A stretch of DNA of 40,476 bases. It comes from a bacterium. GTDB taxonomy: Bacteria; Armatimonadota; UBA5829. The position numbers were made by a program, and so were the translations under genes. How positions within the stretch are numbered: position 1 is the first letter of the stretch; the number at the start of each line of letters is the position of its first letter. Positions 1-40,476 of this stretch are shown piece by piece. The notes under the pieces were generated by a model that worked only from the letters and a program-made list of their open reading frames with translations, had not been told where the DNA came from and did no database searches. The stretch is taken from positions 1 through 40,476 of the forward strand of contig JAJFTD010000028.1 in the NCBI GenBank assembly GCA_021373255.1, written 5' to 3'.

Positions 1-89
1 TGCTGTGATTACGGCAGGGGTGCCATGGTATCATCAAATTGGCAGCATTCAGAGGTTGGAATGCACGGTCTAATAAGGAGGAACTCAAA

Positions 90-632
90 ATGATAAAGAC
101 ATTATCGATCGCAGCAGCGCTGGCAGCAGTAATCTGCACAACGCCGGTCTGGAGCCAGGGGGCACCCCCACAGGGTGGACCGCGCGGTGCAGGCGCACCG
201 TCTATGAGCTGTCCCGCGATGGCTGTTATGCCACCTCCAAGCGCGGTTATTGATCGCGCGGCTGAGACGCTTCAACTCACCGAAGATCAGACGGCAACTC
301 TTAAGATTGCTATGACGACATGCGACGGAACGATAAAATCACTGGCACAGAAAGCGACGGATGCATCCAAAGCACTGCGCGACGCCCTTGTGGCTTCGGA
401 ATATGATGCACAGAAGGCCAAAGACCTGGCAGCCGCTGCCGAGAAGGCAGAAATAACCTTGATCAATGCACGCATCGACGAGTGGACCCAGATTCGGGCC
501 ATCCTCACGGCGGATCAGGCTAAGAAACTGCTGGATACAACCAACGCACAGCGCCCTGGCCAAGGACAGAGGCCTGCAGGCCCACCACCCGGCGGAGAGG
601 ATGGATTCCCGCCTCCCGGACCGCAAGAGTAG
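90..632 (+). CDS. Secreted Spy/CpxP-like LTxxQ protein
   Basis: A 180-residue protein with an N-terminal signal peptide (charged start, hydrophobic run to about residue 21, Ala/Trp-Ser-Gln cleavage region). The mature part is mostly helical and carries two LTxxQ motifs, LTEDQ (63-67) and LTADQ (139-143), the mark of the Spy/CpxP/ZraP periplasmic chaperone-like family. The C-terminus is Pro/Gly rich. The start at 90 is chosen because AAGGAGG (75-81) lies 8 nt upstream; an in-frame start at 39 would place non-signal residues first and has no such site. It sits upstream of a marR-tolC-macAB cluster that ends with a second LTxxQ protein, so an envelope-stress or efflux-related role is inferred. 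Two hairpins separate it from marR, so it is probably its own transcription unit. Family assignment is fairly safe; the ligand is unknown. Confidence 0.7.
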   Translation: MIKTLSIAAALAAVICTTPVWSQGAPPQGGPRGAGAPSMSCPAMAVMPPPSAVIDRAAETLQLTEDQTATLKIAMTTCDGTIKSLAQKATDASKALRDALVASEYDAQKAKDLAAAAEKAEITLINARIDEWTQIRAILTADQAKKLLDTTNAQRPGQGQRPAGPPPGGEDGFPPPGPQE

Positions 633-653
633 CTGACAGCCTATTAGTTTGAG

Positions 654-684
654 AAGTTGTTTCGGGACGCCCTCGTCCCGAAAC
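654..684. repeat. REP-like palindrome, copy 1
   Basis: GTTTCGGGAC (659-668) pairs perfectly with GTCCCGAAAC (675-684) around a 6-nt loop. The 14 bases 654-667 recur in inverted orientation at 7909-7922, within another perfect palindrome. This suggests a short dispersed palindromic repeat rather than a gene-specific terminator, although it could also stop transcription after the Spy-like gene. Confidence 0.6.
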
Positions 685-700
685 CCTTGGTAGATATGAA

Positions 701-730
701 ATTGAGCCCTCGCGAAAGCGGGGGCTCAAT
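701..730 (+). terminator. Stem-loop after Spy-like gene
   Basis: A 13-bp stem (701-713 with 718-730, one G-T pair) closes on a GAAA tetraloop. It lies about 70 nt after the stop of the Spy-like gene and before marR. There is no T-tract after it, so it is either a weak or factor-assisted terminator or an RNA-stabilising hairpin. The structure is clear; the role is inferred. Confidence 0.5.
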
Positions 731-840
731 TAGTAAGTATCGAGTATTGCAACACAATCTAAACACAACTGAAACGCTCCTGCGATGCTGCAGCGGAACT
801 GCCACATGAAGCGTTGAGGTCTAATAAAAGGATCACTCTT

Positions 841-1299
841 ATGACAGATGACATAGCGATGCAATGCGCGGCAAATGTAAGGGAAACCTGTTACCTGCTC
901 GTGCGTATCATCGGAACCGAAGTAGGCAAGCGCGCGCTGTCCTTTCGAGAAATTATGACGCTGATGACTATACGGGAAGAGCGCGACGCGTGCGTATCGT
1001 TCCTGGCCGAGCAGATAGGAAGCACAGTTTCTGGAGCTTCCAAACTTGTAGACGGTCTTGTGGATATGGGCTACATCACCCGCAAGACTGCAAGGGAAGA
1101 CCGAAGAAGATTGGTGTTGACCCTGACCGACGACGGAAATCGCGTGTTGGACACCATCAACGATGAGGAAATGCTATATCTCAACAAAATAGTCTCAACA
1201 TTTAGTCCGGCTGAATGCGAGATGGTGAGCTTGACCATGAACCTCCTGCGAAAGACTTTTATGGCAAGCCAACTCGAACTCATTCAAGACCCGGCGTAG
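841..1299 (+). CDS. MarR family transcriptional regulator
   Basis: A 152-residue winged-helix regulator. The DNA-binding core spans about residues 33-100, with recognition-helix sequence around TVSGASKLVDGLVDMGYI and the wing motif REDRRR (85-90) followed by LVLTLTDDG, which is diagnostic for MarR. Long N- and C-terminal helices would form the dimer interface. Start 841 is preferred because AAAAGGA ends 8 nt before it; the in-frame TTG at 814 lies inside a small inverted repeat (773-778 with 810-815) and has no ribosome site. It is the first gene of an apparent efflux operon and only 17 nt precede tolC. MarR proteins usually repress such operons and release on binding small aromatic compounds, so autoregulation of this cluster is likely but inferred. 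Confidence 0.88.
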   Translation: MTDDIAMQCAANVRETCYLLVRIIGTEVGKRALSFREIMTLMTIREERDACVSFLAEQIGSTVSGASKLVDGLVDMGYITRKTAREDRRRLVLTLTDDGNRVLDTINDEEMLYLNKIVSTFSPAECEMVSLTMNLLRKTFMASQLELIQDPA

Positions 1300-1316
1300 A
1301 AAGGAGAGTGAAGGCC

Positions 1317-2597
1317 ATGGCAAGACCAGGGTGCGTTATCTCGCTCTCGATCTTACTTCTCATGCCTTGTTTATCAATTACTGCTGATGAGGTCAAGCAG
1401 CCGAAAGCGTATTCGTTGCAGGATTGTATCTCTGTGGCGATGCGCAACAATATCGATGTCCTCACCGCTCAGAACAACGTGATTGCAGCAAAGAGCCGTT
1501 CAGCCAGTGCAAAAAGCGAGTATCTGCCGCAGATATCGCTGCAGAACAACGCATTTGTGTGGGGTTCAGAAAGTGTTTTGAACCAATCGACTACAGGAAC
1601 TGCTTTTTCGGTGGACCAGAATATATTCGACGGAGGCCTGCGAGAAGCAAATGCGCAAAGCGCTCGATATGGTGTGACCCAAAACAAATCGGGGCAGACC
1701 CGAACACTGCAGACGGTTACGTATAACGTCAGCAAGGCCTATTATGAAGTTCTGCGCTCACGCCATCTGGCTGAGGTCGCGCAGGCGAATGTTACATATA
1801 ACGAAGGGCTTCGTGACCAGATCCAGGCACGTGCGGATGTGGGTGATGCGGCGAAAGTCGATGTGCTGCCGATAGAGGCGCAGTTGGCCAGCGCTCGCGT
1901 CAGCCTTCTTTCCGCTCAGAACTCGCTTAGGACCTCCGCAATTGAATTGCAGAAAGTTATGGGCGTTCCATCTAAATCCAGCTTTGACGTTCAGGAGATC
2001 AGTGATGCTCCAAAAACTGAGATCGCTTCGCTGGACGATTATATTACAGCGGCGAGCAAGTCTCGTCCTGACATAATGCAAAGCCACGCAGCCACGGGGG
2101 CGGCGCGGGCTTCGGTGAGATCATCAAGAATCGCCCTCTATCCACGCCCGGTAATATCTGCAAACTACCAGCGCCAGATATCAGGAGGATTCACGACGAG
2201 CGGCACTCAGCTCGTCGGCGGCATAGTCTTCAACATATTCAACGGGGGTGCAAACCGCGCCGCTTACAGAGAAGCTCAGGCTAATCGTGCCAATGCCGAG
2301 TTACAGGAACAACAGCTCAGCATAGATATAAACTCCGAGGTGGAAGAGGCGTATCTTAGCTTGACCAACGCCAGAGAGCGTATGACGGCCAGTTCTCTCA
2401 GCCTCCAGGCCGCCGATCGGAATTACCAGGCTCAGAAAGAGAGATACTCTCAGGGGCTGGGCACTACTTTAGACTTGCTTAACGCCGAGGTACAGGTCAT
2501 AACCGCACAAAGTGACGACGTGCAGTCGCGTTATGACTACTACATCGCCGTCACCCAAATAGATTATGTGGTAGGCAAGCAAGGAGGAACATTATGA
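1317..2597 (+). CDS. TolC-type outer membrane efflux protein
   Basis: A 427-residue outer membrane channel subunit of the OEP/TolC family. A signal peptide covers about residues 1-23. The rest shows the family's internally duplicated plan: two copies of a long helical hairpin with short beta strands, each beginning with a motif such as YSLQDCISVAMRNN and rich in Ala/Gln/Ser heptads, ending with TQIDYVVG. TolC trimers form the beta-barrel and periplasmic tunnel through which tripartite pumps export substrate. The start at 1317 has AAGGAG (1301-1306) 10 nt upstream; an in-frame GTG at 1308 is too close to that site. Its stop overlaps the next gene's start (ATGA), so it is translationally coupled to the membrane fusion protein. 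The family call is firm. Confidence 0.92.
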   Translation: MARPGCVISLSILLLMPCLSITADEVKQPKAYSLQDCISVAMRNNIDVLTAQNNVIAAKSRSASAKSEYLPQISLQNNAFVWGSESVLNQSTTGTAFSVDQNIFDGGLREANAQSARYGVTQNKSGQTRTLQTVTYNVSKAYYEVLRSRHLAEVAQANVTYNEGLRDQIQARADVGDAAKVDVLPIEAQLASARVSLLSAQNSLRTSAIELQKVMGVPSKSSFDVQEISDAPKTEIASLDDYITAASKSRPDIMQSHAATGAARASVRSSRIALYPRPVISANYQRQISGGFTTSGTQLVGGIVFNIFNGGANRAAYREAQANRANAELQEQQLSIDINSEVEEAYLSLTNARERMTASSLSLQAADRNYQAQKERYSQGLGTTLDLLNAEVQVITAQSDDVQSRYDYYIAVTQIDYVVGKQGGTL

Positions 2598-4264
2598 AAG
2601 GCAAGAAACCATATCGAAAGTATACGGTCCTGGCCGTAGTTTTGATTTTGATAATCGGCATCTTTGCGGCGCGCGCAAGGCAGTCAGGCAGCAAGCAGCC
2701 GGATGTACAGACTGATGTGGTAAAGCGAGGAATCGTGCTCTCCAGCGTTTCAGGCAATGGTGTGCTGGAGCCGCTCACAACAGTGGAGGTAAAGTCCAAT
2801 GTCGGCGGCCAGGTTGTGAAATTGGCAGTAGACGAGGGCGACATGGTGAAAGCCGGTCAATTGATCGCAAAGATAGACCCCTCGGACTCAATCTCAACTC
2901 TCGAGCAGGCGCAAGCTGATTATTCGAGCACAAAGTCAAAAGTGAACCAGGCTAGGCAGGCGCTGAGCATGCAGCGTCTTCAGACCTCGGCAAATATCAT
3001 AAGTGCTGAACAGGCGCTGGAATCGAGCAGGCAGAAGCTGTCACAGGCTGAACAGCAGGCGGAAGTGCAGCCAAAACTCACAACACAAGCCATAGCCCAG
3101 GCTCAGAGCAGCCTGGATTCGGCTCAGGCAAGTTTGAACCAGACGAAATCAGCCCTGAACCCTCAGAAGTTGGCTTCGGCAAAGGCATCTCTCGACCAGG
3201 CGCAAGCATCGTATAAACAATCTGAAAAGAACCTCAGCCGCCAGCGAGCCCTGCTCGGAAAAGGGTTCGTTGCACAGAGCCAGGTAGACTCAGCCGAGGA
3301 GGCTTTCTCGACAGCCAAGGCTCAGCTTGAGAGTGCGCAGAAAAAGCACGATACGGTAGAAGAAGAGTGCAACGAGGATCTGAAGAACGCCAAGTCCAAA
3401 GTCGCCCAGGCGAAAGCCGCGCTGGAAACTGCTCAGTCAAACAGGATGCAGGACGACTTGAAGCGCAAAGACCTTGCCGCTTCCAGAGCATCTGTAAAAC
3501 AGGCGATGGCGGCACTGGCGTCCACCCGAGCTGCAGCCTATCAGGACCAGATGAAGAGCGAGGACATTCTGCAGTCTCAGGCACAATTGGAAAAGTCCAA
3601 CGCCGCACTGGAGAACGCGCAGACCCAGGTAGGCTACACAACCATCGTAGCGCCGAGGTCCGGTGTGGTGGTCAAAAAATACGTTGAAGAGGGGTCCATA
3701 GTTACCGCAGGCCGCCAAGCAATGGCAGGAAGCGGCTCCGGCGTCACAATCGTCGAGATTGCAGACGTCAGCAAGATGCAGGTCGTGGCGGATGTGGATG
3801 AGACTGATGTGTCCAAGATCACACTCGGCCAGCAGGTTGATGTCAGCATCGATGCATTCCCCGGCGAGCTGTTCCCCGCCAAGGTGATCAAGATTGCCCC
3901 GGAGGCGGAGGTCAATCAGAACGTGACCACAGTCCCGGTCACCGTGGAACTAGAGCAGACCGACTCACGGCTCAAGCCGCAGATGAACGCCACTTGCGAC
4001 TTTGTAATTTCCCGTAAGGAAAACGTAATCTACGTGCCTGTGGAAGCCATTACGGAGACCGATTCCGGCACTGAGGTAACACTAGTCGATCACGAGAAGC
4101 AGGTGGTTCATAAAGTCGAGGTTGGTTTGACAGGTGATGACTACTGCGAGATCGTCAGCGGGCTCAATGTCGGTGAAACGGTTGTCATACCCGATGAAGA
4201 AACGACCACCAGCACCAGCAAAGGTGGACCTGGCGGCGGACCCGGCGGACCGCCGCCGATGTAG
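2594..4264 (+). CDS. MacA-like periplasmic membrane fusion protein (HlyD family)
   Basis: A 556-residue adaptor with one N-terminal membrane segment (about residues 10-26). The lipoyl domain is split: VKSNVGGQVVKLAVDEGDMV near residues 65-90 and its partner TIVAPRSGVVVKKYVEEGS near 350-370. Between them lies an unusually long Ala/Gln/Ser/Lys-rich coiled-coil hairpin of about 250 residues, against roughly 110 in E. coli MacA. Beta-barrel and membrane-proximal domains follow, then a short Gly/Pro tail ending GPGGPPPM. The start overlaps the tolC stop by 4 nt with GGAGG 6 nt upstream. In MacAB-TolC pumps this protein bridges the ABC permease and TolC. The long hairpin implies a longer periplasmic bridge or deeper TolC contact. 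Strong family call; the exported substrate is unknown. Confidence 0.92.
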   Translation: MKGKKPYRKYTVLAVVLILIIGIFAARARQSGSKQPDVQTDVVKRGIVLSSVSGNGVLEPLTTVEVKSNVGGQVVKLAVDEGDMVKAGQLIAKIDPSDSISTLEQAQADYSSTKSKVNQARQALSMQRLQTSANIISAEQALESSRQKLSQAEQQAEVQPKLTTQAIAQAQSSLDSAQASLNQTKSALNPQKLASAKASLDQAQASYKQSEKNLSRQRALLGKGFVAQSQVDSAEEAFSTAKAQLESAQKKHDTVEEECNEDLKNAKSKVAQAKAALETAQSNRMQDDLKRKDLAASRASVKQAMAALASTRAAAYQDQMKSEDILQSQAQLEKSNAALENAQTQVGYTTIVAPRSGVVVKKYVEEGSIVTAGRQAMAGSGSGVTIVEIADVSKMQVVADVDETDVSKITLGQQVDVSIDAFPGELFPAKVIKIAPEAEVNQNVTTVPVTVELEQTDSRLKPQMNATCDFVISRKENVIYVPVEAITETDSGTEVTLVDHEKQVVHKVEVGLTGDDYCEIVSGLNVGETVVIPDEETTTSTSKGGPGGGPGGPPPM

Positions 4265-4276
4265 GAGGGGCACGTC

Positions 4277-5014
4277 ATGATCAAAGTAGAGAATCTCCAA
4301 AAGACATATCAAATGGGGGATGTCCTGGTACGTGCTCTTAAGGGCGTGTCCATTGAGGTCAAGAAAGGTGAATTCGTGGCTATTATGGGCCCGTCGGGCT
4401 CGGGTAAGTCGACGTTCATGAACATCATCGGCTGCCTGGACCAGCCCACGGATGGTTCATATATCCTGGACAGCCAGGAAGTAGCCGGAATGGACGATGA
4501 TGAGCTGGCTGCGGTACGCAATCGCAAGATCGGGTTCGTGTTTCAGACATTCAACCTGATCCCAAGACGCCCGGCGCTGCGGCAGGTAATGCTGCCTATG
4601 CTCTATGACTCGAGCTACACCAACTCCGAAGAAAGAGCGAGAGCCGCGCTGGAAAGAGTTGGGCTTGGCGAAAGGATAGATCACAAACCCAATGAACTCT
4701 CAGGCGGCCAGCAGCAGAGAGTGGCGATTGCGCGCGCCCTTGTGACCGATCCGGTGATCGTACTGGGAGACGAGCCGACCGGCAACCTGGACACCCGCAC
4801 AAGCGAAGAGATAATGGCTATATTTCAGGCGCTCCATTGCGAGGGCAAGACAGTGGTCATTGTCACTCACGAGGAGGACATCGCAAAGCACGCACAGCGC
4901 GTGATCCATTTCAGGGACGGCCATATAATCTCCGACGAAAAGGTCGAGCATCCCCTGAACGCGATAGCAGTGCTTGCGAGCCTGCCGGTGGAGGAAGAAA
5001 ATGAGCATTTTTGA
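4277..5014 (+). CDS. ABC transporter ATPase, MacB/LolD type
   Basis: A 245-residue nucleotide-binding subunit with all motifs intact: Walker A GPSGSGKS (38-45), Q-loop Gln90, signature LSGGQ (141-145), Walker B VIVLGDE (160-166) with catalytic Glu166, D-loop NLD, and H-loop His198. It belongs to the MacB/LolD/FtsE branch, whose ATPase drives mechanotransmission through a permease rather than classical transport. In E. coli MacB the ATPase and permease are fused; here they are separate genes that overlap by 14 nt. It starts 12 nt after the membrane fusion gene with GGAGG in front. The stretch after the Q-loop (IPRRPALRQ) is less typical than the usual LTALENV but does not touch catalytic residues. 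Confidence 0.95.
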
Positions 5015-6218
5015 GAGTATCTCAGTTGCATTAGAAGGCCTGGCCGCAAATAAGATGCGGGCCGCGCTCACCATGCTCGGTATTATCATAGGTGTATCTG
5101 CCGTGATCACCATGCTCGCCCTCGCCAGTGGCGCCAGCGGGCGTATGATGCAGCAGATACAGCAGATGGGCACAAATGTGCTTATGGTAATGTCCGGCCA
5201 GTCCAAGAGTGGAGCAGTCCGCGGCGGCATGGGCAGCATGGACACACTGACTCTGGAAGACTCGGAAGCTATTGTGGAAAAGTGCCCGGATATCGTTAAG
5301 TCCGCTCCAGAGGTGCGTTCATCGGCACAGGTCAAGTTCCGCAACAGCAACACCAATACGAGCATCATTGGCACTAGTCCTGAATACTTGAGCATCCGCA
5401 ACTACCATATCGAACATGGTCGGTTCTTCAGGGCGCGAGACGTGAAATCGATGCGAAGAGTTGCGGTTATTGGCCCCACGACTGCGACAAACATCTTCGG
5501 CAAGCTCTCACCCGTAGGTAAGAAGATCAGCATCAGGGGAATTCAGTTCCAGGTGCTGGGTGTACTGGCCTCCAAGGGTGCGTCCGGTGGTTTCGGGGAT
5601 CAGGACGACATAATAATGGTGCCGGTCACGACCGCGATGCGCAGGTTGTTCGGGCTGGAGTATCTCCGCACAATCAACGTGCAAGCAAAGACAATGGACC
5701 GAATGGACCAGGCAACCAGCCAGATTACCCGTGTTCTGAGAAAACGCCACCATATCGCCGAGGGCGCAGATGACGATTTCGTGGTCCGCAACCAAGCCGA
5801 GATTATGGAGATGGCCAACGAAACCTCAAAGGTCTTCACGCTTCTCCTGGGCGGCATAGCGAGCGTATCACTGCTGGTCGGTGGGATCGGTGTTATGAAC
5901 ATAATGCTTGTTTCAGTCACCGAGAGGACCAGGGAGATCGGCATCCGCAAGGCTCTTGGGGCTCGCAGAAGAGACATCCAGCGGCAGTTCCTTGTAGAAG
6001 CGCTCGTGCTTTCGATGACGGGCGGAATCGTGGGAATCCTGCTGGGGATTATGGCATCCTGGGGCATTAAGTCCGTGTCGGGTTTGAACGCAACAGTATC
6101 TGTGGGATCGGTGCTGGTATCATTTGGGTTCTCCGCGATGGTGGGCATATTCTTCGGTTATTACCCAGCACGCTCAGCATCACGGCTGGACCCTATAGAA
6201 TCACTACGCTACGAATAG
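5001..6218 (+). CDS. MacB-like ABC transporter permease
   Basis: A 405-residue FtsX/MacB-family permease. One membrane segment lies near residues 20-45 (ending in the GIIIGVSAVITMLALA motif), followed by a large periplasmic MacB-PCD domain (about 50-280), then three C-terminal membrane helices (about 285-305, 335-360 and 370-390). The signature between them, TERTREIGIRKALGAR, is the coupling region that contacts the ATPase. The protein ends with the typical DPIESLRYE. Start 5001 is chosen for GGAGGAA (4990-4996) and the 14-nt overlap with the ATPase gene; an upstream TTG has no support. With the ATPase, MacA-like adaptor and TolC it should form a complete tripartite exporter of periplasmic substrates. 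Confidence 0.94.
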   Translation: MSIFESISVALEGLAANKMRAALTMLGIIIGVSAVITMLALASGASGRMMQQIQQMGTNVLMVMSGQSKSGAVRGGMGSMDTLTLEDSEAIVEKCPDIVKSAPEVRSSAQVKFRNSNTNTSIIGTSPEYLSIRNYHIEHGRFFRARDVKSMRRVAVIGPTTATNIFGKLSPVGKKISIRGIQFQVLGVLASKGASGGFGDQDDIIMVPVTTAMRRLFGLEYLRTINVQAKTMDRMDQATSQITRVLRKRHHIAEGADDDFVVRNQAEIMEMANETSKVFTLLLGGIASVSLLVGGIGVMNIMLVSVTERTREIGIRKALGARRRDIQRQFLVEALVLSMTGGIVGILLGIMASWGIKSVSGLNATVSVGSVLVSFGFSAMVGIFFGYYPARSASRLDPIESLRYE

Positions 6219-6236
6219 CCGAAAGGAAATACTACA

Positions 6237-6848
6237 ATGAAACCATCAGGTAAGCTAATAATTGGCCTCGTTGTGTTAGTTGCTATCGCAGGTGGATTGG
6301 TTGCGCTGAAAAGCAATCGAAGAACCGTGTCTGTAGTCCAGCCAACCGCCGGGGGGCCGATGGGAGGACCCATGGGATCACCAATGGGCGACCCTGGACA
6401 ATTCGCCGAGTTACAGAAATCACATCAGTATGCGTTCCAGTTGATGAAGCTGGTCGGCAACATTGGACGACTTGAGAGCGACGGCAAATCCGGGCTGACT
6501 CCACAGCAAGCTAAGGCAGTTCTCGCAGTCCTGCAGCCCCTGCGCAAGCGTGAATCGCTGGATGAAACCTCTGCAAAAGAGGCTATGAAAGCATTGCAAG
6601 CCGTGCTCACGGATAAGCAGCGGTCAGCAATCAGCGCGCTGCCGCCCGAGCACAAGTTCCACCGTGGCAGCACACCGCCCGGACCGCCGCCCACCGGGAC
6701 ACCATCCGGTCCCCCACCCGCTGGCGGCCCCAAAGCAATGAAGGGCTTCAACCCCCTCAACCCTCCGGCAGGAGGCCCAATGGGCCAACCGGCAGGTAAA
6801 GGAGTAGAAAGGCTCTTCGAGAACTTGGAGAAGAAAAGTAAAGGATAA
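6237..6848 (+). CDS. Membrane-anchored Pro/Gly-rich protein with LTxxQ motifs
   Basis: A 203-residue protein with one uncleaved-looking N-terminal membrane segment (residues 7-24), a Gly/Pro/Met-rich linker with repeated GGPMG units, a small helical domain (about 55-135), and a Pro-rich tail. The helical domain contains LTPQQ (87-91) and LTDKQ (124-128), the same LTxxQ spacing seen in the Spy-like protein at the start of the window, so a distant Spy/CpxP relation is inferred. It follows the permease by 18 nt with GAAAGGAAA as ribosome site and is the last gene of the efflux operon. It may be an accessory sensor or chaperone of the pump. It ends only 2 nt from the convergent sigma factor gene. 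Confidence 0.6.
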   Translation: MKPSGKLIIGLVVLVAIAGGLVALKSNRRTVSVVQPTAGGPMGGPMGSPMGDPGQFAELQKSHQYAFQLMKLVGNIGRLESDGKSGLTPQQAKAVLAVLQPLRKRESLDETSAKEAMKALQAVLTDKQRSAISALPPEHKFHRGSTPPGPPPTGTPSGPPPAGGPKAMKGFNPLNPPAGGPMGQPAGKGVERLFENLEKKSKG

Positions 6849-6850
6849 GC

Positions 6851-7636
6851 TCAATCATTATGCTGTGACTGAAGCAGTTCTTTGAGCCTTGCCATCGCTT
6901 TCTTTTGCAGGCGGGAGACATGCATCTGCGAGATGTTAAGCCTCTTGGCGACTTCGGTCTGAGATAGTTCGCCGAAGAAGCGATAATAGATAATCGCCTT
7001 CTCACGCGGTTCGAGTGCGTTGAGCGCCTGAGTGAGATCGCTGTGGGATTCGATGTCGGCTATCGAGGCATCGGTTTCGCCAAGGAACTCGGCAAGGCTC
7101 ATAGGGCCCGATTCGCCATCACCCTGCAGCGGCGTATCAAGTGACACTGTATCATAAGCATTACCAAGTTCCATTGCTTCGAGGGTGTCCTCCTCGCTAG
7201 CTTCGACATAGGCTGCTATTTCCTGGATAGACGGAGTTCTTCCGGTCATAGAACTCAACGCATCGGCGGCTTTAGTTATTTTGAGGTTAAGCTCCTGGAG
7301 CCTGCGCGGGACTTTCAGGCTCCAGGCTTTATCTCTGAAATAACGCCTGATCTCCCCAACAATTGTGGGGGTAGCATAAGTAGAAAATTGAATTCCTCTA
7401 TCGGGGTCGAACCGATCCACAGCATTTATCAAGCCGATCATACCGACCTGGACTAAATCTTCCAGTGGAATCCCTCTATTAGCAAACTTGCCCGCCAAAA
7501 ACCTGACCAGATTCTGGTGCGCCAACACCAGGCGATCTCGAACAACCGGGTCGCGGCTGCGAATATACTCACGAAAGAGCTCGGTAGTGGCATCCACCGC
7601 CAATCTCTCAGAATTTGCATCATTACCATCTTGCAT
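6851..7636 (-). CDS. RNA polymerase sigma factor, SigB/SigF/SigG type (group 3)
   Basis: A 261-residue sigma-70 factor with regions 2, 3 and 4. Region 2 includes GIPLEDLVQVGMIGLINAVD and RGIQFSTYATPTIVGEIRRY (core binding and -10 recognition), followed directly by the DKAWSLKVPRRLQE linker typical of SigB/SigF/SigG. Region 4 carries the helix-turn-helix SQTEVAKRLNISQMHVSRLQ near the C-terminus. No region 1.1 is present. The start has AGGAAG in front. These factors drive general stress or sporulation regulons and are normally held by an anti-sigma factor, but no RsbW or RsbV gene lies next to this one. It is convergent with the efflux operon and so is not co-transcribed with it. Confidence 0.93.
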   Translation of the reverse strand: MQDGNDANSERLAVDATTELFREYIRSRDPVVRDRLVLAHQNLVRFLAGKFANRGIPLEDLVQVGMIGLINAVDRFDPDRGIQFSTYATPTIVGEIRRYFRDKAWSLKVPRRLQELNLKITKAADALSSMTGRTPSIQEIAAYVEASEEDTLEAMELGNAYDTVSLDTPLQGDGESGPMSLAEFLGETDASIADIESHSDLTQALNALEPREKAIIYYRFFGELSQTEVAKRLNISQMHVSRLQKKAMARLKELLQSQHND

Positions 7637-7665
7637 TCAGTTACTTCCTATATATTCTTAAACAG

Positions 7666-7697
7666 ATAGTGGCGACCAATCCGAGGGTCGCCACTAT
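7666..7697. other. 12-bp perfect hairpin upstream of sigma gene
   Basis: ATAGTGGCGACC (7666-7677) pairs with GGTCGCCACTAT (7686-7697) around an 8-nt loop. It lies 29 nt upstream of the sigma factor start, so it would fall in that gene's leader or promoter region. There is no T-tract on either strand. It could be a regulatory leader hairpin, a protein-binding dyad or an intergenic repeat. Confidence 0.45.
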
Positions 7698-8084
7698 ATC
7701 TACTCAATAAGCTACGTATAGCCAGCCCAGAATACACCTGACCACAGATTCTGGACGCACTCACAAGATGATACCCTACGAGGCTATCGGCCACACCAAG
7801 AAAAGCAAGGTTTTGCGTTGTACGTTGTGAGTTACGAGTTGCGCGTTATGCGTTGTGCTTATCTGGTTTCGTTCACATTGTGCGTCCGATGGTTTCGGGA
7901 AAAGGGTTTCCCGAAACAACTTGCGTTGTCGCTTCGACTTTCTAACCTTTTGACTTTATGACCTTGTGACATTCTAACCTATTTTGTGCTGTCGTGATTA
8001 AAAAGTCTCTCGCCCACGCTAAGTAAACGGCTTTGGGGCTAAGCGTAGTTATCGGGGTATGAATGGTGTGGGAGTAAAGCGGGC
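7698..8084. repeat. Noncoding stretch with degenerate short tandem motifs
   Basis: No convincing gene lies here. Bases 7812-7862 are a degenerate array of GCGTTGTG / GAGTTACGAG / GCGTTATG-like units. A palindrome follows at 7892-7917, then a CTAACCTT-N-TGACTTT unit (7942-7963) that recurs twice elsewhere in the window. The low complexity and lack of coding signal point to a repeat-rich spacer. Confidence 0.5.
7892..7922. repeat. REP-like palindrome, copy 2
   Basis: GTTTCGGGAAA (7892-7902) pairs perfectly with TTTCCCGAAAC (7907-7917) around AGGG. The right arm plus flank (7909-7922) is an exact 14-base inverted match to 654-667. It lies in the spacer between the sigma factor and the LOG-family gene. 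Confidence 0.6.
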
Positions 8085-8831
8085 GTGGAATGGAGGCGGG
8101 CATTGGAACAACGCAGATATGATGAGCCTTTCGCAAAGATTGCACCCGGCATTAACAGTAGAATAGCTCTGGAGATTTGGCAGGATTCCATAGTGAAGCT
8201 GTGGGATGTTGTAGATAATCTCACCCAGTTGCGCCCGGAGCATACGGAGTTCTATGGCGTAACGATATTCGGATCATCCCGCCTTACACGCATATCCAGG
8301 CATTACGATGAAGTCAGAACGTTAGCCAGAGAGCTTGCCGCAATGGGCTGCCGAATCATCACTGGGGGTGGCCCTGGGCTTATGCAGGCAGCAAACGAGG
8401 GCGCGCTCGATGCAAATCCCACTATGAGAGAAACCTCGATCGGCCTGAACATCCACCTGCCGCTTGAGCAGACCGCTAACACATTCGTTGGAAGAGCGTA
8501 TGAGCACAGGACGTTTTTCTCACGGCTGCAGCATTTTGTGCTTAGGTCCAATGCGTTTATTGCAGTTTCAGGTGGAATTGGGACTTTGCTGGAGATTATG
8601 ATGATCTGGCAATTGCTTCAAGTCGGCCACTTATACAAGACCCCGCTGATCCTAATAGGCCCGATGTGGAACGGTTTGCTTGATTGGGCGAGAACAAGCC
8701 TGATTGAAGGGGAAGAAGCCCTGGCAGACCCACTTGACCTGGAAATCCCCTGCTGCGTGGAGAAAGCTGAAGATGCAGTGGAGATTATTCGCCTGCACTA
8801 TTCCGAATGGCTTGCGCAAGGTGAATGGTAA
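8085..8831 (+). CDS. LOG family protein (Rossmann-fold nucleotide 5'-monophosphate phosphoribohydrolase type)
   Basis: A 248-residue protein of the lysine-decarboxylase-like/LOG superfamily. The N-terminal part has YGVTIFGSSR, then the nucleotide-site motif GGGPGLMQAANEGA (from residue 94). The second hallmark, normally PGGxGTxxE, reads SGGIGTLLE (162-170) here, so the first proline is serine while the catalytic Glu170 remains. Characterised members cleave nucleoside monophosphates to base and ribose 5-phosphate. The start is uncertain: GTG at 8085 has GGGAG about 10 nt upstream, while TTG at 8103 has GGAGG 6 nt upstream and would shorten the protein by six residues. It stands alone between a repeat-rich spacer and a small acidic gene. 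Confidence 0.85.
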   Translation: MEWRRALEQRRYDEPFAKIAPGINSRIALEIWQDSIVKLWDVVDNLTQLRPEHTEFYGVTIFGSSRLTRISRHYDEVRTLARELAAMGCRIITGGGPGLMQAANEGALDANPTMRETSIGLNIHLPLEQTANTFVGRAYEHRTFFSRLQHFVLRSNAFIAVSGGIGTLLEIMMIWQLLQVGHLYKTPLILIGPMWNGLLDWARTSLIEGEEALADPLDLEIPCCVEKAEDAVEIIRLHYSEWLAQGEW

Positions 8832-8866
8832 TTTGTACAAATACATAAAGCTAGAGGGTTGCTCAT

Positions 8867-9082
8867 ATGGAAAAACAACAAGACGATGATGAGATAGATA
8901 GGTTGATGGAATGGGCTGAAGAAGAAGATGCGGGCGAGGCTCATATTACCCATAAAGAAACCGATGAACCCTGCAAATCCGACATTGCCGACGACCGTGC
9001 AGGCCTGCCACGCGGGACAGTTGGCAACGACGAGGAGAACGCCACGGATGATATAGATGAGAATGAGGTCACAAAGTCATAA
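8867..9082 (+). CDS. Small acidic hypothetical protein
   Basis: A 71-residue, strongly acidic protein (Asp/Glu about a third of residues, with runs such as DDDEID and EEEDAGE) with no predicted membrane segment and no family I recognise. It follows the LOG gene by 35 nt and may be co-transcribed. The ribosome site is weak (AGAGGG about 10 nt upstream). The last codons and the stop overlap a dispersed 22-bp repeat (9067-9088), so the C-terminus may have been set by repeat insertion. It may be a disordered protein; real coding is likely but not certain. Confidence 0.5.
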   Translation: MEKQQDDDEIDRLMEWAEEEDAGEAHITHKETDEPCKSDIADDRAGLPRGTVGNDEENATDDIDENEVTKS

Positions 9083-9087
9083 GGTTA

Positions 9088-9116
9088 GGAAAAGATGCAA
9101 ACAGTGCATCTGTTCC
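9088..9116 (-). terminator. Hairpin between convergent genes
   Basis: AGATGCA (9093-9099) pairs with TGCATCT (9105-9111), extended by GGAA/TTCC beyond one mismatch. Read on the minus strand the stem is followed by a short T-run within its lower part (CTTTTCC), so it could end the transcript of the large beta-helix gene. Read on the plus strand there is no T-tract. Confidence 0.4.
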
Positions 9117-9175
9117 TATGTTACCCAGTCGGCAGGTTCGGGAGGCCAGTTTTCATTTTAGACAGTTTAGGCTAA

Positions 9176-12100
9176 CTAAAGCCCCAGAGTATAGTAAATC
9201 GCATTTATAAAGAGCTTCTCGCCGGTTGAAGTCAGGCCGTGGGCGCAGGGTTCGTAACCCCACAGCAGGCACCTGCTTTGTGAGCAGAGCAAGTAATAGC
9301 TGGCCGCCGGATCGGGTGGGGATGCGAGGCGGGTTACGCCCGTTACCGCGGTAGGCATGTAGACCAACACCCCGGATACATTTGAGCTGTATGGTGTTAT
9401 GCTGGAGCCGGTTATCTCGTTTGGAGTGTTAAAGATTGGGCTGTTTGATACCCTCGGCACAATTGTCGAAGATCCTGTTGTCGTGGAACTGTGCGACCAG
9501 CCGATACGCAGGTTGCGCGTTTCAAAGTAATGCGAACCGCCCGTGCCCATTCCCATCACAGGCAGGCCGGTATTAGTTATCTTAGCGGCTGCTCCGGTTG
9601 TTGAATAGGCAAGCGAGCCGCTTGAGATAAGAATCGCATCGTAAGAAGAAAAATCGGCCGATGCTATGGACGCGTCGGGTATGAGAGTTGTGTCTATGTT
9701 CTTCGACACGGCGAGGTCATGGATTTCCTGTGCTATTGTAGTATCGGAACCGTAGACGAGAGCGATTTTATAAAGCCTCTGCACATCGTCTGCGCTTCGT
9801 GGCAGCAGTGTTCGAACGGCGGTAGTGCCGTTCATCCACACACTGCTTATTCCGGTAACGGTTACCTGCTTGCCCACCAGCGGGGCGGAGCAGAGGCCGC
9901 CGGTGTCTATACGTATACCCAGAGTTCCCTCGGTGTCTACGATGTTGGAGCCGTCGTTAATATAGAAGATGTTACCCGACGCGCTCGTTACTGTTCCGCT
10001 AGTTTTAACAAGCAGGCCGACGTTGTTTACTCCCGTGGTTCCCACAATCCCCGGCGCATAGCCCGTCGCCGCGCCGCCTATTGATTTATTGGACATATAG
10101 AGCGGCTGCACGGTGGCTGAGCCGGTGCTGATAATTGTTGGCAATGTGATGCGGCGCTCGCCGCTTGCGCTGGAGAGAACTCCGCCGATAGTGACGCTCG
10201 ATGCCGTAGGAGCTGCGCCAACTACGTGGATTCCCGCTGCGCGGTTTGTGTCTTCGATATAAGAATCTGATCCAAATACTGCAGTGACGGGTTTATCGGA
10301 TAGATAGACACTTCGACCATTAGGCAGGCTTTTCGTGCCACCAACGGTAGTGACCTGGCCGCCGGTGAAGTTTGCGCCGGTGGCGTTGGTTATCAGATTA
10401 GCGTATGTTAAATATCCAGGCGTAAATACCCATCCACTGCGCTCTGGAAATACGCTGCCGGACCAGTAGTAGGGCACGGTGAGTGTGAAGTTGCCATACT
10501 CATTGGTGGTCGCAGAAAAACTTCCGGGTTTGGTATAAATCGTTGTTCTGTATAGATTGGATCCGGCGAAATTGCCGACGTGGCCGAAGATAGTGACGGG
10601 CGACATTTCGGTGATGGAAAGATTGTAGGTGCCTGCAGTCGCGCCCTCGTTTACAACGATAATGCCGTAGGTTCCGGCTTGTGTTGTAACCGCATACAGC
10701 ATCTCATCAGTTCCGGCTGACCCAGAAGCAGACGACCAGTCGGCGGTTGATCTACTGCCATTTTTCTTTGATGGTTTAAAGACAAATAGAGAAAGATCAG
10801 GTGTGCCCGAGGTGACATGGACTGTAATGCGGTATGAGGTGTCTGCAGCGAGGCTGGCTTGGTATACATCCACCACTTCGCTTGCGCTCATCGATCCGCT
10901 TTCGGGAATGCCAGATGAAATGCTTTTCGCGCTCCAATCGGCCTCAATTGAGTAGCTGCCCGTTGAGCCCGTACTAACCTGTGCGTAATGGGTGGCGGCG
11001 CCGTAGCTGGTACCGTTAGCAACGATGAAGTCCCGCAAAGTTCCGGTTGAAGCTGAGGTCGCATACGCAGGATTCATCCATACATCTGTATCGGCGGATA
11101 TATCATGATTATCACTTGGTGCGATTCCCACAGCCGCCCATCTGTTTGCCAGCACCTGGAACCAGTAATTGCCGGGTACGGCTGTTTTTGAGATAGGCGT
11201 GTCATCCGAAAGACCAGTCATCACCATATAATATTCGTATCCGCCCATGTCAGGGATCGGCCCGATAACGCGAGGGTTGCCGTCTGCATCTACCGCCTGC
11301 AATCCCACCGCACCGGGGTAGCCCGCATTTACACAGGGTGATCCGCTTGCAAGCCGGTAGTTTGGCGACTGGTAGTTGTTGTTCACAAAAACAGGGTCCA
11401 CGCTGATATCGTGCGAGCCTACAGTTACGAAGGAATAGCCATTGTCGATTTCGCAGATAGAGTCATTGTAGTCCATCACAACATTGGCGATGTTTCCCTT
11501 GTTGTAGACATTCCATCCGTAGCTTTCACATCCACGATTGTCATAGAGAATGTTGCCATAGCAGGTTGCGCTGGAGCCGGCATCAAAGCACATTGCTCCG
11601 CCGCCTCTTCCCCCGATGTTCCAGCACATTGTGTTGTGATTAATAACCGCTTGCGAATCATTGCAGTAAATGGCCCCGCCCTGCTGCCCGTAGAAACGCG
11701 CTTCCCAACGCCCATCGAATGCGTCGTTGCTATACATTACGTTGCCGGTGATTGTTACGTTGGAATAACCGCAGTATACCGCTCCGCCATTGCGGTTGGC
11801 AGAATTGTTCCAAATAGTATTGTTTGCTATTAGGATTGGTGTGGCGGTATTGCAGTAATTGAGGTATATGGCGGCGCCGACGGCATAGTCATCGCTTGTA
11901 CACGTCGTATCGCACCACGCGGTGTTACCGCTAAATGTATTGTTAATAATTGTGGGGTGGGCGCGAGTGGCGCTGATTCCTCCTCCACAGTGCGCGTCGC
12001 ACGCGGCAATCTCGTTTTTTGTGATAAGGGGTGTTGCATCGTCTTGGATAACTATTCCAGCGCCGTAACTTGCTTTGCAATAGGCGATGCTGCAGTTTGT

Positions 12101-12562
12101 GATGACTGGAGCCGCCCCTGTGCCAACAGTTATGCCGCCGTTATTGCAGGTCTGAATGGCAAATCCATCTACACGCGTTGCTGATGTGGCTGAGTTGGGA
12201 ATTGTTACCAGGCGGTTGTTGTCGTGAGTGCCATATATGGTTGATCGATAGGCTGTTAAGGGCATCCTGGGAAATGTAGGCCGCTGGCTGAGAGATGTTT
12301 CGGTTCCCATAAAACCGCCGTAAAGGGCCACTCCGGAAGGGACAGTTATCGCTTGGGTGTACCCTCCCTCTTGAACCCAGACCTCATCGCCCGCTGTTGC
12401 AACCGCAAGCGCATCTGCGAGATATCTATATGCCGTATCCCAACTATCGCCGGGTCCGGTTATCGTACCAGCATTCTTAACATGGATGGTTTTCGCCAAA
12501 GCCGCTTGCCCAATACATAAAACACAGGCTGCTATTATAGTAATTTTGAGAATGTTTTTCAC
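9176..12562 (-). CDS. Large secreted right-handed beta-helix protein with C-terminal carbohydrate/adhesion domains
   Basis: A 1128-residue exported protein. GTG start with GGAGG 10 nt upstream, then a signal peptide (cleavage near ALA-K, residue 23). Residues about 25-120 form the DUF1565-like opening strand motif; about 120-400 are parallel beta-helix rungs (repeated N-x-I/F-x-x-N-x-A and GGAIYC units) ending in DMGGYEYY, a typical closing motif. About 490-610 resembles a bacterial pre-peptidase C-terminal (PPC) beta-sandwich, then a carboxypeptidase-regulatory-like strand region. About 720-910 is a two-part OB-like domain (YIED...GIHV and NNVGLLV...DGS) also seen in the two tandem proteins downstream. 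The last ~200 residues (IALVYGSDTTI onward) look like a glutamine-amidotransferase-like flavodoxin fold without an evident catalytic Cys triad. A role in surface polysaccharide binding or cleavage is inferred. Confidence 0.8.
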   Translation of the reverse strand: MKNILKITIIAACVLCIGQAALAKTIHVKNAGTITGPGDSWDTAYRYLADALAVATAGDEVWVQEGGYTQAITVPSGVALYGGFMGTETSLSQRPTFPRMPLTAYRSTIYGTHDNNRLVTIPNSATSATRVDGFAIQTCNNGGITVGTGAAPVITNCSIAYCKASYGAGIVIQDDATPLITKNEIAACDAHCGGGISATRAHPTIINNTFSGNTAWCDTTCTSDDYAVGAAIYLNYCNTATPILIANNTIWNNSANRNGGAVYCGYSNVTITGNVMYSNDAFDGRWEARFYGQQGGAIYCNDSQAVINHNTMCWNIGGRGGGAMCFDAGSSATCYGNILYDNRGCESYGWNVYNKGNIANVVMDYNDSICEIDNGYSFVTVGSHDISVDPVFVNNNYQSPNYRLASGSPCVNAGYPGAVGLQAVDADGNPRVIGPIPDMGGYEYYMVMTGLSDDTPISKTAVPGNYWFQVLANRWAAVGIAPSDNHDISADTDVWMNPAYATSASTGTLRDFIVANGTSYGAATHYAQVSTGSTGSYSIEADWSAKSISSGIPESGSMSASEVVDVYQASLAADTSYRITVHVTSGTPDLSLFVFKPSKKNGSRSTADWSSASGSAGTDEMLYAVTTQAGTYGIIVVNEGATAGTYNLSITEMSPVTIFGHVGNFAGSNLYRTTIYTKPGSFSATTNEYGNFTLTVPYYWSGSVFPERSGWVFTPGYLTYANLITNATGANFTGGQVTTVGGTKSLPNGRSVYLSDKPVTAVFGSDSYIEDTNRAAGIHVVGAAPTASSVTIGGVLSSASGERRITLPTIISTGSATVQPLYMSNKSIGGAATGYAPGIVGTTGVNNVGLLVKTSGTVTSASGNIFYINDGSNIVDTEGTLGIRIDTGGLCSAPLVGKQVTVTGISSVWMNGTTAVRTLLPRSADDVQRLYKIALVYGSDTTIAQEIHDLAVSKNIDTTLIPDASIASADFSSYDAILISSGSLAYSTTGAAAKITNTGLPVMGMGTGGSHYFETRNLRIGWSHSSTTTGSSTIVPRVSNSPIFNTPNEITGSSITPYSSNVSGVLVYMPTAVTGVTRLASPPDPAASYYLLCSQSRCLLWGYEPCAHGLTSTGEKLFINAIYYTLGL

Positions 12563-12642
12563 TTGGCTGTGGCCTCCGACCGAGATGTTGACCGTGTGTT
12601 AGATAATTGACATAATGTTTGCCTGCTAAGGCTCTACTTTGT

Positions 12643-12671
12643 AGTATATCCGATTATCATCAGGTATGCAA
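12643..12671 (-). promoter_or_regulatory. Candidate promoter of the beta-helix gene
   Basis: On the minus strand TTGCAT (12671-12666), a 17-nt spacer and TATACT (12648-12643) form a sigma-70-like promoter about 80 nt before the GTG start. The -35 matches only three of six positions; the -10 matches five of six. Confidence 0.4.
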
Positions 12672-12822
12672 TGGCATCTATTGCGGAGTTTACACTGTTT
12701 ATACTTTATTCTCATATCGCATACATATATTGAATCGGAGGATTTTTGAAATATCCAAGTGGCCCTAAAACTGATGCCGGGCGTTCTTGATTTCATGGAA
12801 ACTGTGTTCACGCCACACACCC

Positions 12823-12838
12823 TGTGCTCATGAGCACA
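12823..12838. promoter_or_regulatory. 16-bp perfect palindrome, candidate operator
   Basis: TGTGCTCATGAGCACA is a perfect 16-bp palindrome. It lies in the divergent region between the beta-helix gene and the lytic transglycosylase, 28 nt upstream of the latter's extended -10 box, which suits a homodimeric regulator site. No regulator is identified. Confidence 0.45.
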
Positions 12839-12863
12839 ATTGGTCAGCAATACGGGCTAGCTG

Positions 12864-12872
12864 TGGTATACT
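12864..12872 (+). promoter_or_regulatory. Extended -10 promoter of lytic transglycosylase gene
   Basis: TGGTATACT is an extended -10 element (TG-N-TATACT). No good -35 exists at 17 nt, which an extended -10 can tolerate. The transcript would begin near 12879, about 36 nt before the GTG start. Confidence 0.5.
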
Positions 12873-12914
12873 ATTATTAATATAGAGACGTTGAACTTAT
12901 CGGGAGAATCTGAC

Positions 12915-13922
12915 GTGAGAGTCCGCTGGTATATAGCATTTTTGCTGATCATAGCCACCTCTTCGGCGGCATCGGCGTCAGCGCCCGTGAATATTAAACA
13001 ATACCTCGCTCTTCGTAAGAAGGTCCTCAGCCCCGCCACACTGTCCACCATAAAGTCCGATGCATCCGCTTATGTGGGCAAAACTGTCGAGATAAGAGGC
13101 ACAGTATCCGGATTCTCACGGAATGGAGAGGGTGGAAGCATAATACTCACCACAAGTGAGGGCTCGTTCCTGATCAACACCGATTCACTCCCAAGCGAAA
13201 ATCCCGGAATGGACCTTGCCTGCCTGGTAAAAGTGGGACAGACCAGCGTGGGAGCACCGTCGGAGCTGACACTGGTCGCCTGCACCTACGATGTTGACCT
13301 CAAACGGCTTGAAGAGTCGGCAAAGAAAGCTGCCCAGGCAAAAGCACAGGCAGCGAAACCTAAAACCGCACCACAGGTGCAGAAACGCCCCACCGAACCC
13401 GCCAGCCGGCATAAGGTGCAGCAGATGACTGTAGATGAGTTCATCCGCGCCTACAAGAACGCGATCAAGGGATTTAACCGCAAGCTCACAGACTCACAAG
13501 CTGACACAATCGCACGCAGTGTATTGGGGTTCAGTTCGAAATATAAAGTAGACCCAAGGCTGGTGTGCGCAGTGATACTGGCTGAGTCGCACTTCAGGAT
13601 AAACGCTACATCCAGTTGCGGCGCCCAGGGGTTAGGGCAATTAATGCCCGCCACCGCCGCTGGGATGGGTGTGGACAACGCATACGACCCCGTGGCCAAT
13701 GTCTATGGCTCAGTCCGCTATATCAGGGGTATGTTGGACAGGATGAGCGGCAACAAGAAGTGGACCGAGTTGACCTGGTCTGACCTCGCTCTGGCAATCG
13801 CCGCCTACAACGCCGGTCCGGGAGCAGTGAAGAAGCACGGCGGTATCCCGCCCTATAAAGAAACTCAGAGCTATGTAAAAAGGGTTGTTTCAATCTATAA
13901 GAAACTTTGTGGGGTGAAATAA
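12915..13922 (+). CDS. Secreted lytic transglycosylase, SLT domain
   Basis: A 335-residue exported peptidoglycan-cleaving enzyme. The signal peptide covers about residues 1-24. A central small beta domain (about 40-135) resembles an OB-type fold of unknown use, followed by an Ala/Lys/Gln linker. The C-terminal SLT (Slt70-type) domain starts near residue 200: catalytic Glu224 in ILAESHF, then GAQGLGQLMPATA, and AIAAYNAGPGAV. It cleaves the MurNAc-GlcNAc bond with 1,6-anhydro product formation. GTG at 12915 is chosen because GGGAG (12902-12906) is 8 nt upstream and the signal peptide follows at once; an in-frame TTG at 12891 would add eight non-signal residues. Confidence 0.88.
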   Translation: MRVRWYIAFLLIIATSSAASASAPVNIKQYLALRKKVLSPATLSTIKSDASAYVGKTVEIRGTVSGFSRNGEGGSIILTTSEGSFLINTDSLPSENPGMDLACLVKVGQTSVGAPSELTLVACTYDVDLKRLEESAKKAAQAKAQAAKPKTAPQVQKRPTEPASRHKVQQMTVDEFIRAYKNAIKGFNRKLTDSQADTIARSVLGFSSKYKVDPRLVCAVILAESHFRINATSSCGAQGLGQLMPATAAGMGVDNAYDPVANVYGSVRYIRGMLDRMSGNKKWTELTWSDLALAIAAYNAGPGAVKKHGGIPPYKETQSYVKRVVSIYKKLCGVK

Positions 13923-13924
13923 GT

Positions 13925-14332
13925 TTGGGTGGAGCTGTTCATGCATTGATCGGCGCAGCAATCGGCTCACTGGTCAAAAATAAACCGGCTGCATTTGCGG
14001 TTGGAATCGCATCACACGCCGTAGCAGATTCCATCCCTCACAAAGACCTCAAACCCGCATTAGAAGCACCTCTGTTAGTAGCAGCCCTTGCAGCCATAGG
14101 AGCATGGAAAGGCACGGATTCCCCAGAGTTTTGGGGCGCGCTGGGAGGCGTAGCCCCGGACTGTGAACACGCGCTGGAAATCTCCGGCCTGATCACCCCC
14201 AAGCAGAAAATATTTCCCACGCACATCAACGACGGCAAGTACCACGGGCGCGAAAACAACGAGCGAGTGAGCCAGTATCTTCTGGCGGCCGCAGCGGCGG
14301 TGGTGGTGGCACTTGCTGGGGATGGGGGTTAG
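13925..14332 (+). CDS. Small His/Asp-rich membrane protein, possibly DUF457/YdjM-like
   Basis: A 135-residue protein beginning at TTG 13925, 2 nt after the transglycosylase stop, with GGGGTGAAA just upstream, so it is probably coupled. It shows HALIGAAIGSL at the N-terminus, ASHAVADSIPHKD, GGVAPDCEHALEI, then KIFPTHINDGKYHGRE, and a C-terminal hydrophobic Ala/Val stretch. The pattern of His and Asp residues at the edges of short membrane segments resembles DUF457/YdjM-type putative metal-dependent membrane hydrolases. The match is from pattern only and the function is unknown. Confidence 0.55.
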   Translation: MGGAVHALIGAAIGSLVKNKPAAFAVGIASHAVADSIPHKDLKPALEAPLLVAALAAIGAWKGTDSPEFWGALGGVAPDCEHALEISGLITPKQKIFPTHINDGKYHGRENNERVSQYLLAAAAAVVVALAGDGG

Positions 14333-14510
14333 GGGATGGGGATTAGAGGCTGTAGCCGATAGGTTTGTTCTTTTTGGTGTCGGGTGCCCGAACTTATGTT
14401 ATTCTGAAGCCGCCGAACGTACATGCGAACGGAATCAGCCACGCAAAACGCATCAACGCGTAACGTAATCTGTTAATAAACGGCAATTCCACAAGTTTGC
14501 ATGCTTCTAG

Positions 14511-14516
14511 TATAAT
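14511..14516 (+). promoter_or_regulatory. TATAAT -10 box upstream of 14581
   Basis: A perfect TATAAT (14511-14516), preceded by TAG, lies 65 nt upstream of the secreted-protein gene. The -35 region is weak. It probably drives this gene and the nicotinate phosphoribosyltransferase. Confidence 0.4.
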
Positions 14517-14580
14517 GTGGGCAATGAAAAAGGGACAATTGCTGTGGTTCCGACCGTATATATAACAGAGGTGACAGCGA

Positions 14581-15132
14581 ATGAAATTGCGATTGGTAGT
14601 GATTCTTCTTGCAATATTTACACTGAGCTTAGCGGCTTCCGCGCAGGACAAGCCTGCGCTTGACCTCAAGGTCTACCCTGGCGGGGAATCGTCCATGGAG
14701 ATCAACATGGGCAATGAGGACATTCTGCCGATGCTCAAGGCGATGCTCCCCATGCTCTCGGGCAAGATGGGCGCGGTATTGGACAAGCTCGACCCCAACG
14801 ACCTCGCAGCCATACTCAAGGATGTCACGCAGATCGAGATGATACAGGTCGACATCAGCAAGTCTGGAGTAGCCGAAAAGGATGTGGCGGACTTCTATGG
14901 CAAGAACATACCCGCAGGTCAATGGAACAGGGTGTTCTGGCAGGCTGCACCTACGGGCACCGTGGCCGTATACTCACAGGCCGGAGCCGAGGCGCTATAC
15001 GGGTTTAGAGTGCGTACGATAAAGAACGGCGAGCAGACCGTCAAGCGGGCGGAAGTAGCAAAAATTCAGGGCAAGATAGACTACGTGAAGTTGATTCAGT
15101 TAGCGGGTAAACTGGGGCTGGACAAAAAGTAA
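14581..15132 (+). CDS. Secreted protein of unknown function (DUF4252-like?)
   Basis: A 183-residue protein with a clear signal peptide (residues 1-21, cleavage after ASA). The mature protein is mixed alpha/beta: a Met-rich helical segment (ILPMLKAMLPMLSGKMGAVL), then strands IEMIQVDIS and TVAVYSQAG. The layout, with two related alpha/beta halves and a Leu-rich helix, is reminiscent of DUF4252 proteins, but this is uncertain. AGAGGTGA precedes the ATG. It is 42 nt upstream of the nicotinate phosphoribosyltransferase and probably co-transcribed, though no functional link is evident. Confidence 0.65.
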   Translation: MKLRLVVILLAIFTLSLAASAQDKPALDLKVYPGGESSMEINMGNEDILPMLKAMLPMLSGKMGAVLDKLDPNDLAAILKDVTQIEMIQVDISKSGVAEKDVADFYGKNIPAGQWNRVFWQAAPTGTVAVYSQAGAEALYGFRVRTIKNGEQTVKRAEVAKIQGKIDYVKLIQLAGKLGLDKK

Positions 15133-15174
15133 CCCGCGTCCGGCCATTTCCCGGTGCGCGAGGCGGAGGTAACG

Positions 15175-16335
15175 ATGCGAATCGCGACCTGGGAAGATAT
15201 CAAAGCCGGCAGGGTAACCGATATATACTTCCAGCGTACTGCGGAAATACTGCAGGCGCTGGAAGTGCATAAAACAGTCACGGCTGATGTGACCGTATCC
15301 GCGCTCCCGGATGGCTACGATTGGGCGATCCTGACGGGTGTGAACGATGTGCTCTCCCTGATGGAAGGGCTGAACGTGGATGTGGATATACTGCCGGAGG
15401 GCACGTTCTTCCGCCGCGGCGATCCCGTGCTTGAGATTACCGGCGATTATCTCGACTTTGCCGTCCACGAGACAGCTATCCTCGGGTTTCTGTGCCAGCA
15501 AAGTGGAATAGCAACAAAAGCTGCGCGCTGCAGAAAGGCCGCTGGAGACCGTGCGGTAATCAGTTTTGGCGCTCGCAGGATGCACCCCACCCTCTCTCCA
15601 GTGATCGACCGCAACGCTTATATCGGCGGATGTGATGGCGTATCAACGATCCTCGCTGCTGAAATAATGGGCATTATACCATCAGGTACCATGCCCCACG
15701 CTCTTATTTTAATATTAGGGAGCATTGCCGAGGCAACCAAGCTATTCGACCGGATCATCGACCCGAGGTTCCCCAGGGTGGCGCTGGTGGATACACTCTG
15801 CGACGAGAAGTTCGAATCCATCCAGGCCGCTGAAGCTATCGGCGACAGGCTGTGGGGAGTGAGGCTGGACACCCCCGGCTCGCGCAGGGGAGATATGGCA
15901 AGAATCTTGGAAGAAGTCCGCTGGGAACTCGACATACGGGGGTTCCAGCACGTGAAGCTGATCGTAAGCGGCGGTGTGGACGAAAAGGAAATACTGGAGC
16001 TAAATGCCCACGCCGATGGCTACGGAGTCGGCACCGCCATCTCCAATGCGACTACAATCAACTTTGCGCTGGATATTGTAGATATCGAAGGGCAGCCGTT
16101 CACCAAGCGTGGAAAACGCTCCGGTCGCAAACAAATACTCAGATGCGAGTCCTGCTTTGAAAGCACAGTCGTTCCCAGGTCTTACCCGGAAGCACTGTTG
16201 GATTGTCCGTGCGGGGGCAAGCGGATTGAGCTGCTCAAACCCGGCACCAGAGGTGGGAAGATTGTAATGGAGGTTGATACGGACAGCGAAATTCGGAGTT
16301 TCGTGCTGAGGCAGTTGGAACAGGTAACGTTGTAG
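15175..16335 (+). CDS. pncB: Nicotinate phosphoribosyltransferase, archaeal/thermophile-type with zinc ribbon
   Basis: A 386-residue type II phosphoribosyltransferase of NAD salvage, converting nicotinate and PRPP to nicotinate mononucleotide. Recognisable parts are the N-terminal TDIYFQRT with the tyrosine at the substrate edge, HETAILGFLCQQSGIATKA, SFGARRMHP, GTMPHALIL, the barrel strand VRLDTPGSRRGD, and the phosphate loop GVGTAIS. The C-terminus has four cysteines, C324, C327, C344 and C346, in a CxxC...CxC zinc-knuckle arrangement known from the archaeal-type branch such as the Thermoplasma enzyme. ATG 15175 is preferred with GGAGGT just upstream; GTG at 15154 is possible. The short length separates it from the longer E. 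coli PncB form. Confidence 0.88.
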   Translation: MRIATWEDIKAGRVTDIYFQRTAEILQALEVHKTVTADVTVSALPDGYDWAILTGVNDVLSLMEGLNVDVDILPEGTFFRRGDPVLEITGDYLDFAVHETAILGFLCQQSGIATKAARCRKAAGDRAVISFGARRMHPTLSPVIDRNAYIGGCDGVSTILAAEIMGIIPSGTMPHALILILGSIAEATKLFDRIIDPRFPRVALVDTLCDEKFESIQAAEAIGDRLWGVRLDTPGSRRGDMARILEEVRWELDIRGFQHVKLIVSGGVDEKEILELNAHADGYGVGTAISNATTINFALDIVDIEGQPFTKRGKRSGRKQILRCESCFESTVVPRSYPEALLDCPCGGKRIELLKPGTRGGKIVMEVDTDSEIRSFVLRQLEQVTL

Positions 16336-16362
16336 TCTAAACTCAAATCCGACACCTCCGTA

Positions 16363-16392
16363 TTTACACTCCGGCTGGTAATATGCTATGCT
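16363..16392 (+). promoter_or_regulatory. Candidate promoter of aspartate kinase
   Basis: TTTACA (16363-16368), an 18-nt spacer and TATGCT (16387-16392) lie about 85 nt before the start codon. The leader is too short for a lysine riboswitch. Confidence 0.4.
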
Positions 16393-16476
16393 AGACCCGT
16401 TTGTAACTGAAGCTGCGATAGTGGGGTTCTACGGGACCTTCGAGATACGCTGCGAGATAGGAGGCTGTAAGGCGTC

Positions 16477-17700
16477 GTGATAGTCGTTCAAAAATACGGT
16501 GGAAGTTCCGTCGCCACGACAGAGAAAATTGCCGCGATAGCTAAGAGAGTCGCTGCGCGCGCTAAAGATGCACAAGTCGTGGTTGTTGTCTCGGCCATGG
16601 GCGATACGACGGATGAGTTAATCAGCATGGCGAAGGCGCTGTGTGATATGCCTGATGATCGCGAAATGGATAAGCTGCTGGCTACAGGTGAGCAGGTATC
16701 CAGCGCGTTGTTGGCTATGGCTTTACAAGAAATGGGGGCACCCGCGTGCTCACTTACCGGTGGGCAGGCTGGCATCATTACGGAGCATGTCCAGGCAAAA
16801 GCACGCATCCTCAAGATAGACGGCAAGCGTCTGAAAGATGAACTAAACAAGGGCAACGTGGTAGTTGTTGCCGGGTTCCAGGGCATCACCGAGAATGCAA
16901 GCTGGGCTGATATTACCACTCTCGGGCGCGGCGGATCAGACACAACTGCCGTCGCGTTGGCAGCCGCATTGAAAGCGGACTGCTGCGAAATCTACACTGA
17001 TGTTGACGGTGTTTTCACGGCCGACCCCAGAATCGTGCCGAACGCCGTTAAACTTGATACTATTTCCTATGAAGAAATGCTGGAAATGGCGGGCCAGGGA
17101 GCGCGCGTAATGCACTCGCGCGCGGTTGAATTGGGTCAGATATACAACGTCGAAATAGTGGTGGCGAACAGCGCCAAAGACGTTCCCGGCACGCTGATTA
17201 AGAAGGAGGACCCTGAGATGGAAGTACGCAACCCCGTACGCGGGATTGCTCATGATACCGACGTCACCCGCTTTACCGTGGTGGCGGTTCCGGATCAGCC
17301 CGGCATGGCAGCAAAGATATTCCATGCACCCGCAGGAGCTAATGTTAACGTAGACGTGATTGTTCAGAACGTGAGCGCCGATGGCTGCGCTGATGTATCA
17401 TTCACCGTGGCAGACGCCGATTTCGAAAAGGCCAAGAGAGCCATCGACCCCGTAGTAACTGAGCTCCGCGCAAGGGAACTGCTGATCGACCAGAACGTGG
17501 CTAAAGTCTCCATAGTCGGCAGCGGCATGCGAAGCAACCCCGGTTATGCCGACACCATGTTCGGCGCGTTGGCGGCTGAGGGAATCAACATTCTCTCAAT
17601 CACCACAAGCGAGATCAGAATCACCTGCCTCATCGAGCGCGACAAAGTCAAGCAGGCTGTAAGAGCCCTGCACAAGGCGTTCGAGTTGGAGAAGGTATAA
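16477..17700 (+). CDS. lysC: Aspartate kinase, alpha subunit (LysC type)
   Basis: A 407-residue enzyme that phosphorylates L-aspartate, the first step toward lysine, threonine, methionine and diaminopimelate. The N-terminal kinase domain has KYGGSS (6-11), GGQAGIIT, and TTLGRGGSDTTAVALA near residue 150. Residues from about 265 form the paired ACT regulatory domains (VAVPDQPGMAAKIF, then VSIVGSGMRSNPGYADTMF) where end-product amino acids bind. The GTG start has AGGAGG 12 nt upstream. An internal ribosome site and ATG at codon 248 would make a separate beta subunit, as in the Bacillus subtilis and Corynebacterium enzymes, giving an alpha2beta2 complex. A hairpin follows the gene. Confidence 0.95.
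   Translation: MIVVQKYGGSSVATTEKIAAIAKRVAARAKDAQVVVVVSAMGDTTDELISMAKALCDMPDDREMDKLLATGEQVSSALLAMALQEMGAPACSLTGGQAGIITEHVQAKARILKIDGKRLKDELNKGNVVVVAGFQGITENASWADITTLGRGGSDTTAVALAAALKADCCEIYTDVDGVFTADPRIVPNAVKLDTISYEEMLEMAGQGARVMHSRAVELGQIYNVEIVVANSAKDVPGTLIKKEDPEMEVRNPVRGIAHDTDVTRFTVVAVPDQPGMAAKIFHAPAGANVNVDVIVQNVSADGCADVSFTVADADFEKAKRAIDPVVTELRARELLIDQNVAKVSIVGSGMRSNPGYADTMFGALAAEGINILSITTSEIRITCLIERDKVKQAVRALHKAFELEKV
17203..17700 (+). CDS. lysC: Internal in-frame start for aspartate kinase beta subunit
   Basis: AAGGAGG (17203-17209) lies 8 nt upstream of an in-frame ATG (17218) at codon 248 of the aspartate kinase gene. Translation from here gives a 160-residue protein (MEVRNPVRGIAHD...) made only of the ACT domains. 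The same internal-start arrangement at about codon 250 produces the beta subunit in B. subtilis aspartokinase II and C. glutamicum LysC. The site is an excellent Shine-Dalgarno match; that it is used is inferred from family knowledge. Confidence 0.75.
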   Translation, partial: KEDPEMEVRNPVRGIAHDTDVTRFTVVAVPDQPGMAAKIFHAPAGANVNVDVIVQNVSADGCADVSFTVADADFEKAKRAIDPVVTELRARELLIDQNVAKVSIVGSGMRSNPGYADTMFGALAAEGINILSITTSEIRITCLIERDKVKQAVRALHKAFELEKV

Positions 17701-17725
17701 CCCTTAGTCACAATACAAATCCTAT

Positions 17726-17758
17726 AATCAGCCACCAGCCATGAACTGGTGGCTGATT
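17726..17758 (+). terminator. 13-bp hairpin after aspartate kinase
   Basis: AATCAGCCACCAG (17726-17738) pairs perfectly with CTGGTGGCTGATT (17746-17758) around a 7-nt loop, 26 nt after the stop. Only TTG follows, so the T-tract is poor. It covers an in-frame ATG at 17741 of the next gene, which argues for that gene starting downstream. Confidence 0.55.
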
Positions 17759-17782
17759 GCCTGTAAACCGAAAGCTGGTAAA

Positions 17783-18382
17783 ATGAGCCGCATCGCCCGT
17801 ATCAAGTTTCTGCTTTGGTCCAGACCTGTGTTCAGGACCTGCGAAATCATCTGCAATCACGCTGCTCGTATATTCGAGAGGGACCGAGGCCTCACGAAGG
17901 CTCTTGCCGAAGTCGAAGAACTCAACCGGGAGCGAATAGAGCATCAGAAAACGTTGAACCGCATCGGGTCCAGCCACGACCACGTCTGCGCGGAGTGCAA
18001 GGGCAAGTGCTGTGGGGGAGCTAGAGAGCGGGATGCGTTCACTGACAGGGTGCTGCAGTATCCAGAGACACCGCACCGTGCAGGCCGCCGGAAAGAGGGC
18101 GCGATGGCGGCATATAAGGTGATGGCGGACAACAGCAGCACGCCCGCAGTAACAACAGACGCCGAACCAGTCCCCGGCTTCTGCCCCGAGCTCACCACCA
18201 AAGGCTGCCGCATACCCTACGAGCTTCGCCCTATTCAGTGCACGGCATACTTCTGCAATGCGACTATTGACCAACTCTCCCCCGAGGAGTGCAACACGGG
18301 CTCCGAGGCGCTCAAGGGGTTGATGAATGTGCAGATCAGGACAGTAATGCTGGCATTGAAATCGAGGTCTAGAAAACAATGA
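17783..18382 (+). CDS. YkgJ-like cysteine cluster protein
   Basis: A 199-residue protein with a conserved cysteine pattern: C69, C72, C76 and C77 (CAECKGKCC), then C134, C142, C153 and C158 in GFCPELTTKGCRIPYELRP and its continuation. This is the YkgJ/Fe-S or zinc oxidoreductase-like family, thought to bind a metal or Fe-S cluster; no reaction is established. An upstream ATG at 17741 is buried in the preceding hairpin loop and lacks a ribosome site, so the ATG at 17783 is preferred. The gene ends in a 4-nt ATGA overlap with ywbE. Confidence 0.75.
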   Translation: MSRIARIKFLLWSRPVFRTCEIICNHAARIFERDRGLTKALAEVEELNRERIEHQKTLNRIGSSHDHVCAECKGKCCGGARERDAFTDRVLQYPETPHRAGRRKEGAMAAYKVMADNSSTPAVTTDAEPVPGFCPELTTKGCRIPYELRPIQCTAYFCNATIDQLSPEECNTGSEALKGLMNVQIRTVMLALKSRSRKQ

Positions 18383-18573
18383 CAGTCGAGAAAAGAAGCG
18401 AAATCCGCCCCGGCCAGCGCGTGGAGATAGTCGAAAAGCAGAACCAACGCTCAGGCACGCGCACCGAAGGCGTGGTTGCCCGCATCCTCACAAACAGCCC
18501 CACCCACCCCCGAGGCATCAAAGTTATGCTTACGGACGGAAAAGTGGGTAGAGTAATGGCTGTAATCAGCTAA
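18379..18573 (+). CDS. ywbE: YwbE family protein
   Basis: A 64-residue basic protein matching the YwbE/DUF2196 pattern along its whole length: RSEIRPGQRVEIV, the central RTEGVVARILT, then HPRGIKVMLTDGKVGRV. It probably folds as a small beta barrel. Function is unknown; the family is common as a single short gene in many bacteria. It overlaps the cysteine cluster gene by 4 nt (ATGA), so the two are translationally coupled. Confidence 0.85.
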   Translation: MTVEKRSEIRPGQRVEIVEKQNQRSGTRTEGVVARILTNSPTHPRGIKVMLTDGKVGRVMAVIS

Positions 18574-18801
18574 TACGCTACTTAGTCATGCACCAGCAAA
18601 TATCGTCATTCAATGACTAGCCACATTTCCAGGTTCTCAGGAATCAATTTACGCCAAATTCCAATGTGGTAAACAGCAATTCAGCAGTTGTTGAGGTTGT
18701 TGCCACAGGAGCAAATTTGACTGCACTTTTGTCGGCTTATTCGCCTATTTAAGCTCACTAAATGCCGGATTTGTTTCATATCAACCGCTTCTTGCCCAAT
18801 G
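18574..18801. other. Noncoding spacer
   Basis: No gene is supported in these 228 bases. A short imperfect dyad (TAGTCAT 18583-18589 with ATGACTA 18613-18619) is the only structure seen. The region ends in the promoter of the GntR-LacI regulator. Confidence 0.4.
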
Positions 18802-18830
18802 TTGACATAACCAATGCTTGATGGTATATT
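18802..18830 (+). promoter_or_regulatory. Strong sigma-70-like promoter of the GntR-LacI regulator
   Basis: TTGACA (18802-18807), exactly 17 nt, then TATATT (18825-18830) preceded by TGG, giving an extended -10. Transcription would start near 18837, leaving about 59 nt of leader. A TCGTACGA palindrome (18869-18876) in the leader is a possible self-operator. Confidence 0.7.
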
Positions 18831-18895
18831 TATAACAGTGTTGTTCTTCAATAACACAGTCATTGGACTCGTACGACGACTTGAAAGGGTAATTT

Positions 18896-19993
18896 ATGGG
18901 AGGCGGTAGCTCCAAATATACGGCATTGCGCGACAAGCTCAGAAAAGATATTCTTTCTGGACGCTACAAGCCGGGTGATCGGCTGCCATCCGAAACAGAA
19001 CTGCGAGCTGAGTGGCAACTAAGCAATAATACAGTCAGAGAGGCCATTCTGTCCCTTATACACGAAGGCCTGGCAACCAGGACACAGGGCAAAGGAACGT
19101 TCGTTTCTCAGATCAAATCCGTAAGAAAGACACTTGCGGTTGTTATCCCTAGAATAGCACCTGCGTATATACACGATGACTTCGATGTTATGCCCACCTA
19201 TGTATCAGCACTTGAAGCAGAAGCCCACGACCTAGGTTGGGATTTACTGCTTCAGATCTATAATAGTGATAGAGAGCTTGAGAAAGTAAAACTCTCTAAT
19301 TCGGTAGAACGAGGAGTGGACGGTGTCATATCGTTCTTCTCCGGCAACAAGGAAAATGTAGACTGCCTCTTTGAGATCAAGAATGCCGGGATTCCGCTGG
19401 TAATGGTTGATTCGTATTACGAAGGAATCGGCATTGACTACATCTCCACTGACAACTACACCGGTTCATATAAAGCTACAATGATGCTCGCTGAAGCCGG
19501 TTTTGATCGTATTTGTTATCTCAACAGCAAAGACCGAGACAACAGCACTGTAGATCCCATAGCTTCACGACTTCGTGGGTATCAAGACGCCATGACCGAA
19601 CTAGGCAAGTTTCCTCACCTGCTGTATCCACCGCATGAGTCAGAGAACTGGGATGAAGCAGGATACAAAATGGCCTCGGAGATGCTCAATTATATACAGC
19701 GTCCGTTTGCATTGTTCGCAATGATGCCTCCTCTTGCTTCAGGAGCTATGCGGGCTATTTCAGAGGCACACGTTCCTCCTGAGTCCGTAGCTTTCGCATG
19801 CTTTGACGATATACGAACGCGTCTATACGAAAACATGCTGCTTATAAGCATAATCCAACCGCTCGAGGAAATCGCTAGAAAGGCAGTGCGTATGATCAAC
19901 GACAAGTTTATGGGCGACACGGAGCAGCATCATGACCATATCGAGCCGGAAGTAGTGGTATTAAACAACAGTCCGCGCGAATGTCATGTGTAG
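18896..19993 (+). CDS. Chimeric GntR-LacI family sugar-responsive repressor (AraR-like)
   Basis: A 365-residue regulator. Residues about 8-75 are a GntR-type winged helix: YTALRDKLRKDILSG, PGDRLPSETELRAEW, NNTVREAILSLIHEGL, and TQGKGTFV. Residues from about 85 form a LacI/periplasmic-binding-protein effector domain, with GVDGVISFFSG, IPLVMVDSYYEGIGIDYIST and CFDDIRTRLYENMLLISII. This chimera is the AraR architecture, in which a sugar releases the repressor. The start has AAAGGG upstream. It sits beside large secreted carbohydrate-active proteins and is likely to control them, but operator sites were not proven. A perfect hairpin with six T follows. Confidence 0.9.
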   Translation: MGGGSSKYTALRDKLRKDILSGRYKPGDRLPSETELRAEWQLSNNTVREAILSLIHEGLATRTQGKGTFVSQIKSVRKTLAVVIPRIAPAYIHDDFDVMPTYVSALEAEAHDLGWDLLLQIYNSDRELEKVKLSNSVERGVDGVISFFSGNKENVDCLFEIKNAGIPLVMVDSYYEGIGIDYISTDNYTGSYKATMMLAEAGFDRICYLNSKDRDNSTVDPIASRLRGYQDAMTELGKFPHLLYPPHESENWDEAGYKMASEMLNYIQRPFALFAMMPPLASGAMRAISEAHVPPESVAFACFDDIRTRLYENMLLISIIQPLEEIARKAVRMINDKFMGDTEQHHDHIEPEVVVLNNSPRECHV

Positions 19994-20050
19994 CGAATTA
20001 GACAGCTAGAATTCTTATAGTTGATATTAATATTACTCTCGGCTTTATAA

Positions 20051-20084
20051 CATGAGAGACCTTATGTGCCTCTCATGCTTTTTT
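20051..20084 (+). terminator. Intrinsic terminator of the GntR-LacI gene
   Basis: CATGAGAG (20051-20058) pairs with CTCTCATG (20070-20077), followed by C and six T (20079-20084). A longer outer stem (20037-20045 with 20087-20095) encloses it and overlaps the stop codon of the convergent gene, so it may act in both directions. Confidence 0.8.
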
Positions 20085-23000
20085 ACAAGCCGAGAATATC
20101 GTTTTGCTCTCTTACTCTGATCTGCGGTATAAGTCCTGACATGGTCTGCTTTGTTGAGCTTATCCCCGTAACGCACGCATAGCTCCAGGCAGAATTCAAT
20201 GTCACTCCAGTAGGAACAACACATTCCAATGCTCCACTGCCGTCGTCAACAGTAAATGTTGTCGGGTTTACGTATCCGAACTTACCCCAGGTTCGCACTA
20301 GAAGACCAATGTTATTGAGCCCTTGCCCCCCAAGTGTCCCCTTCTGACCTGCATCTGTAGACGACACATAGTTCCAATCTCCACCGCCCACACAATCGGC
20401 TCGAATACCCCGTGGTTTTGTCTGAGCACTACCAGTGATGGAGTATATCGATGCCCCAAGAACCTTTTCCCCGTTGGAAACAAGAAGAGTTCCCGCAACA
20501 TCAACCATGGTATTTTGTGTGAATGCGCCCGAAGTCACCTTGATACCGCAGGCGCCGAGCGGATCTTCGACATAGGCGCAGTCGGAAAAGCTCGCGGTAA
20601 CGTCGACTCCACTCAAAACCACAAACGAACCTATTGCTTTTTTCTTTGCTTCGGATACTGATACAGGCGAGCCCAAAGCAATGCCGGCAGTATATACTGT
20701 CGAAGTGCTGCCCGTGCCGTCCATGAACTGCACGCACACCTGCTTCACCCCGCTACCAGATGGCAGAGTCCAGGTTTTCGCAGTGGAATATGCCTCCCAC
20801 TCGCTCCAGGCATAACCGTAGTTCTGAAATTTCATCTGTGTGACGCCAGTTCCGTTGTCAGTCGCCGCAAGCGACAGGCTCACCTCTTGCGATGCTGTAT
20901 AAATCGCCCCGGAGTTAATACTTATGCTGCCAGTAGGCGAGTCATAATCGACAACAATCGTGTCGGAATAAACCTGAGAGATATTGCCCGGATAGTCCTG
21001 ATATCTAGCTGAGACAGTCCTGGTACCTTCATCACTCGCGAGTGTCCATGCCATAGTCGGCTTATAATCCATCCACTCGCTCCACTCGTCGTTATCGTTT
21101 CTCAGTGATACTTTTCGCACACACGTCTCGGCGTCAGTGGCAGGCAGTGACAGTGTCACATGAGAACCTATCGTGTATGCGGCACCCGATTCAATACTGA
21201 TACTGCCCGTAGGTGGATTTGTTGGATCGAACATCTTTGCGATTACACTTTCGCAGCCGCTGTATTCGTCATAAGGTAAAAATGACCACCCAAACGGATA
21301 GTCACTCGACCCAGCGGTATACCCGGTGAAGTTCTGAGTTTTCTCTGGAGTAACCGGAATCCAACCCGGCTGCATTAAAAAGTAACCGTAGTTATCCTTA
21401 ATATATTTGGTGAAGCTCACAAGCCATGCATTGCGAGCGGCGGGAGTGGCGTGGGCAAACGTCGATGAATGATCGGTGCTACTGCTGTAATTATCCAGCT
21501 CAAGACACATCGGTTTGCCTGCCAAGCCTAAATAACTGGGAGGAATATTGTTCCATGAGTCCGCAAGAGTAGGCCAATCTTTGCCTGCCCCATAATAATC
21601 AGTTCCGGCAGGGCACACAAAGTAATCTATAAACTCACTATAATCCCTAAGCCAGTTCATTTGTGAATTGACTTCTACGATAATAAATCGCTTGCCATCA
21701 ATATACGGCGCCTTATATAGCCCATAGTTCTTAGCAAACTTCGACACCATCCGCAGGCTTGGCCCGCCGACACCAGTCACACATCTTCCCTGCCCGAACG
21801 TCCAATGCGGCTGAGCGAAAGATACCTCATTCATTCCTGCATCGATGAATTCTTTAGCCGCATAAATGTAATACATCAGGGCTTCCTGCTTATTGAGATC
21901 AGGCATGCTGGAATCAATTGCCCACCAATTAGTAGTTCTGGAGTTTAGCATCAGATCGTAGTCAAAGAAGTGAGCGATTATCCGCCTGCCGTCAATAGTT
22001 TTGGATTCCATCGGACGCATAGCAGTAGCGCGGGTCCATCGCGCCATCCAGCACCATAACTGGTTGGGTATGGGGGTATTCTCAATGGGCGTCTTAGTTA
22101 TGCACTCCATCAGGAGACCTCCCAACACAGTATTGGGACAGCTTGCATGAGTAGCATCAGCTTGAATTTTTATCTTATTCCAAGCAGCTGGAGTGTACTG
22201 CTTTCCCCAGGTTATCTCAAAGTTCTCCCAGTGCTTTGTCCCTGTATTCTTCATAAACTGGATATTGCGAGGGCCATTAAGTCGCCCCGATACAGGATCA
22301 AAAGTGTCGGCGAAATCCGTATGGAAATGACATCTCATACTTTTTGAAAGATAAGTTTCAATCGGCAGCGGACCATTAAATGATTTGAGGGTAGCATCGG
22401 ACTCCAACGGGATACTGAGGAAGTTCAAAAGATTATTGATGTTATCCATGTTGATAACAACACCCGAGTCCACAGGTGACCCATTGCCTGATATAGATGC
22501 GGACGACACCGAGTTCAAAGTACCATTGTTGATGAGAGTGCTAATCGGGGTGTTTATGTTATAAAATGTGTTGTCGCTCTCGGTGATAGTAATTGAACCG
22601 CCCCACTTGTTTATCCCGCAGATCTCATAACCCGAAGGCGCGAGGCGACTGTTCGCAAAGCACGTGTTTTGGACTGTAATATTGGAATTATTGTTGATTC
22701 CACCGATTCCGATCATACCATTTACACCGCCAAACCCCCAGAAATCACAGCAATTCACAGTGAGGTTCACGGTGATCGCGGCGTTGTTTACAATTATGCC
22801 GCCGGCAAGTATGTCATCACGACCAAGAAAATTGCAGTTGAAAATTGTAGTCGGGCCTGTATTAGTTGAGTTTATTGCAAATGAACATCCGGTTCTCGCG
22901 GCAACCGTCATATCGAATGACACGCCGGATATGGTCGTGTTGCTGCCGGTGATTTTGACTCCCAGCGATGCGCCGCCTACATTTACTCCGATGTTCTTTA

Positions 23001-23319
23001 TGGTATTTCCGCTACCGGTGACGCTGATAACCGCTTCGCTCGATATCGTTTCACCACTTACATATGGCGATTCCCCGGCGGCACCTACCAGCGTGAGGTT
23101 ATTTTTACTAACCAATACTGATTCTTTATACGTCTTGCTATCTGTGATACATATTGTATCGCCAGATGAAGCTTTGGTTATTGCACCTGCAATAGTCTTG
23201 TAGACAGGTCCGTAGGATGTCCCACTACTTTGGTTTACATTGATAACAGCCGCTGTGCTTGGAACCCCAACCGCTATAACCATCACAATGGCCATGAGCC
23301 ACAATTTGCTATAATGCAT
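20083..23319 (-). CDS. Large secreted multidomain protein, tandem paralogue 1 (beta-helix, putative hydrolase, Ig-like, OB-like)
   Basis: A 1078-residue exported protein. The signal peptide ends near residue 24. Residues about 25-290 are a parallel beta-helix with N/S-rich rungs. About 310-690 is an unrecognised Trp/Tyr-rich domain, with WCWMARWTRATAMRP, RRIIAHFFDYD, FIDAGMNEVSFAQP, CLELDNYSSSTDH and WSFLPYDEYSGCES; its size and motifs suggest a TIM-barrel-like hydrolase, but no known family is assigned. About 695-890 holds two Ig-like repeats, each beginning GSISI and containing a W-S-E-W strand. The last ~170 residues are a two-part OB-like domain ending NDILGL. GGAGAA precedes the ATG, 26 nt after the upstream paralogue, so the two form an operon. 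Probably secreted polysaccharide-active; the substrate is unknown. Confidence 0.75.
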   Translation of the reverse strand: MHYSKLWLMAIVMVIAVGVPSTAAVINVNQSSGTSYGPVYKTIAGAITKASSGDTICITDSKTYKESVLVSKNNLTLVGAAGESPYVSGETISSEAVISVTGSGNTIKNIGVNVGGASLGVKITGSNTTISGVSFDMTVAARTGCSFAINSTNTGPTTIFNCNFLGRDDILAGGIIVNNAAITVNLTVNCCDFWGFGGVNGMIGIGGINNNSNITVQNTCFANSRLAPSGYEICGINKWGGSITITESDNTFYNINTPISTLINNGTLNSVSSASISGNGSPVDSGVVINMDNINNLLNFLSIPLESDATLKSFNGPLPIETYLSKSMRCHFHTDFADTFDPVSGRLNGPRNIQFMKNTGTKHWENFEITWGKQYTPAAWNKIKIQADATHASCPNTVLGGLLMECITKTPIENTPIPNQLWCWMARWTRATAMRPMESKTIDGRRIIAHFFDYDLMLNSRTTNWWAIDSSMPDLNKQEALMYYIYAAKEFIDAGMNEVSFAQPHWTFGQGRCVTGVGGPSLRMVSKFAKNYGLYKAPYIDGKRFIIVEVNSQMNWLRDYSEFIDYFVCPAGTDYYGAGKDWPTLADSWNNIPPSYLGLAGKPMCLELDNYSSSTDHSSTFAHATPAARNAWLVSFTKYIKDNYGYFLMQPGWIPVTPEKTQNFTGYTAGSSDYPFGWSFLPYDEYSGCESVIAKMFDPTNPPTGSISIESGAAYTIGSHVTLSLPATDAETCVRKVSLRNDNDEWSEWMDYKPTMAWTLASDEGTRTVSARYQDYPGNISQVYSDTIVVDYDSPTGSISINSGAIYTASQEVSLSLAATDNGTGVTQMKFQNYGYAWSEWEAYSTAKTWTLPSGSGVKQVCVQFMDGTGSTSTVYTAGIALGSPVSVSEAKKKAIGSFVVLSGVDVTASFSDCAYVEDPLGACGIKVTSGAFTQNTMVDVAGTLLVSNGEKVLGASIYSITGSAQTKPRGIRADCVGGGDWNYVSSTDAGQKGTLGGQGLNNIGLLVRTWGKFGYVNPTTFTVDDGSGALECVVPTGVTLNSAWSYACVTGISSTKQTMSGLIPQIRVREQNDILGL
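20905..21237. repeat. Near-identical tract shared with 24168-24500 (copy 1)
   Basis: This 333-bp stretch, encoding most of the first Ig-like repeat, aligns without gaps to 24168-24500 with 22 mismatches counted by hand (about 93% identity). The flanking parts of the two genes are clearly more divergent, which suggests gene conversion or recent exchange. Confidence 0.7.
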
Positions 23320-23345
23320 AAATCACTATTCTCCGCATAATATGT

Positions 23346-26300
23346 CTAGAACGCCACTATGTCGTCTTGCTGTCTCACCCTAAGCTGTGGCATAAGTCCC
23401 GAGGTGGTCTGTTTGGTGGAGCTTATTCCAGTCACACCCACATAGTTCCAGCTCTGATTCAGCGTAACTTGTGATGGAACAACACACTCCAGCGTGCCGC
23501 TGCCGTCATTTACTGTGAATGTCGTGGGGTTGACATAAGCAAACTTCCCCCACACCCTTACCAGCAGGCCGATGTTGTTGAGCCCCAGCCCGTCAACCGT
23601 CTTCATCTGCCCGGCATCTGTGACTGCGTCGTAATACCAGTCTCCGCCGCCTATACAACCGGGCCTGATACCCAGCGGCTTCACCAGGGCACTGCCTGTC
23701 GCTGAGTGGATGGATGCCTGCAAGGCTTTCTCTCCATTGGATACAAACAGCATACCTGCAATGTCGGCGAGAACTCCCTGGGAAAGTGTGCTGTCAGTTA
23801 CCTTGATTCCGGTGTTGCCCATCATGTCCTCAATGTAGGCACAGTCAGAAAAACCGGCAGTGACAGCCACTCTACTTAATATCACAAATGATCCGGCAGG
23901 CTGTTTCTTAGCATCAGCCAAAGATATAGGCGAACCAACAGCTATGGTGTCGCTATATGCAGCAGAGATGTTGCCGGCGCCGTCCATATACTGCACGCAC
24001 ACCTCTTTCACTCCACCGCCGGTCGGTAATGTCCATGTTTTCGTAGTAGCAAACGGCTCCCAGTCGCTCCAAGCATAGCCGTAGTTCTGCAGCCTCATCT
24101 GCGTCACTCCCACCCCGCTGTCAATCGCGGAAAGTGTGAGAGTGACCGATCCCGATTCCGTATACACCGCCCCGGAGTTAATACTTATGCTGCCGGTAGG
24201 CGAGCCATAATCAACAACAATCGTGTCGGAATAAACCTGAGATATATTGCCCGGATAGTCCTGATATCTAACTGAGACAGTCCTGGTACCTTCATCACTC
24301 GCGAGTGTCCATGCCATAGTCGGCTTATAGTCCGTCCACTCGCCCCACTCGCCGTCATCGTTTCTCAGAGACATTTTTCGCACGCATGTCTCGGCGTCAG
24401 TGGCGGGCAATGATAGTGTCACATGAGAACCTATCGTGTATGCGGCATTCGATTCAATACTGATACTGCCCGCAGGCGGATTTGTTGGATCGAACATCTT
24501 GGATATAGTGCTTTCGCAGCCGCTGTATATATCGTAAGGTAAAAACTCCCATCCCCATGGATAGGTGAACAGAGCGGATGTATATCCGGTGAAATCCTGA
24601 CAACCCGACGGAGTAATCGGAATAGATCCGGGCTGCATCAAGTAATAACCGTAGTTATTCTTTATGTAGTTAGTGAACTCCACCAGCCAGGCGTTTCGTT
24701 CAGCCGGTGTTGTGCGGGCAAATACAGAGGGGTGATCGTTCTCGCTGTCGCTGTTGTCCAGTTCAAGACACATTGGCTTACCGGGCAGGAAGAGGTTGCT
24801 GGCAGGAATGTGGTTCCATGAATCCGCAAGTGTATTCCAGCCGTAACCACATCCATTTGAGTAAGTTCCGGCTGGATTGGTAACATAGTCCACGAAGTTG
24901 CAGTAGTTACTGAGCCCGGTGACAACGGCCTCGGCATTGGTTATCACAAACCGTTTTCCGTCTATCATCGGCGCGCGGTATAGCCCATAATTCTTGGCAA
25001 ACTTCGAGATCATTTGCAGATTGGTCCCACCATATCCGCTCTGGATCGATGCCTGGCCGAAGGTCAATTGAGGTTGGCTGAAAGCTATCTGGTTCATGCC
25101 TGCATCTATGTATGACTTGTCCAGGAACAGATAATACATCAGCCCTTCCTGTTTATTCGGATTAGGGCAACTGGTGTCTGTACTCCAATGGTCTACACCC
25201 CATCCCAGCATCATGTCATAGTCAAAAAAGTGAGCGATTATCCGCCTGCCACCAATCGTTTTAACCTCCAGCGGACGCATCGCAGTCGCCCGAGTCCATC
25301 TCGCCATCCAACACCATAGTGCTGTCGGTATGGAGGTGTTTTCAATCGCAGACTTGTTGATGCATTCCATCAGGTTACCGGCACATACTACGTTGGGAGA
25401 CATGCCGTGCAGATCCTGGATATGAGTCTTTATCCTCTGAAAATCAGCCGGATTATATTGCCTCCCCCACGAAATCTCATATCTGTTCCAAAGCCTTGCA
25501 CCCATATTCACTATAGCCTGGTGAGCGCGCGGCCCATCTTTGAGGCCAGTAACAGGGTCAATAGACTCATAATTACTATCAACACCAATCCACCACACAG
25601 CTTTGGACAAGTAATCGCCAATGGGTTTAGGCCCGGTATATGGCTGCAGAGTGCTGTCGGATTCCAACGGAACACCGAAATAATTCAAAAGATTGTTGAT
25701 GTTGCTCATGCTGATAACAGCATTCGAGTTCGCAGGCATGCCATTGCCCGATACGGCAGCGGAAGATATAGAATTGATAACGCCATTATTTACCAGACTG
25801 CCCAGGGGAGTGTTGATGTTGTAGAAGGTGTTATCTCTCTCCGTAATGGATATTGAGCCGTTCCATTTATTTATCGCTACGATCTCATATCCCGACGGCG
25901 CATAACGTCCGTTTGCAAAGCAGCTATTGCTGATCTGGATGCTGGAATTGCTGTCTATCCCGCCAATCCCGATCATTCCCCCGTCTGCCCCGAACCCCCA
26001 GAAATCACACTGATCCACAGCCAGATCCACCGCTGCCGACGCACTGTTCACAATTATCCCACCTGCAAGCACAGCGTCGCTGCCAAGGAAGTTACAGGCG
26101 ATAATCTTCGTCGGGCCTGCGCAGGAGGTCTCTATTGCATATGTATTTGAACTCCTCGCAGCGGTTGTAACATCGAATGAGCAATCCGTAATTGTTACGC
26201 CATTACCGGCAATCCCTACACCACATCGAACACCACCGATGTTAAATGACAGATTCCTAAGAGTTACATTCCTCCCGAAAACAAACAGAAGAGTATTACT

Positions 26301-26579
26301 ACCGAAGAGAGACCCTCCATATATATTGGGCGACTCACCAGCGGCACCTTCCAGGATGAAGTCGTTCTTGTTGATTGTCAGCAGCTCACTGTAGTTCTGG
26401 CTGTCGGTGATGCATACGGTATCTCCATCGGACGCGTGGTTAATAGCTCCATTGATGGTGTTATATATCGGGCCACGTGGACTGCCCGTCGATTTGTTTA
26501 CTTTAATAACAGCCGCCGATGACTGCACACACAGCGCCAGGGTTAGCAGGCTCAAGACAAATGCTCTGCTGATAATCAT
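23346..26579 (-). CDS. Large secreted multidomain protein, tandem paralogue 2
   Basis: A 1077-residue exported protein with the same layout as its downstream neighbour: signal peptide (1-23), beta-helix (about 25-290), the shared unrecognised domain (about 310-690; LWCWMARWTRATAMRP, RRIIAHFFDYD, KPMCLELDNSDS, WEFLPYDIYSGCES), two Ig-like repeats, and a two-part OB-like C-terminus (GLNNIGLLVRVWGK, then FTVNDGSGTLECVV). AAGGAG precedes the ATG. It is the first gene of the pair and diverges from the GH36-like gene at 26853. Conserved acidic residues in the shared domain (Asp-Tyr-Asp in HFFDYD, Glu-Leu-Asp in CLELDN) are candidate active-site residues, by inference only. Confidence 0.75.
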   Translation of the reverse strand: MIISRAFVLSLLTLALCVQSSAAVIKVNKSTGSPRGPIYNTINGAINHASDGDTVCITDSQNYSELLTINKNDFILEGAAGESPNIYGGSLFGSNTLLFVFGRNVTLRNLSFNIGGVRCGVGIAGNGVTITDCSFDVTTAARSSNTYAIETSCAGPTKIIACNFLGSDAVLAGGIIVNSASAAVDLAVDQCDFWGFGADGGMIGIGGIDSNSSIQISNSCFANGRYAPSGYEIVAINKWNGSISITERDNTFYNINTPLGSLVNNGVINSISSAAVSGNGMPANSNAVISMSNINNLLNYFGVPLESDSTLQPYTGPKPIGDYLSKAVWWIGVDSNYESIDPVTGLKDGPRAHQAIVNMGARLWNRYEISWGRQYNPADFQRIKTHIQDLHGMSPNVVCAGNLMECINKSAIENTSIPTALWCWMARWTRATAMRPLEVKTIGGRRIIAHFFDYDMMLGWGVDHWSTDTSCPNPNKQEGLMYYLFLDKSYIDAGMNQIAFSQPQLTFGQASIQSGYGGTNLQMISKFAKNYGLYRAPMIDGKRFVITNAEAVVTGLSNYCNFVDYVTNPAGTYSNGCGYGWNTLADSWNHIPASNLFLPGKPMCLELDNSDSENDHPSVFARTTPAERNAWLVEFTNYIKNNYGYYLMQPGSIPITPSGCQDFTGYTSALFTYPWGWEFLPYDIYSGCESTISKMFDPTNPPAGSISIESNAAYTIGSHVTLSLPATDAETCVRKMSLRNDDGEWGEWTDYKPTMAWTLASDEGTRTVSVRYQDYPGNISQVYSDTIVVDYGSPTGSISINSGAVYTESGSVTLTLSAIDSGVGVTQMRLQNYGYAWSDWEPFATTKTWTLPTGGGVKEVCVQYMDGAGNISAAYSDTIAVGSPISLADAKKQPAGSFVILSRVAVTAGFSDCAYIEDMMGNTGIKVTDSTLSQGVLADIAGMLFVSNGEKALQASIHSATGSALVKPLGIRPGCIGGGDWYYDAVTDAGQMKTVDGLGLNNIGLLVRVWGKFAYVNPTTFTVNDGSGTLECVVPSQVTLNQSWNYVGVTGISSTKQTTSGLMPQLRVRQQDDIVAF
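24168..24500. repeat. Near-identical tract shared with 20905-21237 (copy 2)
   Basis: Partner of the 333-bp tract in the downstream paralogue, at a constant offset of 3263 bases. Similarity drops sharply on the higher-identity block's edge near the second Ig-like repeat. Confidence 0.7.
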
Positions 26580-26765
26580 ACTGCTACTTCTCCTTTACTA
26601 CTAAAGGCATTTCACCGTGTTTTACTCGGCAGCAAATATCACCTTATAATAAATGCCATATATACGCACTTCTTCAATGAGTACCGTATACGCATTCTCA
26701 CATGAAACAAACTCATTGTCAACAGCCATTACCAGCACAAGCTATTCAATAACTGCTTGTACTAG

Positions 26766-26794
26766 TTGACACTTGTTGTTCCGCGTGTCACAAT
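26766..26794 (+). promoter_or_regulatory. Promoter with overlapping dyad before the GH36-like gene
   Basis: TTGACA (26766-26771), 17 nt, CACAAT (26789-26794). An inverted repeat TGACAC (26767-26772) / GTGTCA (26785-26790) spans the -35 to -10 region and is a plausible repressor site. The rest of 26580-26852 shows no gene. Confidence 0.45.
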
Positions 26795-26852
26795 ACTACA
26801 ATTGACTCGTTTAGCCATTAGATGTATTTGAACTTGGAGAAAGGAAATACAG

Positions 26853-29633
26853 GTGGTTTTGAGAAGACTTGCAATGCTGCTAGCTGTCTCTTCGACGTTG
26901 TGGGTGGTCGGTAGTTATAGTGTTTGTGAGGGGAACGACATGTACATAGTACGTAATGGTAACTCATGGACAATGGGAACATCGCGGGTTGAGCGTGTGG
27001 TTGCCCTTGACAACGGAAAGTTTATCCTCAAGAGCTTTAAGAACAAGGCGACCGATAGTGAGATGTTGCCTGCGGGCACACAATCTGATGAATTCTTTCT
27101 AGCCACGGAAAACGGCGCCTTAACCGGATCGACCGGTGGCTGGAAGCTGGTCGATGCAAAAAAGACCAGACTTGAACAAGGTGAAGGGAAACTGGACATC
27201 ACTCTGCGCAATGAATCGCTGCAGGTGACCAAAACATACATCCTGTATCCCGAATCGAGCATTATCAGGGAGTGGCTCACGCTTAAGAACGTCGGGACAA
27301 CAACGCTGAAGATTACCGATCCGGGCTTCTTGAGCTTCGCCACAAAGGTGGGCAGTGCGAGTTCGCTTGACTTCCTGTGGATGACCGGCGGTAGAAATAT
27401 ACCGGGCTCTTGGAATCTTCAGAAAGAGAAGCTGTCGAAGGATAAGGCGCGTGTATTCGATTCATTTGATCCATTCCCAGGCAGCGACTTGAAATACGGC
27501 CAGCGCCCGGGTTCTGAATCGTATGCGCCCTGGTTTAGCCTGTATGGCAACGACACGAACAATGGCCTCTTCGTAGGCTGGGATTATTTCGGCCATTGGG
27601 CATCCTCTGTGAGCCTCGATGATAATGCCGATGCTGTCACCACACAGTTGAAAATAGCCGGTTATAACAAATCTCTCGAACCCGGGGAGTCTGTGTCAAC
27701 ACCAAAGGCATTTATCGGACTTTACAACAACGATCTCGATAATGCCGGTAATGAATGCCTGGACTGGCAGTATCGTTATATGTGGGATTACACGAGGGAC
27801 CGCTGGTTTCCGGGAATACGTATGCTGGGCAACTGGTCCGCGGGCACGCAGTGGGGCAAAAACTGGTCGGGTGGTGACGGCGATTTTCAGAGTTGCTTCC
27901 TGAAAGTGTTCCGCCTGGCGGATTTGATCAGGTCTGTTGGAGCTGATGTTTATCACCGGGACTGGGGCTGGTGGGACAAGGCCGGTGATTGGAATGGCCC
28001 GGACTGGCGCGCGACAGGCGATTATCTGAACAAATCAGGCATCGGCCAACTGCTTTACGCCTTTGTCTACCACGCGGAGCCAGGGTCTGAAATAGCTACC
28101 AAACATCCCGATTGGTTGATCAAGGACACAATGGTCACGAACCTGAATATGCTGTGCGATTTATCTCAGCCAGATGTGGTTGATGGCTTGGGCAAAGTGC
28201 TTGATCGTTTCGCGGCTAATTGGGGCGCGTATGAGTGGAGAAACGATAGTGTATTCACATGTCAAAAAGATGGGGACGATACCGTTTTATTGGCTCAAGA
28301 CCAGGGGATGCGGGAGTTAACTAAAGGTTTCCTCGACAGGAACCCCGAGTGCGCATTCCAGGCGGTTAATTTCGGTGGCACATATGCGGGTTATGATTAT
28401 GTGCGCTATGCCTCCTGTATATCTTTTAGCGATGGTGGCGTTGGGGCCCTAAGAAACTATTATGGCTCCCTGCTATTCCCACCGGACAAGACGAGCGATA
28501 TCCCGGACGTGTGGCAGCCGGATAGTTATGACAAGGCAATATGGCGCGGACTGCTTTGTATGAATTTCGATATGACTGGTGATACGACCGATCCGGCCAA
28601 GCTGGAAGGTGTTCGTGAAATCATAGATATCTACCACTACCTCCAGAAGAATGGCGTTGTTGGTAGGTGGGTCAAGGTTTACCGGCCGCAGGTAACCGGC
28701 GACGATCCCACAATGTATCTCCAGAGGCTCAGCGGCGATCAGAAGCGCGGAATTGTTATCCCCAAGCACACTGCGCAGGCAGCAGTCACGATTAAGCCCA
28801 AGGGACTCATTCCTGATGAGGTATACTTCGTCTCATTACATGAGTCTCAAGCGACAGAGAAGAGAACCGGCGCTGACCTAATGGCAAATGGCATAAAGAT
28901 TGAAAAGATGCTCCCCGGCGAGTTGATTTATCTTAATCTGCCCATGCATCCAGGCAGCAAACTTGATACCAAAGCCCCCACCTCGCCGGGTAAAGTAAAA
29001 AAAGCCTTGGGAGAAAACATGGGCTATCCCGGTGTGGAGATTGCATGGAAAGCAGGTGTCGATAACAACTGGATATCCTATTACGAGATATTTCGGGATG
29101 GCATTTACCTGGACAAGGTCGCCAAGGGCACATTCTACTTTGATCACTCAGCAGGAGCCGATCTCGCAGCTAATTATGAAGTCCGTTCTGTGGATGGTAC
29201 GGGAAATGTGTCAAGCAAAGCCACTGCAAAGGGCGCAAAAGCTGACAGATCAATGATTTATGATGATGCTCATGACTCAGTAATCCTCACCGGCAGTTGG
29301 CAGCGTCAGACAAACTTGCTGCTGGCACATGCAGACACTGTTTCCCTCTCGAATCAAAAAGGAGACACAGCGGAGCTTGTGTTTAGCGGCAAAAAGATAC
29401 TCTGGTTTGCCAAACTCGGAGAAGATTGCGGCAAAGCTGAGGTCAGCGTTGATGGAGGCACACCCGAAGTAATCGACACATACTCAGCCGACAATATCTG
29501 GGGAGCATGCGTCTATCAAAAAGACCTAACAACCGCAGGTTCGCACACCCTCAAAATCAAAGTATTAGGCGAGCACGGTGCTAATTCCAAGGGTGATTCA
29601 ATCTGCATAGATGGGTTTCGAGCCGAACCCTAA
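26853..29633 (+). CDS. Secreted GH36/clan GH-D-like glycoside hydrolase with altered nucleophile motif
   Basis: A 926-residue exported protein. GTG start, AAAGGA 7 nt upstream, signal peptide to about residue 28. An N-terminal beta-supersandwich (about 30-300) precedes a TIM barrel (about 310-680) like clan GH-D alpha-galactosidases: RDWGWWDKAGDW, AFVYHAEPGS, then YEWRNDS (460-466) where GH36 enzymes have K-W-D-x-N, FQAVNFGGTYAGYD for the C-x-S-G-G segment, and SFSDGG with Asp527 at the acid/base position. The usual nucleophile Asp is replaced by Arg463, although Asp465 is near. An FN3-like domain (about 720-800) and a C-terminal beta-sandwich (about 805-926) that may bind carbohydrate follow. 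Substrate unknown. Confidence 0.75.
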   Translation: MVLRRLAMLLAVSSTLWVVGSYSVCEGNDMYIVRNGNSWTMGTSRVERVVALDNGKFILKSFKNKATDSEMLPAGTQSDEFFLATENGALTGSTGGWKLVDAKKTRLEQGEGKLDITLRNESLQVTKTYILYPESSIIREWLTLKNVGTTTLKITDPGFLSFATKVGSASSLDFLWMTGGRNIPGSWNLQKEKLSKDKARVFDSFDPFPGSDLKYGQRPGSESYAPWFSLYGNDTNNGLFVGWDYFGHWASSVSLDDNADAVTTQLKIAGYNKSLEPGESVSTPKAFIGLYNNDLDNAGNECLDWQYRYMWDYTRDRWFPGIRMLGNWSAGTQWGKNWSGGDGDFQSCFLKVFRLADLIRSVGADVYHRDWGWWDKAGDWNGPDWRATGDYLNKSGIGQLLYAFVYHAEPGSEIATKHPDWLIKDTMVTNLNMLCDLSQPDVVDGLGKVLDRFAANWGAYEWRNDSVFTCQKDGDDTVLLAQDQGMRELTKGFLDRNPECAFQAVNFGGTYAGYDYVRYASCISFSDGGVGALRNYYGSLLFPPDKTSDIPDVWQPDSYDKAIWRGLLCMNFDMTGDTTDPAKLEGVREIIDIYHYLQKNGVVGRWVKVYRPQVTGDDPTMYLQRLSGDQKRGIVIPKHTAQAAVTIKPKGLIPDEVYFVSLHESQATEKRTGADLMANGIKIEKMLPGELIYLNLPMHPGSKLDTKAPTSPGKVKKALGENMGYPGVEIAWKAGVDNNWISYYEIFRDGIYLDKVAKGTFYFDHSAGADLAANYEVRSVDGTGNVSSKATAKGAKADRSMIYDDAHDSVILTGSWQRQTNLLLAHADTVSLSNQKGDTAELVFSGKKILWFAKLGEDCGKAEVSVDGGTPEVIDTYSADNIWGACVYQKDLTTAGSHTLKIKVLGEHGANSKGDSICIDGFRAEP

Positions 29634-29651
29634 TACTATGGTAATGAATAG

Positions 29652-29686
29652 CAAGAGCTCCGAGAAGCATGTTCCCGGAGCTCTTG
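29652..29686 (+). terminator. Hairpin after the GH36-like gene
   Basis: CAAGAGCTCCG (29652-29662) pairs perfectly with CGGAGCTCTTG (29676-29686), with a further GAA/TTC pairing inside the loop. It starts 18 nt after the stop. The T-tract is poor (GTTGTG). Confidence 0.55.
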
Positions 29687-29758
29687 GTTGTGAGAGTTTG
29701 TTGCCGAGGACCACATAGCATTGTGCCAGTGAATACCTGCATTTCTTTCCCTCATTCT

Positions 29759-29860
29759 GGTAGTGGCATTATATGACGTGATGGCTCTTCTTTCTGCGAA
29801 GATGAGTGCTGAGCGTAAGCTCACACCCAGCCAACATCACATTATTGACGCTCAGCACCC
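29759..29860. mobile_element. Small structured mobile element, copy A, with direct-repeat flanks
   Basis: A 102-bp intergenic unit about 82% identical, without gaps, to 37559-37660. It is bounded by the direct repeat TCATTCT (29752-29758 and 29861-29867; the match extends to 10 bp as CCCTCATTCT), while copy B is bounded by a different repeat, as expected of target-site duplications. Internal helices: 29778-29786 with 29829-29840 (AAC bulge), 29806-29816 with 29848-29858 (11 bp, perfect), and 29787-29790 with 29798-29801. The first two interleave as a pseudoknot or are alternatives. It encodes no protein and ends 6 bp from the stop of the small symporter partner gene. Confidence 0.7.
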
Positions 29861-29872
29861 TCATTCTCGATC

Positions 29873-30025
29873 CTATCCACTTGGGTCGTCATTCACGGAT
29901 GAGCCCAGGCGTGCGAGCATGCTCTTGATATCAAACGCGCCTTTGATTGCAACATAGACCGCTACAGTGGAGTACCAGATCAAGCAGGCTGCTGTTAATA
30001 ACAGCCAAAACATGTCGGCTTTCAT
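29873..30025 (-). CDS. 50-residue symporter small accessory protein
   Basis: A 50-residue protein (MKADMFWLLLTAACLIWYST, then VAVYVAIKGAFDIKSMLARL and an Asp-rich end). It has one membrane helix (about 5-27) followed by an amphipathic segment. Its ATG (30025-30023) overlaps the symporter stop TGA (30024-30022) as ATGA, with GGAGGG in front, so it is translationally coupled. Single-helix proteins of this size directly after SSS-family symporters are annotated as symporter small accessory proteins, which this matches in size, layout and position. It is the last gene of the minus-strand operon, and copy A of the mobile element lies immediately downstream. Confidence 0.82.
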   Translation of the reverse strand: MKADMFWLLLTAACLIWYSTVAVYVAIKGAFDIKSMLARLGSSVNDDPSG

Positions 30026-31515
30026 ATAGAATCTCCCTCCCCCATAACTGGCTTCTTTCCACGAGGTTTAGCTAACGAGCCAACGACCATTGCGATACCG
30101 GCGATAGCATAAGTGGCAATACCTGAAAAGTATGGTCCAATGTGATCAGCAAGTGCCTGAGTGGATGGGACTTGCTGCATAACCAGAAACGTCACTGGAA
30201 ATACAGCTCCGCAAGCAATGGCCGCCACAGCCCCCCAGCTATTCGCACGCCGCCAATAGCAGCATGATATAAGGAGAACCGACATGCTGGAAAGATAGAT
30301 GGTGCCCGTTACACCAATATAGGTCCACAGATCACCTTTCAATGGGTACCACAAGCCATACAGGAGAAGGAAAATACCTATCAGTGCCACAATCATCCGG
30401 TTCCACAAGATGCCACGCTTCTCTGACCACTGCCCCTTGCGGAATGGACCGAGGATGTCATTGTATATAACCCCACCCCATGTGAGCATATATGAAGAAT
30501 CCGTAGACATATCAGCAGCAAGCATCGCCGCTACCAGAAGTCCCATAAGTCCAACCGGCATCATGCTGCCCAAGAGCTTGGGCATTGCGAGTAGTGTGTT
30601 GCCGCCAACGACACTTGGCGACAGCATCGCCAGCGCGGCAATTCCCCAGATGCCCGGAATCAAGAACCGGCAGATGAAGAAGAAACTCGTGGCTGTATAC
30701 ATGCGCTCGCCGGTGCGCGAATCTTTCGCCGCGAGCACTCGTGCAATGGTGGTCTGCCAGGTGAGCACACAGGCCATGTTGAGCATTGCGTTGAATACAA
30801 CGAATTCCCAACCCATGCTCGGATTAACAAATGGGTTGAACCCCCCAGCGCCGTAATGGTTTGCCACCGCGCTGACCATAGCCCCCCAGCCTACTTTAAT
30901 TAGGATAAGAAGCGTAACTACGATCAAACCGATGCTCATAACAACAAACTGGAGATAGTCGGTCACCAACACCGATAGCATGCCACCGAGTATCGTGTAA
31001 GCAGCTACCCCAGCCAGAAGGAGAGTCATAGTAATTTCCAGGTGCCCCGGTTGGAGCCCACAGACATATACAAGGAACTCTCCTCCCGTACGCAGGAACA
31101 CTCCCATATTGAGAAGGCCACCCAGCACAATTACCACGCCACTCAGCCATCGGACCTTCGTTCCAAACTGCTTTTGGAACAACTCCGGGATTGTCATTAC
31201 CCCGGAGTTTCTTAGCGGCTTGATACAAAAGCCCGTGAGTCCCACAAAGAGCATTGCAAGTGCGAATAATATCCCTGGAGTCGCTCCTGCAAACCCTTTG
31301 TCGTAACCGTTCTGAGCGGCATACATGCAGGTTACAATACCAAATTCCGTGGCCGCGAGAGAAGCAATACCCAGATAAAGATTCATCTCGCGACCCGCAA
31401 CCAGGAAATGCTCCACCTTGCCTACATACTTCCGGACCATTATCCCGGCAGCCATCGTGATAAGCAAGTAAAGACCAACAATGCCGCCATCCAGCAGCGA
31501 AAAGTGACTCTCCAT
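30022..31515 (-). CDS. Sodium:solute symporter (SSS) family transporter
   Basis: A 497-residue inner-membrane protein with about 13 hydrophobic segments and the LeuT-like fold. Typical SSS features are the first helix GGIVGLYLLITMAAGIMVRKYVG, AGREMNLYLGIASLAATEFG (Na+ site region), PELFQKQFG, and TDYLQFVVMS. SSS proteins couple uptake of sugars, sugar acids, amino acids or related solutes to the sodium gradient. The ATG has AGGAGAG upstream. It lies 23 nt after the URO-D family gene and overlaps the small accessory gene by 4 nt, within an operon that starts with a prepilin-like protein and an alpha-galactosidase-like enzyme. A sugar or glycoside is therefore the likely substrate, by context only. 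Confidence 0.92.
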   Translation of the reverse strand: MESHFSLLDGGIVGLYLLITMAAGIMVRKYVGKVEHFLVAGREMNLYLGIASLAATEFGIVTCMYAAQNGYDKGFAGATPGILFALAMLFVGLTGFCIKPLRNSGVMTIPELFQKQFGTKVRWLSGVVIVLGGLLNMGVFLRTGGEFLVYVCGLQPGHLEITMTLLLAGVAAYTILGGMLSVLVTDYLQFVVMSIGLIVVTLLILIKVGWGAMVSAVANHYGAGGFNPFVNPSMGWEFVVFNAMLNMACVLTWQTTIARVLAAKDSRTGERMYTATSFFFICRFLIPGIWGIAALAMLSPSVVGGNTLLAMPKLLGSMMPVGLMGLLVAAMLAADMSTDSSYMLTWGGVIYNDILGPFRKGQWSEKRGILWNRMIVALIGIFLLLYGLWYPLKGDLWTYIGVTGTIYLSSMSVLLISCCYWRRANSWGAVAAIACGAVFPVTFLVMQQVPSTQALADHIGPYFSGIATYAIAGIAMVVGSLAKPRGKKPVMGEGDSI

Positions 31516-31538
31516 ACCACCTACTCTCCTAAGGGAAA

Positions 31539-32609
31539 CTATACTAGTTCAATAGCGGCTTTGCAGGCGCCAGCGCGAGCTTTTACCATATGTGCCATTG
31601 CAATGAAGTTCCGGGCGCCATGTTCGGTATATGTCCCTGAAGCAGTCCCACCAAGGATGAAACCTGAGTCCCCTGTAGCATTTAGGCGTTCTTCGGCAAT
31701 ATCGACCACACTCCGCATCGGAAGTCTATCGATTACCTCCATATCGTCCAAGTTCCCGACCAGGCACACTTGGTCGCCGATTTTCCTTACAGCCTCACCA
31801 ATTTCCACATCGCCCCACGGCGGCGCTTCGAGCGGATCAAGCAGGTCCATACCCAAGTCGGCCAGCTTATCGAGATATGTGCTAACACAACCGTGGCTGT
31901 GATAGTATGCAATGGCTCCATAGGAATGTATGATGTCGATCAGCTCTACATCGAATGGAGATACGAGCTTATCGAAACCCGATGGGCCAAGCTGTGTCAC
32001 AGCATATTCGCCGCCTATGATCCGGAATGCATTCACACCGGCACGGCAGAGGTCTTCCACATACTGTTTCGTACGGTTTGAGCCGACACGGGTCAACTCA
32101 AGCACAAGGTCCGGATAATCAAGCGTCCACAAGCAAAAGTCCTCAGGAGAAAGCCACTCCGCAGGCAAACATATGGCATCCGGTACCCCCACCAATACCA
32201 TTCCTTCACCACATAATCGCTCACGCCACTTGGTGTAAAGCGAAATATCGACATTTGCCGGCGAATATGGCATCGACAGAAACCTCTCAGCATCGTCAGG
32301 TGTCTTGATACCGTATTCAATCGCACCTGTAGTTTGGGGCGTCCGCCGCCAACGTGCAGTCAACTCCCCTTTTGGAGTGACATATGTATGGGTTGTGGTA
32401 TCGCCCTCCTGAGTAGCTTTACATACCGCCGCCGATCCCACGAATGGGTTGCCACCGCCATACACGTCGATGAATGGATCGGTTTCCCTGATCAATTCCT
32501 GCGCCATTGGGCCGTCGGGATCAAGCGCACCCAATGTGAAAGGCGATACCGGAATCCGATCAGGTTTCCCATGCTTTACGGTTTCTATTATTCGCTGATA
32601 AGAATTCAT
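31539..32609 (-). CDS. Uroporphyrinogen decarboxylase (URO-D) family protein
   Basis: A 356-residue TIM-barrel protein of the URO-D/corrinoid methyltransferase superfamily: start RIIETVKHGKPDRIPVS, AIAYYHSHGCVSTYLDKLAD for the strand with the zinc-binding His region, DLLDPLEAPPWGD, VCLVGNLDD and FILGGTASGT near the end. Haem-pathway HemE and MtaA/MtbA methyltransferases share this fold. It lacks the N-terminal arginine cluster of HemE, and the late Cys that helps bind zinc in MtaA (typically in a P/G-G-C turn) is Thr here. The ribosome site overlaps the stop of the upstream GH36 gene, so the two are coupled. Its reaction in sugar operons is unknown; demethylation of methylated sugars is one idea. 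Confidence 0.85.
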   Translation of the reverse strand: MNSYQRIIETVKHGKPDRIPVSPFTLGALDPDGPMAQELIRETDPFIDVYGGGNPFVGSAAVCKATQEGDTTTHTYVTPKGELTARWRRTPQTTGAIEYGIKTPDDAERFLSMPYSPANVDISLYTKWRERLCGEGMVLVGVPDAICLPAEWLSPEDFCLWTLDYPDLVLELTRVGSNRTKQYVEDLCRAGVNAFRIIGGEYAVTQLGPSGFDKLVSPFDVELIDIIHSYGAIAYYHSHGCVSTYLDKLADLGMDLLDPLEAPPWGDVEIGEAVRKIGDQVCLVGNLDDMEVIDRLPMRSVVDIAEERLNATGDSGFILGGTASGTYTEHGARNFIAMAHMVKARAGACKAAIELV

Positions 32610-32614
32610 CTATG

Positions 32615-35083
32615 TTACCTCACACTAACAGGTTCCAGCAGCGATGCGGAACCAACGTATATCATTTCCGGTGATGGAAGAGCATTTGGATAACTCACAG
32701 GATCAGATGATGGCAGCCTGGTTGTCCAAGCCCATGCCGACACTTTGGGTGCTTTCCCGGTGACATTCATCTTAATGCCAACAGTATGCTTGCCCGGAGT
32801 CAGCGGTGCACGGAGGAACACCCAGTGCTCGATTGGCGGTATGCTCGATGCGGTCCATGCACCGGCTGTACCAATCGAGCTTGTTGCAACTTCTGAGCCA
32901 TCTATTGTTATTTGTCCTGTCGGAGCAGTCACAGGAGCAGTATCTTCTACAAGGAACAACAGCTCGGATAGCGGTGAGGTCACTTCAACCTCACCAGCAA
33001 TATCGACTTGTATTCCAATAGGATCCTTGGTGGTGTTAACATCCTGCTTGGATGCAGTGAACTTTATGCCGCCGTCAGCCGACGCCGCAGGGATGTTCTG
33101 AATAGGCTGGTCCGGCGCAACAGAAAGAACCAATGTTTCGTATGGAGCAAGCGGAATATTTAGCGTGTCTCCAAAGCTCAAATTCTTTCCGTATAAACGG
33201 ACCTCTGGATACAGGCTCACGACGGAAAGTCCGCGAGAACCCTGAGACAAGCCACAGTCTTCATCAAGAGTCAAGCAGTGGCTTGCCTGTGCAATCCAGG
33301 GGTTTCTAAGCTCAATCAGACTCCGCTTGCCATTTCCATGAATATAGCCGTATACCTCGCGCGGCATCTCAGCATCATTGGTGAACAGCGGGGCCTTGTC
33401 ATCTTGCCAGGAAGGCAGCATGATCGGCAAAGTCTCCTGCAGTATGTCGGAATTGGCTCGCGCCCACTTAATGAGATCAGCAAGATTTTTCCATCGAACA
33501 GGGTTCATATCCCTGGGATTGATATACATCGGCAGGAACATGTGACCACGCATAACCGTAGCAACTGCATCGTTGAGCAGCGGCTCATTGGTCTGGTGAA
33601 CAATTCCGAGAAGTTCCTGGGCAATTATAGGAACAGGAATTCGCGCCGCCCCTTGCAGGTTGAAATAGTCGCGGGTTGTCGTATAGCTCTCGCGATATAT
33701 CGGACAGGGAACGCGGCCGTGCGGAGCATCGTCGCCATATGTACCCAGAACCGAATTTACGTGGAAAAGCCACCAAGGGCTGGGGTCCCAACCGAAACAG
33801 GTAGACTCCATCCACACAGTGGGCTCTGCCTTATGCACTGCATCGAATGCTTCGATTGCGCCCTCGGCAATGGTTTCGCAGGATAAATCTCCAGGTTCGT
33901 GGCCGTGATCGCTCTCGGAGCACTGCAGATAATAGCCGTCGAACTTGAACTGGCGGACATTCCGTTGCGTAGCCATCTCCAGTAGCCGCTCCTTGAAGAG
34001 TGCCTGATATTTCTTACCTCCCAGGCAGCACAGCGTACAATTCCAAGGCTGCGCCACGAGGGTCTCATAACCATTCTCCTTCATCCACCCCGTATCAATC
34101 GATCCGGGCGAGTAGAACGCTGACGGCGATATCCACAGGCCGAGGTGAGACTTCATCTCCTCCGCGCCGCGTTTGATGCCATCGAACCCACTGGGGAATA
34201 GTTCCTTATTGATATCCCATGGAGATTTCGATGCAGACCAACCCATGTCTATGCAAAAGCTATCGAACGACACACCATAGGGCTTGTAAAGGTTGTCTCT
34301 GAATGTATGCATAATCTCAAGGATGCTCTCTTCAGAGTATGGACATGGAGAGGTCCACCAGCTATTGTAGTCGATATGCAACCCTTTGGGCTCGGGCCGA
34401 TTCAAAGCGACGTATTTTCTGAATTCGATTTTCTCACGACCGATTGATGTAACGCCGTATACAGCTTTTTTGGTCTCGTACCAAGTCCCCGGCGCTAATT
34501 TGATCCCCGGCTTATGAGCGAGGATCAGGCGGCCGTTATCCAGCCTGGTAAACGCAACAGGATATTCGATGCCCACGAAGAGCCCTGGTGAAAATACAGG
34601 ATAACTCTGAGGTGGCGCACACATGAGCTTACCATCCCAACCAGCCGCATCCACATCTTCGAGAACAACTTCACTGAGTAAGGGGTGCTCAGTCAAGCCT
34701 ACTAGCTTATATGATGCCCACTTGCGGAGGATGGACTCCTTTGCCGACCACTGCACAAATCCCTTGACCTCAAAAGTACCTCTATCTCCAACGGGTTGTG
34801 CCGCATAAACTATTTCAACTTTCTTCCCTGAAGCGACATCACCATGGATGCTCACCGGCTTTGCATCCCCGACCCATCCAAGCCCGCCGAGGTTGAACCT
34901 CGGACTACGTAACGAAGCAAGCATCGTGCGGTTATCCCGTCCAATCAACAAGGCGTCTCCTTGGACTTCGAACTTTACTTCACTACGAGCTGCTTCAACA
35001 GCAGTAGTCATGTTAACAAGTCCTCCAACTAGAACTATTGCGTATATTGCATACTGAAAGCAAGAGAGAAACAATCGGTACAT
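32615..35083 (-). CDS. Secreted GH36-type alpha-galactosidase-like glycoside hydrolase
   Basis: An 822-residue exported enzyme of clan GH-D. A signal peptide or anchor covers about residues 1-32. The N-terminal beta-supersandwich (about 35-240) is followed by the barrel: SFDSFCIDMGWSASKSPWD, GLWISPSAFYSPG, then QFKFDGYYLQ with the expected nucleophile Asp382, and an acid/base candidate in YGDDAPHG (Asp451 or Asp452). A C-terminal beta-sandwich domain (about 660-800) may bind carbohydrate. It should release terminal alpha-galactose or a related sugar from glycans outside the inner membrane. GGGAG lies 8 nt before the ATG. It follows the prepilin-like gene and precedes the URO-D gene by 5 nt. 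Confidence 0.85.
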   Translation of the reverse strand: MYRLFLSCFQYAIYAIVLVGGLVNMTTAVEAARSEVKFEVQGDALLIGRDNRTMLASLRSPRFNLGGLGWVGDAKPVSIHGDVASGKKVEIVYAAQPVGDRGTFEVKGFVQWSAKESILRKWASYKLVGLTEHPLLSEVVLEDVDAAGWDGKLMCAPPQSYPVFSPGLFVGIEYPVAFTRLDNGRLILAHKPGIKLAPGTWYETKKAVYGVTSIGREKIEFRKYVALNRPEPKGLHIDYNSWWTSPCPYSEESILEIMHTFRDNLYKPYGVSFDSFCIDMGWSASKSPWDINKELFPSGFDGIKRGAEEMKSHLGLWISPSAFYSPGSIDTGWMKENGYETLVAQPWNCTLCCLGGKKYQALFKERLLEMATQRNVRQFKFDGYYLQCSESDHGHEPGDLSCETIAEGAIEAFDAVHKAEPTVWMESTCFGWDPSPWWLFHVNSVLGTYGDDAPHGRVPCPIYRESYTTTRDYFNLQGAARIPVPIIAQELLGIVHQTNEPLLNDAVATVMRGHMFLPMYINPRDMNPVRWKNLADLIKWARANSDILQETLPIMLPSWQDDKAPLFTNDAEMPREVYGYIHGNGKRSLIELRNPWIAQASHCLTLDEDCGLSQGSRGLSVVSLYPEVRLYGKNLSFGDTLNIPLAPYETLVLSVAPDQPIQNIPAASADGGIKFTASKQDVNTTKDPIGIQVDIAGEVEVTSPLSELLFLVEDTAPVTAPTGQITIDGSEVATSSIGTAGAWTASSIPPIEHWVFLRAPLTPGKHTVGIKMNVTGKAPKVSAWAWTTRLPSSDPVSYPNALPSPEMIYVGSASLLEPVSVR

Positions 35084-35150
35084 TCACAACTCCCATATCA
35101 ATACATAAACTCTAATTACATAAGTGTCAGCTTGACGGGTTGAGCTGGAG

Positions 35151-35897
35151 CTAATCCGGTCTGAACCATGGGTGTATGCCATCGTTCCGGTTCTGCCACT
35201 TACCTGTAGGCCAAAGATAGCTTTGAATACCAGGCACCATCAACCAATTTCCAACGGCAGTATTAGACAAATCAGACTTGAACTCCGCTGGCTTCACCAG
35301 TCTCACATGCCAGTCGCAGAACAGCACATTTGCGGCATCCGAATGACGCCTTTCAGCTTTCTGGCACAGTTTATAATCCCTTCGATTCTCAATTATCCAT
35401 GAACTCGGAGGTCCCCAATAGGTATTTCCGCTGTAACCGCCAGGGGGTCCATCCATAAGAAAAACAGTTGATGTCCTGCAACGCACTTTTGACTCCATCG
35501 GCGGAACCAAGTTGGAGTATCCCCCCGACCAGAGGTCCAGGTATGAGTTCTTCCAATAGTCGCCTATCCGGCTGTTCTGCGCATCATTTGTAGAGGTCGA
35601 CCACACATCCTGATCAGCCGGACAGCGGGTCAGCAGCTTCGACTTCGAGTATTTCTGGACAGCATCAAACCAGCCACTGTTCTGCGTTACATGCCACGGT
35701 GGATAACGACCATTGCTATCTGTCAAATACATCCCCATCGCGAGGCCCATCTGTTTCAAGTTGCTGGCGCAAGTGCATTGAACTGCTTTAGCCTTCGCGC
35801 TAATAAAAACAGGAAACAGAACAGCCGCAAGAATCGCAATTATTGCGATCACTACAAGTAATTCGATAAGAGTAAAACCACTCCTGATTCTGGACAT
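35151..35897 (-). CDS. DUF1559-like prepilin-type N-terminal cleavage protein
   Basis: A 248-residue type IV pilin-like protein. It starts with a short basic leader, then [20 protein letters not shown]: the G/F cleavage-methylation site and Glu5 are present, followed by the hydrophobic helix. The globular part has [20 protein letters not shown] and a C-terminal [15 protein letters not shown], which matches the H-x9-D-G motif family with Asp-Trp in place of Asp-Gly. Such proteins are abundant in Planctomycetes, Lentisphaerae and Armatimonadetes. The ATG at 35897 is 10 nt from GGAGG (35912-35908); a GTG at 35906 is too close to it. It is first in the sugar operon, behind a strong promoter. Confidence 0.9.
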
Positions 35898-36044
35898 ACT
35901 TCTCACCCCTCCATAGTCCCTGAGTTCATCGCGCCAAGCAGACCAGCGAAGAGCTAGAGAGATTAAACGCCCACAGGCTGTTCATATACACCCAATGGTC
36001 CGTGTTGTAATAAGCCATTGTAGCGGACGGCTGCACTTAAGCGA

Positions 36045-36073
36045 TTTATACCACAGGGTATGTCAGTTGTCAA
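36045..36073 (-). promoter_or_regulatory. Strong promoter of the prepilin-GH36-URO-D-SSS operon
   Basis: On the minus strand, TTGACA (36073-36068), exactly 17 nt, then TATAAA (36050-36045) preceded by TGG. An inverted repeat ATACC/GGTAT (36048-36052 and 36057-36061) overlaps the -10, and AATAGCTATT (36072-36081) overlaps the -35. Both could be repressor sites. The leader would be about 140 nt. Confidence 0.7.
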
Positions 36074-36231
36074 TAGCTATTTTCAGCTTAATAGTTTTTA
36101 TTGCTCATATGGTGCTATGCAAGGCCCGTATCCACACGCGCAAGCAGCATTTTGTTTCATCCAATCTTATTTCTGAACTCATACTGTGGGATTTTTCTAT
36201 ACTATTAAGCTGCAACCTCTTTGCCCTCTTA

Positions 36232-36260
36232 TTGACGTTCTACAACAACACTGGTATATT
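36232..36260 (+). promoter_or_regulatory. Strong promoter of the ROK repressor
   Basis: TTGACG (36232-36237), exactly 17 nt, TATATT (36255-36260) preceded by TGG. It is divergent from the sugar operon promoter about 160 bp away, which fits shared control. The rest of 35898-36323 shows no gene. Confidence 0.7.
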
Positions 36261-36323
36261 TAAGTAGTGTCTTGACAAGGCGACCGATGATCTCGGCGAA
36301 CCGGTCAGTGAAGGATATACGAA

Positions 36324-37532
36324 ATGGGCATCGATCCCCGGGGAATGGACAATCTGGAAATCCGCAAGGTAAACTGCGCTGCTATCCTGGCAACGCTTAG
36401 GTCCCATGGGTCGATGAGCAGACGCAAGATTGCAGAGCTTACCCAATTATCGTTCCCGACTGTATCCAGGCTGGTCAGTGAGCTGGTCAAAGAAGAAGTA
36501 GTGCGAGAGGTCGGTTCAGTCAGCTTGAACAACGCTAAGCGCAAGACTGTGCTATTGGACGTTAATCCGGACCGTGGCTGGGTTGTTGCGATGGAGCTTG
36601 GCGGAGGTCACATTCAGGCTGCGGCAATGGACTTGACCGGCAAGCTCCATGAACATATGGAATATCCACTTGAGAATATTCAGGGAGAAGCCATGGTTGC
36701 GCCGATCATCAGGACCACCATTGAGCAACTCATAGCAAAATGCGAGGGATCTCGTGGAAAACCGCTGGCAATTGGGATAAGCAGCACAGGTTGGGTGGAC
36801 CCCAGCCTCGGTGTTGTAAAACATAGCTTCAACTTGCAGCTCAACAACTTCCCCATAGTCCGCGTCGCTCGCCAGGTCTGCGATGTCCCGATTGCAATCA
36901 ACGACAACATAGTGGCATCAACCTTTGCAGAGGCAAAACTGGGCTATGGACGCCTGCAGGACAGCTTCGCGTACCTATCCGTCGGGGTCGGTATCGGTGG
37001 GGGTTATGTCCTGAACCAGCAAGTACTGCATATGCACTCGCGTTCTCAATTCGGGCTCATGGTGGTCGCGCCCGAGGGCGATCCGGAGAGATTTGAAGGC
37101 AGGGGCTATATTGAGTCGCTTGCATCCGGCCGCAGCATTGCCGCATCGGCAAGGAAAGCTATTGAAGCAGGCGGAAAGAGCCTGATATCAGATATGTCAC
37201 CCCAAGGCCCCGCCTACATTACAGCAAAGATGGTGGCCGATGCCGCCAGAGAAGGTGACAGTATTGCTATCGAGATAATGGAAAAGGCTACCAACTACCT
37301 CGGCATAGCAATAGTAAATGTATCGAACCTCTTCGCCATCACGCATTTTGTCCTCAATGGTGGCGTTTGCGCATCCGGGCGTGTGTTTTGGGACCCACTC
37401 ACGAAAGCAGTGCAGAAATACGAATACTGGCCCGGAGAAATTCAACTCGTACCCAGTTCATTCCAGGAAAACGCGGCAGTTCTGGGAGCAGGCCTGCTGG
37501 CATTGGACTGTGCATTCGAATTGATTAGCTAG
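36324..37532 (+). CDS. ROK family transcriptional repressor (NagC/XylR type)
   Basis: A 402-residue regulator. The N-terminal winged helix spans about residues 12-75 (HGSMSRRKIAELTQLSFPTV, then SRLVSELVKEEVV). The ROK (sugar kinase-like) domain follows, with AIGISSTGWVDPSLG, DNIVASTFAEAKLG, SVGVGIGGGYVLN and a C-terminal LNGGVCASG. The usual zinc motif C-x-C-G-x-x-G-C-x-E is absent; that segment reads EGDPERFEGRGYIE with no cysteines. AAGGA lies 8 nt before the ATG. It is divergent from the GH36/URO-D/SSS operon and is probably its repressor, released by a sugar or sugar phosphate. The effector is unknown. Confidence 0.9.
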   Translation: MGIDPRGMDNLEIRKVNCAAILATLRSHGSMSRRKIAELTQLSFPTVSRLVSELVKEEVVREVGSVSLNNAKRKTVLLDVNPDRGWVVAMELGGGHIQAAAMDLTGKLHEHMEYPLENIQGEAMVAPIIRTTIEQLIAKCEGSRGKPLAIGISSTGWVDPSLGVVKHSFNLQLNNFPIVRVARQVCDVPIAINDNIVASTFAEAKLGYGRLQDSFAYLSVGVGIGGGYVLNQQVLHMHSRSQFGLMVVAPEGDPERFEGRGYIESLASGRSIAASARKAIEAGGKSLISDMSPQGPAYITAKMVADAAREGDSIAIEIMEKATNYLGIAIVNVSNLFAITHFVLNGGVCASGRVFWDPLTKAVQKYEYWPGEIQLVPSSFQENAAVLGAGLLALDCAFELIS

Positions 37533-37558
37533 AATTGACCCCCCGGTTCACGGATTCT

Positions 37559-37660
37559 GGTAGTGGCATTGTATGGCGTGATAGCTTTTCTTCCTGCGAA
37601 GGCGAGTGTTGGGCGTAAGCTCACGCCAGGCTAACATCACGTTATAAACGTCCAACACCC
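37559..37660. mobile_element. Small structured mobile element, copy B, with direct-repeat flanks
   Basis: Partner of 29759-29860. It is flanked by GGATTCT (37552-37558 and 37661-37667; 8 bp as CGGATTCT), which differs from the flank of copy A. Helix 37607-37616/37648-37657 keeps 10 bp with a G-T pair although five of its 20 bases differ from copy A. Helix 37578-37586/37629-37640 is also kept. It lies 26 bp after the ROK gene stop. Confidence 0.7.
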
Positions 37661-37811
37661 GGATTCTTTATAAGACAGCATCCCCTGCTCATCAAGCAGC
37701 TTTCGATTTAGCCCTGAAGCTCGCGTGAAGGTAAACAGCCACAAAAAAATGAATTCATGCTGAAGTATTCCCGCACCTCAGAAGTCTAAACTCAATGAGG
37801 AGGATAACGAA

Positions 37812-39263
37812 ATGAAACTTACTACCTTAACTCTTGCAATTACACTCGGCATCATCGGTATCGCGGGCGGTGCGCAGGCAGCGTCCAGCCCGAAAAATCT
37901 GCAGATCACTGTCTACAATGACAACTTCGCACTGGTAAAAGACACGCGTGTTGTGAACCTGACCCAGGGCGTCAACTCGCTGAACATCGAGGATGTAGCA
38001 GCGAGGATCGACCCCACCAGCGTGCTGTTCAAGTCGATCACTTCCCCGAATTCGGTGTCTATATTGGAACAGAATTATCAGTACGACCTCATCAGCCCGG
38101 AGAATATCCTGAATAAGTCCGTGGGGCAGAGGGTGGTCTTCACCAGTTTCAACAGCGACGGTACTCTCCGCACCCAAGAAGGCGTGCTGCTGAACCCACC
38201 CGCCAATGGCGGCATTGTAATCAAGACCGATGACGGGAACCTGGTGCTAAACCCAGCAGGGCAGGTAACCCTCAAGCAAATGCCGGAGGGACTGCACCCC
38301 AAGCCCACGCTAAACTGGCTGCTGAGAAGCGACCGCGCCGGTGAGCAAAACGCCGAGATCAGCTACATCACCGAGGGCATCGGTTGGAAGGTTGACTATG
38401 TGGTGCTTGTGAATAAGGACGACAGCATGCTCGACCTCGCAGGCTGGGTCACGCTGAATAACCAGAGCGGGACCACCTATAATGACGCAAAGCTCACCCT
38501 GATGGCGGGTAACGTGAGGCGCGTGCGTGAAGAGATGAATGGACGCATGTATAAGTCGGATATGGTTACAATGGCCATGGAAGCCCCCGCTCCGCAGTTT
38601 GAGGAGAAGAGTTTCTTTGAATATCACATGTATACGATGGAGCGCCCGACCAGCATCCGCGACAACGAAACAAAGCAGCTTTCACTCCTGACAGCCTCAG
38701 GTGCACCGGTAGAAAAGGAGTTGATCTACGATGCGCGTGGAGATTGGTTCCGCAACTGGTGGTATCCCGGTAGGTCGGATTACGACCCAGGCAACGGCTA
38801 TGACACATCGAACTATCACAAGGTAAATGTAATCCTTCGGGTAAAGAACTCCAAGGAGAACCACATGGGTATGCCGCTCCCCAAGGGCAAGATCAGAGTT
38901 TACAAGCTCGATGACAACGGCGGCCAGCAGTTTATAGGCGAGGACACTATCGATCACACCCCTAAAGACGAGAAGATCAAGCTGTATCTGGGCGATGCGT
39001 TCGACGTAGTTGGGGACTACAAGCGCACGGATTACAAGAAAGTGGCAAAGAACGTAGTCGAAGAGAGCTTCGAGGTCAAGATACGCAACCATAAAGACGT
39101 TCCAGTGCAGGTAAAAGTGGTGGACCATGTATGGTCGGATTGGTCGGTTACCAAGTCCAGCATCGGCTACAATAAGAAAGACGCCAGCACCATCGAGTTC
39201 CCTGTGAACGTGCCCAAGGACGGCGAGACCACAGTGACCTACACCATTCGCACAACCTGGTAG
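37812..39263 (+). CDS. Secreted DUF4139-like protein
   Basis: A 483-residue exported protein. The signal peptide ends at about residue 24 (GGAQA-A). The first half is a beta domain beginning LQITVYNDNFALVKDTRVV, and the middle has the DUF4139 hallmark: LNWLLRSDRAGEQNAEISYI, GIGWKVDYVVLV and GWVTLNNQSGTTYNDAKLTL. The last part (about 335-483) is a beta-sandwich ending in TTVTYTIRTTW. GAGGAGG (37797-37803) is 8 nt upstream. Related proteins include the mucoidy inhibitor MuiA-like family, but no reaction is known. It has no obvious operon partners; the mobile element copy B and spacer lie upstream. Confidence 0.85.
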   Translation: MKLTTLTLAITLGIIGIAGGAQAASSPKNLQITVYNDNFALVKDTRVVNLTQGVNSLNIEDVAARIDPTSVLFKSITSPNSVSILEQNYQYDLISPENILNKSVGQRVVFTSFNSDGTLRTQEGVLLNPPANGGIVIKTDDGNLVLNPAGQVTLKQMPEGLHPKPTLNWLLRSDRAGEQNAEISYITEGIGWKVDYVVLVNKDDSMLDLAGWVTLNNQSGTTYNDAKLTLMAGNVRRVREEMNGRMYKSDMVTMAMEAPAPQFEEKSFFEYHMYTMERPTSIRDNETKQLSLLTASGAPVEKELIYDARGDWFRNWWYPGRSDYDPGNGYDTSNYHKVNVILRVKNSKENHMGMPLPKGKIRVYKLDDNGGQQFIGEDTIDHTPKDEKIKLYLGDAFDVVGDYKRTDYKKVAKNVVEESFEVKIRNHKDVPVQVKVVDHVWSDWSVTKSSIGYNKKDASTIEFPVNVPKDGETTVTYTIRTTW

Positions 39264-39271
39264 CAATCCAG

Positions 39272-39293
39272 GGTCTAAAGGTCAAAAGGTTGG
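39272..39293 (-). repeat. Dispersed 22-bp repeat, copy 3
   Basis: On the minus strand this matches the unit at 7942-7963 at 18 of 22 positions; the copy at 9067-9088 (minus strand) matches it at 20 of 22. All three lie at or just after gene ends. Confidence 0.45.
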
Positions 39294-39335
39294 GAAGGGA
39301 TGGCTTCTCTATAGACAAAACAATCCCTTTGAAAG

Positions 39336-39448
39336 CCCCTGCAGTTAAAACTGCTGCAACAACTGCACAAAGTCCACCTTCGCCGACTGCATTCTCAGTC
39401 CACGAAGGTGGACTTTGTGCCTTGTTGCCGTGACTTTAGTCGCAGGGG
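39336..39448. repeat. 113-nt palindromic (cruciform-type) repeat element
   Basis: Nested arms: CCCCTGC (39336-39342) with GCAGGGG (39442-39448); GCAACAA (39356-39362) with TTGTTGC (39422-39428); an 18-bp perfect stem 39365-39382 with 39403-39420; and an apical GACTG/CAGTC hairpin (39385-39389, 39396-39400). Side hairpins GCAGTTAAAACTGC (39341-39354) and GACTTTAGTC (39432-39441) sit on opposite arms. It codes for nothing and lies between convergent genes, where it may also stop transcription. It resembles REP/MITE-like palindromes mobilised by IS200/IS605-type transposases. Confidence 0.65.
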
Positions 39449-39487
39449 TACACTCAGCTAACATTAATTCAAGAACACCCAACACCC
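39449..39487. mobile_element. Truncated third copy of the structured element
   Basis: Directly beside the palindrome's last base, ACACTCAGCTAACAT matches copy A (ACACCCAGCCAACAT) at 13 of 15 positions. After a 14-nt spacer of the same length as in copies A and B, CCAACACCCG matches copy B exactly. Everything 5' of the palindrome junction is missing. Confidence 0.5.
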
Positions 39488-39506
39488 GTTTTCGCAATTA
39501 AACTGA

Positions 39507-40073
39507 CTACGCGTTCTGCTCTTGTACCAGGCCAGCAAACCATTTGCCTGTAGATTCCAGCACGCTGAGCTTGAAGTCAAGATTCTGACGGCGGACCGGG
39601 ATCAGGTCTACAAGATCGAAGCCGCAAATCGGTAGCGTGCGCTCGAAGCTGGTGCAACAGAATGGCGCTCCGCCTCCTCCACCGCCTGCTACACTGATAG
39701 CAATGACTTTCTTGCCCTCCACTGCTTTCTTAGCGTCCTCGTGCATGCAAACCCGCCGGAGGCGATCTGTGAATGCACGCAAGCTCTCGCTGAAGTCAGA
39801 AAAGTAAACCGGCGTAGAAAACACCACTGCATCAGCGGCTTTAATTTTATCAAATACATTGGCGAAATCATCCTTGATATCGCATACTCCATCGCTAATA
39901 CACGTGCCCCAACCGTTGTCCTGGCACTGCTGGCACCGCTCCATATTCAACGTCGGCAGAAAAACCTGCTCCACATCACCGCCCGCAGCAGCCACACCAC
40001 GAAGAAAAGCATCTCCCGCCATCGCGGTTTGCCCGCTGGGATTACGACTACCTGAGATCAATAGCACTTTCAT
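39507..40073 (-). CDS. Flavodoxin-fold NADPH-dependent FMN reductase / iron-sulfur flavoprotein
   Basis: A 188-residue flavodoxin-like protein. The FMN phosphate loop is SGSRNPSGQTA near residue 7, and FSTPVYFSDFSESLRAF near residue 85 contacts the flavin ring. A cysteine-rich insert, ERCQQCQDNGWGTC and a further Cys, resembles the cluster-binding motif of iron-sulfur flavoproteins (Isf), and CC occurs again near 140. It likely reduces FMN or quinone-type acceptors with NAD(P)H in the cytoplasm. GGAG lies 8 nt upstream of the ATG. It is convergent with the DUF4139-like gene and divergent from the partial GerW-family gene. Confidence 0.85.
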   Translation of the reverse strand: MKVLLISGSRNPSGQTAMAGDAFLRGVAAAGGDVEQVFLPTLNMERCQQCQDNGWGTCISDGVCDIKDDFANVFDKIKAADAVVFSTPVYFSDFSESLRAFTDRLRRVCMHEDAKKAVEGKKVIAISVAGGGGGGAPFCCTSFERTLPICGFDLVDLIPVRRQNLDFKLSVLESTGKWFAGLVQEQNA

Positions 40074-40237
40074 CTAGTCATCTCCATTTATCAGGGACAT
40101 GCCCCAACTATCTTAATACATAGTTCGAGTCCTGGGCTGCATATTCCTCACATGCAAGGGTTAACGGTGGTGCGCATGTTCCATATCACAGCCAATGCGG
40201 ATATCATACAACAAATCAAATTAGAGGAGTGAACGGC

Positions 40238-40476
40238 ATGATTGTACAAGACCTGATAAAGAGCATCACCGACCACTTCAGCACAACGGCTCAAGTAAAC
40301 GCTGTGTTTGGCGACTCTCGGCAAATCGGCCGCAAGACTATCATACCTATAGCCACGGTTTGCACCGGGTTTGGTTTTGGTGGTGGCGAAGGCAAGCAAG
40401 CACGAGAAAATGAGCCTGCACAAGAAGGCACCGGTGGAGGCGGGGGCGGAGGCATGCGAACCAAACCGCTCGCGGT
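40238..40476 (+). CDS. GerW/YtfJ family protein, N-terminal part cut by window end
   Basis: The open frame starts at ATG 40238 with AGAGGAG 8 nt upstream and runs off the window after 79 codons. Visible motifs are VFGDSRQIGRKTIIPIATV, a glycine patch GFGFGGG, a charged linker, then a second glycine run of seven before MRTKPLAV. This is the GerW (YtfJ, sporulation/germination) family pattern, in which a Gly-rich loop joins two strands. The family also occurs in non-sporulating bacteria, so sporulation cannot be inferred from it alone. Confidence 0.8.
   Translation, partial: MIVQDLIKSITDHFSTTAQVNAVFGDSRQIGRKTIIPIATVCTGFGFGGGEGKQARENEPAQEGTGGGGGGGMRTKPLA

Follow-up and report, generated by a model that had tools for sequence, protein, structure and literature searches.

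In one contig of an Armatimonadota genome (JAJFTD010000028.1 of assembly GCA_021373255.1), analyzed over its full 40,476 nucleotides (here referred to as the window), two copies of a 101-bp sequence differ from each other at positions that can pair. The sequence-only reading that drew attention to them had proposed two interleaved helices maintained by compensatory base changes and, from these, selection on RNA or single-stranded DNA structure. What kind of sequence is this, a structured RNA or a mobile element, and what has kept its strands complementary? Our analysis indicates that the 101-bp element represents a new family of MITEs and that one of its helices is well supported by covariation.

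Copies, extent, and host range

Copy A occupies positions 29759 to 29859 (+ strand), starting with GGTAGTGG and ending with CAGCACC, and copy B occupies positions 37559 to 37659 (+). The right half of a third copy survives as a remnant, ACACTCAGCTAACATTAATTCAAGAACACCCAACACC, at 39449 to 39486 (+), and CGTTTTCG follows it; this remnant was found as a match to the right-end pattern with three mismatches. Using BLAST, the copy A region had 33 matches in its own 4.19-Mb genome, and a covariance model of the element, trained on 35 copies, recovered 43 homologous matches, very diverged copies included; this one genome carries about 45 copies. Their length is constant at 100 to 102 bp, except where internal deletions or insertions have occurred with both ends retained. 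Five short deletion forms of 30 to 41 nt exist beyond the 43 covariance model matches (39, 39, 41, and about 30 nt, and another 39-nt form beside a repeated GGTAG), as well as two 179-nt forms with an extra hairpin inserted between intact ends. Target duplications were recognizable in nearly all of these deletion and insertion forms, and left ends were intact in nearly all copies of the element.

The element lacks protein-coding capacity, with no ORF of at least 90 amino acids in copies A and B, and a tRNA/tmRNA scan detected neither type of gene. Comparison with Rfam models, which the sequence-only reading had recommended, assigned it to no family: nothing in the window reached the gathering threshold, and at a relaxed E value there were only subthreshold matches around the element. 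It was absent from 40 relatives (BLAST), from 27 other genomes of the class (covariance model), and from 290 other Armatimonadota genomes under stricter, less sensitive filters. Similarly, no match was obtained among plasmids and phages (BLAST), and the core pattern was not found in GTDB genome contigs or IMG/VR viral contigs.

Some individual copies and neighboring sequences deserve mention. At L018 (2992 to 3200), two copies lie head to tail with the middle 8-bp duplication common to both; their right halves are nearly identical, while the left halves come from different subfamilies, a sequence pattern that suggests recombination or conversion in the middle of the element. The two 179-nt copies (L013, 2924 to 3102, and L014, 2882 to 3060) have an identical insert at an identical position, with the inverted repeat CCCGCATTATTC/GAATAATGCGGG at its end, and this insert had no other occurrence in the genome sequence examined. 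The window also contains, at 654 to 690 and 7886 to 7922, a second dispersed palindromic repeat family (GTTTCGGGAAACCCTTTTCCCGAAAC), which is found near several copies of the element. Elsewhere in the window, adjacent genes at 20083 to 23319 and 23346 to 26579 encode proteins of 1,078 and 1,077 amino acids that are about 62% identical and have signal-like N termini, by sequence an apparent tandem gene duplication, and the aspartokinase is 82 to 84% identical to MAG proteins (two of these MAGs are labeled Armatimonadetes/Armatimonadota).

Target duplications and oriented insertion

Copy A is flanked by identical copies of CTCATTCT at 29751 to 29758 and 29860 to 29867 (+), and copy B by CGGATTCT at 37551 to 37558 and 37660 to 37667 (+). 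This 8-bp register is unique across copies. Duplications of 8 bp (at least 6 of 8 bases identical) were present at 37 of 39 sites, where the mean flank identity was 0.885 at length 8, versus 0.18 to 0.39 at all other lengths from 3 to 14; left and right flanks matched at 6.8 of 8 positions, compared with 3.6 of 8 when the pairing of flanks was shuffled. Perfect 8-bp duplications also surround two very diverged copies (L098 and L099). Most copies have GGT...ACC termini, and the consensus ends form imperfect inverted repeats matching at 15 of 25 positions (shuffle P of about 0.001).

On the top strand of the element, the duplications are rich in T (148 T versus 49 A). T outnumbered A in 32 copies, with the opposite in 3, and insertion is therefore oriented. 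The target consensus is roughly TTCN[CGNTTTYK]YGA, where the brackets enclose the duplicated bases. We also considered a palindromic arrangement of the target flanks (TTC..GA), which was discarded since its frequency was near the prediction from column composition. The right flanks at L010, L015, L019, and L057 place these copies within a repeated target, TTTTCGCGTTTTCGCGATTAAA, apparently another short repeat of the genome, and near position 2985 of L038, a truncated copy is closely followed downstream by a CIRCE-like element (TTAGCACTC...GAGTGCTAA) of the kind found before chaperonin genes.

By crude gene calls, the gene adjoining the left end pointed outward, with the element behind it, in 34 of the 45 classified copies, so that copies often stand in gene leaders or promoters. 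Near the left end, the bottom strand has an outward −10-like hexamer (TACAAT/TATAAT) spotted by eye, and a promoter scan of the copy A region gave one weak match, unrelated to this hexamer. Frequent leader and promoter positions would suit a host regulatory RNA (a leader or an sRNA) distributed over many genes. However, such a leader would be transcribed from the bottom strand, yet the pairing evidence described below favors the top strand. Besides, the target duplications denote insertion, the genes adjoining the copies in the window are unrelated, and the element has no Rfam match and occurs in no congener. We consider this explanation very unlikely.

Covariation of helix b

The positions and base changes that had been reported for both helices in copies A and B proved correct. 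In helix b, the 5′ strand at 29806 to 29816 (+), which also makes up most of the 5′ strand of a local hairpin (P3), pairs with 29848 to 29858 (+), the terminal sequence of the right end of the element. In copy A, GTGCTGAGCGT pairs with ACGCTCAGCAC, and in copy B, GTGTTGGGCGT pairs with ACGTCCAACAC, the differences being C-G to T-A, A-T to G-C, and G-C to G-T. To go beyond two copies, covariation was evaluated in 40 copies (alignment A2, in which helix b corresponds to columns 50 to 60 with 93 to 104) against a null model in which the changes of each column were re-dropped on the same tree in 500 simulations.

Across the 40 copies, 97.0% of the helix b pairs were standard (399 Watson-Crick cells and 27 G-T, with 6 A-C and 7 other). 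The summed covariation score was 51.8, versus a maximum of 26.8 in the simulations (reached in 0 of 500), and the five best among 2,926 possible 11-bp stacks all fell on the helix b diagonal. When the top pair (columns 53 and 101) was removed, the score of the remainder was reached in 12 of 500 simulations. The single best pair, taken alone, was not significant, as it was matched by the best pair anywhere in 96 of 500 simulations; the support therefore belongs to the whole helix. Mapped onto the tree, the helix underwent seven double changes, C-G to T-A occurring four times among them, and one G-C to C-G double change is placed in the lineage of two diverged copies.

Could this pairing reflect nothing but chance plus shared ancestry? 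The copies are related, some columns vary together by subfamily, and the score of the single best pair is within easy reach of the null model, but neither the summed score nor the concentration of the best registers on one diagonal agrees with this idea, to which we assign next to no probability. We conclude that helix b is genuine and that its covariation exceeds what common descent would produce.

Helix a, hairpin P3, and alternative folds

Helix a is the weaker of the two. In copy A, GTGAT-GGCT (29778 to 29786) pairs with AGCC-AAC-ATCAC (29829 to 29840), and in copy B the pairing is retained through G-C to A-T and T-A to T-G changes. Viewed as the inner portion of the inverted repeat (P1), it pairs 29774 to 29782 with 29836 to 29844 (both +), with an inner extension in which GGCT (29783 to 29786, +) pairs with AGCC (29829 to 29832) across a 3-nt bulge; this extension is present in copies A and B, and its pairing differs among subfamilies. 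Over the 40 copies, helix a was 91.3% paired, with a covariation score reached in 30 of 500 simulations, and columns 20 and 85 had a G-A, A-C, or G-G mismatch in about a quarter of the copies. Thus, the proposal that all differences keep pairing fails for helix a in this larger set; a place for it in the inner portion of the inverted repeat is plausible.

The competing hairpin that had been predicted at 29811 to 29822 (GAGC-GTAA-GCTC) was found in nearly all copies. It belongs to P3 (29806 to 29814 paired with 29819 to 29826), closed by a GNRA-type loop at 29815 to 29818 (+) that reads GTAA in most copies and GTGA in three. P3 was 95% paired on the top strand versus 72% on the bottom strand, and it is mutually exclusive with helix b, as both need the 5′ strand of the latter. 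Another hairpin, P2 (TCTTT..GAAGA, 29789 to 29802, +), appears in the consensus fold, its core being 80% paired by counts. Neither P2, P3, nor the pairing of the outer ends showed significant covariation or an excess of pairing over the null model in the 40 copies.

From the interleaved order of the helices, a pseudoknot or two alternative folds had been suggested. The alternatives that we observe are helix b and the GTAA-capped hairpin. A pseudoknot, in which helices a and b would form at once, is topologically possible but uncertain, because the covariation of helix a is weak and another conserved partner can pair with the 5′ strand of helix b.

Fold selection or template switching

Helix b may owe its maintenance to selection for folding as a single strand or, alternatively, to template switching between the two arms during repair. 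Departures from standard pairs in helix b were biased toward G-T (20) over A-C (5), compared with 80:101 outside the helices (Fisher P = 0.001). This bias points to the top strand pairing as a single strand, although it is confounded by the higher conservation of the left arm of the helix.

Template switching between inverted repeats during DNA replication (quasipalindrome repair) yields compensatory changes and has been published for RNA stems (PMC8794818). Two of the 39-nt forms (L049 and L052) fit such events: in each, 23 nt from the left end are joined to 24 nt that match the interior in reverse complement. Their junctions lie at the arms of helix b and at a shared GGCGTGA, and strand switching is the simplest origin for them. 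Repair of this kind would make perfect pairs, yet G-T pairs persist in helix b of many copies, one-sided intermediates are present at columns 53 and 101, and changes from standard pairs to A-C are rare relative to those to G-T. We regard template switching as a possible, if tentative, source of the compensatory changes; it concerns only the cause of the covariation and is compatible with the element being a MITE. Since template switching is documented and the 39-nt forms fit switching at the helix b arms, we give selection on a fold moderate weight only. The original proposal of selection on RNA or single-stranded DNA structure holds insofar as the pattern fits a single-stranded form, while template switching could account for the compensatory changes too.

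Nature and movement of the element

Very probably, the element is a nonautonomous MITE-type DNA transposon whose ends are presumably recognized in trans by a transposase, most likely of the DDE type. The observations behind this reading are the repeat family, the 8-bp duplications, the oriented insertion, the covarying helix b, and internal loss with the ends kept; the element is short, noncoding, dispersed in multiple copies, and bounded by imperfect terminal inverted repeats and duplications of fixed length. A transposase, probably of the DDE type and cutting with an 8-bp stagger, would recognize the imperfect inverted repeats GGTAGTGGCATT... and ...ACGCCCARCACC in trans and would insert the element in a preferred orientation at sites resembling the target consensus, frequently in gene leaders or promoter regions. 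On the top strand, the right terminus can pair with the internal copy of its own complement (helix b), in competition with the local GNRA-capped hairpin, and the whole element can also close through end-to-end pairing. A single-stranded RNA or DNA form may matter here, for example through fold-back masking of the right end or, alternatively, by protecting the ends when transcription passes through.

No autonomous element with the same ends and duplication occurred in the approximately 1.1 Mb examined out of 4.19 Mb, and a search for repeated ORFs gave no autonomous partner. A transposase search covering IS256, IS1595, and ISL3 detected an IS256 fragment only, IS1595 and ISL3 being absent. Against the MITE reading, a passive MITE would not require so conserved an interior, and MITEs do not usually insert in a preferred orientation. 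We consider it unlikely that transposition requires a folded single strand (RNA or single-stranded DNA) that switches between the GNRA-capped hairpin and the helix masking the right end; if true, this would explain both the covariation and the oriented insertion.

The structured top strand might, as RNA or single-stranded DNA, itself move or guide movement, as in a SINE-like or single-stranded-DNA-folded element. The conserved core, the GNRA-type loop with its GTAA/GTGA variation, the better pairing of P3 on the top strand, and the oriented T-rich targets would fit, and the genome has one group II-like reverse transcriptase. Target-primed reverse transcription produces duplications of variable length and 5′ truncations. 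In this element, by contrast, the duplications are fixed at 8 bp and nearly all left ends are intact, as expected from a transposase or integrase, and nothing ties the reverse transcriptase to the element. We judge this origin quite unlikely, and for a retrotransposon proper, suggested by the oriented T-rich target and the single reverse transcriptase, the fixed duplication length likewise led us to a low rating. The enzyme is a solo reverse transcriptase of 387 amino acids, group II-like/UG17-like (L145, 1288 to 2451), beside which lies a convergent gene for 267 amino acids (2466 to 3269) with a weak match to a candidate defense family.

Comparison with known systems

REP/GTAG palindromes are associated with RAYT transposases and are not known to leave a target duplication. 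They resemble the element in having GGTAG at one end, hairpins, and an intergenic location but are palindromes of only 20 to 40 bp (PMC3733652). Folded transcripts and inverted ends are common among bacterial MITEs (PMC2229807; PMC10969869). Those of the Correia/NEMIS, ERIC, RUP, and YPAL families are, like our element, about 100 to 200 bp, noncoding, dispersed, and mostly intergenic, with inverted ends, target duplications, and stable predicted transcript folds (PMC2229807; PMC10969869). In contrast to them, the element has an 8-bp rather than a TA-type duplication, is not noticeably A+T rich, inserts in an oriented manner, has a conserved fold in its interior together with an alternative helix that covaries, and occurs in this genome only, among those searched.

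MITEAba12 of Acinetobacter is similar in its size (113 bp), 16-bp imperfect inverted repeats, and fixed-length duplications, but these are of 9 bp, and it is A+T rich and has no target sequence trend, whereas the target of our element is clear and oriented (PMC6382973). Mobilization of MITEAba12 by a coresident IS, its parent ISAba12, has been proposed (PMC6382973). No such parent was found for our element in the 1.1 Mb mentioned above. Its termini start with GG (GGTGCTGG), which we take to be reminiscent of IS6 ends. The 8-bp duplications are also shared with IS6/IS26-family MITEs, although IS6 ends are short and generally perfect 14-bp repeats (PMC7986276), while those of the element match at 15 of 25 positions, the consensus repeats GGTAGTGGCATTGT and GGTGCTGGGCGTTC being clearly imperfect.

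Implications

These results add a MITE family to the Armatimonadota, a phylum for which our literature search gave none. Oriented insertion at an 8-bp target is unusual and can be tested, and the family offers a clean test case for compensatory changes in mobile inverted repeats, where selection on a fold can be set against template-switch repair. Covariation programs would call this element a structured RNA, and mobile inverted repeats can therefore mimic noncoding RNA.
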